From contig NZ_CP074349.1 in NCBI RefSeq assembly GCF_018343775.1, positions 248,001 through 312,000 on the forward strand: a DNA stretch of 64,000 nucleotides. The letters run 5' to 3'. The DNA comes from Pseudomonas cichorii (lineage in GTDB: Bacteria; Pseudomonadota; Gammaproteobacteria; Pseudomonadales; Pseudomonadaceae). Below are positions 1 to 64,000 of the stretch, in pieces. The notes under the pieces were generated by a model. That model was not told the origin of the DNA, searched no databases, and saw only the letters and a list, made by a program, of their open reading frames with translations. The translations under genes were made by a program, and so were the position numbers. Each line of letters starts with the position of its first letter. Position 1 is the first letter of the stretch.

Positions 1-130
1 GCAGGTAGTAACCGGCATAGCCGATGAAAATACCGGCGAAGATCTGCCAGCGCAGACGACGGTAAGTGCTATCGACCTTTTCTTCGGGGATGGGTGCCAT
101 GTGCTTGGCAGGGCGGAAAAACGCAAACAT
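1..130 (-). CDS. glpT: Glycerol-3-phosphate transporter GlpT, N-terminal fragment
   Basis: Reading leftward from the ATG at 130 gives 43 in-frame codons running off the window edge. The peptide begins [20 protein letters not shown] and continues through [20 protein letters not shown], which I recognise as the N-terminus of GlpT, the inner-membrane major-facilitator antiporter that takes up sn-glycerol 3-phosphate in exchange for phosphate. The first membrane helix starts near residue 30. Only the start is present, so nothing can be said about integrity. The upstream stretch (131-402) is AT-rich and probably holds its promoter. Confidence 0.88.
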
Positions 131-402
131 GCAGACGCTCCGGGTTTTTATTTTTTGCGAAAGCGAATATTACATTTTCGTTACAGAAAAAAGCAGCGCT
201 TTTTCCGAAAGTTGCATAGGAAATGTGAGGTTGTTCGTGTTCTTTTGTGAACATCTTGTTTGGGTAGATGCCGTCATTTTTTTTTGGGATTGCTCCTACG
301 TTTGAATGGGATTGCATGTCCTTATGAGCACTGAGGGAGCCTTCTACTATCGCGGTCACTACGCCATGCAGGCGTTCATATCGCGGTTTTCAGGGGGTGT
401 GT
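131..402. other. AT-rich intergenic region between glpT and the TonB-C-like pair
   Basis: Divergent spacer of about 270 bases. It has several A/T runs (around 150-200 and 275-290) of the kind that carry promoters for both flanking genes. Short reading frames here have no credible start context. I see no strong dyad or RNA gene. Confidence 0.5.
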
Positions 403-1086
403 ATGAGGTTTATTGCGTTTGTTTTTGTTCTTTTGCTGCCTCTTTCGGTGCAGTCTGCCGATGCCTTGATTGTCCCCCTGTTTACCCCCAAGCCTGTATA
501 TCCGCCAGCATTGATCAGAAGCCGATACACCGGAAAGGTACGGGTTCAGTTGGTGGTGAGTTCTGGCGGGAATGTGCAGGACGTTCGGGCGATAGAGAGC
601 GGGCATCCACAATTGACTGAGGCTGCTGTGGGGGCTTTGGCTCAATGGCGCTATCGCCCATGGGCTGGAACCGTGGGCGCCCCACCGCAAATCAGCATCA
701 TGATCCCTGTCATTTTTGGCTCTCACGGAAACAGCCACTTCAATCAGGAGGTCGATGTCGGCCTGAGCAATATCCGCTGTGCCTATTTGAATAACGAAGT
801 TGATACGCAAAACAGAGACTTTCCGGAAGAGCCGTTAAATAAAGTCGACGTGTTCTGGTACACCGGTCAGTTTTTATTCAGTAGCTACGCGGCTCTTCTG
901 CGTAGCGAGGATGAGCGTAAGCTCTTGCTTGAGCAGTTGGGGCGGTTGGTTCCAGAGATTGTGAAAAGCTGCCGGCTTAATCCAGAGCACAGGTATGGCG
1001 ACTACCTTCCTGTTTCTATCAAGAGCCTGTTGAGTGGGCTGGCACAGTCAGACGATGTGCCTGGCGCATTGCAAGGAGCCTTGTGA
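403..1086 (+). CDS. Exported TonB C-terminal-domain protein, first of a tandem pair
   Basis: 227 residues. I start at ATG 403, with AGGGG about six bases upstream, rather than the GTG at 397. Residues 1-20 form a signal peptide (MRFIAFVFVLLLPLSVQSAD). Residues 27-100 match the TonB C-terminal fold: a YPPAL segment, the strand GKVRVQLVV, and the closing WRYRPW. There is no N-terminal membrane anchor and no Pro-rich linker, so it is not a working TonB energy transducer. The C-terminal 120 residues are of no family I know but share spaced motifs with the next gene: a Cys in an IRCAYLNNEV segment, a second Cys near SCRLNPE, and a DYLP tail. Likely a periplasmic protein of unknown role, co-transcribed with the following paralogue, which begins immediately after its stop. 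Confidence 0.75.
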   Translation: MRFIAFVFVLLLPLSVQSADALIVPLFTPKPVYPPALIRSRYTGKVRVQLVVSSGGNVQDVRAIESGHPQLTEAAVGALAQWRYRPWAGTVGAPPQISIMIPVIFGSHGNSHFNQEVDVGLSNIRCAYLNNEVDTQNRDFPEEPLNKVDVFWYTGQFLFSSYAALLRSEDERKLLLEQLGRLVPEIVKSCRLNPEHRYGDYLPVSIKSLLSGLAQSDDVPGALQGAL

Positions 1087-1731
1087 ATGCCGAGCAGGTT
1101 CCATGGGTTTGGTGTGCTGTTTACAGGTCTTTTGTTTGTGGGGTGTGTCACCGCGGCAGGCTCCTACCCGGTGCCACTGTCTATGCCGGACATCGAGTAT
1201 CCAGAAGAGCTGATCGGTTCCTCTGCAAAAGGAGAGGTCGTTGTACGGATCTTCATTCAGGCCGATGGAGGGGTTCGGTTCCTTGAGGTGCTTGATGCGA
1301 CCGAGCCCCGATTCGTGGCAGCGACCAAAAAGGCTGTTGAGCAATGGCGCTTCGAGCCCTGGACGCCATCCGCCTCCAATCCAGAGGGGGAGGCAGTAAA
1401 AGTCACTTACCGCTTTTTAGGAAGACCGCATAAAGAACCGTCGCTGACAGCCAATGTCGAGTTAAAGAAGGTGTCATGCCGTCAGCTCAACGAGGAAGTG
1501 GAGAGCAACTGGCGCAAAAGCGGTCGCTCTCATGAGGCTGAAACCCTGGCCCGGACGGAGTTCTATCTTTCCAGTGGCAATGTCATCTATCCGTTTCTTC
1601 CAGGCGATGCACGCGAGGCGCTGGTGATGGAGTTTATTAACGCGATTCCGGGCATCCTGAAAAACTGCCAGCAAAATCCTCAAAGAAAATATGTGGATTA
1701 CCTTCCAGAGAGTGTCAGGCGGAATTTGTAG
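1087..1731 (+). CDS. Exported TonB C-terminal-domain protein, second of a tandem pair (possible lipoprotein)
   Basis: 214 residues. The ATG abuts the TGA of the preceding gene (TGAATG), so the two are translationally coupled. The N-terminus is a hydrophobic export signal ending LLFVGC, an imperfect lipobox, so it may be a lipoprotein with Cys20 acylated. Residues 30-105 carry the TonB-C fold (IEYPEEL, GEVVVRIFI, WRFEPW). The C-terminal half repeats the paralogue's Cys motif (VSCRQLNEEV), second Cys (KNCQQNPQRK) and DYLPES tail. The pair arose by tandem duplication and has diverged strongly. Function is unknown. The 3' end runs into a perfect palindrome at 1740-1787 shared with the convergent gene. 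Confidence 0.75.
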   Translation: MPSRFHGFGVLFTGLLFVGCVTAAGSYPVPLSMPDIEYPEELIGSSAKGEVVVRIFIQADGGVRFLEVLDATEPRFVAATKKAVEQWRFEPWTPSASNPEGEAVKVTYRFLGRPHKEPSLTANVELKKVSCRQLNEEVESNWRKSGRSHEAETLARTEFYLSSGNVIYPFLPGDAREALVMEFINAIPGILKNCQQNPQRKYVDYLPESVRRNL

Positions 1732-1739
1732 GCGGGATT

Positions 1740-1787
1740 TCGCGAATGAATTCGCTCCAACGTGTGTGAGAGCGAATTCATTCGCGA
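1740..1787. repeat. REP-like palindrome / bidirectional terminator
   Basis: A perfect 17-bp inverted repeat (1740-1756 and 1771-1787) around a 14-base loop, built on the core GCGAATGAATTCGCT. It sits between two convergent genes. The same core recurs near 10.2, 11.36, 19.39, 19.58 and 23.72 kb, as expected of a dispersed Pseudomonas REP family. It could end transcription from both sides. Confidence 0.8.
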
Positions 1788-1819
1788 TCAAACATCTGAA
1801 GTGCTTCCGGTTTGAAGAG

Positions 1820-2797
1820 TCATGCCACCGCTACAACCACCTTCCCCACCGCACTCCTTTTCCCCAACACTTCAATCGCCTCTGCCCCTCTTTCCAGCGG
1901 ATAAACCTGCGATACCAGTGGTTTCAACTTTCCTTCTGCATACCAGCCAAACAGTTGCTTGAAGTTCGCGGCATTGTCTTGAGGTTGTCTTTGTGCGAAA
2001 GAGCCCCAGAATACGCCTACTACGGATGCGCCTTTCAACAAGGCGAGGTTTACAGGCAGTTCGGGGATGCGGCCACTGGCGAAGCCGACCACCAGCAGGC
2101 GGCCGTTCCAGGCGAGGGTGCGTACGGCCTGGTCGAAGAGGTCGCCGCCGACCGGGTCGTAGATGACGTCGACGCCGTTGCCTGCTGTCAGGCGTTTCAC
2201 TTCGTCCTTGAGGCTGGTTTCGCTGTAGTTGATGAGTTCGTCTGCGCCGGCATTTCTGGCGACTTCAAGTTTTTCGGCGCTGCTGGCGGCAGCAATGACG
2301 CGAGCCCCTAGGGCTTTGCCGATTTCCACGGCGGCGAGGCCCACGCCGCCGGAGGCTCCGAGCACCAGCAGGGTTTCGCCGGGTTGCAGGTTGGCGCGTT
2401 GTTTGAGGGCGTGCATGGAGGTGCCGTAGGTCATGCTGAAAGCGGCGGCGGTGGTGAAGTCCATGGCTTCCGGGATCGGCAGTACGTTGTAGCCCGCTAC
2501 GGCAACCTGCTCGGCGAAACTGCCCCAGCCGGTGAGGGCCATGACCCGGTCGCCGGGTTTGAGGTGGGTTATCTTTTCACCGACCTGCGAGATGATGCCT
2601 GCTGCTTCGCCGCCCGGTGAAAACGGGAAAGGCGGCTTGAACTGGTATTTGCCTTCGATGATCAGCGTGTCCGGGAAGTTGACGCCAGCAGCCTGTACAT
2701 CGAGCAGGATTTCGTTCTTCTTGATGACGGGGCTGTCGACGTTTTCCAGGACCAGGGTGTCGGCAGGACCGAAGGCTTTGCACAGCAGGGCTTTCAT
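1820..2797 (-). CDS. NADPH:quinone oxidoreductase family protein (medium-chain dehydrogenase/reductase)
   Basis: 325 residues from ATG 2797, which has AAGGAA upstream; a longer frame to 2863 lacks such a site. The N-terminal GroES-like half (MKALLCKAFGP to about residue 120) is followed by a Rossmann half with the glycine-rich LVLGASGGVGLAA, which binds NADPH. The zinc-ligand cysteines and histidines of alcohol dehydrogenases are absent, placing it with the zinc-free quinone reductases (QOR). Expected to reduce quinones or enones in the cytoplasm; the true substrate cannot be told from sequence. It is convergent with the TonB-C-like pair and appears monocistronic. Confidence 0.85.
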   Translation of the reverse strand: MKALLCKAFGPADTLVLENVDSPVIKKNEILLDVQAAGVNFPDTLIIEGKYQFKPPFPFSPGGEAAGIISQVGEKITHLKPGDRVMALTGWGSFAEQVAVAGYNVLPIPEAMDFTTAAAFSMTYGTSMHALKQRANLQPGETLLVLGASGGVGLAAVEIGKALGARVIAAASSAEKLEVARNAGADELINYSETSLKDEVKRLTAGNGVDVIYDPVGGDLFDQAVRTLAWNGRLLVVGFASGRIPELPVNLALLKGASVVGVFWGSFAQRQPQDNAANFKQLFGWYAEGKLKPLVSQVYPLERGAEAIEVLGKRSAVGKVVVAVA

Positions 2798-2928
2798 CGG
2801 GCTATTCCTTTTCCAGTAATGGCCGATAAGGTCGGATATGCAGGTTTTCGGGTCAATGAGCATGGCCCGGCCTTATAAGCGTGTATAAGCTGTAACCTAC
2901 GCGGGCAACCCGTATTAAGGAGTGGACT

Positions 2929-3336
2929 GTGAAAGCGTGGATCTTGATGTTGTTGGCCTTGTCGTTGCCTGCCCTGGCGCAGGAAGAAGCCAAAGAAGGT
3001 GAAGGCGAGCCCAAGGCGGCTTATGTGTCTCTGACGCCTCCGTTTGTGGGTAACTATGCCCTTGATGGCGGACCGAAGTTGCGCGTCTACAAGGCTGATA
3101 TCGCCCTGCGCGTTACCGGCGCCGATGCCCAGGCGGCGGTCAAGCGTAATGACCCGCTGATCCGTAATCTGCTGGTTGCCCTGTTTACCCAACAGACCGT
3201 CGATTCCATGAGCAGCGCCGATGCGAAGGAAAAGATTCGTCAGGAAGCACTCAAGCAGGTCCAGCAAGTCATGACCAGTGAAGAGGGCAAGCCGATTGTT
3301 GAAGACTTGCTGTTCAACAACTTTATCGTTCAGTAA
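2929..3336 (+). CDS. Secreted FliL-like protein
   Basis: 135 residues, GTG start at 2929 preceded by TAAGGAG. A short signal peptide (MKAWILMLLALSLPALAQ) is followed by an acidic linker (about 18-28) and a compact domain (YVSLTPPFVGNY to the C-terminal VEDLLFNNFIVQ) typical of the flagellar basal-body-associated FliL superfamily. True FliL has an uncleaved membrane helix and sits in flagellar operons; this one has a cleavable-looking signal and no flagellar neighbours, so it is a stand-alone periplasmic relative. Its role is not known to me. Confidence 0.7.
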   Translation: MKAWILMLLALSLPALAQEEAKEGEGEPKAAYVSLTPPFVGNYALDGGPKLRVYKADIALRVTGADAQAAVKRNDPLIRNLLVALFTQQTVDSMSSADAKEKIRQEALKQVQQVMTSEEGKPIVEDLLFNNFIVQ

Positions 3337-3341
3337 CGCCC

Positions 3342-3791
3342 TCAGCGCAGTGCCAGGATCGCCGACCATTGTTCGGCGGTCACGGGCATCACAGACAGTC
3401 GGCTGCCTTTCTGCACGAGAGGCAGTTGTTCAAGCGTCGCTTGTTGTTTCAGGTAACCCAGCCCCAAAATTTTCGGGAAGATTTCCACGAAGGCGACATC
3501 GATTGCGCTCCATGGATTCTTTTCGGCGCTGGCCTTGGCGTCGAAGTAGTGACTTTCCGGCTCAAGGGCCGTGGGGTCCGGGTAGGCCGCCTCGATAATC
3601 CTGCCGATACCGGCAATTCCTGGCTCCGGGCAACTGGAGTGATAGAAAAAGAACTCGTCACCCACCGCCATGCTGCGCAGGAAGTTGCGGGCCTGATAGT
3701 TGCGCACGCCATCCCAGCGGGTTTTGTCGAGGCGTTGCAGGTCACTGATCGAGAGTTCGTCGGGTTCTGACTTCATCAGCCAATAGGCCAT
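3342..3791 (-). CDS. EVE-domain protein (PUA-like fold)
   Basis: 149 residues, from the ATG at 3791 giving MAYWLMKSEPDELSISDL, the hallmark start of EVE/thymocyte nuclear protein 1 relatives. The conserved WDGVRNYQARNFL segment and the SCPEPGIAGIG strand outline the cavity that in characterised EVE domains holds a modified nucleobase. The domain is free-standing, with no fused nuclease or methylase. Its stop lies a few bases from the FliL-like gene's stop, so the two are convergent with almost no spacer. Confidence 0.88.
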   Translation of the reverse strand: MAYWLMKSEPDELSISDLQRLDKTRWDGVRNYQARNFLRSMAVGDEFFFYHSSCPEPGIAGIGRIIEAAYPDPTALEPESHYFDAKASAEKNPWSAIDVAFVEIFPKILGLGYLKQQATLEQLPLVQKGSRLSVMPVTAEQWSAILALR

Positions 3792-3979
3792 CGGGTGTTC
3801 TCCATGGAAATACACACCATCGGGATGTTTTTATGACAAACCGACAGTCGGTTGGCGCCACTATTTGCGTACTGGTTCACGTTATCGCAAAATGCCGCCT
3901 TTTTAAGCACCCTGCTGTTACATGGCCTTTACGAGAGCGGCTGTTGGCAGCGTATTGATTTGTCGAAGGAGGGCAGTCA

Positions 3980-4132
3980 ATGAAACGCAAGCCGGATTTA
4001 CTGTGGGTTTTAGTGGCATTGTTCGGCTTGGGTATCGTGACTACCGGTTATGCGCAGAGCCTGTGGGCCAACAAGGTGGATGCACCTGTCGAGATCACTC
4101 AGCAGCAACAAAAGGTGCCCGGGCGGCATTGA
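3980..4132 (+). CDS. Small single-pass membrane protein, 50 residues
   Basis: ATG at 3980 with a strong GAAGGAGGG ribosome site 6-7 bases upstream; stop TGA at 4130-4132. The peptide begins MKRKPDLLWVLVALFGLGIV: a positively charged start, one hydrophobic helix (about residues 8-24) and a short polar tail rich in Gln. The basic start followed by one helix suggests the N-terminus is inside and the tail periplasmic, or a cleaved signal after TTGYAQ. I do not recognise a family. Excellent initiation signals and sensible composition argue it is real. It converges on fthC. Confidence 0.65.
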   Translation: MKRKPDLLWVLVALFGLGIVTTGYAQSLWANKVDAPVEITQQQQKVPGRH

Positions 4133-4183
4133 TGCTTTAAGCTTCTTTCTTTTCCGGGGGCTATGCCTGTAGCTCCCGTCGCG

Positions 4184-4804
4184 TCACTTCTCTTCTTCCT
4201 GTTGTGCCAGATACCAGCGGCTGTCCGATACCGTGCCTTGCAGCGGAACATCCCAGCTTGCCTGCGCGAGCCGTTCGACTTTCTGACACTCATGGGCCAA
4301 GCCCAGCAGCAGCGGTTTTTTCCAGGTTTTTCGGCGTGCCAGATACGCCAGGCTGCGGTCATAGAAACCGCCGCCCATTCCCAGGCGTCCGCCTTCGTCA
4401 TCGAATCCGACCAGAGGCATCAGGATCAGATCCAGTGCCCAGATCCTGCGTTGCCGTGCGCGATTGATACGCGGCTCCGGGATGCGAAAACGGTTGGGGA
4501 TGAATTTCTCGCCAGGGCGCACGCGCTGGAAAACCATCTTGGTACGTGGCCAGGCATCGAGCACCGGCAGATAAGTCGCCTTGCCCCGACGTTGGGCGGC
4601 CCGCAGCAAAAGCCGGGGATCGATCTCGCCGTCCATGGGCAGATACAGCGAGACATGCCGGGCGCGGCGAAACAGGGGATGTTGTGCCAGTTGGCGATAC
4701 AGGCCGCGAGCGGCTGCGCGTTGCTGGCCAGGACTCAAGGCACGACGCGCCTTGCGTAGCTGGCGGCGCAGTTGCGGGCGTGTGATTGTCGGGTTGCTGG
4801 TCAT
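4184..4804 (-). CDS. fthC: 5-formyltetrahydrofolate cyclo-ligase
   Basis: 206 residues, starting at ATG 4804 (MTSNPTITRPQLRRQLRKAR). The N-terminal RKARRALSP segment and the C-terminal GMGGGFYDRSLAYL motif are those of the family that converts 5-formyl-THF to 5,10-methenyl-THF with ATP hydrolysis (also called ygfA in E. coli). Length fits the family. It lies downstream of 6S RNA and zapA on the same strand, the order conserved across gammaproteobacteria, and may be expressed from the 6S transcript. Confidence 0.93.
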   Translation of the reverse strand: MTSNPTITRPQLRRQLRKARRALSPGQQRAAARGLYRQLAQHPLFRRARHVSLYLPMDGEIDPRLLLRAAQRRGKATYLPVLDAWPRTKMVFQRVRPGEKFIPNRFRIPEPRINRARQRRIWALDLILMPLVGFDDEGGRLGMGGGFYDRSLAYLARRKTWKKPLLLGLAHECQKVERLAQASWDVPLQGTVSDSRWYLAQQEEEK

Positions 4805-4894
4805 GAGCGCAAGGTCATGCAGGCTGATCCGTGAGGTTGAAACCAGATACGGAATCGACATTGCCAGACAGCTGGACTGGCAATGGATTGAATG

Positions 4895-5075
4895 AGGACT
4901 CCCCGACGAACCGCTGTCGGTGTAGCCCTTGAACCCGAAAGTTCAAGGTGGTGATTGCAGGAGGTCTTAAGGCTTTCCGTCAAGCGGACATGCACACCGA
5001 CCCCAACGTGCAACCCCCGTGGTTGTGCGTATCGGCTCAGGGACATGACCGACTGGCAAGCACTCCAGGGAGCGG
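4895..5075 (-). ncRNA. ssrS: 6S RNA (ssrS)
   Basis: Reading the minus strand from about 5075, the sequence starts near CGCTCCCTGGAGTGCTTGCC, runs through GTCGGTCATGTCCCTGAGCC, and ends near 4895 with a complementary GGGGAGTC-type closing strand. This is the signature of Pseudomonas 6S RNA, the long hairpin with an open central bubble that mimics a promoter and sequesters sigma70 RNA polymerase in stationary phase. Position between zapA and fthC matches the conserved locus. Ends are estimates, within about 10 bases. Confidence 0.9.
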
Positions 5076-5104
5076 CGCAAGTATACAGAAACGTCTGCAA
5101 ATAA

Positions 5105-5434
5105 TCAGCTACGAGGTGAATCGGGTGTTGTCGGGGTGTCTGTGGCCAGCACCAGATCGACTCTTTCCAGCAAGTCGCGCACCTGTTCGCGGGTCGAACC
5201 GCTGGTTTGCACGTCAGGCAGATTCTGTTTGTGCAGCAGGTCGTGAGTGATGTTCAGGGCAGCCATGACCGCAATGCGGTCTGCGCCAATCACTTTGCCG
5301 CTGCTGCGGATTTCACGCATCTTGCCATCCAGGTAGCGGGCGGCGCTGACCAGGTTGGTGCGCTCTTCCTGAGGGCAAATGATCGAATATTCCTTGTCGA
5401 GGATTTGAACGGTAACGCTGTTGCCATTACTCAT
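5105..5434 (-). CDS. zapA: Cell division protein ZapA
   Basis: 109 residues. Begins MSNGNSVTVQILDKEYSIIC, the ZapA globular head, followed by the conserved ERTNLVSAARYLDGKMREIR and a C-terminal coiled-coil helix. ZapA binds FtsZ and bundles protofilaments at the division ring. Its start overlaps the stop of the upstream ZapB-like gene by four bases (ATGA), so the two are translationally coupled. 6S RNA follows on the same strand. Confidence 0.94.
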   Translation of the reverse strand: MSNGNSVTVQILDKEYSIICPQEERTNLVSAARYLDGKMREIRSSGKVIGADRIAVMAALNITHDLLHKQNLPDVQTSGSTREQVRDLLERVDLVLATDTPTTPDSPRS

Positions 5435-5640
5435 GAGTCTTGCTCCAGGGCCTTGAGGCGCGAAATCATGGACTCGACCTTCTGCCGGGCGATTTCGTTC
5501 TTTTCGATGAGGTGGGCGCGTTCCTCGCGCCAGGATTTTTCCTGAGCTAATAGGAGTGCATTTTGGCTTTTAAGTTGCTCAATGTGTTTGAGCAGCAATT
5601 CCAACCGGTTCATCAGGGCTTGCAGATCGGTGTCTTCCAT
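5431..5640 (-). CDS. Small coiled-coil protein, ZapB-like (TIGR02449 type)
   Basis: 69 residues, almost all one amphipathic heptad helix (LQALMNRLELLLKHIEQLKS and onward), rich in Leu, Glu and Lys. This matches the short coiled-coil proteins that precede zapA in pseudomonads and resemble ZapB, which extends the ZapA layer at the division ring. The four-base overlap with zapA supports a joint role. No other domain is present. Confidence 0.82.
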   Translation of the reverse strand: MEDTDLQALMNRLELLLKHIEQLKSQNALLLAQEKSWREERAHLIEKNEIARQKVESMISRLKALEQDS

Positions 5641-5788
5641 TGTTTTCCACTGAATACTTTCTGATGAATGGCACGGAGTGAGGTAACGCCACTGCCTCTA
5701 ACCGCCGTGTTGATGATCTTGTTGCGCGGATAGTCTAGGATACAAGGCCTTCATTCTAGACATTGCGCCGTTTGGCGACTAGCTGCCC

Positions 5789-6343
5789 ATGCCCATTCAG
5801 AATTCCCCGTACAAAGCATTTGCCACTCTGCTCAATACCAGTGGTCATCCTGTTTCCCCTGCCGAACTGCACGGCCTGTTGCTGGGGCGCAGTTGTGCCG
5901 GTGCCGGCTTCGATAGCGAAGGCTGGTTTGCCGATGCTTCCGTACTGCTTGAAACCGAGCCTGAGGACAATGTTCGCCAGGCGCTGATTGGCTTGCAGGA
6001 GATGGTCAAGGGCGAACTCACCGGCGATGACATGACGGTCGTGCTGTTGCTGCCCGGCGATGACGAGCCGCTGACCGAGCGCGCTGCTGCACTGGGTCAA
6101 TGGTGCCAGGGTTTCCTGTCGGGCTTTGGCCTGGCGGTCGGAGATGCGGTGCTGAGCATCGAAGCCACTGAAGTGTTACAGGACTTGGCTGCAATCGCTC
6201 AGGTTCAGGATGCACTGGAAGAATCCGAAGACGGCGAAAGCGATTACATGGAAGTCATGGAATACCTGCGCGTCGCACCACTGCTGCTGTTCACCGAGTG
6301 CAGCAAGGCCGTTGCGCCACAGCCCAAGCCTTCCCTGCACTGA
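5789..6343 (+). CDS. UPF0149 family protein (YecA/YgfB-like)
   Basis: 184 residues beginning [20 protein letters not shown]. Contains the family features: an N-terminal helical region, [10 protein letters not shown], and the acidic [20 protein letters not shown] followed by a WCQGFLSGF segment. The C-terminal SEC-C zinc motif of longer YecA proteins is absent. Divergent from the zapB-like gene and upstream of pepP, as in other pseudomonads. The P. aeruginosa relative at this locus (YgfB) has been linked to regulation of ampDh3; whether that applies here cannot be seen. Confidence 0.88.
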
Positions 6344-6417
6344 TTGCTCATCACGGCGCGCCGGCAGGGTTTCTACAGACCTGACCGGCTCGCTCCACCA
6401 AGGGACCCCGTCTGCCC

Positions 6418-7752
6418 ATGATCTCTATCCCGAAGTCCGAATACGCCCGCCGACGCAAGGCCCTGATGGCCCAGATGGTGCCCAACAGCATCGCCATTCT
6501 TCCGGCCGCGGCTGTTGCGATTCGCAATCGTGATGTCGAGCATGTCTACCGGCAGGACAGCGATTTCCAGTACCTGAGCGGCTTTCCCGAGCCCGAAGCT
6601 GTGGTGGTGTTGATTCCGGGGCGTGAATATGGCGAGTACGTGCTGTTTTGTCGTGAACGCAACCCGGAGCGCGAGTTGTGGGATGGCCTGCGTGCAGGCC
6701 AGGAAGGCGCCATTCGTGATTTCGGTGCAGATGATGCGTTTCCGATCAACGATATCGACGACATCCTGCCGGGCCTGATCGAAGGGCGCGAGCGGGTTTA
6801 CTCGGCCATGGGCAGCAACCCTGAATTCGACCGGCATCTGATGGAGTGGATCAACACCATTCGCTCCAAGGCGCACCTGGGTGCGCAGCCGCCGAACGAG
6901 TTCGTTGCGCTGGATCATCTGCTTCACGACATGCGCCTGTATAAATCGGCAGCGGAAGTGAAGGTCATGCGTGAGGCAGCACAGATTTCTGCACGCGCCC
7001 ATATCCGGGCGATGCAGGCCAGCCGTGCGGGGCTATATGAATTCAGCCTGGAAGCCGAGCTGGATTACGAGTTTCGCAAGGGCGGGGCAAGGATGCCGGC
7101 CTACGGGTCCATCGTCGCGTCGGGCCGTAATGCCTGCATCCTGCACTATCAGCAGAACGACGCGCCGCTCAAGGAGGGCGATCTGGTGTTGATCGACGCC
7201 GGTTGCGAGATCGACTGCTATGCCAGCGACATCACTCGCACCTTTCCGGTCAGCGGGACATTCTCGGCAGAGCAGAAGGCAATCTACGAACTGGTGCTCA
7301 AGTCTCAGGAAGCGGCGTTCGCGGCCATCGGACCGGGCAAGCACTGGAACCAGGCACACGAGGCGACGGTCAGGGTTATTACTGCCGGGCTGGTTGAGTT
7401 GGGCCTGTTGCAGGGCGATGTGGACGAGTTGATCGAGACCGAAGCGTACAAGCCGTTCTATATGCACCGTGCCGGGCACTGGCTGGGCATGGATGTGCAT
7501 GATGTCGGCGAATACAAGGTCGGCGGCGAATGGCGGGTACTGGAGGTCGGCATGGCGCTGACCGTGGAGCCTGGGATTTATGTCTCTCCCGACAATCAGA
7601 ACGTCGCGAAAAAATGGCGAGGTATCGGTGTGCGAATCGAGGATGACGTAGTGGTGACCAAGAAGGGGTGTGAAATTCTTTCTGGCGGCGTGCCCAAGAC
7701 TGTCGCTGAAATCGAGGCCCTGATGGCCGCTGCACAGGCTCAGGTCGCATGA
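6418..7752 (+). CDS. pepP: Xaa-Pro aminopeptidase PepP
   Basis: 444 residues. The N-terminal AMP_N domain (about 1-170) is followed by a pita-bread metallopeptidase domain. The dimanganese ligands are all visible: the two Asp in DAGCEIDCYASDITRTFP (about residues 260 and 271), the His in GHWLGMDVHD (about 354), the Glu in TVEPGIY and the Glu in GVRIEDDV. The enzyme removes N-terminal residues preceding proline in the cytoplasm. Its stop overlaps the ubiH start by four bases, the arrangement conserved from E. coli to Pseudomonas. Confidence 0.95.
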   Translation: MISIPKSEYARRRKALMAQMVPNSIAILPAAAVAIRNRDVEHVYRQDSDFQYLSGFPEPEAVVVLIPGREYGEYVLFCRERNPERELWDGLRAGQEGAIRDFGADDAFPINDIDDILPGLIEGRERVYSAMGSNPEFDRHLMEWINTIRSKAHLGAQPPNEFVALDHLLHDMRLYKSAAEVKVMREAAQISARAHIRAMQASRAGLYEFSLEAELDYEFRKGGARMPAYGSIVASGRNACILHYQQNDAPLKEGDLVLIDAGCEIDCYASDITRTFPVSGTFSAEQKAIYELVLKSQEAAFAAIGPGKHWNQAHEATVRVITAGLVELGLLQGDVDELIETEAYKPFYMHRAGHWLGMDVHDVGEYKVGGEWRVLEVGMALTVEPGIYVSPDNQNVAKKWRGIGVRIEDDVVVTKKGCEILSGGVPKTVAEIEALMAAAQAQVA

Positions 7753-8936
7753 GCCGCTTCAATCTTGCCATCATCGGTGGCGGTCTGGTGGGTGCCAGCC
7801 TCGCTCTGGCCTTGCAGGCGGGCGCCAAGGCGCGCGGTTGGAAAATCGTCCTGATCGAACCTTTCGCCCCCGGCGACAGCTATCAGCCCAGCTACGATGC
7901 ACGCTCTTCGGCGCTGTCGTTCGGGGCGCGGCGCATTTATGAACGCCTTGGCCTGTGGCATCAGATTACCCGGCGCGCCGAACCCATCATGCAGATTCAG
8001 GTGTCCGATCGCGGGCGCTTCGGTGCGACCCGTCTTGCTGCCATGGAAGAAGGCGTGCCGGCGCTGGGTTATGTGGTGGAAAACGCCTGGCTGGGCCAAT
8101 GCTTGTGGGCGGGGCTGGATCGGGAGGTCGTGACATGGCGCGTGCCCGCCGAGGTTACGCACATGCAGGCCCTGGCCGGCGGCTATCGATTGACCCTCAA
8201 TGACGAAACCGAACTGGAATGTGATCTGGCGGTGCTGGCCGATGGTGGCCGCTCCAGCCTGCGCGAACAGTTGGGTATTGGCGTGCGCGAACGCTCTTAT
8301 GATCAGAGCGCCTTGATCGCCAACATCACCCCGAGCGAAGCCCATTGCGGACAGGCGTTCGAGCGCTTCACCGATGACGGTCCCATGGCTCTGTTGCCAT
8401 TGCCGGAAAATCGCTGCGCGCTGGTCTGGACCCGCAAGGGCAACGACACCCAGCGGCTTGCGGCGCTGGATGACCGCAGCTTCCTCAGTGAACTGCAGAA
8501 TGTATTCGGTTACCGCCTGGGCACCTTGCGTCAGGTCGGTTCGCGGCATGTGTATCCGCTTTCCCTGGTGGAAGCCGAAGAGCAGGTTCGTTCGCATCTG
8601 GTCGTGCTGGGCAATGCCGCCCACAGCCTGCACCCGATTGCCGGTCAGGGGTTCAACCTGTCGCTTCGTGATGCCGACGCCCTGGCTGAAGCATTGCTGG
8701 AAAGCGACAAGTCGCCGGGTGATCTGGCGACTTTGTTGGCCTATCGTGAAAGGCAACGCCTCGATCAACAGATGACCGTGGGCTTTTCCGACAAGGTCAC
8801 CCGCCTGTTCGGCAGCACACAGCCTGTGGTCACCGCAGGCCGCAACCTGGGGTTGCTGGGGCTGGACCTGCTGCCGCCCGCCAAACGCTGGTTCGCCCGT
8901 CAGGCCATGGGCCTGGGGACTCGATCCGATGTGTGA
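7749..8936 (+). CDS. ubiH: 2-octaprenyl-6-methoxyphenol hydroxylase UbiH
   Basis: 395 residues. FAD-dependent hydroxylase of ubiquinone biosynthesis, acting on the C1 position of the ring in the Ubi complex. An N-terminal FAD-binding motif (IIGGGLVGASLALAL), the central ADGGRSSLR and the second FAD motif LGNAAHSLHPIAGQGFNLSLRD (near residue 290) are intact. Overlaps pepP by four bases (ATGA). The next gene is a paralogous hydroxylase 51 bases on, so pepP-ubiH-ubiI is a likely operon. Confidence 0.93.
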   Translation: MSRFNLAIIGGGLVGASLALALQAGAKARGWKIVLIEPFAPGDSYQPSYDARSSALSFGARRIYERLGLWHQITRRAEPIMQIQVSDRGRFGATRLAAMEEGVPALGYVVENAWLGQCLWAGLDREVVTWRVPAEVTHMQALAGGYRLTLNDETELECDLAVLADGGRSSLREQLGIGVRERSYDQSALIANITPSEAHCGQAFERFTDDGPMALLPLPENRCALVWTRKGNDTQRLAALDDRSFLSELQNVFGYRLGTLRQVGSRHVYPLSLVEAEEQVRSHLVVLGNAAHSLHPIAGQGFNLSLRDADALAEALLESDKSPGDLATLLAYRERQRLDQQMTVGFSDKVTRLFGSTQPVVTAGRNLGLLGLDLLPPAKRWFARQAMGLGTRSDV

Positions 8937-8987
8937 CCCACAAACTTTCAGAACACGGCCACGGCCGCAAGCGAGAACGATCTAAGC

Positions 8988-10208
8988 ATGGAAACCCGCG
9001 CAGATGTGCTGATTGTCGGAGCCGGAATGGTCGGCAGCGCCCTTGCATTGGCCTTGCAGGGCAGCGGCCTGGATGTGGTGGTGGTCGATGGCGGCCCGCT
9101 GAGCGTCAAACCCTTCGACTCGCAATCGTCCTTCGAGCCCCGCGTCAGTGCTCTGTCGGCAGCCAGCCAGCGGATTCTGCAGCGTCTTGATGTCTGGGAA
9201 GGCATCACCGCCCGTCGCGTCAGCCCTTATGGGCAGATGCATGTGTGGGACGGCAGCGGCACTGGCGAAATCCATTTCTCAGCGTCCAGCGTGCATGCTG
9301 AAGTGCTGGGTCATATCGTCGAGAACCGTGTGGTGCAGGACGCTCTGCTGGAACGACTGCACGACAGCGATATCGGTTTACTGGCCAATGCCCGTCTGGA
9401 GCACATGCGTCATTCCGGTGACGACTGGCTGCTGACCCTGGCCGACGGTCGCCAGTTGCGTGCGCCGCTGGTCATTGCTGCCGATGGTGCCAATTCGGCT
9501 GTACGCCGCCTGACAGGCACACCGACCCGCGAGTGGGATTATCTGCATCACGCCATCGTCACCAGCGTGCGAACGGCCGACTCCCATCGCAAGACCGCCT
9601 GGCAGCGTTTTACCGACGATGGTCCGCTGGCGTTCCTGCCGCTGGAGCATGAAGAAGAGCACTGGTGTTCCATCGTCTGGTCGGTGACGCCGCTTGAAGC
9701 CGAGCGCCTGATGGCGCTGGATGACGAAACCTTCTGCCGCGAACTGGAGCGGGCTTTCGAGGGCCGTCTGGGGCAGGTGCTGACTGCCGACCCGCGAGTG
9801 TGTGTGCCGTTGCGTCAGCGTCACGCCAAGCGCTATGTCGCGCCGGGGCTGGCGCTGATTGGCGATGCCGCCCACACCATTCACCCGCTGGCCGGTCAGG
9901 GCGTGAACCTGGGCTTTCTCGATGCTGCCGTACTGGCTGAAGTGTTGCTGCATGCCGCTGAGCGTGGTGAGCGGCTGGCCGATGTCCGTGTGCTCGGCCG
10001 TTACGAGCGCCGCCGCATGCCTCACAACCTGTCATTGATGGCGGCCATGGAAGGTTTCGAGCGCCTGTTCCAGGCCAATCCGCTGCCGTTGCGCTGGTTG
10101 CGCAACACGGGTTTGAAGCTGGTCAACCAGATGCCGGAAGCCAAGGCCATGTTCGTGCGCGAAGCGTTGGGATTGTCCGGAGAGCTCCCGGAACTTGCCC
10201 GCCTGTAG
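8988..10208 (+). CDS. ubiI: UbiH/UbiF/VisC-family FAD hydroxylase, probable UbiI
   Basis: 406 residues. Carries the same FAD signatures as ubiH: DVLIVGAGMVGSALALAL at the start, ADGANSAVR mid-protein, and GDAAHTIHPLAGQGVNLGFL near residue 290. Position directly after ubiH corresponds to VisC/UbiI, which hydroxylates C5 of the ubiquinone ring precursor. UbiF-type activity (C6) cannot be excluded from sequence alone. The gene ends inside a REP-like repeat. Confidence 0.87.
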   Translation: METRADVLIVGAGMVGSALALALQGSGLDVVVVDGGPLSVKPFDSQSSFEPRVSALSAASQRILQRLDVWEGITARRVSPYGQMHVWDGSGTGEIHFSASSVHAEVLGHIVENRVVQDALLERLHDSDIGLLANARLEHMRHSGDDWLLTLADGRQLRAPLVIAADGANSAVRRLTGTPTREWDYLHHAIVTSVRTADSHRKTAWQRFTDDGPLAFLPLEHEEEHWCSIVWSVTPLEAERLMALDDETFCRELERAFEGRLGQVLTADPRVCVPLRQRHAKRYVAPGLALIGDAAHTIHPLAGQGVNLGFLDAAVLAEVLLHAAERGERLADVRVLGRYERRRMPHNLSLMAAMEGFERLFQANPLPLRWLRNTGLKLVNQMPEAKAMFVREALGLSGELPELARL

Positions 10209-10232
10209 GGGCGAATGAATTCGTTCCTACAG
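10205..10232. repeat. REP-like repeat, single unit
   Basis: Core GCGAATGAATTCG flanked by complementary TGTAGG and CCTACA, giving a short stem. It overlaps the ubiI stop codon region. Same family as 1740-1787. May act as a weak terminator between the ubi genes and the iron transport genes. Confidence 0.7.
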
Positions 10233-10261
10233 GGGTTTGAAACATCTGGTAACGCCTCGGG

Positions 10262-10300
10262 TGGTAGTTCGATTGTGATCGAAAATGGGATTAACTACCA
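10262..10300. promoter_or_regulatory. Nested dyads upstream of the iron-binding protein gene
   Basis: An outer perfect 8-bp inverted repeat (TGGTAGTT at 10262-10269 and AACTACCA at 10293-10300) encloses a perfect TTCGAT-N4-ATCGAA dyad at 10268-10283. The gene starts 34 bases downstream. The arrangement could be an operator or a leader hairpin. It does not resemble a standard Fur box. Confidence 0.45.
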
Positions 10301-10333
10301 TTTCGCCTCATTTTTTGAACGCGAGAGACTCCC

Positions 10334-11335
10334 ATGCAGGCTAGCAAGCGTCTTCTGGCTGCTTTGACACTGACCGTGCTCGGCAGCACTGCCCAGGCTG
10401 CCGATGAGGTCGTGGTGTACTCATCGCGTATCGATGAGCTGATCAAGCCTGTCTTCGATGCCTACACGGCCAAGACCGGTGTGAAGATCAAGTTCATTAC
10501 CGACAAGGAAGCCCCGCTGATGCAGCGCATCAAGGCCGAAGGCGAAAACGCCACGGCTGACCTGCTGCTGACCGTCGATGCCGGTAACCTCTGGCAGGCC
10601 GAGCAGATGGGGATTCTCCAGCCGTTCACCTCGCCGGTGATCGACGCCAATATCCCGCCCCAATATCGTTCCTCCAGCCATGCCTGGACCGGCCTGAGCC
10701 TGCGGGCGCGGACCATCGCCTACTCGACGGATCGCGTCAAGCCTGCCGAACTGAGCACTTACGAAGCCCTGGCAGACAAGAACTGGGAAGGGCGCCTGTG
10801 CCTGCGCACGGCCAAGAAAGTCTATAACCAGTCCCTGACGGCGACCCTGATCGAAACCCATGGCGCCGAAGCATCCGAGAAGATTCTCAAGGGTTGGGTC
10901 AATAACCTGTCCACCGATGTGTTCTCCGATGACATCGCGGTGCTTGAGGCAATCAATGCCGGGCAATGCGACGTCGGTATCGTCAACACCTACTACTACG
11001 GTCGCCTGCACAAGGAAAACCCGGACCTGGCGGTGAAGCTGTTCTGGCCGAACCAGTCGGACCGCGGCGTACACGTCAACCTGTCGGGTATCGGCCTGAC
11101 CAGGCATGCACCACACCCCGAAGCTGCCAAGGCGCTGGTGGAGTGGATGACGGGGCCAGAGGCACAAACCATCTTTTCCGGTACTAACCAGGAGTTTCCG
11201 GCCAACCCGAAAGTCGCGCCATCGGCAGAGGTTGCGAGCTGGGGCGCGTTCAAGGCTGACACCATTCCGGTCGAAGTGGCGGGCAAGCGTCAGGCCGAAG
11301 CGATTCGCATGATGGATCGTGCTGGCTGGAATTGA
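10334..11335 (+). CDS. Ferric iron ABC transporter, periplasmic binding protein (FbpA/HitA type)
   Basis: 333 residues with a clear signal peptide ([20 protein letters not shown], cleaved after QAA). The mature start [20 protein letters not shown] and the tyrosine pair in [11 protein letters not shown], which ligates Fe(III) in FbpA, identify a class of ferric-binding proteins. It would pass iron to the fused permease encoded next. Synteny matches the iron-transport genes upstream of gcvT in P. aeruginosa. No ATPase gene follows, so the transporter must borrow or encode one elsewhere. Confidence 0.9.
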
Positions 11336-11352
11336 TTTAATACCCGCCACAC

Positions 11353-11386
11353 CCTCGTAGTGGCGAATTCATTCGCTCCTACGAGG
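11353..11386. repeat. REP-like hairpin in the binding protein/permease gap
   Basis: CCTCGTAG and CTACGAGG arms enclose the GCGAATTCATTCGC core. The hairpin lies between the binding-protein stop (11335) and the permease start (11413). It would reduce permease message relative to the binding protein, a common use of REP elements. Confidence 0.75.
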
Positions 11387-11412
11387 TTCTCCATGATTTT
11401 TGAGAATCCCCC

Positions 11413-13029
11413 TTGGCCCATCCCGTCCAACGCCGCTGGTATCCCCTGGTTTTTGCCATCGCCGCTTTGGTGCTGCTGCCGCTGAGCGTGCTGTTGCTGT
11501 CCTGGGAGACCATCGACCGGGAGATCTGGTCCCATCTGCTGGAAACCCAGATGGTTCGCCTGCTGAGCAATACGCTGATCCTGGTACTGGGGGTTGGCGT
11601 CGGTGTCACGGTGTTGGGCGTCAGTCTGGCGTGGCTGACCAGCCTCTGCGAGTTTCCCGGCAGGCGCTGGCTGGACTGGGCCTTGATGCTGCCGTTCGCG
11701 ATTCCGGCGTATGTGCTTGCCTTTGTCTTTGTCGGCCTGCTGGATTTCTCCGGTCCGGTGCAAACCCTGATGCGGGAATGGTTCGGCAGCGGCCTGCGAC
11801 TGCCTCGTGTGCGCTCCACGGGCGGGGTGATCATCGTTCTGGTGCTGGTGTTCTATCCCTACGTCTATCTGCTGGCGCGCACGGCATTCCTGGCCCAGGG
11901 CAAAGGCCTGATGGAAGCTGCGCGGGTGCTGGGGCAATCGCCGTTGCAGGCTTTCTGGCGGGTGGCGCTGCCCATGGCGCGTCCTGCAATCGGCGCCGGT
12001 GTGGCGCTGGCGCTGATGGAAACCCTGGCGGATTTCGGCGCGGTGTCGGTATTCAACTTCGATACGTTCACCACCGCGATCTACAAGACCTGGTACGGGT
12101 TCTTCAGCCTGTCCAGCGCGGCGCAGCTGGCGAGCCTGTTGCTGCTGGCGGTGATGGTGGTGCTCTATGGCGAACGCCGCGCCCGTGGGGCCAGCCGCAC
12201 GACCAACGAACGACCGCGAGGCAAGGCGCTCTACCACCTGCGGGGTATTAAAGCGCTGGCGGCCAGTGGCTGGTGCGGTCTGGTTTTCATCTGCGCCTTT
12301 GCCGTGCCCATGCTGCAGTTGATCGTCTGGGTCTGGCAGCGGGGCCGTTTCGACCTGGATGAGCGTTATACCGGCCTGATCCTGCATACGCTGTATCTGG
12401 GCGGCATCGCTGCGCTTATAACCGTCGGCGTGGCGCTGATTCTGGTTTTTGCCCGACGCATGGCGCCCACTCCGGTGATTCGCTCCGGCGTAAGCCTGGC
12501 CAATCTCGGCTATGCACTGCCCGGTTCGGTACTGGCTGTTTCGATCATGCTGGCCTTCAGTTACCTGGACCGGCAACTGGTTATCCCGCTTTCCGGTTGG
12601 CTGGGCGGGGCTGGCAAACCTTTGCTGCTGGGCAGTCTGTCGGCTCTGGTGCTGGCCTATCTGGTGCGCTTCATTGCAGTGGCCTATGGGCCGCTGGAAA
12701 ACAGCTTGTCGCGGATTCGTCCTTCGCTGCCGGAGGCTGCTCGCAGTCTGGGTGTCAGTGGACCAAAGTTGTTTTTCAAAGTGTATCTGCCGCTGCTGGT
12801 GCCGGGTGCATTGAGCGCGGCGCTTCTGGTCTTCGTCGACGTGCTCAAGGAGATGCCTGCCACCTTGCTCATGCGTCCTTTTGGCTGGGATACCCTTGCT
12901 GTGCGTATCTTCGAGATGACCAGCGAAGGGGAATGGGCGCGTGCGGCCCTGCCGGCCTTGACGCTGGTGCTGGTCGGGCTGTTGCCCGTGATCGGGTTGA
13001 TCCGGCGCTCGGCGCGTCAGATTGGTTAG
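11413..13029 (+). CDS. Ferric iron ABC transporter, fused permease (FbpB/HitB type)
   Basis: 538 residues forming two binding-protein-dependent permease domains in tandem, each with about six membrane helices. The first EAA-type loop (EAARVLGQSPLQAFWRVALP) is near residue 175 and the second (EAARSLGVSGPKLFFKVYLP) near 440. An in-frame stop just upstream (11401-11403) makes the TTG at 11413 the first possible start; the ribosome site is weak and the nearby ATG at 11393 is out of frame, so translation may be low. It partners the binding protein at 10334 for iron uptake. Confidence 0.88.
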   Translation: MAHPVQRRWYPLVFAIAALVLLPLSVLLLSWETIDREIWSHLLETQMVRLLSNTLILVLGVGVGVTVLGVSLAWLTSLCEFPGRRWLDWALMLPFAIPAYVLAFVFVGLLDFSGPVQTLMREWFGSGLRLPRVRSTGGVIIVLVLVFYPYVYLLARTAFLAQGKGLMEAARVLGQSPLQAFWRVALPMARPAIGAGVALALMETLADFGAVSVFNFDTFTTAIYKTWYGFFSLSSAAQLASLLLLAVMVVLYGERRARGASRTTNERPRGKALYHLRGIKALAASGWCGLVFICAFAVPMLQLIVWVWQRGRFDLDERYTGLILHTLYLGGIAALITVGVALILVFARRMAPTPVIRSGVSLANLGYALPGSVLAVSIMLAFSYLDRQLVIPLSGWLGGAGKPLLLGSLSALVLAYLVRFIAVAYGPLENSLSRIRPSLPEAARSLGVSGPKLFFKVYLPLLVPGALSAALLVFVDVLKEMPATLLMRPFGWDTLAVRIFEMTSEGEWARAALPALTLVLVGLLPVIGLIRRSARQIG

Positions 13030-13177
13030 TCACTCCCCATACGGCTACAATGCGCCGCAATCGGTGCGGTCTGTCAGACCGTTCGGCGCGCTGTCATTTG
13101 CTGCATACCTCTATTCACGAGGGGCTTGCCTTTGATCTGCCTGTCCGCACCTTCGCCACGCCCGGAAGGAGAAACCC

Positions 13178-14260
13178 ATGGGACAGCGTACCCCACTCTT
13201 TGACCTGCACCTCGCGCTTGGCGCGAAGATGGTCGATTTTGGTGGCTGGGACATGCCGTTGCATTACGGATCGCAAGTCGAAGAGCATCATCAGGTACGC
13301 CGCGATTGCGGAGTGTTCGATGTCTCTCACATGCATGTGATCGATGTCATGGGCAGTCAGGCAAAGGCCTGGTTGCGTTACCTGCTGGCCAACGACGTAG
13401 AACGGCTGAAAAGTCCGGGACGTGCGTTGTACAGCGCCATGCTCGATACCCGTGGCGGTATCGTCGACGACATGATCGTCTACCTCACCGCCAGCGGTTA
13501 TCGCCTGGTGGTCAATGCGGCAACCGGTGCCAAGGACATGGCCTGGATGCAATCGCACCTCACCGGTTTCGATGTGCAACTGATCGAGCGCACGGGGCTG
13601 TCCATGCTGGCAATTCAAGGGCCACGGGCCAGAAGCCGGATTGCCGAACTGGTGTCCAGCGCTCGCGCCGAAACCATTCATCAGCTCAAGTATTTTGAAG
13701 CCCGTGACGATGGCGACTGGTTCATTGCCCGCACCGGCTACACCGGTGAAGACGGTCTGGAAATCATGCTGCCAGCCGAGCAGGCTCCCGGTTTTTTCAA
13801 CGATCTGGTCGGCGCAGGCATTTCCCCTGTCGGTCTGGGCGCACGAGACACATTGCGTCTTGAGGCAGGCATGAACCTGTATGGGCAGGACATCGACGAA
13901 AACGCTTCGCCGCTCGTCTCGAACATGGCCTGGACCATTGCGTGGGAGCCGGCAGAGCGTGATTTCATCGGTCGCGATGCACTGGAAAGCGAGCGTGCCG
14001 CAGGCGTGGCCTCGAAACTGGTGGGGCTGGTGCTCGAAGAGCGCGGCGTGTTGCGGGCGCGTCAGGTCGTGCGTATCGCAGAAATTGGCGAAGGAGAGAT
14101 CACCAGTGGTAGTTTCTCTCCTACGCTAAGCAAATCGATTGCCCTGGCACGTGTTCCGATGGCGACTGGCGACCGGGCCGAAGTCGAAATCCGCGGCAAA
14201 TGGTATCCGGTGCGTGTCGTGCAGCCAGCGTTTGTACGTCATGGCAAAACCCTGATCTAA
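13178..14260 (+). CDS. gcvT: Glycine cleavage system T protein (aminomethyltransferase)
   Basis: 360 residues, ATG with GGAAGGAG upstream. Begins [20 protein letters not shown] and contains the folate-binding aminomethyltransferase domain ([23 protein letters not shown] near residue 47) and the C-terminal barrel ([12 protein letters not shown]). It transfers the methylene group from H-protein-bound aminomethyl to tetrahydrofolate. gcvH follows after 45 bases. I see no glycine riboswitch in the 148-base leader. Confidence 0.95.
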
Positions 14261-14305
14261 CCTATCTGGCGGGTTTTCCGCTGACTCGATGTAGAGGATG
14301 ACTAA

Positions 14306-14692
14306 ATGAGCAATATTCCCGCCGAACTGCGTTTTGCCGAAAGCCACGAATGGGCGCGTCTGGAATCCGACGGCACGGTAACCGTGGGTATCTCCGATCA
14401 TGCTCAGGAAGCGCTGGGCGATGTGGTGTTCGTCGAGCTGCCGGAAGTGGGCAAGGTTTTCGCCGCCACTGACGCTGCTGGTGTGGTCGAGTCGGTCAAG
14501 GCTGCTTCCGATATCTACTCGCCTGTTGCGGGCGAAGTCATTGCGGTCAATGAAGAATTGGCCGACGCTCCGGAATTGCTGAACAGCACTCCGTACGAAG
14601 CCTGGATCTTCAAGCTCAAGCCAAGCGATGCCACCGCCGATCTGGCAAAACTGCTGGATGCTGCCGGTTACAAAAACGCCATCGGCGAGTAA
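14306..14692 (+). CDS. gcvH: Glycine cleavage system H protein
   Basis: 128 residues. The lipoyl-bearing lysine is in [10 protein letters not shown] (Lys65), with the family's N-terminal [11 protein letters not shown] and the VFVELPEVG strand. The lipoylated arm shuttles the aminomethyl group between P, T and L proteins. A strong bidirectional terminator follows at once, so the usual gcvP partner is not co-transcribed here. Confidence 0.96.
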
Positions 14693-14704
14693 CCCCCGGG
14701 GCAA

Positions 14705-14734
14705 AAAAATGCCGCTCGAATGAGCGGCATTTTT
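14705..14734. terminator. Bidirectional rho-independent terminator
   Basis: A 13-bp inverted repeat (AAAAATGCCGCTC and GAGCGGCATTTTT) with a four-base loop, with an A run on one side and a T run on the other. It serves the convergent gcvH and DUF2388 genes. Confidence 0.93.
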
Positions 14735-14745
14735 CATGGGGCCGA

Positions 14746-15066
14746 TTACTGGTTTTCAGCGACCAGGTTCTTGGCCAGAATCGCGTTGGCCAGTTCCATG
14801 TCCGTGGCTTTCAGGCCAGGATTGTCAGTGCGCACCTGCTGGATAGCCGCTTCCAGGAATGGGCCGCGGATGCCGCCATTGCTGGCGACGAAGCTGCCTG
14901 CGTCATCCTGTGCGGCGACGATCAGCTTGTGATCCTTGAAGGTCAGGTAAGTCGAACCGGTGGTGGCACCGGAAGAAATCACGTTACGCCAGAAACCGTC
15001 GGCCATCGCTGAACCGACCGGAAGTGACAGTAAGGCACATGTGATGACAGCAAGTTTGAGACGCAT
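14746..15066 (-). CDS. Secreted DUF2388-type protein
   Basis: 106 residues from ATG 15066. A signal peptide (MRLKLAVITCALLSLPVGSA, cleaved after AMA) precedes an approximately 85-residue domain starting DGFWRNVISSGATTGSTYLT, which I recognise as the DUF2388 family found widely in pseudomonads. The family has no assigned function. Single gene with a convergent terminator to gcvH. Confidence 0.8.
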   Translation of the reverse strand: MRLKLAVITCALLSLPVGSAMADGFWRNVISSGATTGSTYLTFKDHKLIVAAQDDAGSFVASNGGIRGPFLEAAIQQVRTDNPGLKATDMELANAILAKNLVAENQ

Positions 15067-15123
15067 GGTGTACTCCGACTGTGGTTGTTCTGAGGGGTTG
15101 GATAGCCGGAGCAGCACATGAGT

Positions 15124-15576
15124 TCAATTTAAGTCGAGGGCCTCGACCTTCAAGATCACACCGTCCTGACCAATGACCTTGACCAGGCTGCCCTCAGGCG
15201 CGTCCGGTCCTGTCACGATCCAGACGCTGTCAGCCGCCTTGATCTTGCCCCTTCCATCGACAATGGCGGTCTGGACGGTGAAGGTGCGCCCTATCAGTTC
15301 CTGCCCGCGCATGTTCAGCCCTGGCTGATCCGATGGACGGGCCACGCTGCGTTGCCGATGCCACCAATAGGCGGCAGTCAGCACGGAAAACAGGGCGAAA
15401 AGCAGAAACTGCAAGGCCCATGGCATGCCGGGCATGACGAAAGTCAGGACGCCGACCGATGCTGCCGCAATGCCGATCCACAGCAGATACCCGCCTGCAC
15501 CGAACACCTCAAAGATCAACAGCACCGTGCCCAGCCCGAGCCAGTCCCAGGCCGACAGGTTTTGCAGGAAATTCAT
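15124..15576 (-). CDS. NfeD family membrane protein
   Basis: 150 residues from ATG 15576. Three or so membrane helices (about 10-75: GTVLLIFEVFGAGGYLLWIG onward) are followed by a C-terminal OB-fold (about 90-150: LIGRTFTVQTAIVDGRGKIK, ending in VLKVEALDLN). Short NfeD proteins pair with stomatin/SPFH proteins, and the gene starts only 10 bases after the SPFH stop, so the two are co-transcribed. Confidence 0.9.
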   Translation of the reverse strand: MNFLQNLSAWDWLGLGTVLLIFEVFGAGGYLLWIGIAAASVGVLTFVMPGMPWALQFLLFALFSVLTAAYWWHRQRSVARPSDQPGLNMRGQELIGRTFTVQTAIVDGRGKIKAADSVWIVTGPDAPEGSLVKVIGQDGVILKVEALDLN

Positions 15577-15586
15577 CGTCCTTGCC

Positions 15587-16507
15587 TCAGGCTTTCGGGT
15601 TGTTGAAGGTGGCTTTGACGATTTCTCCGATCCCGCCCACCGCACCGATCACCTGGCTGGCCTCCAGCGGCATCAGGATGACTTTGCTGTTATTGGCAGA
15701 GGCCAGTTTGCCCAGTGTCTCGACGTACTTCTGGGCGACGAAGTAGTTGATGGCCTGTACGTTTCCGCCAGCAATCGCTTCGGATACCACTTGGGTGGCC
15801 CGCGCTTCAGCTTCGGCCTGACGTTCCCGGGCTTCAGCCTCCAGAAATGCGGCCTGACGACCACCCTCGGCTTCCAGGATCTGCGCCTGCTTCTTGCCCT
15901 CAGCGGTAAGAATCGCAGAGGCGCGCAAGCCTTCGGCTTCCAGGATTTGCGCACGCTTGATCCGCTCGGCCTTCATCTGGCCGGACATCGCCGCCATCAG
16001 GTCTGCGGGTGGGCTGATGTCCTTGATTTCGATACGGGTGATCTTGATGCCCCAGGGCGCGGTGGCTTCATCGACCGTGCGCAGCAGGCGCTCGTTGATG
16101 TTGTCACGCTGACTGAGCATCGCATCCAGCTCCATGGAGCCGAGCACGGTACGGATGTTGGTTTGCAGCAGGTTGCGGATGGCGTGTTCGAGGTTGTTCA
16201 CCTCATAAGCGGCCTGTGCCGTGTTGACCACCTGAAAGAAACATACGGCATCGATCTGCACGGTGGCGTTGTCGGCGGTGATGACTTCCTGGGGTGGAAT
16301 ATCCAGCACACTTTCCATGACGTTGATCTTGTGCCCGATGCGGTCCATCACGGGCACAATGATATTAAGGCCCGGTTTCAGGGTGGTCGTGTAGCGCCCA
16401 AAGCGCTCAACCGTCCACTGGAAGCCTTGCGGCACAACCTTGAAGCCCATGAAGACAATCGCAACTGCCAAACCTACGAATAACAGCACTACACTGCCGA
16501 TTTGCAT
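15587..16507 (-). CDS. SPFH/stomatin-family protein (QmcA-like)
   Basis: 306 residues. One N-terminal membrane helix ([20 protein letters not shown]), then the SPFH/band-7 domain ([31 protein letters not shown]), then a long Ala/Glu-rich coiled coil (about 190-245). SPFH proteins form large ring assemblies on the membrane that organise proteases or microdomains. Operon partner is the NfeD gene downstream. Confidence 0.92.
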
Positions 16508-16546
16508 AACCTTTCCCTGTCGATTTCTGATGTTGAGTTCGTTTCT

Positions 16547-18331
16547 TTAGCGCTGCTCGCTCTGTGGCGTGACACGCAGCACTTCCTCCAGGGTCGTCAG
16601 CCCTGCCGAGACTTTTTGCGCGCCGGACAATCGCAGGCTGCGCATGCCCTCCTTGAAGGCCTGCCGACGCATGGCGGTCAGGTCCAGGTCGGCGCTGATC
16701 AAGGCTTTGACGCTGTCGGACATAAGCATGATCTCGTAGACGCCGGCGCGTCCACGGTAACCTGTTTCACGACATTCCACACAGCCGACGGCCTGATGTG
16801 CGCCGCTTGGCACGGGAGCCTGCCAGGGGCGTGTCAGGGTCTGCCAGTCGGTTTCATTCAGGTTGATCGGAGCCTTGCAGTGCGGGCACAAGGTACGCAC
16901 CAGACGTTGCGCCATGACACCCAGAATGGTGGCCTTGAGCAGGTAATGCGGTACGCCGAGCTCCAGCATACGGCTGATGGCGCTGGGGGCATCGTTGGTG
17001 TGCAGGGTCGAGAGCACCAGGTGGCCGGTCAGCGCGGCCTGAATCGCCATCTCTGCGGTTTCCAGGTCACGAATCTCGCCGATCATGATGATGTCCGGAT
17101 CCTGCCGCATCAGGGCTCGCACACCACTGGCGAAGGACAGGTCGATATTGTGCTGGACCTGCATCTGATTGAAGGCGGGTTCCACCATCTCGATGGGGTC
17201 TTCGATGGTGCACAGATTGACCTCGGAGGTCGCCAGCTTCTTGAGTGTGGTGTAGAGCGTGGTGGTCTTGCCCGAACCGGTCGGGCCGGTGACCAGAATG
17301 ATGCCGTTGGGCTGATTGGTCATGCCCTGCCAGCGTCGCAAGTCATCGCTGGAGAAGCCCAACTGATCGAAATCCTTGAGCAGCACTTCGGGGTCGAAGA
17401 TCCGCATCACCATTTTTTCGCCGAACGCGGTGGGCAGGGTCGAGAGCCGTAATTCCACTTCGCCGCCATCGGGCGTGGTGGTCTTGACCCTGCCGTCCTG
17501 CGGCTTGCGCTTTTCCGCGACGTTCATCCGGCCCAGGCTTTTCAGGCGGCTGACCACCGCCATGGTGACCTGTGACGGGAACTGGTAGACGTTATGCAGC
17601 ACGCCATCGATACGAAAACGCACGGTGCCTTGCTCGCGGCGTGGCTCGATATGGATATCGCTGGCGCGTTGCTGGAAAGCGTACTGGAACAGCCAGTCCA
17701 CGATATTGACGATATGCGCGTCGTTGGCGTCGGGTTCCTGATCGCTGGCACCCAGCTTGAGCAGTTGTTCGAAGTTGCCCATGTTGCTGGTTTTCAGATC
17801 TGTCGCATTGGCACCGCTGACAGATTTCGCCAGCCTGAAGAACTCCACCGTCACGCGCTGGATATCGACCGGGTTGGCCACCACGCGCTTGATAGTCAGC
17901 TTCAGCACATGGGCCAGGTCCTCTTCCCAGGCGCGCACATAAGGTTGCGCGCTGGCGATGGTCACGGATTCGCGATCCACGGCCACGGCGAGGATTTTGT
18001 GTCGCTGGGCAAAGGCATACGACATCAAGGGCATAACGGCCGCGACATTGATTTTCAGCGGATCGATACGCATATACGGCTGGTCACATTGCTGTGCGAG
18101 CCAGTTGGTCAGGGTTTCCAGGTCGAGCTTCTTGCCTGCGCGCTTGAGGTCATCGAACTGCAGGGTCGCAATGAACTCCAGCGGATGAAGCTGGATATTG
18201 GCCGCGCTACGGCGCTGGGTGAGGGCTGTTTCTGCGTCGTTCTGACTCAGGACGCCTTGGGCGACCAGATCACGTAGCAGGTCGTTCAGATCGAGCCAGC
18301 GATCCTGTGACGATGGGGCGAGGACTGCCAT
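16547..18331 (-). CDS. GspE/PilB-family secretion ATPase
   Basis: 594 residues from ATG 18331, which has AAGGAG upstream; the longer open frame to 18673 is not credible. An N-terminal MshEN-type domain is followed by the ATPase core with Walker A GPTGSGKTTTLY (about residue 345), the Asp-box region (DPDIIMIGEIRD) and a tetracysteine zinc motif (CPHC and CVEC, about 495-540). This is the GspE subtype that energises type II secretion or pilus assembly. No other secretion genes lie in this window, so the gene is an orphan here. Confidence 0.9.
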   Translation of the reverse strand: MAVLAPSSQDRWLDLNDLLRDLVAQGVLSQNDAETALTQRRSAANIQLHPLEFIATLQFDDLKRAGKKLDLETLTNWLAQQCDQPYMRIDPLKINVAAVMPLMSYAFAQRHKILAVAVDRESVTIASAQPYVRAWEEDLAHVLKLTIKRVVANPVDIQRVTVEFFRLAKSVSGANATDLKTSNMGNFEQLLKLGASDQEPDANDAHIVNIVDWLFQYAFQQRASDIHIEPRREQGTVRFRIDGVLHNVYQFPSQVTMAVVSRLKSLGRMNVAEKRKPQDGRVKTTTPDGGEVELRLSTLPTAFGEKMVMRIFDPEVLLKDFDQLGFSSDDLRRWQGMTNQPNGIILVTGPTGSGKTTTLYTTLKKLATSEVNLCTIEDPIEMVEPAFNQMQVQHNIDLSFASGVRALMRQDPDIIMIGEIRDLETAEMAIQAALTGHLVLSTLHTNDAPSAISRMLELGVPHYLLKATILGVMAQRLVRTLCPHCKAPINLNETDWQTLTRPWQAPVPSGAHQAVGCVECRETGYRGRAGVYEIMLMSDSVKALISADLDLTAMRRQAFKEGMRSLRLSGAQKVSAGLTTLEEVLRVTPQSEQR

Positions 18332-18441
18332 GCGCGCTCCTTGAGGCAATTCATCATCGGACGATGAGCAAGAATAGTCTTCAAGCGTGCCAGTGTTGAG
18401 CTCTCTATGCGACCAGGAATTACGAATGTTTGCGAGACACT

Positions 18442-18789
18442 TCAGCCAGCGACCAGTGCAACATGTTGATGAGCGGCTTGCTGGGCGTGGATTTGCTCCA
18501 GTTCCACCGAGCATACATCGATCAGATTGCGCATTTTTTCGCCAATCACCTGAGCTCGATGCCAGCTTAGCCCGTCGACTGCTACATCGATGGCCAGCAA
18601 CCCGTCCTGCCGTGAAACAATGACGTTCTGCGGTGTCAGGTATTGCAGGGCAAACAGGTTCAGGACCTGACACAGCAGCGCCGGTTCGGCTTCGGCCAGC
18701 ACCTGATAGCGTGCGCTACAGGACATGTTGGCAGGTGACCAGGTGTCCGGGCGAAGTTCTGATGCTGCAATGGCTTCAAGGTTGGGCAT
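18442..18789 (-). CDS. Small ACT-like protein of unknown function
   Basis: 115 residues from ATG 18789. Residues 29-98 (ARYQVLAEAEPALLCQVLNL onward, closing with KMRNLIDVCSVEL) have the length and strand-helix pattern of an ACT domain and recall IlvM, the small subunit of acetolactate synthase. This is pattern resemblance only. No catalytic partner is adjacent. The gene is divergent from an Lrp-family regulator 127 bases away, which may control it in response to an amino acid. Confidence 0.55.
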   Translation of the reverse strand: MPNLEAIAASELRPDTWSPANMSCSARYQVLAEAEPALLCQVLNLFALQYLTPQNVIVSRQDGLLAIDVAVDGLSWHRAQVIGEKMRNLIDVCSVELEQIHAQQAAHQHVALVAG

Positions 18790-18916
18790 ACTGGGCTCTC
18801 CTGTATTGAGTGGAGGAATTCTTGCACGCCGAAACGGAAATTTCTGGTCTATGATCAATAGGTTTAGGGTTTTTTGGAATTATTAATGCGCAATATGGAT
18901 TTTAAAGGGATTGTTT

Positions 18917-19387
18917 ATGCAAGTTGAGCTGGATGCTTACGACCGCAAGATACTGGCATTGCTACAAGAGGATGCCTCGCTCTCCAGTGCCCAGGTTGCA
19001 GAGAAAGTGGGTTTGTCGCAGTCGCCCTGCTGGCGGCGTATACAGCGGCTGAAGGATGAGGGCGTGATACGGCGCAATGTGACACTGCTGGACCGCAAGA
19101 AAATCGGCCTCAACACGCAGATCTTTGCCGAGGTCAAACTCAACGCCCACGGGCGCTCGAATTTCACCGAATTCACCGATTCGATCCGCGGCTTCCCTGA
19201 AGTGCTGGAGTGTTACGTGCTGATGGGCTCGGTGGATTTCCTGCTGCGCATCGTGACGTCGGATATCGAGGCGTATGAGCGGTTTTTCTTTGAAAAACTG
19301 TCGCTGGTGCCGGGGATTCAGGAAGTGAACTCGACCGTGGCGTTATCCGAGATCAAGTCCACAACCAGTTTGCCGATTGTGAAGTAG
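18917..19387 (+). CDS. Lrp/AsnC family transcriptional regulator
   Basis: 156 residues, ATG 18917 with AAGGGA seven bases upstream. An N-terminal winged helix (DRKILALLQEDASLSSAQVA, then a recognition helix around SQSPCWRRIQRL) and a C-terminal RAM ligand-binding domain (about 75-150) are complete. Lrp-type proteins bind DNA as octamers and sense amino acids. Divergent placement suggests it controls the ACT-like gene at 18442. Confidence 0.93.
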   Translation: MQVELDAYDRKILALLQEDASLSSAQVAEKVGLSQSPCWRRIQRLKDEGVIRRNVTLLDRKKIGLNTQIFAEVKLNAHGRSNFTEFTDSIRGFPEVLECYVLMGSVDFLLRIVTSDIEAYERFFFEKLSLVPGIQEVNSTVALSEIKSTTSLPIVK

Positions 19388-19610
19388 GGTTTCTTCGCGA
19401 CTGAAGTCGCTCCTTCACAGACCGTGTGAAAACTACTGCGCTCGGTCATGCTGCGTTGAAAACAGGCTCGGAATGCTCATTTACAGCCAGTAAAGTCGAG
19501 CGCGACTCCGACCGTTCCTCGCCTGTTTTCGCTTTGCCTGACCTTCGCTCGCTACGTTTTCACACGGTCTGTACGGTTGTAGGGGCCAATTCATTCGCGA
19601 AAATGATGCA
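19388..19610. repeat. 156-bp palindromic element inside a REP-like doublet
   Basis: Core element 19417-19572: perfect 17-bp terminal inverted repeats (ACAGACCGTGTGAAAAC and its complement), internal symmetric repeats (GAAAACAGGC at 19458-19467, GCCTGTTTTC at 19521-19530) and a central small dyad. It is flanked by half-sites of the dispersed GCGAATGAATTC-type repeat (19394-19414 and 19577-19602). It has no coding capacity. It looks like a MITE-like or composite REP element between two convergent genes. Confidence 0.75.
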
Positions 19611-20978
19611 TCACATACGCAACAGAAGCTTCCAGACGCGGCTCTGGAATACGGTCAGCGCCTGTTGTACGCGAGCATCGAGGACCTCATCACTGATGTC
19701 CTGGTGGGCCAGTTGCTCCAGCTTGTTCAATTCGCCATACAGACGATCCAGTTCCGGCAGGTCCAGTGCGCCACGTGCCCAGTGCAGCCAGACCTGGATG
19801 CGTTCGATGCGTGGCAATTGCTCGGCCAGGTCTTCGGGTTGCTGCTGGTAGCGGCCCAGTTGCAGAGCGGTCGCTTCGTCGGCGAGCAGGCGTGGCAGCC
19901 AGCTTGCCAACAGCGCTGCGCCCTGGCGGTTGCCGCGGTTGCTGCGCTCGGCGGTCCAGCTGCGGTTCAGCAGCCAGCGCGAAGTGTTCAGCGAGAACTC
20001 GCCCCAACGGGTGTCCAGCAACTCATCGAGAAATTGCTCGTGAGCTGCGCCGCGTACGTCTTCATCTTCCTGACCGGCCTGTACCAGCGGGCGCCAGTCT
20101 TCCAGCAGGGCATCCAGCGCGGCTCGCAGTTGTGCGGTAGAGGCGCGAGGCGCAGCCTGGCCCAGGCTGCTGGTCAGTGAACGCAGTTCCCCCAGCAACT
20201 CGACCCATTCCTGCAGCAGACGCCAGTGGCCGTTGAAGCGATATTGCTCGGCCAGGCGCTGGCTGCTGCCCAACAGATGCCAGGCCAGCGCCGCATAGGC
20301 ATCGTCCAGTGGTGTTTCGGCTTCCAGTTTCGGTGCTGGCAGGCTCAGGGAGTAGCTGTTGGCATCGAACAGGCGATAGCCGCGTTCGGCCTTGCTGATA
20401 TCGCAGGGCATCAACGGCAGGGTGGCGGCCAGTTCAGCGGCCAGATCCAGGAGCGCGGCAGATTCGCCTTCGCGCAGCTCAAGTTCCAGTTCGCAGATTT
20501 CTTCTTTCTGCTTGCCGGCCACGACCTGGCCCAGGTCCAGAGCAGCCTCGATCACGACCTTGGTCTTGCCACGGCCCCAGGAGATTTCTGCCTTTTCACG
20601 AATGAAGTCGGTGGTGAACAGTGGCTTGATGGTTTTCTTGTCCAGATCCGCCAGTTGCTCGGGCCAGCAGTCGCCTTCGAGTTTTTTCAGGTCCAGCTTG
20701 GCCTTGGCCAGATCCCAGTTGAATTCGTTGCGCTCGGACAGGCCGGCCACGCTTTGGCCACGGGTCTTCATGGTCTGGATGATCTGATCGCCGTCGCGAC
20801 GGATGCGCAGAGCGACCCTGGCCTTGGCCAGATCACGCTCAGGGGTGTCGAAATACTGGTTCGACAGCTCGATACGCTCCCAGCCACTTTTGTTGCGTTT
20901 CTTCAACAAGGGGTGCTCGCGCAGTGCAACGAGGGTCTCGCGGCTGACGCGGAGTTTGATTTCTGTTTCTTTTTGCAT
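19611..20978 (-). CDS. Inorganic triphosphatase, CYTH-CHAD protein (YgiF-like)
   Basis: 455 residues from ATG 20978 (MQKETEIKLRVSRETLVALR). The ETEIK signature opens the CYTH tunnel domain (about 1-200), followed by Arg/Lys-rich strands (VALRIRRDGDQ) that hold the polyphosphate. The C-terminal half (about 220-455) is an all-helical CHAD-type domain. E. coli YgiF hydrolyses tripolyphosphate. The protein is cytosolic and the gene appears monocistronic, divergent from argE. Confidence 0.87.
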   Translation of the reverse strand: MQKETEIKLRVSRETLVALREHPLLKKRNKSGWERIELSNQYFDTPERDLAKARVALRIRRDGDQIIQTMKTRGQSVAGLSERNEFNWDLAKAKLDLKKLEGDCWPEQLADLDKKTIKPLFTTDFIREKAEISWGRGKTKVVIEAALDLGQVVAGKQKEEICELELELREGESAALLDLAAELAATLPLMPCDISKAERGYRLFDANSYSLSLPAPKLEAETPLDDAYAALAWHLLGSSQRLAEQYRFNGHWRLLQEWVELLGELRSLTSSLGQAAPRASTAQLRAALDALLEDWRPLVQAGQEDEDVRGAAHEQFLDELLDTRWGEFSLNTSRWLLNRSWTAERSNRGNRQGAALLASWLPRLLADEATALQLGRYQQQPEDLAEQLPRIERIQVWLHWARGALDLPELDRLYGELNKLEQLAHQDISDEVLDARVQQALTVFQSRVWKLLLRM

Positions 20979-21138
20979 GGCCGGGAAGTCCAAACGCTGA
21001 TGCTGATGACGGGAGCGCAGCCAATGATTGACGGCTGCTGAGGGCGGCAGTGTACAGGACATGGCTCGCAACGGTTTATTCCGCAGGTGCTATGGCCCTA
21101 TGATGGTCCGTGTTCCGTCCCGATTACAGGAAGCATAC

Positions 21139-22287
21139 ATGCCCTTGCCGTCCATGAAAGATCAGTTCGCCGCGTTGATTGCCGTGCCTTCGGTGAGCTG
21201 CACCCAACCTTCGCTGGATCAATCCAACCGTGCGGTGATCGATCTGTTGGCGGGGTGGCTGGGCGATCTGGGCTTTGCCTGCGATATCCAGCAGGTTTCG
21301 CCGGGCAAGTTCAACCTGCTGGCGACTTATGGCTCGGGCCCCGGCGGGCTGGTGCTGGCCGGACACAGCGATACCGTGCCTTTCGATGAAGCGCTGTGGA
21401 AAACCGATCCGCTGAAACTGACCGAGGTCGATGGCCGCTGGGTCGGGCTGGGCAGTTGCGATATGAAGGGTTTTTTCGCGCTGGTGATCGAGGCCGTGCG
21501 CGGCCTGCTCGATCAGCCGTTCAAGCAGCCTCTGCTGATTCTTGCCACCTGCGACGAAGAAAGCTCCATGGCTGGCGCACGAGCTTTGGCCGAGGCCGGT
21601 CGGCCGCTGGGGCGTGCAGCGGTAATTGGCGAGCCCACCGGGCTCAAGCCGATTCGCTTGCACAAGGGCGTGATGATGGAGCGTATCGAGATTCTCGGGC
21701 GCAGCGGCCATTCCTCTGACCCAAGCCTGGGGCATAGCGCGCTGGAAGCCATGCATGACGCCATCAGTGAACTCAAGGGCCTGCGCCAGCAATGGCAGCG
21801 CGAATACCGCAACCCGCAGTTCAGCGTGCCGCAACCGACCATGAACTTCGGCTGCATTCATGGTGGCGATAACCCGAACCGGATTTGCGGCCAGTGCTCG
21901 CTGGAGTTCGACTTGCGCCCATTGCCGGGCATGGACCCCGATGCGCTGCGCGCCGCCATCCGTCAAAAGCTGCAACCGCTGGCCGAGCTGCATCAGGTGC
22001 AGATCGATTACGCACCCCTGTTCCCGGAGTGCGCGCCGTTCGAGCAGGCAGCGGATGCGGAACTGGTTCGCATTGCAGAACGTCTGACAGGTCATACGGC
22101 TGCAGCAGTAGCATTTGGCACCGAAGCGCCTTATCTTCAGCGCCTTGGCTGCGAGACACTGGTTCTGGGCCCTGGCGACATCGCCTGCGCGCATCAGCCG
22201 GGTGAGTACCTTGAAATGTCACGCCTGGAGCCTACAGTGGTTCTGTTGCGTCAGTTGATTCAGCATTACTGCCTGAGCCCCCAGTAA
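21139..22287 (+). CDS. argE: Acetylornithine deacetylase ArgE
   Basis: 382 residues from ATG 21139 (MPLPSMKDQFAALIAVPSVS) with AGGAAG upstream. M20 peptidase-family metal ligands are visible: the His and Asp in GHSDTVPFD, the Asp in GLGSCDMKG, and the Glu pair in CDEESSMAG. The enzyme hydrolyses N-acetylornithine to ornithine in arginine biosynthesis. argA follows on the same strand 126 bases on, as in P. aeruginosa. Confidence 0.93.
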   Translation: MPLPSMKDQFAALIAVPSVSCTQPSLDQSNRAVIDLLAGWLGDLGFACDIQQVSPGKFNLLATYGSGPGGLVLAGHSDTVPFDEALWKTDPLKLTEVDGRWVGLGSCDMKGFFALVIEAVRGLLDQPFKQPLLILATCDEESSMAGARALAEAGRPLGRAAVIGEPTGLKPIRLHKGVMMERIEILGRSGHSSDPSLGHSALEAMHDAISELKGLRQQWQREYRNPQFSVPQPTMNFGCIHGGDNPNRICGQCSLEFDLRPLPGMDPDALRAAIRQKLQPLAELHQVQIDYAPLFPECAPFEQAADAELVRIAERLTGHTAAAVAFGTEAPYLQRLGCETLVLGPGDIACAHQPGEYLEMSRLEPTVVLLRQLIQHYCLSPQ

Positions 22288-22413
22288 ACCGGGCCAGACA
22301 CAACCCCACAGAGAAGGAGATTGCGCGTGTTGCCAAGCCTGTTCCGACGATAACCACCACAGCGTTGTGCGTGTTTCTGTCTTTCGTCCATTCTTTTACA
22401 GGCTCTTTCGGTT

Positions 22414-23712
22414 ATGCCCGATTACGTTAACTGGCTTCGTCACGCGTCTCCTTATATCAATGCCCACCGCGATTGCACCTTTGTCGTCATGCTCCCCGGC
22501 GATGGTGTCGCGCACCCCAATTTCGGCAATATCGTCCACGACCTGGTGTTGCTGCACAGCCTGGGCGTGCGACTGGTGCTGGTCCATGGTTCGCGTCCGC
22601 AGATCGAAAGCCGTCTGGCCCAGCGCGGCCTGACACCGCGTTTCCATCGCGACATGCGCGTGACGGATGCCGAAACCCTGGAATGCGTGATCGATGCGGT
22701 AGGGCAACTGCGTATTTCCATCGAAGCGCGTCTGTCCATGGACATGGCGGCTTCGCCGATGCAGGGCTCACGCCTGCGGGTGACCAGCGGCAACGTGGTC
22801 ACGGCTCGACCTATCGGTGTGCTTGAGGGGGTCGATTATCAGCACACCGGCGAAGTGCGCCGTGTCGACCGCAAAGGTATCAACCGCCTGCTGGACGAGC
22901 GTCACATCGTGCTGCTGTCGCCATTGGGCTATTCGCCGACAGGCGAGATCTTCAACCTCGCCTGCGAAGACGTCGCGACCCGCGCAGCCATCGACCTTGC
23001 GGCGGACAAACTGCTGCTGTTCGGTGCCGAAACCGGCCTGCTGGATGAACAGGGCCGTCTGGTGCGTGAACTGCGCCCTCAGCAAGTGCCTGCTCATCTC
23101 TTGCGTCTGGGCAACAACTATCAGGCCGAACTGCTGGATGCTGCCGCCGAAGCCTGTCGCGGCGGTGTGGGCCGCAGCCATATCGTCAGCTATGCCGAAG
23201 ACGGCGCGTTGCTGAATGAGCTGTTTACCCGTGATGGTGGCGGTACGCTGGTTGCGCAAGAGCAGTTCGAGCTGGTGCGTGAGGCGGCCATCGAAGACGT
23301 GGGCGGCCTGATGGACCTGATCACGCCGCTGGAAGAGCAGGGGATTCTGGTACGTCGCTCCCGTGAAGTGCTGGAGCGCGAGATCCAGCAGTTCAGCGTG
23401 GTCGAGCGTGAAGGCCTGATCATTGCCTGCGCGGCACTCTATCCGATTGCCGATTCCGAGGCCGGTGAGCTGGCGTGTCTGGCGGTCAACCCGGAGTATC
23501 GCCACGGCGGACGCGGGGATGAGTTGCTGGAGCGTATCGAAAACCGTGCCAGGGCTTTGGGCTTGAAGACGCTGTTCGTCCTCACCACTCGCACCGCACA
23601 CTGGTTCCGCGAGCGGGGCTTTGAACCCAGCACCGTCGACCGTCTGCCCAGCGCACGAGCGTCGCTTTACAACTATCAGCGTAATTCGAAGATCTTCGAG
23701 AAAGCGATCTGA
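22414..23712 (+). CDS. argA: Amino-acid N-acetyltransferase ArgA
   Basis: 432 residues. An N-terminal amino-acid-kinase-like domain (about 20-285: VLVHGSRPQIESRLAQRGLT, VLLSPLGYSPTGEIFNLACE) binds feedback arginine. A C-terminal GNAT acetyltransferase domain (about 290-432: LACLAVNPEYRHGGRGDELL) carries the acetyl-CoA loop. It catalyses the first step of arginine synthesis. The ribosome site is weak. A palindromic terminator-like repeat follows. Confidence 0.94.
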   Translation: MPDYVNWLRHASPYINAHRDCTFVVMLPGDGVAHPNFGNIVHDLVLLHSLGVRLVLVHGSRPQIESRLAQRGLTPRFHRDMRVTDAETLECVIDAVGQLRISIEARLSMDMAASPMQGSRLRVTSGNVVTARPIGVLEGVDYQHTGEVRRVDRKGINRLLDERHIVLLSPLGYSPTGEIFNLACEDVATRAAIDLAADKLLLFGAETGLLDEQGRLVRELRPQQVPAHLLRLGNNYQAELLDAAAEACRGGVGRSHIVSYAEDGALLNELFTRDGGGTLVAQEQFELVREAAIEDVGGLMDLITPLEEQGILVRRSREVLEREIQQFSVVEREGLIIACAALYPIADSEAGELACLAVNPEYRHGGRGDELLERIENRARALGLKTLFVLTTRTAHWFRERGFEPSTVDRLPSARASLYNYQRNSKIFEKAI

Positions 23713-23718
23713 TTGCTT

Positions 23719-23763
23719 GCGAATGAACCCGCTTCGGCGCGATGCCGGAGCGGGTTCATTCGC
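23719..23763. repeat. REP-like palindrome after argA
   Basis: Arms GCGAATGAACCCGCTTCGG and CCGGAGCGGGTTCATTCGC pair with one mismatch around a short loop. It lies between the convergent argA and hydroxyacid dehydrogenase genes and may terminate both. Confidence 0.78.
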
Positions 23764-23769
23764 GAATGC

Positions 23770-24699
23770 CTAATAGCCTTGCCCACGATCCACTTGCCCT
23801 TCCATTGACTCGCCCCGCTCGAACCGACGAATGTTTTCCAGCAAGCCTGCAAATGCGCTTTCCGGTTGGGTCATGGCGGCGACATGGGGTGTCAGCAGAA
23901 TGTTCGGGTGTTTCCAGAACGGGTGATCGCTGGCAGCCGGTTCCTTATGCAGCACATCCAGTACGGCGGCGCTGAGCTGGCCGCTGTCCAGCGCGGCCAA
24001 CAGGTCGTCTTCCACCAGATGTTTGCCGCGCCCCATATTGATCAGCGCCGCGCCTTTGGGCAGGTGCTTGAAGAGTTCACGGTCGAGGATGCCTTCGGTC
24101 TGTTCGGTCAGTGGCAGCACACACAGCAGGATGTCGCACTGCGCCAGGAACGTGGGGAGTTGTTCAGGTCCCGCATGGCAGTCGACGCCCTCAATACGAT
24201 GCTCACTGCGTGCCCAGCCTGACAAGGCAAAGCCGAAGCCTTTCAGGCTCCCGAGAATATGCTGCGCCTGCAAACCGAGCCCCATGACGCCGATGCGCCG
24301 TTTATGCGCCGGAATCAGCGGGTGAGCCTGCCAGCGGCCTTCGATCTGCTGTTGGCGATAGCGCAGCATTTCGCGGTGCAGGGTCAGCACGGCGAAGCAG
24401 GCGTATTCGCACATGCCCTGGCTGATGCCGGGGTCTAGCAGGCGCACCACCGGCAGTGATTTCGGGATACGGCTCAGGTCCAGTTGATCGACACCCGCCG
24501 ACAGAGCGAACAGCACCTTGAGGTTGGGCAGCGCGTGTTCCAGATCATCGGGAGCCAGCCAGGCCGCCAGATAGTGGATGTCCTGCGGGTCGCCAATGTC
24601 CGGCCATGCGCGCCACTCGATATCGGGAGCGTGCTCGGCGAACAAGGCTCTCCAGCGCTCGCTGCGGGCAGGATCGGCTTTATAGAGCAGAGCGGGCAT
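23770..24699 (-). CDS. D-2-hydroxyacid dehydrogenase, glyoxylate/hydroxypyruvate reductase A type
   Basis: 309 residues. The AGGAA site spaced six bases from ATG 24699 selects MPALLYKADPARSERW as start. The NAD(P)-binding Rossmann fold has IGVMGLGLQAQHIL (about 140-155). The catalytic Arg is in INMGRGKHL, the Glu in VLHKEP and the His in LLTPHVAAM. This subgroup (GhrA) reduces glyoxylate and hydroxypyruvate with NADPH. Substrate not provable here. Confidence 0.87.
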   Translation of the reverse strand: MPALLYKADPARSERWRALFAEHAPDIEWRAWPDIGDPQDIHYLAAWLAPDDLEHALPNLKVLFALSAGVDQLDLSRIPKSLPVVRLLDPGISQGMCEYACFAVLTLHREMLRYRQQQIEGRWQAHPLIPAHKRRIGVMGLGLQAQHILGSLKGFGFALSGWARSEHRIEGVDCHAGPEQLPTFLAQCDILLCVLPLTEQTEGILDRELFKHLPKGAALINMGRGKHLVEDDLLAALDSGQLSAAVLDVLHKEPAASDHPFWKHPNILLTPHVAAMTQPESAFAGLLENIRRFERGESMEGQVDRGQGY

Positions 24700-24972
24700 G
24701 GGCATTTCCTGAGCGTGAAAGGGGGCTTCCATCATGCCTCAAGGCTGGAGCAGGATCTGTTGAAAGAGGCCCGGCAAAAAGGTGGCTCAGCCTGTAAACA
24801 GGGCGTTGCGCGGCAGATTGCATGGCCAGAAGGAATCTGCCGTTTGCAAGGGTGAAAACAGTGGATATGGGCATCTGGAGGGGCAAGTTCGGCGTAGATC
24901 GTTTCGCTGAACGCTTAACCTGAACAGCATCGCAATCACGTGCCGATTGCCCGGCCCACTACAGGTAAAGCC

Positions 24973-26274
24973 ATGAACAGCAAAGTCGACGAAACACCTC
25001 ATCTGCTCCGTCAACGCGATCAGTTCGTACCCCGTGGCGTGGTCACTGCTCACCCGCTGGTCATCGATCGTGCGCAGGGTTCCGAATTGTGGGATGTCGA
25101 TGGCAAGCGCTATCTGGACTTCGTTGGCGGCATCGGTGTGTTGAATATCGGCCACAATCATCCGAATGTCGTCAAGGCCGTGCAGGGCCAACTGGAAAAG
25201 GTCACCCATGCCTGCTTCCAGGTGGTTGCCTACCAGCCTTATGTGGAACTGGCCAAACGTCTGAGCAACCTGGTGGCTGGTGACAGCGGCATCGACCACA
25301 AGGCTGTTTTTTTCACGTCCGGCGCCGAAGCGGTCGAGAACGCGGTGAAAATTGCCCGCGCCCACACCAATCGCCCGGCGATCATTTCGTTTCGTGGCGG
25401 TTTCCATGGTCGCACCTTGCTGGGCACGACCCTGACTGGCATGAGCCAGCCCTACAAGCAGAACTTCGGGCCGCTGGCACCTGAAGTGTTCCACACCCCG
25501 TATCCCAACGAATACCGTGGCGTCACGGGTGAAATGGCCCTGGCTGCGCTGCATGAATTGCTGGCTACACAAGTTGCGCCGGATCGCGTAGCCGCCATCA
25601 TCATCGAGCCTGTGCAGGGCGATGGCGGTTTTCTGGCCGCGCCAGTGGAGTTCCTGAAAGCGCTTCGGGCCTTGACCGAGCAGCACGGCATTGTCCTGAT
25701 TCTCGATGAAATCCAGACCGGTTTTGGTCGTACGGGCACATGGTTCGGTTTCCAGCACGCTGGCATTCAGCCGGATCTGGTGACCGTTGCCAAAAGCCTG
25801 GCGGGCGGTCTGCCGCTGTCGGGTGTTGTCGGACGTGCCGGGATCATGGACGCACCGCTTCCGGGCGGCCTGGGTGGCACCTATGGCGGCAATGCTCTGG
25901 CCTGCGCCGCAGCCCTGGCGGTCATCGATACCTACGAACAGGACAACCTGCCTGAGCGCGGCGAGCAACTGGGGCACTACCTGCGCGCCGGCTTGCTCAA
26001 GCTTCAGTCCCGCTACTCCTGCATTGGCGACGTACGTGGTCCCGGCTTCATGCTGGCGATGGAAATCGTCAAGGACGATGCTGCGCGCAGCCCGGATGCC
26101 GACCTCAATCAGCAACTGATCGACCAAGCCCGCATTGGCGGCCTGCTGGTGATCAAGTGCGGCGTGTATCGCAATGTGCTGCGCTTCCTTGCGCCCCTGG
26201 TGACGACTGAAGAACAGATCGACGAAGCCCTGACCATCCTCGACGGGGCCTTGGCACGAGTATTGAAGTCTTAG
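24973..26274 (+). CDS. Class III (GabT-like) aminotransferase
   Basis: 433 residues from ATG 24973 with an AGGTAAAG site. PLP enzyme of fold type I: cofactor-contact loop [14 protein letters not shown], the Asp of [13 protein letters not shown], and the Schiff-base lysine in [14 protein letters not shown] (about 276). It resembles GABA aminotransferase but is distinct from the gabT at 53144, so the amino donor is probably another omega-amino acid. A HAD gene and an Lrp regulator follow on the same strand, suggesting a small amino-acid catabolic unit. Confidence 0.88.
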
Positions 26275-26354
26275 TCGTCGCTCAAGCCCGGTCGCGCAGG
26301 TGTTCACACTGCGTGGCCGTGGGTACTGAATGTTTAATGGAGGCTTGACCTGTC

Positions 26355-27011
26355 ATGGCGCTGACTGATTACCGGGCACTGTTGATCGACTGCGATGAAG
26401 TTCTGGTGGACCGCGATTCCGGTGTCTGGTCGGCGTTGCAGCCATTGCTGGAACACAGCACTAACAAGCCCGACAGGGAGCAGGTGCTGACGGCGTTCGC
26501 AGAGGCCGTGAGTGCGCTTTATCCGCGTTTCGGAGAACTGGGTTTCAGTGGTCTGCTGTGTTTTGCCCACCGACAACTGGCCGAGCGCTTCGGCGCAAGG
26601 GTCACTTGGGAAGAAGGCATGGCTTTCGCGCGTTCGGTGGACACCTGGACGCTGTTCGAGGATGCGCCGGGTGCCATGCTGTACCTGCGCAAGTTTTACC
26701 GGCTGCTGGTTTATGCCGACCGCGATGCTCAGGATCGCAATGCCTTGTGCGAACGTCTGGGACTGGAACCCGACAGCTTGTTGTCGCTGACCACTCACCC
26801 GCTGGATGACACGACCTGGCTGGCCGAGATGGATCTGCACCCGAGTGAAACCCTGCTGGTGTCACGGCCTCCCGCGTCAGCGCTGGGCAGCGGCGGTCTG
26901 TGCCTGATCCGTCGCGACCGTGTCGAACATCGTCAGCCTTGCCCCGCCGATCTGTGTATCAACAGCATGGCCGACCTTGTGGCGCAGCATCAGTTGTCTT
27001 TAAGGCGCTGA
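26355..27011 (+). CDS. HAD-superfamily hydrolase, divergent
   Basis: 218 residues. Motif I, with the nucleophile Asp and general acid Asp, is LLIDCDEVLVDRDSG near residue 10. The cap region is helical and resembles haloacid dehalogenases in length. Motif II is degraded (LLVYADRD where S/T is usual), and the C-terminal acidic motif IV is not obvious in VSRPPASALGSGG. Catalytic competence is therefore uncertain. It lies 80 bases after the aminotransferase gene and 46 before the Lrp regulator. Confidence 0.75.
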   Translation: MALTDYRALLIDCDEVLVDRDSGVWSALQPLLEHSTNKPDREQVLTAFAEAVSALYPRFGELGFSGLLCFAHRQLAERFGARVTWEEGMAFARSVDTWTLFEDAPGAMLYLRKFYRLLVYADRDAQDRNALCERLGLEPDSLLSLTTHPLDDTTWLAEMDLHPSETLLVSRPPASALGSGGLCLIRRDRVEHRQPCPADLCINSMADLVAQHQLSLRR

Positions 27012-27057
27012 TTTTGCTAGAAGAGAGCTTTGGTGAACGGCAATCAAGAGGTAGCTG

Positions 27058-27546
27058 ATGGAAGGCCTGGTCAAACTGGATCGTATTGATATCAATATCC
27101 TGGTCGAGCTTCAGAAAGACGGTCGCATGACCAACGTCAGCCTCGCAGATGCTGTAGGCCTGTCAGCCAGCCCTTGCCTGCAACGGGTCAAGCGCCTGGA
27201 ATCGGCCGGTTATATCTCTAGCTACAAGGCTCACCTGAACCTCGCGAAGATCACCGAATCGGTCACGGTGTTCACCGAAATCTCCCTCAGCGACCACAAA
27301 CGCGAAGACTTTGCCAAGTTCGAGGCCAATATCCGACACGTGGACGAAGTGCTCGAATGCCATCTCATCAGTGGCGGTTACGACTATCTGGTGCGCTTCA
27401 TGACCCGCAGCATCCAGCACTATCAGGAAGTGATCGAGGAGTTGCTGGACAAGAATATCGGCATCTCCAAGTACTTCAGCTACATCGTCATCAAATCCCC
27501 TGTCATGAAAGACGGTGTGCCTTTACGCAAGCTTTTGCGTCATTGA
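27058..27546 (+). CDS. Lrp/AsnC family transcriptional regulator
   Basis: 162 residues. Winged helix with the recognition helix around SASPCLQRVKRLESAGY, then a RAM domain (VFTEISLSDHKREDFAKFEA, VLECHLISGGYDYLVRF). Length and architecture are standard for regulators that activate neighbouring amino-acid catabolic genes. The simplest target is the aminotransferase/HAD pair just upstream, possibly together with autoregulation. Confidence 0.92.
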   Translation: MEGLVKLDRIDINILVELQKDGRMTNVSLADAVGLSASPCLQRVKRLESAGYISSYKAHLNLAKITESVTVFTEISLSDHKREDFAKFEANIRHVDEVLECHLISGGYDYLVRFMTRSIQHYQEVIEELLDKNIGISKYFSYIVIKSPVMKDGVPLRKLLRH

Positions 27547-27696
27547 TAGCTAAAGGCCAATAGCCGAGTTGCGCAAAGTCACCGATTTGACACATTCTGT
27601 TGCGTGTCACTTGGTTGTCCTATGACTTGGCCGTGATTTTGCTGCGCCATGGTGCTTGCCATCTGTTGTCTGGTTTCTCCCATAAGGAAGTGTTTG

Positions 27697-29190
27697 ATGC
27701 CTTCAGCTCCTCGTTTTCTTGAGCATTACCGCAAGGCCGATCGCATCATGCTTGGCCTGATCTGGCTGCTGTTTGTGTATTCGATCGGATTGGCGTTCTG
27801 GCACGACACCTTTACCCAGGCAATGCTGGTGGGCGGTGGCACTGCATTGGTGCTGACTGCACTGTATCGGGCCATAGGCGGCAGCCGTTTGATGCGCTGC
27901 TGCTTTGGCGTCGGCCTGATGCTCATGGCGGCCCTGCATATCAATCAGGCCCGGGGAGTGGTGGAAATCCACTTCGGCATCTTTGTATTCCTGGCGGTAC
28001 TGACCTTCTACCGCGACTGGTTGCCGATCCTGGTGGCAGCCGTTGTCATCGCTGTTCATCACGTTGTGTTTCACGTCCTGCAACATTCGGGCTTCCCGGT
28101 GTATGTCATGCACCATGCCGGTGGCTGGGGCATGGTGATGGTGCATGCCGTCTATGTGGTGGTAGAGACTGCGATCCTCATGTACCTCGCCGTTCAGAAC
28201 CAGGCCGAGGCTGTCGAGAATCAGGACATGCTCGACAAAATGCTCGCCACCGCTTTGCAGCTCACTACCGATGCGCGGGTTGATGAAAGAGCAGGCAGGG
28301 TTTCCCTTACTCAGCGTTTCGAGAGCTTTCTGGCGCAGATCACCGGACTGGTGGATGGCGTGGTACGTGACACCCGCGGCCTTGGCGAGCTGGGCCATGA
28401 TCTGGCCAGGGCCAGCGGCACACTGGAAGCCGGAGCGCAGTATCAACTGACTGAAATCGCCCGCATGAGCGATGCGATGCAGCGCATGGGCGGCGCCATG
28501 AACGATATTTCCGGGCATGTCGCCCAGGCCGTCCAGCGTGCTGGTGATGCCCACGAACAGGTGGCGCACGGGCGTGAAAGCGTCGGTCGGGCGCAAACTG
28601 AAATCACCCGGCTTGCCGAGCGTATCAACACCACCGATGAAACGGTGCAGGCCCTTGCCGAGCAGTCGGAGCAGGTTGGCAAGGTGCTGGATGTGATCGG
28701 CAGCATCGCCGAGCAGACCAACCTGCTGGCACTCAATGCCGCCATCGAAGCCGCCCGGGCTGGCGAGCAGGGCCGTGGTTTTGCCGTCGTGGCCGATGAG
28801 GTCCGTAACCTGGCTCAGCGCACGGCTTCGTCCACCAAGGAAATCCAGGTCATCATCCATGACCTGCAACAAGGTAGCCGCCAGGCTGCCACGGCCATGC
28901 AGGACAGCCGCGAAGATGTCGGGCGCTGCGTCGAGAACAGCCAGCGCGCATCCGAATCGCTGCGCGCCGTGGGCGACGGGATCGGCTATATCACGCAACT
29001 CAACGGCCTGATTGCCACCACCACTGACGAGCAGTCCACGGCAAGTCGGGAAATCGCCGATCAACTGCGTTCGGTACAGAGCATCGCCGAAGACACCGCA
29101 GCCAATATCGACGTGCTGGCGCAGAGCAGCCAGCGCCTGCCACCGCTGGCCATGCGGCTTGAGGCGCTGGGCAAGACCTTCAATCGATAG
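27697..29190 (+). CDS. Methyl-accepting chemotaxis protein with multi-pass membrane sensor
   Basis: 497 residues from ATG 27697 ([20 protein letters not shown]) with AAGGAAG upstream. The first 190 residues form about six membrane helices with no periplasmic sensor. Two helices carry many histidines ([38 protein letters not shown]). The C-terminal signalling hairpin is complete, with the conserved tip [20 protein letters not shown] and [14 protein letters not shown]. No HAMP domain is evident. Histidine pairs in the membrane could bind haem or metal; this is an inference. It is convergent with the peptide importer block. Confidence 0.9.
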
Positions 29191-29193
29191 GTT

Positions 29194-30777
29194 TCACGCG
29201 AAGACCAGTCCCGATGACTGCAGCAGTTCTTGTGTATAGGGCTGCTGCGGTCTGGCGAAGATCTCCCGTGAAGGGCCTTGCTCGACCACCTTGCCGTCCT
29301 TGATGACGATCAGGTCATGCGCCAGCGCATGAACCACTGCCAGATCATGGCTGATGAACAGATAAGTCAGGCCGTGGCGAATCTGCAGGTCGCGCAGCAA
29401 GGCGACGATCTGTTTCTGCACCGTGCGGTCCAGTGCCGAGGTGGGTTCGTCCAGCAGAATCAGCTCCGGCTCAAGCACCAGCGCCCGGGCAATCGAGATG
29501 CGCTGGCGCTGACCGCCGGAGAATTCATGAGGATAACGATGGCGGGTGGCCGGGTCGAGCCCGACTTCCTGCAGGACCCGGATGACCGCCTGCTCGCGTT
29601 CCTCGGCAGTGCCGATCCTGTGGGTGACCAGTCCTTCGGCAATGATCTGTTGCACGGTCATGCGTGGGCTGAGGCTGCCGAACGGATCTTGAAAGACCAC
29701 TTGCAACTGGCGCCGCAAGGGGCGCATCAGGTGCTGACTATGCAGGCTCAGTTCCTTGGTGCCGAATCGGATGCTGCCTTCGGAGTCGACCAGGCGCAGG
29801 ATCGCCTGGCCCAGGGTCGATTTGCCCGAACCGGACTCGCCGACGATGCCCAGCGTCTTGCCCTTGAGCAGTTCAAAACTCACCCCGTCCACAGCCTTGA
29901 TGTAGCGAGGGTTGCGTTTGAGCCAGCCTTTGCTCAACGGGAACCAGACTTTCAGGTCCTGTACCGACAGCAGGGTGTTCCGATGGCTAGAAGGCACCGG
30001 CTCGCCGTCAGGCTCGGCGTTTATCAACAGTCGACTGTAAGGGTGCTGCGGGTGGTCGAACAGGGCCTGGCAGTCAGCCTGCTCGACGATCTGTCCTTCA
30101 CGCATCACACAGACCCGCTGGGCTATGCGGCGGACCAGATTGAGGTCGTGGCTGATGAGCAGCAATGACATGCCCAGGCGCTGTTGCAGGGATTTGAGCA
30201 GTTCGAGGATCTTCACCTGCACCGTCACATCCAGCGCCGTGGTGGGTTCATCGGCAATCAGGAGGTCAGGCTCGTTGGCCAACGCCATGGCGATCATGAT
30301 GCGCTGCCGCTGACCGCCGGAAAGCTGATGAGGGTAAGTCTTGAGCCGCGCGAGCGGGTCACGGATGCCCACCAGGTCCAGCAGTTCAAGCGTCCGGTCC
30401 CGGGCGGCCTTGCCCTTGAGGCCCTTGTGGGTGATCAGGATTTCGCCAATCTGTTTCTCGACCGTATGCAGCGGGTTCAACGAGCTCATGGGCTCTTGAA
30501 AGATCATCGCCACCCGGTTGCCGCGCAGGTTGCGCAGTTGCCTGTCACTGGCACTCACCAGGTCCACGCCGTCGTAGCGGATCGTACCCTGGGTGCTGAC
30601 GGTCTTTGCCGGCAGCAGGCGCAGGATCGAGTGGGCCGTGACGGATTTGCCCGAGCCGGATTCACCCACCAGCGCCAGGCATTCGCCGCGTCGGATATCG
30701 AGGCTGACACCATGCACCACTTCGTGGCCGTTGAAGGCGACGCGCAGGTCGCGTATTTCAATCAGGGTCTCTTGCAT
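29194..30777 (-). CDS. yejF: Peptide ABC importer, fused dual ATPase (YejF type)
   Basis: 527 residues, two complete ABC ATPase domains in one chain. Walker A motifs are GESGSGKS near residue 37 and near 315, ABC signatures LSGGQRQRI and FSGGQRQRI, and Walker B LLIADEPT and ILLDEPTS. Each half ends in an oligopeptide-permease-type C-terminal extension with HPQHPYS and RPQQPYT. This fused form is typical of YejF. It starts one base after the yejE stop, so the four genes form one operon. Confidence 0.92.
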
Positions 30778-30778
30778 G

Positions 30779-31801
30779 TCAGCTCCGGGGATCGAAAGCG
30801 TCGCGGCAGGCTTCGCCGATGAACACCAACAGGGAAAGAATCAGCGCCAGTACCACAAAGGCGGTCAGCCCCAGCCAGGGGGCTTGCAGATTGCGCTTGG
30901 CTTCACCGATCAGTTCACCCAGCGAGGCGCTGCCTGCGGGCATGCCGAAGCCGAGAAAATCCAGCGCGGTCAGGGTGGCGATGGCACCCGTGACGATGAA
31001 GGGCAGATAGGTCAGGGTGCTGGTCATGGCGTTGGGCAGGATATGCCGCCACATCAGCGCAGTATCGGTCAGGCCCAGGGCGCGGGCTGCCTTGACGTAT
31101 TCCAGGCTGCGGCCGCGCAGGAATTCGGCCCGTACTACATCCACCAGTGCCAGCCAGGAAAACAGCGCCATGATGCCCAGCAACCACCAGAAATTCGGTG
31201 AAACGAAGCCGGACAGAATGATCAGCAGATACAGTACCGGCAAACCGGACCAGATTTCCTGAATCCGCTGGCCGATCAGGTCGGTCATGCCGCCGTAGTA
31301 ACCCTGTATCGCACCGGCACAGACCCCGATCACGGTACTGATCGCGGTCAGCAGCAGGGCGAAGAGGATGGAAATCCGCGCACCGAACAGCACCCGCGCC
31401 AGCACATCCCGGGCCTGCTCGTCGGTGCCCAGCCAGTTGTGGCTGCTTGGCGGGCTGGGCGATGGGGCTTGCAGGTCGTAGTTGATGGTGTCATAGCTGA
31501 AAGGGATCGGCGCAAACAGCATCCAGCCGTTTTTGGCGGCGATCAGTTGGCGTACATAGTCGCTTGAGTAGTCCGGCTCGAAGGGCAGTTCGCCACCGAA
31601 ATCGGTTTCCATGTAGGTGTGCAGGGCAGGGTAATACAGCGTGCCTTCGTAGCTCAGCACCAGTGGTTTGTCGTTGGCGATCAACTCGCCACACAGACAG
31701 ACCAGCATCAGCGCGAGGAAGATCCACAGCGACCACCAGCCCCGCCGGTTGGTCTTGAACAGCGCCATGCGGCGTTTGCTCTGGGGAGAAAACTCGAACA
31801 T
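30779..31801 (-). CDS. yejE: Peptide ABC importer, permease (YejE type)
   Basis: 340 residues from ATG 31801 ([20 protein letters not shown]), overlapping the yejB stop by one base (TGATG). The longer open frame to 32593 is an out-of-register shadow of yejB. An N-terminal helix is followed by a large periplasmic loop (about 50-130), then the DppC-like permease domain with an EYVKAARALGLTDTALMWRH EAA loop. Forms the channel with YejB. Confidence 0.92.
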   Translation of the reverse strand: MFEFSPQSKRRMALFKTNRRGWWSLWIFLALMLVCLCGELIANDKPLVLSYEGTLYYPALHTYMETDFGGELPFEPDYSSDYVRQLIAAKNGWMLFAPIPFSYDTINYDLQAPSPSPPSSHNWLGTDEQARDVLARVLFGARISILFALLLTAISTVIGVCAGAIQGYYGGMTDLIGQRIQEIWSGLPVLYLLIILSGFVSPNFWWLLGIMALFSWLALVDVVRAEFLRGRSLEYVKAARALGLTDTALMWRHILPNAMTSTLTYLPFIVTGAIATLTALDFLGFGMPAGSASLGELIGEAKRNLQAPWLGLTAFVVLALILSLLVFIGEACRDAFDPRS

Positions 31802-32868
31802 CAGGCGCTCCTCGCGGAAAAGTCGATGCGCGGGTCGACCAGCGTGTAGCACAGGTCGCCCACCAGCTTGATCAGCAGGCCGAACAGCGTGAACAGAAAC
31901 AGTGTGCCGAACACCACCGGATAGTCCCGCGAAACCGCCGCCTCGTAGCTCATGCGCCCCAGCCCGTCGAGGCCGAAGATGGTTTCGATCAGCAGGGAGC
32001 CGGCGAAAAACACCTCGATCAAGGCCTGCGGAATCCCGGCGACCACCAGCAGCATGGCGTTGCGGAACACATGGCCATACAGAACCCGGTGCTCCGTAAG
32101 GCCCTTGGCTCGTGCCGTGACCACATACTGACGGCTGATCTCGTTGAGAAAGCTGTTCTTGGTGAGGATGGTCAGCGTGGCAAAACCGCCGATCACCAGG
32201 GCACTGACCGGCAGCACCAGATGCCAGAGGTAGTCCTTGACCTTGCCCCAGGCACTGAGGTTGTCGAAGTTGTCCGAGAGCAGGCCTTGCGCCGGAAACC
32301 AGCTGAGGTAACTGCCCCCGGCAAAGACCACGATCAATAAAATGGCGAACAGAAACGCGGGCGTGGCATAGCCGATGATGACCAGCGTGCTGCTCCAGAC
32401 ATCGAATGCACTGCCATGCCGCACGGCCTTGCGGATGCCCAGCGGTATGGAGATCAGGTAGGTAATCAGCGTTGCCCACAGTCCCAGAGACAGTGATACC
32501 GGCAGTTTCTGGGCAATTAGTTCCGTCACTTCGGCACCACGAAAGAAGCTGGTGCCGAAATCCAGCTGTGCATAATTCTTGAGCATCAGCCACAGACGTT
32601 CGTGCATGGGCTTGTCGAAGCCGTAATGCTCCTTGATCGCTTCGATCAGTGCCGGGTCCAGCCCACGAGTGCTGCGGCTTGCGGTGCCGGAGGCCGCCAC
32701 TTCGCCGCCACCACCGCCGATCCCGTTGGGACTGAAGCCCTGAATGCGGGCGATGGCCTGCTCGACCGGGCCGCCGGGTGCCGCCTGTACGATCAGGAAG
32801 TTCACAATCAGGATGGCCAGCAGCGTGGGGATGATCAGCAGCAGGCGTCGAATCATATAAGCCAACAT
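31801..32868 (-). CDS. yejB: Peptide ABC importer, permease (YejB type)
   Basis: 355 residues. DppB-like permease: N-terminal [20 protein letters not shown] helix, a periplasmic loop holding an unusual Gly run (IGGGGGEVA), then the membrane core with the EAA-type loop [20 protein letters not shown]. The stop overlaps the yejE start. Starts one base after the binding-protein stop. Confidence 0.93.
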
Positions 32869-32869
32869 G

Positions 32870-34753
32870 TTACGGCTCCTTCGCGGCGGTGGTCTTGCCT
32901 GTCAGGGCCGAAGCCTGGGCATTGGTCAGTGCTGTCGGGCTGATCTGCCACCAGGTTTCCAGGCCAATGTCGTAGACGGGCTCTATCTCGGGGCGGCCAA
33001 AACGATTGGCGAACACCAGCGGCGTTCCCTTGGAGTAGTAGTTGGGAATCATGTAGTAGCCCCATTGCAGGACCCGATCCAGGGCGCGGGCATAAAGCAC
33101 CATGTCCTGACGACTGTTGGCGGCGACCAGGCCGTCGATCAACCTGTCCACAGCGGGATTGCGCAAGACCATGGCGTTGGAGCTGCCCACTTGCGTGGCG
33201 CTTTGCGAGCCAAACAGGTTGTACAGTTCACGGCCCGGGGAAATCAGCGGATTGCCGTTTTTCGGCAGACTGACCACGATCATGTCGTAGTCCCGGGCGT
33301 TGAGCCGGTTGATGTACTGCGCCGAATCGATGCGCATGAAATTCAGGGTGATGCCGATCTGCGCCAGCGTTCGTTTGAACGGCAATATCAACCGGTCGAA
33401 GCCGCCCTGGCCGTCGAGAAAGCTGAAGGTCAGCGGTTCGCCCGCTGCGTTGACCAGCTTGTTATTGCGCGGATGCCAGCCCGCCTCGGCCAGCAGCTTC
33501 AGGGCCTGTAACTGTTTGTCGCGGATATAGCCGCTGCCGTCGGTGCTGGGTGGCTGGTAGACCTGTGTGAATACCTCATCCGGGACCTGGCCGCGCAGTG
33601 GCTCGAGAATCTTCAGTTCGGCTGCGTCCGGCAATTGCGTGGCGGCCATCTCGCTCTTGGGGAAGTAGCTTTGTTCCCGCACGTAGAAACTGCGCATGAC
33701 CCGACGATTCAGCCACTCGAAGTCCCACAGCAACGATAACGCCTCGCGCACCCGCCGATCCTGAAAGACGAGGTTGTCCAGATTGAAGACAAAGCCCTGT
33801 GCCGAAACGGGGCGTTGCCGGGCCAGAATGTGTTTTTGCAGACGTCCGTCGTCGATGGCCGGGCCGCTGTAGCCGACGGTGTAGCCCGCCGATGAGAACT
33901 CCCGGTTGTAGTCGAAGGCTCCGGCCTGCAGCAGTTGCCGGGCGATCTCCGTGTCGCCGTAGAAATTCACGGTCAGGGTGTCGAAGTTATACAGCCCGCG
34001 GCTGACCGGCAGGTCTTTGGCCCACCAGTCCTTGACCCGTTCAAAGACCACACTGCGTCCGGCGTCGACTTTCGCGACCCGGTAAGGCCCGTTGCCCAGC
34101 GGTGCCTCGAAACCTCCACCGTTGGCAAAGTCTCTGTTCTTCCACCAGTGTTCGGGGAGGATGCGCATGCTGGCGATATCCAGGGCCAGCAGGCGGTTGA
34201 GGTTGTTCTTGAAGTCGAAGCGAATCTGTAGCGGTCCTTCCATGACCACATCCTTGACGTCCGCATACATGGGCCGGTAGCTGAAGCTGGCCTTGGTGGT
34301 CATCAGTTCAAAGGTATAGCGCACATCATTGGCGGTGACGGGTGTGCCGTCCTCGAAGCGCGCCTTGGGGTTGATGAAGAAACGAATCCAGAGGCCGTTG
34401 GGGTCCATTTCCATTTTTTCCGCGATCAGGCCGTACACCGTGTAGGGCTCATCCAGTGAGCGATAGGCCAGCGGGGAATAGACCCAGGTGTCGAGTTGAA
34501 CCACGTTGATGCCTTGATCGACATACGGGTTCAGGTAATTGAACTGGCCGATTTCTTCGGCCGAGCGTGTCAGCGAGCCGCCCTTGGGGGCGTCCGGGTT
34601 GACGTAAGCGAAGTGCTGAAAGCCCGCAGGGTATTTCGGGGCTTCGCCATAGACCGTCAAGGCGTGGGTCGGCGCGGCCAGCAGTGCCTGCCCATAACCG
34701 TACAGAGCAACGCCCAGCAGCAGGCGCCTTAGAAAACGGGAGGTACGCAACAT
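32870..34753 (-). CDS. yejA: Peptide ABC importer, periplasmic binding protein (YejA type)
   Basis: 627 residues with a signal peptide ([20 protein letters not shown], cleaved near LLAAPTHA). The body matches family 5 solute-binding proteins, larger than OppA and typical of Yej[21 protein letters not shown], then the C-terminal [20 protein letters not shown]. In E. coli and rhizobia, YejABEF imports peptides including microcin C and nodule peptides. The receptor gene upstream is separated by 146 bases containing two stem-loops, which may lower expression. Confidence 0.92.
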
Positions 34754-34801
34754 GATGGGGCTGTCCTTGTACGCACTGAATACTCATGTACTGCGAAAAA
34801 A

Positions 34802-34893
34802 CCTCCGGCCGGGGAAGGTGGATGAAACCTGTAGGGCCGGAGGGGCGAAGCGCAACTCAAGGCGTGGCTCACGGAGCGGGTATGAGCCACGCC
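34802..34893. terminator. Two stem-loops between the receptor gene and yejA
   Basis: First dyad: GGCGTGGCTCA and TGAGCCACGCC (34861-34871, 34883-34893), a perfect 11-bp stem just after the receptor stop. Second: CCTCCGGCC and GGCCGGAGG (34802-34810, 34835-34843). Neither has a strong U run, so they look more like attenuating or message-processing hairpins than full terminators. Confidence 0.55.
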
Positions 34894-34899
34894 ACCACC

Positions 34900-37623
34900 T
34901 CAGAAGTGATAGGTCATGCGGGCGAACAGCGTGCGGCCCAGCGGATCGGCATAGCGCGGGTCGTAGCCGGACTGGAAGTTGTAGGCCTGATTGGAGAACG
35001 GCGGATCGCGGTCGAACAGGTTGCGGACCCCGGCATCCACATCCAGCACCTTGTCGAAGGTATGCCCGACCGAAAGGTCCCAGAGCGTATACGACGCCAC
35101 CCGGGCGTTGGTGGTGCGGTCATAGTCGTTGTAACCGCTGGTGAAGCGGTTGGTGAGGGACGCGCGGCTGTTGCCCAGCGACCATGTACCGGTCAGGACA
35201 TGTTTCCAGCGCGAGATCACGCCATCGCCCTGAAAGTCCCCGACCTTGTCGGTGTAGGGGCCGTCGATGATGTTCTGGTAGTCGTAGCGGGTCACATAGG
35301 TGCCGGTCATGCCCAGGCCGAACTGGCCGTACGGCGTGTTCGGGAAGCGATAGTCCAGGGTGACGTCCACACCATTGGTCTTGACGATGCCCAGGTTCGC
35401 GTTGCCGGTCACGATATTGGCAATCGAACCATCCGGGTTGCGGATGAAGCGGTCGGCGTAGGTGGTGGGGTCGTCGAAGACGGTCGATTCAGGGAACGAC
35501 TGAATCTGGTTGGAGATGTGAATCCACCAGAAATCCAGACCCATGGAAAGGTTGCTGACCGGCTGGTAGACGAAGCCCAGTGTCACGTTGCGGGCCTTTT
35601 CGGGAGCCAGCTCGGTATTGCCGCCACTGTTGTTGAGAAACTGCTGATTGCAATCGCGTCCGGCATTACCGCCAGGCTGCACGGTACCGCCTGCGCACAG
35701 GGTCGGGTCGTTGTAGTAACCCTGGGTGAAGCTCAGGCTGCGCGGCGCATAAAGCTCATACAGAGAAGGCGCGCGGAAGCCCTCGCTGTAGGCTCCTCTG
35801 ACCACCAGTTGCTTGAACGGCTGGAAGCGGAATGAGTATTTGGGGTTGGTCGTGCTGCCGAAGTCGCTGTATTTGTCGTGACGAATGGCAGCACTCAGTT
35901 CCAGGCTGTCGAGGACCGGAACGTTCAATTCGGCGTATTGGGCCTTTACGCTGCGTTCGCCCGAAACACTGCCCGCCGCGTCTGCCCCCAGGCTGCTGAC
36001 GTCATTGACGAAGGCTTCGTACTCCTGATGCATTTTCTCCTTGCGGTATTCACCGCCCAGCGCCAGGCCGGCCGGTCCGGCACCAAACCAGTCACCGATT
36101 TCCCGGCTGATACGGGCGTCGATACCGGCCACCCGGCCCACGGCGCTTGAGTACTGGCCATGGTATTCGTTGGCATCGATCAATGCCTGGCCTGCCGCGG
36201 TCTGCGGACCGAACGGGTTGATGATGCCGTTGGCCAGACCGGCGATCATGGCCGCATCGCTGACATAGCCGTTGGTGAGTGAGGAAATGACCTTGTTCTG
36301 GTTGTATGACGCGCCGACGTTGTAGTCCCAGCCGCTGACCATGCCATCGAAGCTCAGCAGAAAGCGCTGGCTGGTGTTCTGGTCGCTGGCACCCCGTGGC
36401 CCGGCTGCGGTTTCCCGCCATGCGGTATCGATGGGCTGTGTCGGGTCGAGCACGAAACTGGTCGGCAAGGGCGTGATGCCGTTGCCGGGGTAGTAGGGCG
36501 ACGAAGCGTCCAGCGACAGGCCGGTCAGGGGGGCCGGGCCGATGTCGGTGTGGTTATTGTTGCGGGCCCAGAAGTATTCGAGGTTGACGTTGTGGTCGTC
36601 CGCCAGCTTGCCGGTGGCCTTGCCGAAAAAGGAAGTCTTCTCGGTCTGCGGAATCAGGTCGATGTATTCGCGGGTGCTGAAACGGCAGATGCCGTTGCTG
36701 GCGATCAGGCTGGGCCCGTTGCAGTTGCCGCCGGCCAGCGGATTCGTGCCATTGTTGCCCTGGTAATAGTTGCCGGGGAAGGCGGTCCCTGAGGTCTGGT
36801 TAAGACCGCGTCCCGGCACATAATCCCTGGCGAATGAGCGGTCGTTGGCATCCAGGTTCTGCTGCTTGTTGTAGTTGAAGACCCCCATGACATTGAAGCG
36901 GTCTTCTTCAAGGTCACCGAAGCCCCAACTGGCGCTCATGTCCTTGGTGGCTCCGCCGCCACTGTTGGTGGGGGTTTCACCGCCCAGGCTCAAGGTGCCG
37001 TCGGTCATGGACTTCTTGGTGATGAAGTTGATGACCCCACCGATGGCGTCAGTGCCGTACAGCGCAGAGGCGCCGTCACGCAGCACTTCCACCCGGTCGA
37101 TGGCGGCAAACGGGATCATGTTCAGGTCGATGGCGCTGCCGTTGGGTGTGCCGACACCCGACAGGGCGTTGTTCGCCAGACGGCGTCCGTTGAGCAGAAC
37201 CAGCGTCTTGTTTGCGCCAATCCCGCGCATGTCGGCGTAGGACGCGCCTCCCGTTCCGGCACCGACCGAACCGGCACTGTTGTTGATCGACTGGCTGCCG
37301 GTGATGCGCTGGACCATTTCCTGAGTGGTAGTCACGCCCTGTTTTTTCAGGTCATCGGCGCGCAGGATGGTGATGGGCACGGCCGTCTCGGCATCGACCC
37401 TGCGGATCGCCGAACCTGTGACTTCGACACGCTGCAACTGGGTCGTGGCGGGTACGACGGCGGCGCTGGAGGAGACGCTTGTACTGCTTGTGTCCGCATC
37501 GACGGCATCGGCCGCCTGAGCACCGCTTATGCCCATGGCCAGTGCGCAGAGCAGCACACGGGGATGGCGCCGTACCGCAATGGCCAGGGGGTTGAGGGTG
37601 CAACCGGGAAGATTCATCAGCAT
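34900..37623 (-). CDS. TonB-dependent outer-membrane receptor
   Basis: 907 residues; ATG 37623 is chosen for its GGAA site and for giving a normal signal peptide (cleaved after GISGAQA, about residue 37). The plug starts near QLQRVEVTGSAIRRVDAE, and includes MRGIGANKTLVLLNGRRLAN and VLRDGASALYGTDAIGGVIN. A beta-barrel follows, ending in the terminal aromatic of ARMTYHF. No N-terminal signalling (STN) extension is present. The plug style resembles receptors for peptides or other non-siderophore substrates, and the gene sits between exbD and a peptide importer. Substrate unknown. Confidence 0.93.
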   Translation of the reverse strand: MLMNLPGCTLNPLAIAVRRHPRVLLCALAMGISGAQAADAVDADTSSTSVSSSAAVVPATTQLQRVEVTGSAIRRVDAETAVPITILRADDLKKQGVTTTQEMVQRITGSQSINNSAGSVGAGTGGASYADMRGIGANKTLVLLNGRRLANNALSGVGTPNGSAIDLNMIPFAAIDRVEVLRDGASALYGTDAIGGVINFITKKSMTDGTLSLGGETPTNSGGGATKDMSASWGFGDLEEDRFNVMGVFNYNKQQNLDANDRSFARDYVPGRGLNQTSGTAFPGNYYQGNNGTNPLAGGNCNGPSLIASNGICRFSTREYIDLIPQTEKTSFFGKATGKLADDHNVNLEYFWARNNNHTDIGPAPLTGLSLDASSPYYPGNGITPLPTSFVLDPTQPIDTAWRETAAGPRGASDQNTSQRFLLSFDGMVSGWDYNVGASYNQNKVISSLTNGYVSDAAMIAGLANGIINPFGPQTAAGQALIDANEYHGQYSSAVGRVAGIDARISREIGDWFGAGPAGLALGGEYRKEKMHQEYEAFVNDVSSLGADAAGSVSGERSVKAQYAELNVPVLDSLELSAAIRHDKYSDFGSTTNPKYSFRFQPFKQLVVRGAYSEGFRAPSLYELYAPRSLSFTQGYYNDPTLCAGGTVQPGGNAGRDCNQQFLNNSGGNTELAPEKARNVTLGFVYQPVSNLSMGLDFWWIHISNQIQSFPESTVFDDPTTYADRFIRNPDGSIANIVTGNANLGIVKTNGVDVTLDYRFPNTPYGQFGLGMTGTYVTRYDYQNIIDGPYTDKVGDFQGDGVISRWKHVLTGTWSLGNSRASLTNRFTSGYNDYDRTTNARVASYTLWDLSVGHTFDKVLDVDAGVRNLFDRDPPFSNQAYNFQSGYDPRYADPLGRTLFARMTYHF

Positions 37624-37815
37624 GGTAATTTCCGACTTATTCCAGACGTTATTGAAATGGCCTTGTGAGCCCTCTTTTCCCGATGCGGTTGTGCCCATCA
37701 GGAGTTTCACTTCTTCCTTTCCGGCAAGCCGCTCCCCTCCAGGGGCTTTGCGGCCCACGGACGAGCGTGCTCACGGGAGTGCGGTCAACAGGCTTCGCGC
37801 GGCGAAGCCCTCATG

Positions 37816-38217
37816 TCATTTCGAGGTCATGACGGATATCTTCGTAATGCCCGATCGCTCGATCGAGGCCATGGCCTTGGCCACCTGGCCATAGTTCACG
37901 GCCGTATCGGCCTGCAACTGGACGCGGATTTCCGGGTCTTTGGCCTTCTCGTCCTGCAGGCTTCTTTCCAGCAGTTCGGGGGCAATTTCAGATTTGGCCA
38001 GATAGAACTTGCCGTCCTGATCGACGCTGACCACCACCGGGTCCTTTTTCTCGGCTGGTGCCACCGAGTCGGTCTTGGGCAGGTTGACCTTGATCGCATT
38101 GGTCATCAGCGGTGTGGTGACGATGAACACCACCAGCAGCACGAGCATCACATCCACCAATGGCGTGACGTTCATTTCGCTGAGCACTTCATCGCTGTCC
38201 TGGTTGGAAAAGGCCAT
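37816..38217 (-). CDS. exbD: ExbD/TolR family transducer
   Basis: 133 residues. Short cytoplasmic start (MAFSNQDSDEVLSEMNVTPL), the single helix with the essential Asp in LVDVMLVLLVVFIVTTPLM (about residue 25), then a periplasmic domain. ExbD with ExbB converts proton motive force to TonB movement. Start overlaps the exbB stop (TAATG). A GC-rich hairpin (37791-37809) follows. Confidence 0.94.
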   Translation of the reverse strand: MAFSNQDSDEVLSEMNVTPLVDVMLVLLVVFIVTTPLMTNAIKVNLPKTDSVAPAEKKDPVVVSVDQDGKFYLAKSEIAPELLERSLQDEKAKDPEIRVQLQADTAVNYGQVAKAMASIERSGITKISVMTSK

Positions 38218-38924
38218 TAGCTTGCCTCCCGAACGGAGTGGTTGTGGCGGGTGGCGATGGGTTGACGCGTGACGGCGAAGGCGCTGCGCTGAGCGAGCGA
38301 ATCGAAGTCATGGGCGAAGTCGTCCATGTCGGCCACGGCCAGCTTCAGGCGGCGCAGGAAGAAGTTGTAGATCAGCACCGCTGGCACCGCGACGGCGATC
38401 CCGACCCCGGTGGCAACCAGAGCGTGGCCGATGGGGCCTGCCACCGCTTCAAGGCTGGCCGAACCCGTGAGGCCGATGCTTTGCAGTGCCTCCATGATGC
38501 CCCAGACCGTACCGAACAGGCCGATGAAAGGTGCGGTGCTGCCGATACTGGCCAGAATGGCCTGACCGTTTTCCAGTGCCCGGCGTTCTTTCTGGATCTG
38601 TTGGCGCAGATTGCGTTCCAGGCGGTCGGAACGGTTGATGGTGTGGGCCAGTTGCTGGGTGGTACGAGGTGCGTCTTCGACCGCCATCGCTTCAAAGCCG
38701 CTGTTGGCGATACGGGCCAGTGCGCCCGGATACTGGGAAGCGTGTTCGGCCGCCGTCAGCAGATCCGGGGCACTCCAGAAGGCCTGGGTGAACTGTTTGT
38801 TCTGGGATTTCTGCCTCATGTACTGCGCCGACTTGATCAGCAACAGGGCCCAGCTCAATACGGAAAACAGAATGAGTGCCCAGAGCACGGCCGGGACAAT
38901 CATGGAAGAAAGCGATGCGTTCAT
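38217..38924 (-). CDS. exbB: ExbB/TolQ/MotA family proton channel
   Basis: 235 residues. Three membrane helices: N-terminal VPAVLWALILFSVLSWALLL, and a central pair in the conserved GSTAPFIGLFGTVWGIMEAL and ATGVGIAVAVPAVLIYNFFL. The conserved Thr/Glu region lines the proton path. It is the second gene of the tonB-exbB-exbD set. Confidence 0.94.
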   Translation of the reverse strand: MNASLSSMIVPAVLWALILFSVLSWALLLIKSAQYMRQKSQNKQFTQAFWSAPDLLTAAEHASQYPGALARIANSGFEAMAVEDAPRTTQQLAHTINRSDRLERNLRQQIQKERRALENGQAILASIGSTAPFIGLFGTVWGIMEALQSIGLTGSASLEAVAGPIGHALVATGVGIAVAVPAVLIYNFFLRRLKLAVADMDDFAHDFDSLAQRSAFAVTRQPIATRHNHSVREAS

Positions 38925-38974
38925 GGTTTACACCTCACCAGCTTGAATAAAGTTGTCGGTTGTTATCCGCCGGA

Positions 38975-39814
38975 TCATTCCGGAAGCTTGAAGTCGATGG
39001 TCTGTGTCGCGAAGCCTTCGATAGGCGTGTCACCACGTTTGGCCGGGATGAACTTCCAGTTGCGCACGGCTTCCACGGCTGCTTCGTCCAGGACCGGTTT
39101 GCCGCTGGATCTGGTCACCTCAACACTGCCGGCCCGGCCATTGGCCAGAACCTTGATGCGCAGAATCACGCGACCTTCCCAACTGCGTCGTAACGCCAGA
39201 CCCGGGTACTCGGGCGGCGGATTACCAAGGCTGGCGAGCCCTGAAACGGCTGCGCTTTCCTTGACCGGCGCCGCAGGTGCTGGAGGGGCGGGCGAAGGTG
39301 TCGGCGGTGCCGGGGTACTCGGGGCACTGGGCGCAGGCGGTGCCGGCGGCGCGGGTGGCCTTGGCTTTTGTACGGGCTCCGGTTTCTTGACCGGTTTGGG
39401 TTTTTCGACTTTCGGCTTTTCCACCGGTTTGGGCGGTGGCTTGACCGCGTCCGGGTCCTCAACCGGTTTTTCGGGCTCGGGCTCGGGGGGCGGAGGTGGC
39501 GGCGCAGGTGGCGGCGCAGGTGGAGGTGGCTCCGGAGGCGGCGCTTGCGGTGTCGGTGGTGTCGGGCTGGTCAGCTCAATCGTCATTTCCGGAACCTGGG
39601 GCGCAACTTCCGGAAGCTCGGCTTTGGCGGTCTGCATGTACCACCAGACCACACCGTGAATAAGTACCGAAGCGGCAATCAACAGGAAAACCTGCGGTTT
39701 ATTCAGACTGCCAGGTCGTGAGGTATTGGCTGTAAACGGAATACTCTGCCATGCCGTGGGAACTTCACCGGGTAATGGATCAGAGACCGATTTCAGGGTT
39801 GCCGCATCATTCAT
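38975..39814 (-). CDS. tonB: TonB energy transducer
   Basis: 279 residues from ATG 39814 with AGGGAG upstream. A cytoplasmic stretch of about 35 residues precedes the anchor helix VFLLIAASVLIHGVVWWYMQ, which includes the functional His. A long Pro/Lys/Glu-rich periplasmic linker (about 80-185) follows, then the C-terminal domain (YPGLALRRSWEGRVILRIKV to the WKFIPAKRG strand). A complete, working-looking TonB dedicated to the adjacent receptor. Confidence 0.94.
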   Translation of the reverse strand: MNDAATLKSVSDPLPGEVPTAWQSIPFTANTSRPGSLNKPQVFLLIAASVLIHGVVWWYMQTAKAELPEVAPQVPEMTIELTSPTPPTPQAPPPEPPPPAPPPAPPPPPPEPEPEKPVEDPDAVKPPPKPVEKPKVEKPKPVKKPEPVQKPRPPAPPAPPAPSAPSTPAPPTPSPAPPAPAAPVKESAAVSGLASLGNPPPEYPGLALRRSWEGRVILRIKVLANGRAGSVEVTRSSGKPVLDEAAVEAVRNWKFIPAKRGDTPIEGFATQTIDFKLPE

Positions 39815-39858
39815 TAAAGCTCCCTCGGAATAGTTGAAGGGCAATAAAAGTCCGTTCA

Positions 39859-39875
39859 AACATTTCGTGAATGTT
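39859..39875. promoter_or_regulatory. Candidate operator upstream of tonB
   Basis: AACATT-TCGTG-AATGTT, a perfect 6-bp dyad 45 bases from the tonB start, with partly symmetric flanks (TTCA/TGAA). Position suits a regulator site for the whole import block. It does not match a Fur box. Confidence 0.4.
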
Positions 39876-40249
39876 CAAATACTGGAGGGCTGCACATTTA
39901 ACAGGCGCACGGTTCCGTGGAGCTGCAAGTCAGGCTCAATCGGATAAAAACGGTTTACGGATTATGAAGATGGCATTGAGCGTCCTTTTTCTTATCGCGT
40001 ACCCGAAGGTAGCGAGGGTTCCTGAAGGCTAGTTAGCAACCGCTATGCCAGAAACTTTCAGGAAGTGGTCTGTAATGGATGAAATAGAGCGGATGTCGCA
40101 TTCATGTAATTTTTTATCGAATCCTTGGAAAATCTGAGCTGGGCCCACTGTTTATCAAGGGGTGAGGTCATTAAGTCGAGGGCGAAAGAATACCCTCTGT
40201 TTTTTCAGACGATATCAAAAAGACACCAGTTAAAATCCGGCTGACGGCA

Positions 40250-40286
40250 TGCACCAATGTTGTATGAGTCGAGTCAAGTTGGTGCA
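40250..40286. promoter_or_regulatory. Long-spaced dyad in the divergent region
   Basis: TGCACCAA (40250-40257) and TTGGTGCA (40279-40286), perfect 8-bp arms with a 21-base spacer. Could be a paired operator half-site or a hairpin. No known site recognised. Confidence 0.35.
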
Positions 40287-40472
40287 GTTGATAATCAAGG
40301 GCTCACAGAAAATTCTCCTTAGTGAAAGATGATGTGTTTTTAAAATCTTTATAAAAAGCAGGAAAAGTCCGAGCGCCCACTCTGAAAGAGTGGTGGCTAT
40401 TTGGAACTAAATGATGGATTGTCGGACGAAATCCACTTTAATCTAGTTGAATAATTGTTCTCGTCTGAACCT

Positions 40473-40480
40473 GCCGATAG
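40473..40480 (+). promoter_or_regulatory. Possible sigma28 (FliA) -10 element upstream of the chemoreceptor
   Basis: GCCGATAG matches the FliA -10 consensus GCCGATAA at 7 of 8 positions. The -35 (TAAT near 40452) is poor and the spacing is longer than usual. Chemoreceptor genes are common FliA targets. It would leave a leader of about 480 bases. Confidence 0.3.
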
Positions 40481-40910
40481 ACCGCTGATAAAAGAAAGTG
40501 CATGAGTCAAAAAATACAAAACGGGAACGTGAATACTCTCGTTCTCGGTGCACTAATGATTCAGGAAAAAGACAGGTCGCTCAGGGCGACAGAAGGTCCA
40601 TGCAAGGACGAACTCGGTGGCGGAACGAGCGGCGGGGTAGAAAAGACAGCGAGCGCTATAGGGCACGAATGGATCTCCTTATCTGAAGAGACACGACTTT
40701 TGATCGGGTCTTTGCACTGTTTATGGACGCTGTGGCATCCGGTGACTGCACAGTGGTGCGCGATGGGCGCTTTCCATGCAGCAAAACCAGTGATTTTCTG
40801 GTACGAGTGTTCCACTAGGAAGAAATGTGCCAACTTGTGTCTTTTTGTAACGGCGGACATACAGATCGTCGCACAGGGGATACCAAGGGATCATCCATGA
40901 GGCAGACGAC

Positions 40911-40938
40911 GGAACCCGAAAGACCCTGAGGACACTCA
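40911..40938 (+). promoter_or_regulatory. Weak hrp-box-like sequence upstream of the chemoreceptor
   Basis: GGAACC, 15 bases, then ACACTCA, compared with the HrpL consensus GGAACC-N15/16-CCACNNA: one mismatch in the -10 part. The start codon lies 32 bases downstream. A chance match is possible. Confidence 0.25.
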
Positions 40939-40970
40939 CCAGCACCTAAACGTGCACGGAGCGCTCTGAG

Positions 40971-42554
40971 ATGGTCAACTGGTTCGCAGGTATGCTGGGC
41001 AATATCAGTGTCAGATCGAAATTGATCCTGGGGTTTGTCAGCGTTCTGCTGCTGACGACCCTGATCGCTGCTTTCAGTTGGGTGGAAATCGGTATCCTGC
41101 GTGATCGGGGCCAGAAGCTGACGTCCATTTCCCAGCTCAACGAAATGGTGCGGGACATGCGTATTGCGCGGTTGACCTACGCCGTCCAGCCCAGTGCGGA
41201 TCGAGCGACAGCCGTGCTCAAGGCTAACGACAATCTTGAAACCCATTACGAAGAAGTCAGGGCTCTGCTCAGCCATCCGCAGGATCTGGCCCTGATTTAC
41301 CGGGCCATGGAGACGACCCAGCGCTACCGCAGTCATTTTCAGGATTTTGTCCGGGCTACCGAGATCCATGACGAGTCAAAGCTCAGGCAAGCCCAGAGCG
41401 GTCTGGATACCGAAGTGGCCAGTCTCTTCGACGCAGGCGGGCAGCTGATGATCAGCCAGACCTCCAAACGCGATGAAGATATTGCCGAGGCCAGGCTCCT
41501 GCTGATCGCTGCGACGGCTTTCGCGCTCATTCTCGGTGCATTGGCGGCCTGGCTCATCACCCGATCAATCGTGGGCCCGCTGATGGAAACCCTGCAGGCT
41601 GCCGAAAGGGTGGCCGCCGGTGACCTGAGCGCCGACATTCCGGTCAATCGCAAGGACGAACTGGGCCTTCTGCAAACCAGCATGCAGCGCATGACCGTCA
41701 ATCTGCGCGACCTGATTGGCGGGATTCGTGACGGTGTCGTGCAATTGGCCAGTGCTTCCGAACAGCTCTCGGCAGTCACCGAGCAAACCACCGCAGGGGT
41801 TACCAGCCAGAAGAGCGAGACGGATCAGGTTGCGGTCGCCATGAACCAGATGGCTGCTACTGTTCAGGAAGTGGCTCGCAACGCCGAAGACGCTTCCCAC
41901 GCCGCTATCGCCGCTCACGACGAAGCCCGCAAGAGCGATGAGGTCGTGCTTCAGGCCATCGACCAGATCGGGCGTCTGGCTGAAGAGGTCAATCACTCGA
42001 CTGACGCCATGAACGACCTGAGCCGCGAAAGCGACAAGATCGGCACAGTGCTGGATGTGATCAAGTCGGTCGCCCAGCAGACCAATCTCCTGGCCCTCAA
42101 CGCCGCCATCGAAGCGGCGCGGGCAGGTGCTGCCGGTCGTGGCTTTGCCGTGGTCGCCGACGAAGTCCGAAGCCTCGCCCAGCGCACCCAGGCATCCACT
42201 GAGGAGATCGAAGGGCTGGTCAGCAGCCTGCAGAATGGTACTCAGAAAGTCGCCGCGTTCCTCGGCAATAGCCTGTCATTGAGCAAAAGCAGTGTGGAGC
42301 TGACTCGCCGGGCCGGAACCTCATTGATGAGCATCAGCCGTTCGGTTTCCACCGTCGAACAGATGAACACCCAGATCGCCGCAGCCGCCGAGCAACAGAG
42401 CATCGTCGCCGATGAAATCAACCGCCGGGTTGTGAACGTGCGAGTGATCTCGGAACAGACCTTCGTCGCCAGCGGCGAAACCGCCATGTCCAGCACCGAG
42501 TTGGCCAGGCTGGGCGGCAGCTTGCAGGCGAGTGTCGGGCGATTTAGGTTTTGA
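40971..42554 (+). CDS. Methyl-accepting chemotaxis protein (four-helix-bundle sensor)
   Basis: 527 residues. Classical topology: membrane helix 1 ([20 protein letters not shown]), a periplasmic helical-bundle sensor (about 40-185), helix 2 ([20 protein letters not shown]), a HAMP domain (about 205-260) and the signalling hairpin with [20 protein letters not shown]. The C-terminus lacks a CheR-docking pentapeptide. The ligand is unknown; proximity to the peptide import block suggests a related compound. Confidence 0.92.
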
Positions 42555-42567
42555 GATGAAAGGCGTC

Positions 42568-42849
42568 TTATTCGGGCTGGTTCGGTTTATCGGCAACCAG
42601 CCCGATCCGTTTGCGCCAGAACCAGGTCAGCATCAGCACACCGATTACTGCAATCGGTGTCATCAGATAGAGCGGCATCATGCTTTTCGTGTACAGCGAT
42701 ACCCCGGCCATCAGCACCATCATCGAAACAGCCCCCATGACCTTGGCCCAATAGCGGGTGCGATAGAAATCCAGCCAATAGCGTTGCAGGTTCAGCCGCT
42801 GCTGCTCGCGTATGCGCTGGGATCGGGCTGATCGTTTTTTTACCTTCAT
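42568..42849 (-). CDS. Small two-helix membrane protein
   Basis: 93 residues. A strongly basic N-terminus (MKVKKRSARSQRIREQQRLN) is followed by two membrane helices (VMGAVSMMVLMAGVSLY; LYLMTPIAVIGVLMLTWFW) and a short polar tail. By the positive-inside rule both ends are cytoplasmic. I know of similar hypothetical proteins in pseudomonads but no function. Convergent with the chemoreceptor. Confidence 0.7.
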   Translation of the reverse strand: MKVKKRSARSQRIREQQRLNLQRYWLDFYRTRYWAKVMGAVSMMVLMAGVSLYTKSMMPLYLMTPIAVIGVLMLTWFWRKRIGLVADKPNQPE

Positions 42850-43237
42850 TGCATGTCCATCCGTGGTTTGGGCGGGGCATTGTCTTGCGCTGTGCTCCCT
42901 CGTGCCTACACTGAGATCGTTTTTTCATAGCCATGATACGAAACGCGTCTGCGGCATGGCGTGGGATACACAGATGTTTTCATCGATCAGGGCTCATAAA
43001 GGTATAACTGGTGGCCTGCCCTGCGTATTATCGGGGGGTTGAGTCGATGAGCGGACCTGCAGAGCCTCGGTGTACAATCTCTCGAAGATCTGGCGCATGC
43101 AGAGATAGCAAAAAGGCATTGCAGCTCCCCGGTGCAAAACGCAGGGTAAGTGCTGAGCCATTCGTTTTTCGTAGCGATTGCCGATCTCGATGAATTCTTA
43201 TACAGCGCCAATCAGAAAATATAGCGGAGCATGTGAA
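42850..43237. other. Spacer upstream of the glycan locus
   Basis: About 390 bases. It probably holds the promoter of the glycan operon; a TACAAT sequence at about 43073 is a plausible -10. One dyad (TTGCA and TGCAA near 43120-43140) is visible. I found no JUMPstart/ops element (GGCGGTAG) of the kind that precedes many O-antigen operons. Confidence 0.4.
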
Positions 43238-43648
43238 GTGAGCATGATGAAATGGATTGACTTTCCCAGTCTGGGCGATGAACGAGGAGGGTTGGTCGCT
43301 TTGGAAATTGGTATGGAAAAAGCAATACCTTTTGATATTAAGCGCGTTTATTACATCTATCGGACCGGCGAAGGTGTCAGTCGCGGGTATCATGCTCACC
43401 GTAACCTGAAACAAGTTGCTATCTGCGTTGCCGGACAGTGCCGGATGGTGCTGGATAACGGAAAAGTTCGTGAAGAAACCGTGATGGACAGTGCTACCCG
43501 AGGATTGCTGATCGAAAGTATGGTCTGGCGTGAAATGCATGACTTCAGTGACGACTGCATATTGTTAGTACTGGCCAGCGAGCATTATGACGAGTCGGAT
43601 TACATCAGAAATTATGATCGTTTTCTCACGGAGATAAATAATGTCTGA
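43238..43648 (+). CDS. dTDP-4-keto-6-deoxyhexose 3,4-ketoisomerase (FdtA/QdtA family)
   Basis: About 136 residues if started at GTG 43238, which has GGAG eight bases upstream and matches the family's usual length; an in-frame ATG at 43190 would add 16 residues. Starts near [20 protein letters not shown]. The cupin-fold catalytic histidines are in [15 protein letters not shown], followed by [11 protein letters not shown] and [14 protein letters not shown], all standard for the family. It converts dTDP-4-keto-6-deoxyglucose to the 3-keto form. Product epimer (Fuc3N or Qui3N series) cannot be read from sequence. Confidence 0.87.
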
Positions 43649-44105
43649 GATTCACGCTCTGGCCGATGTCAAAAGTTCAAGCATTGGTAGTTCGACACGT
43701 ATCTGGCAATACTCCGTGGTTCTGGAGGGCGCGGTTATCGGTCGTAACTGTAATATCTGTGCCCATACGCTGATCGAAGGCGATGTCATCGTGGGCGACA
43801 ATGTTACTGTCAAATCGGGTGTTTTCCTGTGGAGCGGCACTCGCGTGGAAGACAACGTTTTTATTGGTCCTAACGCAACGTTTACCAACGATCCAATGCC
43901 CAGGTCGAAAGTATATCCCGATGCGTTTCAAGGCATAACGGTCAAGGCCGGGGCAAGTATTGGGGCCAATGCAACATTGCTGCCGGGTATCACCATCGGT
44001 AGTAATGCAATGGTAGGTGCAGGTTCTGTGGTCACTAAAGATGTGCCCGACAGCGCTGTTGTAGTCGGCAACCCGGCAAGAATTATCAGGTACCTGGACA
44101 AATGA
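43641..44105 (+). CDS. Left-handed beta-helix acyltransferase (sugar N-acetyltransferase)
   Basis: 154 residues, overlapping the ketoisomerase by eight bases. Repeated hexapeptides ([48 protein letters not shown]) form the beta-helix, with NDPMPRSK and the closing [15 protein letters not shown] typical of the WbbJ/FdtC type. Expected to acetylate the 3-amino group of the dTDP-sugar using acetyl-CoA. Shorter than described FdtC and QdtC proteins. Confidence 0.85.
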
Positions 44106-45226
44106 TCAGCTTTCTGGATTTGAAAAAAATCAATTCGACGATGCGTGACGAATTGATCGAGTCGTGCACCCGTGTCATTGATTCGGGCTGGTACATCGGC
44201 GGTAATGAACTGTCGGCTTTTGAAGAAAGTTTTGCAGCCTACAGCGGTAGCCGGCATTGCATTGGCGTTGCCAACGGCCTCGATGCGCTGAACCTGACGT
44301 TGCGTGCCTGGAAAGAGCTGGGGAAACTCAAGGATGGCGACGAAGTCATCGTGCCGGCTAACACCTACATCGCCAGTGTTCTGGCTATTACCGAAAATCG
44401 CCTGGTGCCGGTTCTGGTCGAGCCCGATGCGAACACTTACAACCTGTGCCCTGTCAATGCCCGGGCTGCGGTGACTTCCAGAACCCGTGTGCTCATGCCA
44501 GTCCACCTGTACGGGCAATTGTCCGACATGACGGCATTGATGGCGCTGGCTGAGGAAAAGGGGCTTCTTGTTCTGGAAGACTCAGCCCAGGCCCATGGCG
44601 CGAGCTTCAATGGCCGAAGGGCAGGGAGCTGGGGCGATGCTTCGGGCTTCAGCTTTTATCCAGGAAAAAACCTGGGGGCTCTGGGCGATGCGGGCGCTGT
44701 TACCACCGACGACGACGAGCTGGCGAAAGTCCTGCGCGCACTGCGTAACTATGGCTCCCATGAAAAGTACAAGAATCTCTACCAGGGTGTGAACAGCCGT
44801 CTGGATGAAATTCAGGCAGCCATGCTCAGCGTCAAGCTCAAGTATCTGGATGACCAGACAGCACGCCGCAGGGAAATTGCCAGGATGTACATGGAGGGTA
44901 TCAACAACCCTGCCGTAGAACTGCCACTTGCCACCGGCACTTGCCCGTTGTCGCTGCACAGCCATGTGTGGCATCTGTTTGTCGTTCAATGCCGGCAGCG
45001 TGATGTGTTGCAGCAGCATCTGGCCGCGCAAGGTATTCAAACCATCATTCACTACCCGATTCCTGTCCATCAGCAGCAGGCTTACAAAGAGCTCAATGGC
45101 CACAGCTATCCGGTGACCGAGAAGATCCATCAGCAAGTCCTGAGTTTGCCAATGAGTCCTGAAATGACATCGGCTGAAGTCGAACTGGTCATCGCAGCCG
45201 TTAATAATTTTTCTTGCGAAGAGTGA
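44102..45226 (+). CDS. dTDP-3-keto-hexose aminotransferase (FdtB family, DegT/DnrJ/EryC1)
   Basis: 374 residues, overlapping the acetyltransferase by four bases. PLP enzyme: the Schiff-base lysine is in [16 protein letters not shown] (about 185), with the Asp of [12 protein letters not shown] contacting the cofactor. It adds the 3-amino group from glutamate to the keto sugar. With the two genes before it this completes a dTDP-3-acetamido-3,6-dideoxyhexose pathway from the RmlB product; rmlA and rmlB are not in the window. Confidence 0.9.
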
Positions 45227-45230
45227 CTCA

Positions 45231-46991
45231 ATGATTCAGTTGCTAGGCCGCCTTTGGAAGTGTTTTACACTCAAGAGAAAGCTGCAGTTCTTTGTGATCC
45301 TCGGGCTCATGGTGGTTGCATCGCTTGCGGAAATAGTCAGCATCGGAGCCATCGTTCCCTTTCTGGCTGTCCTGATCAATCCCGAGAAGCTACTGAGCCA
45401 GCCGCTGGTGGGTGATCTCTTTGCAGCCATGGGAATCGACTCTGCCAACGGGCTTTTATTGCCGTTGACCGCCATTTTTGCTGTCGCGGCCATATTCTCC
45501 GGTGTCAGTCGTTTTGTGCTGATGTGGGCGCAGAACAGACTGAGTTCGGCCGTCGGTGGCGATCTGGCAGGCGATATATACAAGACGGTTATTCATCAGC
45601 CTTACAGCAAGCACATCTCCAGGAACAGCAGTGAAGTGATCACTGCCATTTTCAACAAGGTCGATACCGTGGTGCGGGAGTTTCTTTTCCCCTCCCTGAC
45701 CATTGTCAGCTCGGCTTTCATGATGTTGGCAATCCTTGTGATTGTCCTGGCCATTCAGCCGGTCGTCGCCTTTCTCGCCTTTGCAAGTTTTGGCGGGGTC
45801 TACCTGGCGGTTGTACTGGTGACCAGGAAGCAGTTGAGAAAAGACAGTCTGGTGGTGAGCGTCACTTCCGATCGGCTGCTGAAGTTGATGAGTGAAAGTC
45901 TTGAAGGTATTCGGGACGTGATCATCGACTCGTCTCAGCGCACCTATCGAAAGGACTTCGATAGCGCCGATTACAAGCTGCGTCGGGCCAAGGCTAATAT
46001 CCAGATCATCGCGAACTCACCACGATTCGCTATCGAATCGTTCGGCATGCTGATGATTGCGATTTTTGCCTATTGGCTTGCGCAGTTGCCCGGTGGGCTG
46101 CTTGCATCCATTCCCATGCTGGGCGCGCTGGCGCTGGCGGCGCAACGCCTGCTTCCGGTGCTGCAGCAATCCTATGCTGCCTGGGCATGTATCAGTGGTG
46201 CGCAGGACTCCTTGCGAGATGTATTGGACCTTCTGCCAGAAGAGCGTAATGACGTCGAAATCGAAACGACGCGCATTCCGCTGGACTTCAACGATCGTCT
46301 GTCGCTGGATAATGTCTCGTATCGCTATGGGAACGATGCGCCGTGGGTGTTGAAAAACATCAGCCTGAATATTCCCAAAGGTTCGCGTGTAGGCTTGATG
46401 GGGGCCACGGGCAGTGGAAAAAGTACCCTGATCGATATTCTGATGGGGTTGCTGACTCCAACTGACGGTGTCTTTACGGTCGACGGTGTCGAGGTGAACA
46501 CGGACAACAGTCGAAACTGGCAAGGGAACATTGCCCACGTGCCACAGCAGATCTTTCTGTCCGATGCTTCAGTGGCTGAAAACATAGCCTTTGGGGTGCC
46601 TTACGAAAATATCGATTTCGATCGTGTGAAGCGAGCCGCCGCCAAGGCGCAAATATCCGATGTCATTGAATCGTGGTCTGCTGGTTATGAGACTCCGGTG
46701 GGAGAGCGAGGTGTCTTTCTTTCCGGCGGACAGCGCCAGCGCATTGCGATAGCGCGTGCTTTCTATAAAGAAGCCAGCGTTATCATTCTGGATGAAGCGA
46801 CCAGTGCGCTGGACAGTAAAACCGAGCAGGAAGTCATGCGCGCCGTCGATGATCTGGGGGATGGCACGACATTGATCGTCATTGCGCACCGCCTTAATAC
46901 GCTGGAGACCTGTGATACTGTTATCGAGGTCGAAGGTGGAACGGTGGTAAGGTATGGCTCTTATGAATCCGTGTGCGGTGCCGTTCGTTAG
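45231..46991 (+). CDS. ABC exporter, flippase type (PglK/MsbA-like)
   Basis: 586 residues. A six-helix exporter membrane domain (about 1-330) is fused to an ABC ATPase: Walker A GATGSGKSTLIDI (about 390), signature [14 protein letters not shown], Walker B VIILDEATSAL, and the H-loop IAHRLNTLETCD. Half-transporters of this class flip lipid-linked oligosaccharides (PglK) or lipid A. Five bases after the aminotransferase, so in the same operon. An 11-bp hairpin follows at 47074-47097. Confidence 0.88.
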   Translation: MIQLLGRLWKCFTLKRKLQFFVILGLMVVASLAEIVSIGAIVPFLAVLINPEKLLSQPLVGDLFAAMGIDSANGLLLPLTAIFAVAAIFSGVSRFVLMWAQNRLSSAVGGDLAGDIYKTVIHQPYSKHISRNSSEVITAIFNKVDTVVREFLFPSLTIVSSAFMMLAILVIVLAIQPVVAFLAFASFGGVYLAVVLVTRKQLRKDSLVVSVTSDRLLKLMSESLEGIRDVIIDSSQRTYRKDFDSADYKLRRAKANIQIIANSPRFAIESFGMLMIAIFAYWLAQLPGGLLASIPMLGALALAAQRLLPVLQQSYAAWACISGAQDSLRDVLDLLPEERNDVEIETTRIPLDFNDRLSLDNVSYRYGNDAPWVLKNISLNIPKGSRVGLMGATGSGKSTLIDILMGLLTPTDGVFTVDGVEVNTDNSRNWQGNIAHVPQQIFLSDASVAENIAFGVPYENIDFDRVKRAAAKAQISDVIESWSAGYETPVGERGVFLSGGQRQRIAIARAFYKEASVIILDEATSALDSKTEQEVMRAVDDLGDGTTLIVIAHRLNTLETCDTVIEVEGGTVVRYGSYESVCGAVR

Positions 46992-47073
46992 TTTTAAATG
47001 AGCGGGTCTTCGGGGGCATGGTTTCGTCCGGCAAGACCTCGCTACGCATATCGTCGATGTTAGAAACATTCAT

Positions 47074-47097
47074 GCGCCCTGCTTTGAAGCAGGGCGC
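47074..47097. terminator. GC-rich hairpin after the ABC exporter gene
   Basis: GCGCCCTGCTT and AAGCAGGGCGC, a perfect 11-bp inverted repeat with nearly no loop. There is no U run, so it may be only a partial terminator separating the sugar-synthesis genes from the glycosyltransferase genes. Confidence 0.5.
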
Positions 47098-47274
47098 AGG
47101 TGCATCTGCAAGGTAGGAAGTGGCCGCTGCAAGATGCGCCTGATAGCGGAAAAACAGAATTGAGTGGAAGTCTATCCAAATGGATGGGTTTACTGCTTTG
47201 AGAATCAGGGGACAGCGGTCAGAAATGCATGGCTATTTCAGGCTCTCCCCCGGCGGTTTACGTTGGAGTGGGTC

Positions 47275-48153
47275 ATGAGTGATAACGTTGGCAGGGTGAG
47301 TGGGAAGGATTGCACAATCATTGTTAACTCCTGCGACAGTTATGAAGATGTGTGGCTCCCTTTTTTCTACTCACTCAAGGAGATGTGGCCTGACTGTGAC
47401 TGTCGGGTCATATTGAACACGGAGCGTAAAAGTTTCGAGTTTGACGGGTTTCAGATACGTACATTGAAACTGTCGGCTGATGAAGCCAAGCGACCTTGGG
47501 GCTGGCGGTTACGCAAAGCTCTGGCCCTGGTGGAAACTGAATTTGTTATCACTCTGTTTGATGATTTCATCCTGGAGTCTCCCGTCAATCAGTCGAAAAT
47601 AGCTGACGGCATCCGGGCCATGAAAGAACGCTCCGAAATCGCTGTTTTTTATTTCAGCAATATTCCTGGCGTGAACAGGGTTGAAGGCGAGTTTGACGGT
47701 TTTGAAGTGGTAGGCGCGCGAGATGACTACCGCTTGAATTCTGCGCCTGCTCTCTGGAGAACCCGTAAGCTTGCCGAGTTTACCGGTGAAGTTGACTCGC
47801 CTTGGGCGTGGGAGTTTTTCGGTAGCGCGCGGACTTATAGCGGCGGCGACACCTTTTACTGCGCCCAGATCGGCAAGGAAGATACGTTTGTCTACAACTA
47901 CACGCTTGGCGGCGCGATCCGTCGAGGGAAGTGGGTGCCTAGCGTTATTACACCGGTACTGAAGAAGTATGATTTGCCGATAGACATCAATAAAAGGGGT
48001 GTGGCAAGTGAGTCTTTGTCTGATGGAAAGTACAGCTTGAAATGGAAAGTCGATTTTTTTGTACTCGGCTTCAAGATGGTTGGTTTTAAGGCGTTCATCT
48101 TCTTGTACAGAGTGTTGGCAAAAAAATTGAGTGAAGGTGTTTCTCGTGGCTAA
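47275..48153 (+). CDS. Putative glycosyltransferase, GT-A-like, divergent
   Basis: 292 residues from ATG 47275 with GGAG upstream. The start (TIIVNSCDSYEDVWLPFFYS) and the acidic LFDDF motif near residue 96 (VETEFVITLFDDFILES) are what a GT-A nucleotide-sugar enzyme would show, and a C-terminal hydrophobic segment may bind the membrane. I cannot assign it to a named family. Neighbouring genes are clearly glycan-related. Confidence 0.6.
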   Translation: MSDNVGRVSGKDCTIIVNSCDSYEDVWLPFFYSLKEMWPDCDCRVILNTERKSFEFDGFQIRTLKLSADEAKRPWGWRLRKALALVETEFVITLFDDFILESPVNQSKIADGIRAMKERSEIAVFYFSNIPGVNRVEGEFDGFEVVGARDDYRLNSAPALWRTRKLAEFTGEVDSPWAWEFFGSARTYSGGDTFYCAQIGKEDTFVYNYTLGGAIRRGKWVPSVITPVLKKYDLPIDINKRGVASESLSDGKYSLKWKVDFFVLGFKMVGFKAFIFLYRVLAKKLSEGVSRG

Positions 48154-49147
48154 GAAGAAATTTACATTTGGTGTTTTGACGTTTAATCACGAGCTTTATA
48201 TTGTCGAGCACCTCGAAAGCATAAGATTTCTGATAGAAAGCTTCGGTGCCGACTACGATTTTTGTCTGGTTATCGCGGATGACTGTTCCCGGGACAAGAC
48301 CATTGAGCTGGTCAATCGCTGGCTGTCTGTTCATGGTCATCTGTTTCATGATGTCAAGGTTCTGGACCATTCAAAAAACAATGGTACCTGCTTTAACTAC
48401 ACCCGTATCTGGCCTCATGTTGAGAGTGAGCTGTTCAAGATTACCGCTGGCGATGATGTCTACTCGTGTGTGAATCTTTTCGAAGAGGCCGAACAGTTAA
48501 GCACTCATGACTATTATTCAGGTCTGCCGCTGCTGTTGATCGATGGTGAGATTATCAATTCACCTTCGACCCTGTTCCATATCCTGGCTTCTGATACCAT
48601 CTATAAAGACAAGCCGTTCATGGCGCGTCTGAAAAACATCAGCAGCATCAATACGCCCAATCTCTTTTGCAATAAAAAACTTCTGCTGAATGATGAGCTT
48701 TGCCAGTTCATCAATAGCTACAGCGTGACTGAAGACTTCCCTATGTTGGTAAAGACTGCCGAGCTTTATGGAAATGTCAGTTTTCACCAGTCCAGCAAAG
48801 TGTATGTGTACTACCGGCGCACATCAGGATCGACGTATCTTGTCAGGGGGTCGGACTTCGACAAGGACAAGCTGAATATCTTCAACCACATGCTCTCTCT
48901 GGAGAAAGGCTGGTTCGGACGTATTCTCTTGAAGAATCGCCTGTATTGCTACAACCTGGATAACGGGTTTTTGAAAAAGCTGCTCAATCTGAACTACTAT
49001 GTTTATCTGCTTCGATTGGTTACACGACTCGTGCCAACCGTGAAGCGTTATTCCGAGTCGACTCCCGATGCAGTGCGCCACAAGTCCCACTATGAACTGG
49101 TCAGCAAAAGGGCGTCTGATTTTCATGCAGGGCACCGCCAGGCATGA
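48146..49147 (+). CDS. Family 2 glycosyltransferase
   Basis: About 333 residues. The GTG at 48146, inside the end of the previous gene, has GAAGG eight bases upstream; a GTG at 48131 is an alternative. GT-A hallmarks are clear: FTFGVLTFNHELYIVEHLES at the start, VIADDCSRDKTIELV (about 45), and the DxD-like AGDDVYS (about 105). The C-terminus is rich in Leu, Tyr and Arg and may associate with the membrane. AT-richer than the flanks. Confidence 0.85.
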   Translation: MAKKKFTFGVLTFNHELYIVEHLESIRFLIESFGADYDFCLVIADDCSRDKTIELVNRWLSVHGHLFHDVKVLDHSKNNGTCFNYTRIWPHVESELFKITAGDDVYSCVNLFEEAEQLSTHDYYSGLPLLLIDGEIINSPSTLFHILASDTIYKDKPFMARLKNISSINTPNLFCNKKLLLNDELCQFINSYSVTEDFPMLVKTAELYGNVSFHQSSKVYVYYRRTSGSTYLVRGSDFDKDKLNIFNHMLSLEKGWFGRILLKNRLYCYNLDNGFLKKLLNLNYYVYLLRLVTRLVPTVKRYSESTPDAVRHKSHYELVSKRASDFHAGHRQA

Positions 49148-49213
49148 GTAGGCAGCGGATGAGCTTGAAGTTTCTGGGTATTGGAACAGGTTTAATCTTC
49201 TTCGGTGGGCTGG

Positions 49214-50866
49214 ATGAAAACTGCTAAATTTTACATACCGCTTTTACTTGTTGAAAGCTATCTGCTCTTCACGCTGTGGCTGTTTTTTTTCGGTCCGGTG
49301 ATCTGGCCTGTCGAAAACAAAAAAGAATTCCTTTTTGTCGTATCCCTGTATCACGCGTTTTTTATCGCCGGGTATCTTCTTTCCTGCCGTTTCTCGCTAA
49401 AACAGCCGGACAGGGCTGTTGAACCGAACGGTGATAATCTGTTTTTGAGATATTACTGGATTATTATCGTCTTCGCTTTCATTGCGATGGTTATCCTTCA
49501 TCGCAATACGACGCTTTCCAGATCATATTTCCCCACCGGTTTTTTCTCGGAGTTGCTTAAGGGGTTATTGGCGCCTGCTGAGGTGAGAAGTTTTTATGCT
49601 TCTGCTGCCTCAAGAGAAGGGTTTTCGGGGAATGCCTATGTAACAGGAATGCTCCTGTTTTTCGGAGTGTTCAAGTACGTCCTGTTGCCAGGCCTGGTGT
49701 TCTTCTGGGACCGGCTGAGTACCACGCGCAAGCTTGTGGGTTTTCTGGTGGTCATGCTTCCGTTGTGCACGGGTATCATCTCCAGTCTGAGCGCAATCAA
49801 TTTTTATTACCTGTTTGTTGTGTCGGTTTGCTTGTTTGGTGTGGTTATTTCGAATAAGTCTGCCGGGTTTTTTGTCGAACTCGGACGGCGCAAGACCTTT
49901 CTGTTCTTCCTGGTCTTTATATTCCTGTTCTCGTTCTGGCAGTTTTATAGCGTCAAATCCGGAGTATCGCCTTACAAGGTTTTCTTTGAAGACGAAAAGC
50001 CGGTTTCGTTCAGCTACTTGAATGAAACGGGAAGTGTGTTCAAAAGCGATCTGGATCCGGCTGAGAAAGCCAAGGGTGCAGACTCGCCTGTGAAAGACAC
50101 TGCTCCAGCCGTACCGGAAAGCGTCGATATTACTGTGCGGCCTGCCAAGACCAATGTTGTAGCCTTGCCAGCGACGGTTGATAACAAGGAAGCTACAGCG
50201 AAGAGCAATACAGCACCTTTACCGGCAAAGGCGATGACTCCGGAGTTGCCTGCGAAGATCGAAACTGCGGCCTTGCCACAGATTGCCAAAGTGGCAGATG
50301 TGCCTGCCCAGGTTGCAGTCGCAGTCGTACCTGAGAAGTCCAACCTTACCGACTTCTATGAAAAGCTGACCGTCTATCTGGTTCAGGGCTACCAAGGCGT
50401 ATCCATTGCGCTTGGAGAGAAATTCGATAGCTCATATGGCATCGGGCATTCGGTATTCCTGCAGCGAGTTTTCGCCGAGCACCTTGGCATTGATGTAAGG
50501 GATAGAACGTTCCAGCGCAAAATTACCGCACGGTGGGACGAGAATGTTTACTGGCATTCGTTCTACAGCTACATGGCAAATGATGTCGGCTTCTTTGGCG
50601 TGTCGATTGTCATGTTGATCCTGGGCTGGTATTTCGCAAACGTTTACCTTGCCGTGGTCAATGATGATGACTTCTTTGCGAAAATGCTGCTGCCGTTATT
50701 TGCCATCATGTTCTTGTATATCCCGGCGAATAACCAGGTTTTCAGCTTTCTGGAAACCATGATTTCGTTCTGGATACTCACGGCGCTCTATATTTTTCAC
50801 AGGCGCCGTACCGCTGTCCGGCATGCTCAAGACTTCACTGAAGTGAGCGCGGCCCAGCACGTCTAG
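49214..50866 (+). CDS. Wzy-like polysaccharide polymerase with a periplasmic insertion
   Basis: 550 residues. About ten membrane helices (FYIPLLLVESYLLFTLWLFF at the start; VSIVMLILGWYFANVYLAVV and LFAIMFLYIPANNQVFSFLE near the end) match O-antigen polymerases. Between the membrane halves, residues 277-375 form a low-complexity stretch rich in Pro, Ala, Val and Lys with recurring LPAK-like units. The loop after it (YGIGHSVFLQRVFAEHLGID) resembles the catalytic periplasmic loop of Wzy proteins. A hairpin terminator follows at 50890. Confidence 0.75.
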   Translation: MKTAKFYIPLLLVESYLLFTLWLFFFGPVIWPVENKKEFLFVVSLYHAFFIAGYLLSCRFSLKQPDRAVEPNGDNLFLRYYWIIIVFAFIAMVILHRNTTLSRSYFPTGFFSELLKGLLAPAEVRSFYASAASREGFSGNAYVTGMLLFFGVFKYVLLPGLVFFWDRLSTTRKLVGFLVVMLPLCTGIISSLSAINFYYLFVVSVCLFGVVISNKSAGFFVELGRRKTFLFFLVFIFLFSFWQFYSVKSGVSPYKVFFEDEKPVSFSYLNETGSVFKSDLDPAEKAKGADSPVKDTAPAVPESVDITVRPAKTNVVALPATVDNKEATAKSNTAPLPAKAMTPELPAKIETAALPQIAKVADVPAQVAVAVVPEKSNLTDFYEKLTVYLVQGYQGVSIALGEKFDSSYGIGHSVFLQRVFAEHLGIDVRDRTFQRKITARWDENVYWHSFYSYMANDVGFFGVSIVMLILGWYFANVYLAVVNDDDFFAKMLLPLFAIMFLYIPANNQVFSFLETMISFWILTALYIFHRRRTAVRHAQDFTEVSAAQHV

Positions 50867-50889
50867 AGTTCGCATCAAGTGACTTCATA

Positions 50890-50914
50890 CCCCACCTGCT
50901 TCAAGGTGGGGTTT
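50890..50914 (+). terminator. Rho-independent terminator after the glycan locus
   Basis: CCCCACCT and AGGTGGGG with a six-base loop, followed by TTT. Ends the polymerase transcript. Confidence 0.85.
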
Positions 50915-51004
50915 GCGCTCAGCGATTACGCACAGGATATAACTAGCCCGTCAGCATTGGCGGTTCTGGTTGAGCAGCAAGAGAGTTTTCGGCTGAAGCG
51001 GCAA

Positions 51005-51020
51005 CCCTTGGAACCAAGGG
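51005..51020 (-). terminator. Short hairpin downstream of the tRNA
   Basis: CCCTTGG-AA-CCAAGGG palindrome ten bases past the tRNA 3' end on the minus strand. Probably limits read-through of the tRNA transcript. Confidence 0.5.
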
Positions 51021-51029
51021 AAAGGAAGA

Positions 51030-51106
51030 TGGCGCACTCGGCGGGATTCGAACCCACGACCCCTGCCTTCGGAGGGCAGTACTCTATCCAGCTGAGCTAC
51101 GAGTGC
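51030..51106 (-). tRNA. tRNA-Arg (CCG)
   Basis: 77 bases on the minus strand. Starts GCACTCGTAGCTCAGCTGGA and ends in encoded CCA. Acceptor GCACTCG pairs with the 3' CGAGTGC; the anticodon loop is CTCCGAA, giving anticodon CCG; the T arm has GTTCGAATC. The 3' end faces the glycan locus. Confidence 0.95.
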
Positions 51107-51580
51107 AACGCGGGCGCCATGATACTCATCTGACGGGCGGGCGTCCATGCTGGCTTTAGCTTCTGGTGGGAAAACGCGACTTTTGCTTCTGTGGTTTCAC
51201 ATCTATGCTCTTTTGGCGACTCGCCCACTTTACAGCCTCGACACCACCTGCGCTGCCAAGGCGACTGAGGCGGTTGGCCAGTCTAGGGCGCCTGACAACC
51301 TTGCAAGCCTGCTGACGGTGCTCAAGAGCTTCCAATAGCCAGGGACGTTCATCTTTCCATTGTCGGCCTGTTCTTTTTTTTGAACAGCCTATTGTCCTTT
51401 ACCCCAGCAGTCCCTAGGATTCGTTTGAGATTTCAAACGCTCTTGTTCGGTCTTCCCGTTTTTCCGCGACATGCGTCGCTGAGGCCGATGGAATGTTTTC
51501 CTGGCGATGGCTTCCAAACGGGGTGCATCGATATTCAATAGTTCGCTCCGCCCTTGTGCGGTGCTGTTTAGGAGGCCGAC
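51107..51580. other. Region between tRNA-Arg and gabD
   Basis: 470 bases with no credible gene. Contains the tRNA promoter and presumably that of gabD. A T-rich palindrome (TGTTC, eight T, GAACA) lies near 51370. Confidence 0.4.
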
Positions 51581-53023
51581 ATGCAGCTCAAAGATTCCAA
51601 ACTGTTCCGCCAGCAAGCCTATATCAACGGCCAGTGGCTGGATGCGGACGGTGGTCAGACGATCAAGGTCAATAACCCGGCGACCCATGAAATTCTCGGT
51701 ACCGTGCCAAAGATGGGCGCTGCCGAAACCCGCCGTGCCATCGAAGCAGCCGACAAGGCGCTGCCAGCCTGGCGTGCCCTGACCGCCAAGGAGCGTGGCA
51801 ACAAGCTGCGCCGCTGGTTCGAGCTGATGATCGAGAATCAGGATGACTTGGGCCGTCTGATGACGCTGGAGCAAGGCAAGCCGCTGGCCGAGGCCAAGGG
51901 CGAGATTGCTTATGCAGCTTCCTTTATCGAGTGGTTTGCCGAAGAAGCCAAGCGTGTCTATGGCGACGTGATTCCGGGCCATCAGCCGGACAAGCGCCTG
52001 ATCGTGCTCAAGCAGCCGATTGGTGTGACAGCTGCCATTACGCCGTGGAACTTCCCGGCCGCGATGATCACCCGCAAGGCCGGTCCAGCTCTGGCCGCCG
52101 GCTGCACCATGGTGCTCAAGCCCGCTTCGCAGACCCCTTATTCTGCACTGGCCCTGGCTGAGCTGGCTGAGCGTGCTGGCATCCCTGCTGGCGTGTTCAG
52201 CGTGGTGACGGGCAGCGCTGGCGATATCGGCAGCGAGCTTACTGGCAACCCGATCGTGCGCAAGCTGTCCTTTACCGGCTCGACCGAAATCGGTCGCCAG
52301 TTGATGGCTGAATGTGCGCAGGACATCAAGAAAGTGTCGCTGGAGCTGGGCGGTAACGCGCCCTTCATCGTGTTCGACGATGCTGACCTGGACAAGGCCG
52401 TCGATGGCGCGATCATCTCCAAGTACCGCAACAACGGTCAGACCTGCGTCTGCGCCAACCGTATCTATGTGCAGGACGCCGTTTACGATGCATTCGCCGA
52501 GAAGCTTCAGGCCGCAGTTGCCAAGCTCAAGATCGGTAACGGTCTGGAAGAAGGCATTACCACCGGCCCGCTGATCGACGAGAAGGCCGTTGCCAAGGTT
52601 AAAGAGCATATTGCCGATGCTGTCGGCAAAGGCGCGAAAGTGCTGTTCGGCGGCAATAGCCTGGAAGGTACCTTCTTTGAGCCGACCATTCTGGTCAATG
52701 TGCCCAAGGATGCCGCTGTGGCGAAGGAAGAAACCTTCGGTCCGCTGGCGCCGCTGTTCCGCTTCAAGGACGAGGCTGAAGTGATCGCGCTGGCCAACGA
52801 TACCGAGTTCGGTCTGGCTTCCTACTTCTATGCTCAGAACATGAGCCGCGTGTTCCGTGTGGCCGAAGCGCTGGAGTACGGCATGGTGGGTATTAACACC
52901 GGCCTGATCTCCAACGAACTGGCTCCGTTCGGTGGCATCAAGTCCTCGGGGCTGGGCCGCGAAGGCTCCAAGTACGGCATCGAAGACTATCTGGAAATCA
53001 AATACCTGTGCCTGAGCGTTTGA
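51581..53023 (+). CDS. gabD: Succinate-semialdehyde dehydrogenase GabD
   Basis: 480 residues, ATG after TAGGAGG. Aldehyde dehydrogenase fold: the Glu of LELGGNAPFIVFDDADLD (about 255), the nucleophile Cys in NNGQTCVCANR (about 288), and the NADP-binding WNFPAAMITRKAGPALAAG. Oxidises succinate semialdehyde to succinate in GABA catabolism. gabT follows 120 bases later. Confidence 0.96.
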   Translation: MQLKDSKLFRQQAYINGQWLDADGGQTIKVNNPATHEILGTVPKMGAAETRRAIEAADKALPAWRALTAKERGNKLRRWFELMIENQDDLGRLMTLEQGKPLAEAKGEIAYAASFIEWFAEEAKRVYGDVIPGHQPDKRLIVLKQPIGVTAAITPWNFPAAMITRKAGPALAAGCTMVLKPASQTPYSALALAELAERAGIPAGVFSVVTGSAGDIGSELTGNPIVRKLSFTGSTEIGRQLMAECAQDIKKVSLELGGNAPFIVFDDADLDKAVDGAIISKYRNNGQTCVCANRIYVQDAVYDAFAEKLQAAVAKLKIGNGLEEGITTGPLIDEKAVAKVKEHIADAVGKGAKVLFGGNSLEGTFFEPTILVNVPKDAAVAKEETFGPLAPLFRFKDEAEVIALANDTEFGLASYFYAQNMSRVFRVAEALEYGMVGINTGLISNELAPFGGIKSSGLGREGSKYGIEDYLEIKYLCLSV

Positions 53024-53143
53024 CGCTGCGGGCTTGACCGGTAGCCGGGCGTTGCAGCAGTCGATCATCGTATGCTGCTGCAGCCCACCCCGGCTGCTTA
53101 ATCCTTGAACTACGCCGACCGATGAGCGGCGAATGAGGAATAC

Positions 53144-54424
53144 ATGAGCAATACAAACGAATCCTTGATGCAACGCCGCCAGAACGCTGTCCCACGTGGC
53201 GTTGGTCAGATCCACCCGATCTTTGCCGCATCGGCAAAGAACGCCACCGTTACCGACGTCGAAGGTCGTGAGTTCATCGACTTCGCGGGCGGTATCGCAG
53301 TACTGAACACCGGTCACCTGCACCCGAAAATCATCGCCGCCGTACAAGAGCAACTGACCAAGCTGTCTCACACCTGCTTCCAGGTACTGGCTTACGAGCC
53401 GTATGTAGAGCTGTGCGAAAAAATCAACGCTCGGGTTCCAGGTGATTTCGCCAAGAAAACCCTGCTGGTGACCACCGGTTCCGAAGCTGTGGAAAACGCC
53501 GTCAAGATCGCTCGCGCAGCGACTGGCCGCGCAGGCGTGATTGCCTTCACCGGTGCCTATCACGGTCGTACCATGATGACCCTGGGGCTGACTGGTAAAG
53601 TCGTGCCTTACTCGGCCGGCATGGGCCTGATGCCGGGCGGTGTGTTCCGCGCCCTTTACCCGTGCGAGCTGCATGGTGTGAGCGTTGATGACTCCATTGC
53701 CAGCATCGAGCGCATCTTCAAGAACGACGCAGAGCCCAAGGATATTGCCGCTATCATCATCGAGCCTGTGCAGGGCGAAGGTGGTTTCTATGTGGCACCG
53801 AAGGCGTTCATGCTGCGTCTGCGTGAGCTGTGCGACAAGCACGGCATTCTGCTCATCGCTGATGAAGTGCAGACTGGCGCTGGCCGTACCGGCACTTTCT
53901 TCGCCATGGAGCAGATGGGCGTTGCTGCCGATCTGACCACCTTTGCCAAGTCCATCGCAGGCGGTTTCCCGCTGGCGGGCGTTTGCGGCAAGGCCGAGTA
54001 CATGGATGCCATCGCTCCAGGCGGTCTGGGCGGTACTTATGCCGGCAGCCCGGTAGCCTGTGCCGCGGCCCTGGCTGTTCTGGAAGTGTTTGAAGAGGAA
54101 AACCTGCTGGCGCGCTGCAACACAGTGGGTGAGCACCTGGTTTCCGGTCTGAAAGCCATCCAGGCCAAATACCCGGTCATCGGCGAAGTTCGTGCCTTGG
54201 GCGCAATGATCGCTGTCGAGCTTTTTGAAGATGGTGACAGCCACAAGCCAAACGCTGCTGCTGTCGCTCAGGTTGTGGCCAAGGCCCGTGACAAGGGTCT
54301 GATCCTGTTGTCGTGCGGTACTTATGGCAACGTCCTGCGCGTTCTGGTGCCTCTGACGGCCGAGGATGAGCTGCTGAACAAAGGTCTGGCTATTCTGGAA
54401 GAGTGTTTCGCAGAGCTGGCCTGA
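53144..54424 (+). CDS. gabT: 4-aminobutyrate aminotransferase GabT
   Basis: 426 residues (MSNTNESLMQRRQNAVPRGV). Class III aminotransferase: cofactor loop [18 protein letters not shown], the Asp of LLIADEVQTGAGRTG, and the Schiff-base lysine in TTFAKSIAGGFPLAG (about 268). Transfers the GABA amino group to 2-oxoglutarate. A strong terminator follows. A 951-codon open frame on the opposite strand spanning gabD and gabT is a codon-bias shadow. Confidence 0.96.
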   Translation: MSNTNESLMQRRQNAVPRGVGQIHPIFAASAKNATVTDVEGREFIDFAGGIAVLNTGHLHPKIIAAVQEQLTKLSHTCFQVLAYEPYVELCEKINARVPGDFAKKTLLVTTGSEAVENAVKIARAATGRAGVIAFTGAYHGRTMMTLGLTGKVVPYSAGMGLMPGGVFRALYPCELHGVSVDDSIASIERIFKNDAEPKDIAAIIIEPVQGEGGFYVAPKAFMLRLRELCDKHGILLIADEVQTGAGRTGTFFAMEQMGVAADLTTFAKSIAGGFPLAGVCGKAEYMDAIAPGGLGGTYAGSPVACAAALAVLEVFEEENLLARCNTVGEHLVSGLKAIQAKYPVIGEVRALGAMIAVELFEDGDSHKPNAAAVAQVVAKARDKGLILLSCGTYGNVLRVLVPLTAEDELLNKGLAILEECFAELA

Positions 54425-54472
54425 AAAAGTGCGGTTACAGATTGAGTGATTTGTGACCAGACAGACAGAAAA

Positions 54473-54496
54473 AACCCTGCCTCGGCAGGGTTTTTT
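54473..54496 (+). terminator. Rho-independent terminator after gabT
   Basis: AACCCTGCC and GGCAGGGTT with a two-base loop followed by T5. Also palindromic enough to work on the other strand. Confidence 0.93.
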
Positions 54497-54584
54497 CGTC
54501 TTGAGAACAGGATTTATCGCTTACAGCTATATATCCGGACGAAGGCTTTGGCTAAGGTGAGCGAATCGATGTCGGAGAGTTCTG

Positions 54585-55970
54585 ATGACTGCTGTAGATT
54601 TGACTGCGATGCCTCGCGTATTGATTGCTGAATCGGATCCATGGGTTCGCGAAACCCTCAGTGATCTGGTGTTGAGCGTGCGGGCTGACGTCGAATTGGA
54701 GATGTGCAGCGACGGCAAGCAGGCCGTTGAATGGATCAAGAAACATCTGCCGGACCTGGTGGTAGCGGCCAGGGAGTTGCCGGTTATCGACGGTTTGAGT
54801 CTGCTGCGGGGCATCCGCGCCTTGCGTCGTCAGCCTCCCATTCCTTTTATTCTGCTCAGCAACCGTAGCGACAGCGCCAGCGTGCGCGAAGTCCTGCCGC
54901 TTGCGCCTACGGCTTACCTGACCAAACCTCTGAATACCGAAGGGCTGCGTCAGCGCCTTGAAGGCCTGTTGCTGGAACGTCGTGCACCCGTGCCGGGTGA
55001 GATGCCTGCACTGACACCCGGGTTGACCCTGACCAAGTTTCTCGAAAAAAGACGTGATGTGGCTGATGGCGCGCCACTGTTTGTGGATGTCGCCACCGCG
55101 CTCAAGCTCAGCCAGAGTGGCGGTAGCATTGATGCTGCCTTGCTCGAGCAGGAGTTGCGCAACGACCCTCACATTACGGCGGTACTGATCGCGGCCGCCA
55201 ATAGCGCGGCGCAGCACCTGGGCAAGCCTGTCCAGACCCTGGGGTTGGCCATTGGTGTGCTGGGGGCGGTACAGAGTGCGAGTATCGTGACCGCCCTTGC
55301 CAAGAAGCGCATGGCGGTGCTGACAAACGATGCACTGCTGGTCGAGGCCAGCAAGTTCTGGACAATGTCGCAACGCACAGCTGATTACGCACGCATTCTG
55401 GGTGGCATGCTGGAACTCGATGTCGAGCGATGCTTCTGCGCGGGTTTGCTGCAGTCGCTGGGAGATCTGGCGGTGCTGGGCTGTCTGCAGGAGTGGTTGC
55501 TGGCAGGCGGTCATCTGGACGAAGAGGTGATCAGGCAATCTCTGGAACAATACTCTGCTGCCTACGGCTCAGCCTTGCGCACTCGCTGGCGTCTGCCGCT
55601 TGAGCTGCGTGAGCTGATTGCGGCGGTGTATCAGTACAACACCGGCATCTACACCCGTGAAGTGCTGGCCATGAACCTCGCCGGGCAAATGGCCCGTCTG
55701 GGGGAGCATGAAAGCGTGACGACGCTGGTCAAGACCAAGTCTGCCAAGCTGCTGAAATTGAGCGTTGGGGACTTGCAGCGTCTGCGCAAGAAGCTCACGG
55801 GCGTAACCGACCCAAGCCTGCTGGCGCCGGTGGTGGCTGAAGTGGCAGAGCCTGAGCCTGAACAAGAGGCTGATAGGGACCTGCTGGATATTACGTCAGA
55901 GCCTGTGGATCCGGGAGTTGCCAGTGTGGAAGACCCGGGCGTCGGGGTTCAGGAGTTGCCGAAGGGGTGA
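54585..55970 (+). CDS. HDOD-domain protein with degenerate receiver
   Basis: 461 residues. Residues 10-130 have a CheY-like fold: acidic residues at 16 and 18, Ser92 and Lys114 are kept, but the phospho-acceptor position is Ala62 (PDLVVAAREL). The middle (about 155-400) is an HDOD domain (LKLSQSGGSIDAALLEQELR, ILGGMLELDVERCFCAGLLQ), a metal-free relative of HD phosphohydrolases found in signalling proteins. The acidic tail (about 420-461) is low in complexity. Its stop codon lies inside a palindrome shared with the next gene. Confidence 0.87.
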   Translation: MTAVDLTAMPRVLIAESDPWVRETLSDLVLSVRADVELEMCSDGKQAVEWIKKHLPDLVVAARELPVIDGLSLLRGIRALRRQPPIPFILLSNRSDSASVREVLPLAPTAYLTKPLNTEGLRQRLEGLLLERRAPVPGEMPALTPGLTLTKFLEKRRDVADGAPLFVDVATALKLSQSGGSIDAALLEQELRNDPHITAVLIAAANSAAQHLGKPVQTLGLAIGVLGAVQSASIVTALAKKRMAVLTNDALLVEASKFWTMSQRTADYARILGGMLELDVERCFCAGLLQSLGDLAVLGCLQEWLLAGGHLDEEVIRQSLEQYSAAYGSALRTRWRLPLELRELIAAVYQYNTGIYTREVLAMNLAGQMARLGEHESVTTLVKTKSAKLLKLSVGDLQRLRKKLTGVTDPSLLAPVVAEVAEPEPEQEADRDLLDITSEPVDPGVASVEDPGVGVQELPKG

Positions 55971-56006
55971 GGCCTTCTCGAATGAGTTCATTCGAGAAGG
56001 CCTCAC
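55967..56006. terminator. Bidirectional palindrome holding both stop codons
   Basis: A perfect 19-bp inverted repeat (55967-55985 and 55988-56006) with a two-base loop. The TGA of the HDOD gene (55968-55970) and that of the convergent diguanylate cyclase (56003-56005) lie within the arms. Confidence 0.85.
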
Positions 56007-57004
56007 ACCAGAACAATCTGGTTCTTGCCCTGACGCTTTGCCTGATACATCGCCGCATCCGCTCGTGCATAGAGCGCTTCCAGGCTGGTGTCTTCCGGGC
56101 CCAGGTTGGTCAGGCCCTGGCTGGCGGTGATACCGAACGTGGTGTTATTGCACTGGAAGCTCTGGCGCTGGATTTCACGTTGCAGGCGCTCGGCGATCTG
56201 CATGGCCATCTCAGGGGCGCAACCAGGAAATACCGCTGCAAACTCTTCACCGCCAATACGCCCGAACAGATCACCGCGACGTAGCGCCGAGCGGCCGCTT
56301 TCGGCGATACGCTGCAGCACCACATCACCTTCCTGGTGGCCGTAGGTATCGTTGACCAGTTTGAAGTCATCGACGTCCAGCAGCAGAAAGGCCAATGGTG
56401 TGTCATTGAGCCGTGCCAGCTCGAACTCGCGCTGGGCGCACTCGAAGAAGTGACGACGGTTGCTGCTCTGGGTCAACACGTCGGTGGTTGCCAGGCGCTG
56501 CAGTTCGTCTTCGAGGTGTTTTTTCTCGGTGATGTCTTCGGCGATGCCGACCACTATCAGGCGCTGGCTGGGATCGGTGCGGTGGCTGACGAAGCATTTG
56601 TCGCTCAGCCAGCGGATCTCGCCATCGGCCCGGATGATCCGGTATTCGCGATCTTCGATGGAGCCTTTTTCGATGACGTCGCTCAGGCTGCGTTCGGCGT
56701 AGTTCAGGTCATCGGGATAGATACTGTCGCGCCATTCCGCGAAGTCAGCCAGCAGCAGGCCTGCCGAGCGACCGAATATCTTCTCGTAGGCAGGGCTGAC
56801 ATAGACCATGCGCTGGGTTTCCCAGTCGAATGCCCACAGTACGGCATTGACGCTCACCAGCAGTGAACTGAAGAGTTGTTCGCGCTCGCTCAGGCGAGCT
56901 ACTTCTGCCTGGGCATGCATCAGGGCCAGCAGGGTTTCTGCTGCCGCAGGCATCTCGGCTATTTGCGTAGCCGTGGGTAGGGCGATTGCTGTCTGCTTTT
57001 CCAT
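56003..57004 (-). CDS. PAS-GGDEF diguanylate cyclase
   Basis: 333 residues from ATG 57004 (MEKQTAIALPTATQIAEMPA). A PAS sensor (about 50-165: NAVLWAFDWETQRMVYVSPA) is followed by a GGDEF domain whose active site reads GGEEF, a functional variant. The inhibitory RxxD site (RRGD) five residues before it is intact, so product feedback is expected. No membrane helix, so cytosolic. Makes cyclic di-GMP. Confidence 0.93.
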   Translation of the reverse strand: MEKQTAIALPTATQIAEMPAAAETLLALMHAQAEVARLSEREQLFSSLLVSVNAVLWAFDWETQRMVYVSPAYEKIFGRSAGLLLADFAEWRDSIYPDDLNYAERSLSDVIEKGSIEDREYRIIRADGEIRWLSDKCFVSHRTDPSQRLIVVGIAEDITEKKHLEDELQRLATTDVLTQSSNRRHFFECAQREFELARLNDTPLAFLLLDVDDFKLVNDTYGHQEGDVVLQRIAESGRSALRRGDLFGRIGGEEFAAVFPGCAPEMAMQIAERLQREIQRQSFQCNNTTFGITASQGLTNLGPEDTSLEALYARADAAMYQAKRQGKNQIVLV

Positions 57005-57140
57005 CGTGCGGCATCTCAAATGACGTGCGGCCAAGGCCGCAGCATCCACCCAAACGGATTATGGGGAAGCCTTTGAGATTGATTTTCAGGAGGGAAGTTC
57101 CGGTATCGGCGCGCCCAGGTGGGCACGCCGATCAACGGTG

Positions 57141-58325
57141 TCAGGCTTGAGCGGGGCGCAGGGAGTAGGTTTTCAGCTGATCTGCAAAGTCGCGCAGTGA
57201 CTGAATACCGCTGGCCTCGGCTTCCTGTACCCAGTCCTTGATGGCGCTGAGCATGTCATGGCCGTTGCTGCTGGTCTTGAGCCAGATCTGTTGCAGGGCA
57301 AGGCGTTTCTCGTAGATCACTTTCAGGGCATGACTGTGTTCGAGCATGGCCTGGATGCGTACGTGATGCTTGTCCTCCAGCAGGCTGGTTTCCCGGGAAA
57401 GCAGACGTTTGGCGCGGTGGAACTGGTGACGCACCGAGGCGTCGGCCTTGGCCAGCTCCTGTGCAACCAGCGGGCCGATGACCAGCTTGCGGTACTGAGC
57501 CATGATCTGGAAGCGGTTGTTGAGGATCGCCATGGCGGTGTCCATGTCCATATGGCCCTTGCCTTCGACCCGGTGGGCAATCGGCGCGACTCGCTGGACC
57601 TTGGCCAGACGCAGCGCGCTGAACAGCTTGATCCAGGCCCAGCCCATGTCGAACTCCCATGGCTTGACCGACAGCTTGGCCGAGTTGGGATAGGTGTGAT
57701 GGTTGTTGTGCAGTTCTTCGCCACCGATCACGATACCCCATGGCACCAGATTGGTCGCCGCATCGCGGCACTCGAAGTTGCGATAGCCCACGGCATGACC
57801 CAGACCGTTGACCACGCCAGCGGCCCAGAACGGAATCCACATCATCTGCACGGCCCAGACGGTGATACCGAGCACGCCGAACAGCGCCAGGTCGATGACG
57901 GCCATCAGGGCGATGCCCAGCATCTTGTAGCGCGAATAGAGGTTGCGCTCGATCCAGTCTTCGGGGCAGTTCTTGCCGTAGATGCGCAAGGTGTCCTGAT
58001 TCTGCGCCTCGGCACGATACAGCTCTGCACCCTTGCGCAGAACGGTGGAGAGGCCCTTGACGACCGGGCTGTGCGGGTCATCGGCGGTTTCGCATTTTGC
58101 GTGGTGCTTGCGGTGGATGGCTGTCCACTCGCGGGTGTTCTGCGCCGTGGTCAGCCACAGCCAGAAACGGAAGAAGTGCTTGAGCCCGGCGTTGAGTTCC
58201 AGGGAGCGGTGAGCGGAGTAGCGATGCAGGTAAACCGTAACGCCGACGATGGTCACGTGGGTCATTACCAGCGTGACTGCTATTAACTGCCAGACGGAAA
58301 GGTCGAGCAAACCGTTGTACCACAT
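57141..58325 (-). CDS. desA: Acyl-lipid/acyl-CoA desaturase DesA
   Basis: 394 residues from ATG 58325 (MWYNGLLDLSVWQLIAVTLV). The three histidine boxes of membrane fatty-acid desaturases are present: HRYSAHR (about 35), HRKHH (about 72) and HNNHH (about 204). Four membrane helices are expected. P. aeruginosa DesA introduces a delta-9 double bond into phospholipid acyl chains. It is divergent from the GGDEF-EAL gene, as at PA0286/PA0285. Confidence 0.93.
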   Translation of the reverse strand: MWYNGLLDLSVWQLIAVTLVMTHVTIVGVTVYLHRYSAHRSLELNAGLKHFFRFWLWLTTAQNTREWTAIHRKHHAKCETADDPHSPVVKGLSTVLRKGAELYRAEAQNQDTLRIYGKNCPEDWIERNLYSRYKMLGIALMAVIDLALFGVLGITVWAVQMMWIPFWAAGVVNGLGHAVGYRNFECRDAATNLVPWGIVIGGEELHNNHHTYPNSAKLSVKPWEFDMGWAWIKLFSALRLAKVQRVAPIAHRVEGKGHMDMDTAMAILNNRFQIMAQYRKLVIGPLVAQELAKADASVRHQFHRAKRLLSRETSLLEDKHHVRIQAMLEHSHALKVIYEKRLALQQIWLKTSSNGHDMLSAIKDWVQEAEASGIQSLRDFADQLKTYSLRPAQA

Positions 58326-58482
58326 AGGCTGTTTGGCCCTCGGTAGAGACGCGTGTGAAAAACAAAGTAACAAGCGCATTATCACTTAGCTTTCACAGAA
58401 AACCAGTCGCTCTTTTAGATAAGAGTCGCAGGATGTTTCTTGCTTTATAATCCGGTCATTTTGTAAGGCTTTATGCATTCTT

Positions 58483-60417
58483 ATGAACAATTCTTCTTAT
58501 GAGGCCCTGCGGACCGCGCTTTTGTACGGGTTGTCCTCTGTTTTGTGGTTTGTGGCGTGCGACGAGCTGCTGCCACATTGGATCGAAGAACCGGCTCGAT
58601 TGGCTTTCTGGCAGCAGGTTGGGGTTTATCTCTGGGTAGTGCTCAGCGCGGTCATGGTTTTTATCGCCCGTGGCCGATTGCTCAGGTTCATGGGCATCGA
58701 CGCGCAATTGCGTCGCCAGCAGGAGGAAGATCAGGAGCGCCTGCGGCTGGCTTCGGCGGTCTTCGACAGTACCCGCGAAGGGGTATTGGTAACCGATGAA
58801 AAGGGCCTGATCGTTCATGTGAACCGCGCCTTCATGGAAATCACCGGCTATCAGGCCGATGAAGTGCTGGGCTTCAACCCGAGCAAGTTCAAGTCCGGGC
58901 GCCACGGCCCCGAGTTCTATCGGCAGATGTACCGTTCCATTCTCAGTGCCGGGCAATGGAGTGGCGAAATCTGGAACCGGCGCAAGAGCGGCGACATTTA
59001 TCCACAGTGGCAGAGCATTCGTGGCATCAAGGATCAGGATGGCCAGATCAGGCACTTCGTGGCGGTGTTCTCGGACATCACGGCCATCAAGCGGTCCGAG
59101 CAGGAACTGGCCCAACTGGCTCATTACGACGCCCTGACAGACCTGCCCAATCGGCTGCTGTTCACGGATCGTGCCACTCAGGCGCTGGCCCATGCCCGTT
59201 CCAGCAAGCGCGGTTGCGCCTTGCTGCTCATCGACCTCGACCACTTCAAGAACATCAATGACAGCCTGGGTCACAGCGTTGGCGATCAGGTGCTCAAGGC
59301 AGTGGCCGAGCGCCTGAAGAGCCTGTTCGACAGCGAATTGACACTGGCGCGACTGGGCGGCGACGAGTTTGCGCTGCTGGTGAAGAACTGCCAGCAGACC
59401 GTGCAGGCCGCCGCCCTGGCCCAGCAGATCATCGACAGTTTCAAGAAGCCGTTTCTGCTCGACGATCACGAGCTGTTCATGACCGCCAGTATTGGCATCA
59501 GCCTGTTCCCCGGCGACGCGCTGACGGTGGTGCAATTGTTGCGCAACGCAGATTCCGCCCTGTTCAAGGCCAAGAGCGACGGGCGCGAAGGTTATGCGCT
59601 GTATACCGAAGAACTCACCGCGCATGCCCAGCAGCGGGTTGAACTGGCCAGTGAGTTGCACCGGGCCATCGAGCAGCAGGAGTTGCGGGTGTTCTACCAG
59701 CCGATTCATGACCTGCAGAACAGCCGTATCAAGGGGGTTGAGGCTCTGGTGCGTTGGGAGCATCCAAGGCGTGGCATGGTTTCGCCGGGAGAATTCATTC
59801 CGATCGCCGAGCAGAGCGGCCTGATTGCCGATATCGATGCCTGGGTCTTGAACACGGCCTGCCGACAGATGCGCACCTGGCTGGAAGAGGGCGTCAACCT
59901 GTCATTTGTTGCGGTGAATATCTCCAGCCGGCTGTTCAGTCATGGTGATCTGGACCGGCAAGTGGCTCAGGTGCTGCGCGATACCGGGCTCGACCCTGGC
60001 TTTCTGGAGCTGGAAGTTACCGAAAGTGCGGTAATGGACGACCCCGAGCAGGCCATCGAACAACTGCATCGATTGCGCAATCTGGGCCTGAGCCTGGCCA
60101 TCGATGATTTCGGCACCGGCTACTCATCGTTGCTGCGGCTCAAGCGCATGCCCGTACAGAAACTCAAAATCGATCAGGGGTTCGTTGCCGGTTTGCCTGT
60201 CGATGAGGACGATATCGCGATTGTGCGCATCATCATTGCCCTGGCCAGGAGCATGGGGATGCGGGTGCTGGCTGAAGGTATCGAGCAGGCCGAGCAGGCA
60301 GGTTTTCTGCTGGAAAATGGTTGCCAGCTTGGCCAGGGCTATTGGTTCGCTCGGCCGATGCCTGCTGAAAAGATCGATTGGTTGCGAGCGCCGGACTTTC
60401 GTCAGCGCGTTATCTGA
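58483..60417 (+). CDS. PAS-GGDEF-EAL cyclic di-GMP protein (PipA-like)
   Basis: 644 residues. Two N-terminal membrane helices (about 10-65), a PAS domain (about 85-205), a GGDEF domain with an intact GGDEF (LARLGGDEFALL, about 292) and an EAL domain with VEALVRWEHP (about 420) and the DDFGTGYSS loop. Position beside desA and upstream of oscA-sbp matches P. aeruginosa PA0285 (PipA), a phosphodiesterase. Net activity cannot be told from sequence because both active sites look intact. Confidence 0.92.
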   Translation: MNNSSYEALRTALLYGLSSVLWFVACDELLPHWIEEPARLAFWQQVGVYLWVVLSAVMVFIARGRLLRFMGIDAQLRRQQEEDQERLRLASAVFDSTREGVLVTDEKGLIVHVNRAFMEITGYQADEVLGFNPSKFKSGRHGPEFYRQMYRSILSAGQWSGEIWNRRKSGDIYPQWQSIRGIKDQDGQIRHFVAVFSDITAIKRSEQELAQLAHYDALTDLPNRLLFTDRATQALAHARSSKRGCALLLIDLDHFKNINDSLGHSVGDQVLKAVAERLKSLFDSELTLARLGGDEFALLVKNCQQTVQAAALAQQIIDSFKKPFLLDDHELFMTASIGISLFPGDALTVVQLLRNADSALFKAKSDGREGYALYTEELTAHAQQRVELASELHRAIEQQELRVFYQPIHDLQNSRIKGVEALVRWEHPRRGMVSPGEFIPIAEQSGLIADIDAWVLNTACRQMRTWLEEGVNLSFVAVNISSRLFSHGDLDRQVAQVLRDTGLDPGFLELEVTESAVMDDPEQAIEQLHRLRNLGLSLAIDDFGTGYSSLLRLKRMPVQKLKIDQGFVAGLPVDEDDIAIVRIIIALARSMGMRVLAEGIEQAEQAGFLLENGCQLGQGYWFARPMPAEKIDWLRAPDFRQRVI

Positions 60418-60509
60418 AGGATTTTCGCCTGTGGAATCCAGGCCTGCCGGGGCGTGCAAGGCGCTCCGGCTGCATGCTGCAACGCCAAATGACTTTTGGT
60501 TATATCTGC

Positions 60510-60534
60510 ATTCTTAAATAGTCTTTTTAAGAAT
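60510..60534. promoter_or_regulatory. Dyad upstream of oscA
   Basis: ATTCTTAAA and TTTAAGAAT, a perfect 9-bp inverted repeat with a seven-base spacer, 90 bases from oscA. Surrounded by an AT-rich tract. Could be a CysB or other sulfur-regulator site, or a promoter region. Confidence 0.45.
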
Positions 60535-60623
60535 AACTCTGCGTATCTAATATTGCCTCACCGCCACAAGCCATCGCCCCCAGTCGCGACAGGCAGGCCT
60601 CTCAAATTTCAAGGAATACGATT

Positions 60624-60806
60624 ATGAGCGCATCTCTACGTAGTGTTGACGGTCAGGACGAAGCAGCAATTCTGCGTGAAATTCAGAGTGCGCTGCGTGA
60701 CCTGCGTTTTGGCGCCGTCGAAATCACTGTGCATAACGCCCAAGTGGTTCAGATCGAGCGTAAGGAAAAGTTTCGTTTGCAGAACTCTGGCGCCAAGCCG
60801 AGCTGA
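60624..60806 (+). CDS. oscA: OscA/YezD-family small sulfur-starvation protein
   Basis: 60 residues, ATG with AAGGAA upstream. Contains ILREIQSALRDLRFGAVEIT and VHNAQVVQIERKEKFRL, the DUF2292 pattern. In P. corrugata, oscA sits upstream of the sulfate transporter and is needed for organosulfur use under sulfate limitation. Same position here, 145 bases before sbp. Confidence 0.9.
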   Translation: MSASLRSVDGQDEAAILREIQSALRDLRFGAVEITVHNAQVVQIERKEKFRLQNSGAKPS

Positions 60807-60951
60807 TTGCATACCCGACTGGTTAACCGGAGGGCTTCACTTTGACTCCTGATACACCCGTGAACAGCAGCGCTCCCTTCCGAATGCGGTTTTGAAGCGC
60901 CAAGAAGAATCCAAAAAAGCCAACACTTAGAATTTCCAGGAGCTCCACCTT

Positions 60952-61959
60952 ATGTCAATTCGCCGTTTCGCTTTGGCTGCTCTGGCCAGCGCTGTTTTTG
61001 CAGGTTCCGCTGTTGCAAAGGATTATGAATTGCTCAACGTGTCCTATGATCCGACACGCGAGCTGTATCAGGAGTACAACGCAGAGTTCGCCAGCTACTG
61101 GAAAAAGGCTCATCCGGACGACACCGTCACCGTCAAGCAGTCCCACGGTGGTTCGGGCAAGCAAGGCCGTGCGGTCATCGACGGTCTGCGCGCTGACGTC
61201 GTGACCCTGGCTTTGGCTGGTGATATCGATGAAATCGCCAAGCTGGGCAAGACTCTGCCAGAGAACTGGCAGACTCGCCTGCCAGATGCCAGCACGCCTT
61301 ACACCTCGACCATCGTGTTCCTGGTGCGCAAGGGCAACCCTAAAGGCATCAAGGACTGGGGTGACCTGATCAAGAAGGATGTTTCGGTTATCACTCCGAA
61401 TCCTAAAACCAGCGGCGGTGCGCGCTGGAACTTCCTGGCAGCCTGGGCCTATGGCCTGAAGTCCGGTGGCAGCGAAGCCAAGGCCAAGGAGTACGTGCAG
61501 ACTTTGTTCAAGCACGTGCCGATCCTGGACACTGGTGCTCGCGGTTCGACCATTACCTTCGTCAACAACGGTCAGGGTGACGTGTTGCTGGCCTGGGAAA
61601 ACGAAGCGTTCCTGGCTCTGAAGGAAGACGGTGGCAACGACAAGTTCGATATCGTCGTACCTTCCCTGTCGATCCTGGCCGAGCCGCCTGTTGCGGTCGT
61701 CGACAAGAACGCCGAGAAGAAAGGCAACACCGAAATCGCTACCGAATACCTGAAGCACCTGTACAGCAAGGCAGGTCAGGAAATCGCAGCCAAGAACTTC
61801 TACCGCCCGCGTGATCCGGAAGTTGCCGCCAAGTACGAGAAGCAATTCCCGAAACTGGAGCTGGTCACTATCGACAAAGACTTTGGCGGCTGGAAAACTG
61901 CGCAGCCGAAATTTTTCAATGACGGCGGTGTGTTCGACCAGATCTACCAAGCGCAGTAA
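60952..61959 (+). CDS. sbp: Sulfate-binding protein Sbp
   Basis: 335 residues with a signal peptide (cleaved after GSAVA). The mature [20 protein letters not shown] and [20 protein letters not shown] are standard for periplasmic sulfate/thiosulfate-binding proteins, with the [14 protein letters not shown] and [20 protein letters not shown] segments forming the binding cleft. Works with CysTWA. A hairpin at 62016-62037 separates it from cysT. Confidence 0.96.
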
Positions 61960-62015
61960 TCTGTGCAACCAGGCGGTACTGCCCCGAAAGCAGTGCCGTC
62001 CAGGACACGTTCATT

Positions 62016-62037
62016 AGCCCGGATTCGTTTCCGGGCT
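62016..62037 (+). terminator. Attenuator-like hairpin between sbp and cysT
   Basis: AGCCCGG and CCGGGCT arms with an eight-base loop followed by TTTG. Partial termination here would give more binding protein than permease. Confidence 0.7.
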
Positions 62038-62063
62038 TTGTGCAAGCGGAACCAAGGACTTTT

Positions 62064-62885
62064 ATGTCGCGTCGTATCTCCCCCGTCATACCCGGCTTCG
62101 GGCTGACGCTGGGCTACACCTTGGTGTACCTCAGTCTGATTGTGCTTATACCGCTGGCGGCCATGTTCGTTCATGCCGCGCAGCTCACCTGGGATCAGTT
62201 CTGGACCATCATCACCGCTCCGCGCGTGATTGCTGCCTTGAAGCTGAGTTTCGGTACCGCGTTCTACGCAGCCCTGATCAATGGCGTCATCGGTACGCTG
62301 CTGGCCTGGGTGCTGGTGCGTTATACCTTCCCCGGCCGCAAGATCATCGATGCGATGATCGATCTGCCGTTCGCTCTGCCAACCGCCGTTGCCGGTATCG
62401 CGCTGACCGCGCTTTATGCGCCCAATGGTCTGGTCGGGCAGTTCGCCACGGATCTGGGCTTCAAGATTGCCTACACCCCGCTGGGTATCACCCTGGCGCT
62501 GACGTTCGTGACCATGCCGTTTGTGGTGCGTACCGTGCAGCCCGTGCTGGCCGATATTCCCCGTGAGGTCGAAGAAGCGGCGGCCTGTCTGGGCGCTCGC
62601 CCTTTGCAGGTGTTTCGCTACATTCTGGTGCCTGCCTTGTTGCCCGCGTGGCTGACCGGGTTTGCCCTGGCCTTCGCCCGTGGTGTCGGGGAATACGGCT
62701 CGGTGATCTTCATCGCCGGTAACATGCCGATGAAAACCGAAATCCTGCCGCTGTTGATCATGGTCAAACTGGACCAGTACGACTACACCGGTGCGACGGC
62801 TATCGGCGTGATGATGCTGGTGGTTTCCTTCATTCTGTTGCTGCTGATCAACTTGTTGCAGCGGCGCATCGAAACCCCATCCTGA
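62064..62885 (+). CDS. cysT: Sulfate ABC transporter permease CysT
   Basis: 273 residues from ATG 62064 ([20 protein letters not shown]), with AAGGA upstream. Six membrane helices and the EAA loop [20 protein letters not shown] (about 172). Forms the channel with CysW. cysW starts ten bases after its stop. Confidence 0.95.
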
Positions 62886-62895
62886 GGAGGCGCGC

Positions 62896-63768
62896 ATGTC
62901 TTATTCATCTGTTTCTGCCGCCGCCGATGCCAACGCTGCACGCCGTGGCAATTCAACAGCGCGCCGGATCCTGATCGGTCTTGGCTGGCTGATCTTTGCC
63001 CTGTTTCTGGGCCTGCCGCTGTTCATCGTGGTTTCCCAGGGGCTGAAAAACGGTCTGGGTGCGTTCTTCTCCGCGATTCTTGAGCCCGATGCGCTGTCGG
63101 CCCTCAAGCTGACGGTGATTGCGGTGCTGATCTCGGTCCCGCTCAACCTGGTCTTCGGCGTCAGCGCCGCCTGGTGCGTGAGTAAGTACTCGTTCCGGGG
63201 CAAGAGCATTCTGGTGACCCTGATCGACCTGCCGTTCTCGGTATCGCCGGTCATCGCCGGTCTGGTCTATGTGCTGATGTTCGGCGCCCAGGGCCTGTTC
63301 GGGCCATGGTTGCAGGACCATGACATCCAGATCGTCTTTGCTCTGCCGGGAATTGTGCTGGCGACCATTTTCGTGACCGTGCCTTTCGTGGCCCGTGAAC
63401 TGATCCCGCTGATGCAGGAGCAGGGCACCCAGGAAGAAGAGGCCGCACGCCTTCTGGGCGCCAATGGCTGGCAGATGTTCTGGCACGTCACGGTACCCAA
63501 TATCAAATGGGGTCTGATCTACGGCGTGGTGCTCTGTACCGCACGGGCCATGGGTGAGTTCGGTGCGGTGTCGGTGGTGTCCGGCCACATCCGCGGCGTT
63601 ACCAATACCCTGCCGCTGCACGTCGAAATCCTCTACAACGAGTACAACCACGTGGCAGCCTTTGCCGTGGCGAGCTTGTTGCTGATCCTGGCGCTGTTCA
63701 TCCTGCTGCTCAAGCAGTGGAGCGAATCCCGCATTAACCGTCTGCGCCAAAGCGCGGCGGAGGAATAA
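62896..63768 (+). CDS. cysW: Sulfate ABC transporter permease CysW
   Basis: 290 residues, ATG with GAGGAGG upstream. A 28-residue cytoplasmic start precedes six membrane helices. The EAA loop is [20 protein letters not shown] (about 177). The conserved [19 protein letters not shown] lies near residue 220. cysA follows three bases on. Confidence 0.95.
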
Positions 63769-63771
63769 ATC

Positions 63772-64000
63772 ATGTCGATCGAAGTCCGTAACGTCAGCAA
63801 GAACTTCAACGCCTTCAAGGCCCTGAACGCTATCAATCTGGATATCCAGAGTGGCGAGCTGGTTGCCTTGCTCGGCCCGTCAGGCTGCGGCAAGACCACC
63901 TTGCTGCGCATCATTGCCGGTCTGGAAACCCCGGATGCAGGCAGCATCGTGTTCCACGGTGAAGATGTATCCGGTCATGATGTCCGCGACCGTAATGTCG
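63772..64000 (+). CDS. cysA: Sulfate ABC transporter ATPase CysA, N-terminal fragment
   Basis: 76 codons before the window ends. Starts [20 protein letters not shown]; Walker [15 protein letters not shown] at about residue 36 and the beginning of the Q-loop region are present. It energises CysTW for sulfate and thiosulfate import. Confidence 0.95.

What the first reader, a model, noticed from the sequence alone, without database searches (positions are those of the whole stretch)
29194..39814. Self-contained outer-to-inner membrane import system: TonB-ExbB-ExbD, receptor and YejABEF
Seen: eight same-strand genes in order tonB, exbB, exbD, receptor, yejA, yejB, yejE, yejF with overlaps or short gaps. 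Known: YejABEF imports peptides such as microcin C, which usually cross the outer membrane through porins. Inference: here a dedicated energised receptor would feed YejA, allowing uptake of peptides too big for porins, for example siderophore-like peptides, toxins or host peptides. Chemoreceptors lie on both sides.
Basis: partly seen in the sequence, partly recalled or inferred. Interest (0 to 1): 0.75.

Follow-up and report, generated by a model that had tools for sequence, protein, structure and literature searches.

The report
TonB-powered peptide import operon
A Pseudomonas genome carries a compact, conserved set of eight genes that looks built to pull a peptide-like molecule through both cell membranes, with its own power supply for the outer one, which bears on the open question of how large peptides reach this kind of inner-membrane importer.

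Summary
All eight genes are present, minus strand, in the stated order. The block is a conserved unit. The receptor occurs in 57 of 298 Pseudomonas genomes; in 46 of 46 fetched type A loci (receptor 70-99% identical) exbB, exbD and yejABEF accompany it, tonB in 45 (one contig end). Sister type B receptors (63-67%) keep yejABEF in 25 of 27 loci, tonB-exbBD in none. Receptor plus Yej-type importer has a published precedent: P. aeruginosa SppR-SppABCD, a putative xenosiderophore transporter; a P. aeruginosa receptor fragment groups with type B. New here: the dedicated TonB-ExbB-ExbD variant; a covarying leader before tonB, absent from Rfam; and relatives outside Pseudomonas whose receptors lie beside Opp-class peptide importers (15 of 65 loci; 0 of 11 control receptors), some with M3 oligopeptidases or S66/NlpC-type peptidases known from murein-peptide breakdown. 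Best reading: TonB-powered uptake of an oligopeptide-type ligand that feeds YejABEF. Ligand unknown; metallophore and murein peptide both stay open. Absence of a Fur box is only weak evidence. The flanking chemoreceptors are not conserved, and terminator-like hairpins separate receptor from yejA, so a single transcript is not shown.

The parts
38975..39814 (-). tonB: TonB-family energy transducer, 279 aa
   Evidence: TIGR01352 75.6 bits (cut-off 27.1), PF03544
38217..38924 (-). exbB: MotA/TolQ/ExbB proton channel protein, 235 aa
   Evidence: PF01618; TolQ 170.4 bits (cut-off 221) and ExbB 132.9 (cut-off 206.2), neither passed
37816..38217 (-). exbD: ExbD/TolR family, 133 aa
   Evidence: PF02472; TolR 117.3 bits (cut-off 127.3), ExbD_1 91.4 (cut-off 152.95)
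34900..37623 (-). TonB-dependent outer-membrane receptor, 907 aa
   Evidence: PF07715 plug and PF00593 barrel; no NCBIfam model above its cut-off; model nearest PfeA/PirA/FepA/Cir in the PDB
32870..34753 (-). yejA: periplasmic solute-binding protein of family 5, 627 aa
   Evidence: PF00496; E. coli YejA 2.8e-123, MbnE 2.6e-105
31801..32868 (-). yejB: permease
   Evidence: NF011712 529.4 bits, cut-off 445
30779..31801 (-). yejE: permease
   Evidence: NF011596 470.1 bits, cut-off 439
29194..30777 (-). yejF: fused double ATPase
   Evidence: best model NF011713 741.1 bits, below its cut-off 834
39812..39894 (-). conserved leader just before tonB (ends with its ATG): helix 1 about 39857-39877, helix 2 about 39819-39842 covering the Shine-Dalgarno GAGGGAG
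   Evidence: model R1 hits 47 of 67 sources, all type A; elsewhere in own genome only a match at E 0.92; helix 1 covaries in 6 of 7 pairs; not in Rfam
34796..34893 (-). receptor-yejA spacer: stem 34893-34861, and terminator-like stem 34843-34802 followed by T6
   Evidence: sequence; folds of 24 type A and 9 type B spacers, no shuffle control; the terminator scan of the region found no excess over shuffles

Best explanation
The block encodes a complete two-membrane importer for an oligopeptide-type ligand. The receptor binds the ligand outside and is opened by its own TonB-ExbB-ExbD; YejA catches the ligand in the periplasm; YejB/YejE/YejF take it into the cytoplasm on ATP. Shown here: gene content, conservation as a unit, sister variants with and without TonB-ExbBD, repeated linkage of this receptor clade to peptide-class importers and peptidases, a conserved leader at tonB. 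Inferred: that receptor and YejABEF handle the same ligand, that the ligand is peptidic, that the TonB set serves this receptor, and that the leader controls tonB translation by hiding its Shine-Dalgarno.
For: Eight-gene order in 46 of 46 type A loci (tonB 45) and receptor-yejABEF in 25 of 27 type B loci. Type A monophyletic for receptor (support 0.925), yejA (0.998) and yejB (0.925), so the parts travel together. In 65 receptor relatives outside Pseudomonas (a capped list) 20 have a family 5 binding protein, 18 Opp-class permeases, 15 both, against 0 of 11 neighbourhoods of other receptors in the own genome. M3 oligopeptidases in five of the 65 and in the halomonad-like L214 locus, where Opp permeases, ATPase, M3 peptidase, tonB, exbB, exbD and receptor (50% identical) lie on one strand. 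L214 is sister to types A and B with support 0.999. YejA is E. coli YejA-like, whose cavity is reported as 8253 cubic angstroms, larger than those of DppA or OppA (PMC10924461 passages). A pocket signature is shared by the nine type A YejAs examined.
Against: No ligand, no expression data. 42 of the 65 distant loci show neither a family 5 binding protein nor such permeases within the flanks held. Controls come from one Pseudomonas genome while the relatives are mostly Burkholderiales. Family 5 binding proteins also bind nickel, opines and metallophores. The nearest solved receptors are catecholate siderophore receptors. Two type B receptors (L193, L194) have lost yejABEF and lie beside another ABC importer. 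A terminator-like stem precedes yejA.
Confidence: 0.68

Rival explanations
1. A siderophore or metallophore importer: the receptor takes up a metal-loaded foreign metallophore, possibly peptidic, and YejABEF carries it inwards, as proposed for SppR-SppABCD and as MbnT-MbnE do for copper methanobactin.
For: SppR precedent (PMC12506151 passage); P. aeruginosa fragment P0081 groups with type B; MbnE is among the closest solved relatives of YejA and pairs with the TonB-dependent MbnT (PMC7558416 passage); receptor nearest PfeA/PirA/FepA by sequence and model; FecR genes upstream of L169 and L194 and an ECF sigma gene upstream of L194.
Against: No Fur-box match above chance upstream of tonB (best 12 of 19 positions), though five other receptor genes of the genome gave only 11-13 as well, so the test is weak; oligopeptidases or S66 peptidases, not reductases or esterases, beside distant relatives.
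Confidence: 0.22
2. The ligand is a murein (cell-wall) peptide, scavenged from lysed neighbours; the block is a TonB-driven counterpart of YejBEF-YepA.
For: YejBEF-YepA takes up muropeptides in Agrobacterium (PMC9790009 passages). S66 LD-carboxypeptidases lie beside distant receptors in two layouts: before the binding protein, permeases and receptor (L057, L068, L071) and directly after binding protein and receptor (L110, L112, L114, L115, L117); neighbours of L110 and L115 include amidase and D-Ala-D-Ala carboxypeptidase genes; L215 has an NlpC/P60 protein with sub-threshold YkfC-type SH3 matches.
Against: No murein gene beside the window block or in 73 type A/B loci by the S66 model. YepA is reported as exclusive to Alphaproteobacteria. 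The triad receptors are only about 33-34% identical to the window's and lie outside its 46-leaf clade.
Confidence: 0.22
3. Two neighbouring but functionally separate units: a TonB-ExbBD-receptor cassette and an unrelated YejABEF.
For: 146-base spacer with terminator-like stems; yejABEF also exists alone elsewhere in the genome (L013); L193/L194 receptors without yej.
Against: 46 of 46 and 25 of 27 conservation of the junction in two sister clades, in varying surroundings.
Confidence: 0.08

Closest known systems
SppR-SppABCD of Pseudomonas aeruginosa (primary paper not held; passages of citing papers seen)
   Same: TonB-dependent receptor co-transcribed with an ABC transporter; a P. aeruginosa receptor fragment (63% identical, P0081) falls among type B receptors. 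That SppABCD is of the Yej type, and that P0081 is SppR, are recall and inference.
   Different: Type A carries its own tonB-exbB-exbD and the tonB leader; type B lacks both in the loci examined.
E. coli YejABEF (microcin C importer)
   Same: Permeases above the NCBIfam cut-offs; YejA 38-39% identical.
   Different: No receptor or TonB genes belong to the E. coli system; microcin C enters by OmpF (PMC10233263 table passage). Only 2 of 16 E. coli YejA ligand-contact or pocket positions are identical in the window's YejA (positions from PMC10924461).
NppA1A2BCD of P. aeruginosa (passage in PMC10128002)
   Same: Yej-type importer; a similar two-binding-protein set lies elsewhere in the own genome (L014).
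   Different: No receptor beside it; window YejA is 47% and 40% identical to the two L014 binding proteins.
MbnT-MbnE methanobactin uptake
   Same: TonB-dependent receptor handing a peptide-derived ligand to a YejA-type binding protein (PMC7558416 passages).
   Different: Inner-membrane step reported as unknown there; here a full YejBEF set and TonB-ExbBD are encoded.
YejBEF-YepA muropeptide importer of Agrobacterium (PMC9790009, passages and section 10)
   Same: Yej permease and ATPase with a YejA-like binding protein.
   Different: Works on cell-wall fragments already in the periplasm; no TonB mention found in its text; YepA reported only from Alphaproteobacteria.

Membership tests
YejABEF importers | yejB and yejE above NCBIfam subfamily cut-offs | tested here: met
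   529.4 over 445 and 470.1 over 439
YejABEF importers | YejF equivalog cut-off | tested here: not met
   741.1 against 834, though it is the best model; so member of the subfamily, not the same protein as E. coli YejF
YejABEF importers | YejA of family 5, nearest to solved YejA | tested here: met
   E. coli YejA 2.8e-123, 38.7% identity over 563 aligned residues
TonB-dependent receptors | plug and 22-strand-type barrel domains | tested here: met
   PF07715 and PF00593; model pLDDT 71.8, Foldseek to PfeA E 4.7e-31. TonB box only seen by eye
SppR-SppABCD type | receptor in the SppR clade followed by Yej-type importer | tested here: inconclusive
   window receptor is in the sister clade, not in the one that holds P0081; identity of P0081 with SppR is inferred
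Fur-regulated siderophore receptors | Fur box before the operon | tested here: inconclusive
   no match above chance; 3 sites with at most 3 mismatches in the genome, none in the window; other receptor genes gave no better matches, so low power
YepA muropeptide-binding proteins | YepA fingerprint residues | not tested
   residues are in a figure that is not held
Microcin C or peptide transport | uptake of the ligand | not testable with these tools
   needs mutants and binding assays

The most novel reading that the evidence does not exclude
The window block is one member of an undescribed, modular class of TonB-dependent peptide-scavenging systems spread over Gamma- and Betaproteobacteria. One receptor clade is paired with exchangeable inner-membrane peptide importers: with a periplasmic M3 oligopeptidase that trims the cargo for a small-pocket Opp importer in Acinetobacter-like and halomonad-like members, with S66 LD-carboxypeptidases in Burkholderiales, and in Pseudomonas with YejABEF, whose large cavity needs no trimming. 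Murein peptides are one candidate cargo. In type A a two-hairpin leader acts as a switch on tonB, setting the energy supply.
Probability: 0.3. Interest if true: 0.75.

Novelty: new variant of a known kind. Interest (0 to 1): 0.55.

Why it matters
E. coli YejA has a cavity far larger than porin-sized peptides need, and the authors of its structure ask how larger peptides would pass the outer membrane (PMC10924461 passages). A conserved receptor-plus-YejABEF unit with its own TonB drive gives a concrete, testable answer in Pseudomonas, and a possible entry route for peptide antibiotics. The peptidase-linked relatives suggest that TonB-driven peptide uptake may be a wider nutritional strategy than siderophore-centred annotation ('iron complex outermembrane receptor') implies.

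Tried and rejected
Chance adjacency: rejected by conservation. Chemoreceptor link: the yejF-side chemoreceptor cluster was in 4 of 49 type A loci; the other one was not among the 45 neighbour clusters printed (a greedy gene caller that also picks spurious frames), so treated as incidental. Fur control: no match above chance, but the positive control failed too. Promoter scan: 0 sites against 3.5 expected. The tonB leader as a protein extension: rejected, because a one-base length difference and a stop shift the frame in some species. RsmA site: considered and dropped, as the GGA is not kept in all rows. RNAalifold on the plain MAFFT alignment found only the invariant helix 2 and no covariation; helix 1 appears only after alignment to my structure, so its covariation leans towards that structure. 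Structure model: fold only, plug poorly modelled, no ligand hint. One search was a translation in a wrong frame; one search crashed and was redone; one search used a binding-protein seed that was in fact an M3 peptidase, corrected.
Full report
Observation. The eight genes stand as described, on the minus strand between 29194 and 39814, and the family assignments hold. Two refinements: YejF stays below the cut-off of its own model, and the ExbB/ExbD pair lies between TolQ/TolR and ExbB/ExbD by score. The genome is a single 5.98 Mb contig. Its closest named neighbours in these searches are P. congelans (91% receptor) and P. cerasi (92%), so I infer the P. syringae group.

Copies in the genome. 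Four YejA homologues exist: the window's, one of 60% with a complete yejABEF but no receptor within about 10 kb, beside a sigma-54 type regulator (L013), and an NppA1A2-like pair (L014). The genome has 6 ExbD/TolR and 8 TonB C-terminal matches and 11 other receptor loci similar enough to be found with this receptor. The window's TonB set is therefore one of several, and 'dedicated' rests on linkage.

Conservation. The receptor matched at E <= 1e-150 in 57 of 298 Pseudomonas genomes and in 2 of 145 genomes of the order, one of them the own genome. I fetched 73 loci other than the own one. Two classes emerged. Type A: 46 loci, receptor 70-99%, with exbB, exbD, yejA, yejB, yejE and yejF in 46 and tonB in 45; the exception ends at a contig end. 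Type B: 27 loci, receptor 63-67%, yejABEF in 25, tonB or exbBD in none within the flanks held. Seventeen genomes carry both, from the match column, leaving out G098, whose two matches are one split receptor. The 14 named Pseudomonas loci agree: 9 type A with all eight genes, 5 type B. In receptor trees type A is monophyletic (0.925). Type B is monophyletic only if L193 and L194, which have lost yejABEF, are included; A plus B has support 1.0. The lone yejABEF of the own genome nests with A and B in the yejA and yejB trees (0.889 and 0.967), and type B yejA has weak support (0.197).

Known precedent. SppR of P. [quoted passage not shown] the primary paper is not held. A partial P. aeruginosa receptor (P0081, 63%) groups with type B. 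I therefore take type B as the SppR-like form, by inference, and type A as a variant with its own TonB set. Eight of the 120 receptor homologues listed carry the STN signalling domain (PF07660), all at 63-68% identity. FecR genes lie upstream of the type B loci L169 and L194 and an ECF sigma gene upstream of L194. The window's receptor has no STN match.

Relatives outside Pseudomonas. None of the 65 showed a YejABEF set; yejB- and yejE-like matches there were 24-33% identical. Profiles built from these loci and the own genome found a family 5 binding protein in 20 of 65, Opp-class permeases in 18, both in 15, ExbB with ExbD in 9; in 11 neighbourhoods of other receptors of the own genome: 0, 0, 0 and 1. 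Caveats: some seeds come from loci that are also counted, the control is one Pseudomonas genome, and 42 of 65 show neither part. Five loci (L072, L075, L079, L087, L098) have an M3 oligopeptidase; Pfam confirmed it for L075. Nine match an S66 LD-carboxypeptidase profile (L122 doubtful, as the frame overlaps the receptor); Pfam confirmed L057, L071, L110, L115 and L117. In L110, L112, L115 and L117 the S66 gene starts 4 to 102 bases after the receptor gene. L110 also has amidase, S13 D-Ala-D-Ala carboxypeptidase and a second S66 gene nearby.

The bridging locus. One genome of another family of the order (G426) has, on one strand, Opp permeases, a fused ATPase 58% identical to YejF, an M3 peptidase with a signal-like start (by eye), tonB, exbB, exbD and a receptor 50% identical to the window's. 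Upstream lie family 5 binding proteins (one confirmed by Pfam, others alike by eye) and an NlpC/P60 protein with sub-threshold YkfC-type SH3 matches. In a 72-leaf receptor tree it is sister to types A and B (0.999), inside a 46-leaf clade (0.999) in which 18 leaves have no detected partner; one inner node is unsupported (0.041). The simplest story is a peptide receptor that keeps its TonB set and changes its inner-membrane partner.

Binding pocket. At 16 positions reported to contact or line the E. coli YejA ligand (PMC10924461, section 16 and passages), the window's YejA keeps 2. Nine type A sequences agree with each other at seven positions without exception, and six type B sequences differ from them at positions 456 and 490 in all cases. 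So type A probably has its own ligand, different from that of E. coli YejA and perhaps from that of type B.

Leader of tonB. The 83 bases ending at the tonB start code (39812-39894) contain a variable hairpin followed by a nearly invariant stretch whose helix covers the Shine-Dalgarno. A model from 38 distinct sequences matched once in 47 of 67 sources, all type A (51 type A sources; the misses are L050 and three cut by contig ends), and in none of 16 others (type B, Acinetobacter, other yej loci of the genome). In the own genome the next match has E 0.92. Of the pairs, 95.0% are standard, against 89.9% in shuffles and at most 52.3% when slid; 6 of 7 pairs of helix 1 change on both sides in some sequence. 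The alignment was fitted to the structure, so this is support, not proof. It is not in Rfam. Its role as a switch is inference.

Spacer. Between receptor and yejA all 24 type A spacers folded here form strong stems, some with T runs, some made of repeat palindromes; 8 of 9 type B spacers fold too. No shuffle control was run, and the scan of the whole region found no excess of terminators. It suggests attenuation or an mRNA end between the two halves.

Regulation by iron. The best match to a recalled Fur consensus before tonB was 12 of 19, within the shuffle range. The genome has three places with at most three mismatches, none in the window. Five other receptor genes scored 11-13, so this does not exclude Fur.

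Literature. Searches with YejABEF or YejA and TonB-dependent found 6 and 7 papers. I opened passages of two of them, neither of which links a receptor to YejABEF; the rest were seen only as listings. In the ten searches made I saw no description of the eight-gene type or of the peptidase-linked relatives; the library lacks most subscription journals.

Verdict. Observation confirmed; interpretation partly supported; a new variant of a known kind, with a broader and less certain possibility that it belongs to an undescribed class of TonB-driven peptide scavengers.

Noticed in passing
window 39812-39894 (-): Covarying two-hairpin leader before tonB, specific to type A loci, not in Rfam; may be a translational switch.
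   Followed up: yes
L013:10360-17471 (own genome 3.328 Mb): A second, receptor-less yejABEF followed by a sigma-54-dependent regulator gene; its yejA and yejB nest with the receptor-linked ones.
   Followed up: partly
L193 and L194: Type B receptors without yejABEF, followed by a GntR/UTRA regulator, a flavoprotein and (L194) an NMT1-type binding protein and permease: another change of importer.
   Followed up: partly
L110, L112, L114, L115, L117: Binding protein of family 5, receptor, S66 LD-carboxypeptidase in a row, near peptidoglycan genes in L110 and L115: possible murein-peptide uptake units.
   Followed up: partly
L214, L215: Opp importer, M3 peptidase, tonB-exbB-exbD and receptor on one strand in a genome of another family.
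   Followed up: partly
window 397-1086 and 1087-1731 (+): Two adjacent small TonB C-terminal-like proteins at the window's edge, without exbB/exbD seen there.
   Followed up: no
window 4896-5074 (-) and 53040-53098 (+): 6S RNA and a gabT RNA motif.
   Followed up: no
L059, L060, L061, L066, L067, L069, L070, L083, L084: TldD/PmbA-type metallopeptidase gene near the receptor in nine loci by a one-seed profile (Pfam only for L066); may be a plain chromosomal neighbour.
   Followed up: no
upstream of receptor in several type B loci, e.g. L169:7341-8413: Two small genes that look by eye like an Xre-RES toxin-antitoxin pair between two receptor genes; not scanned.
   Followed up: no
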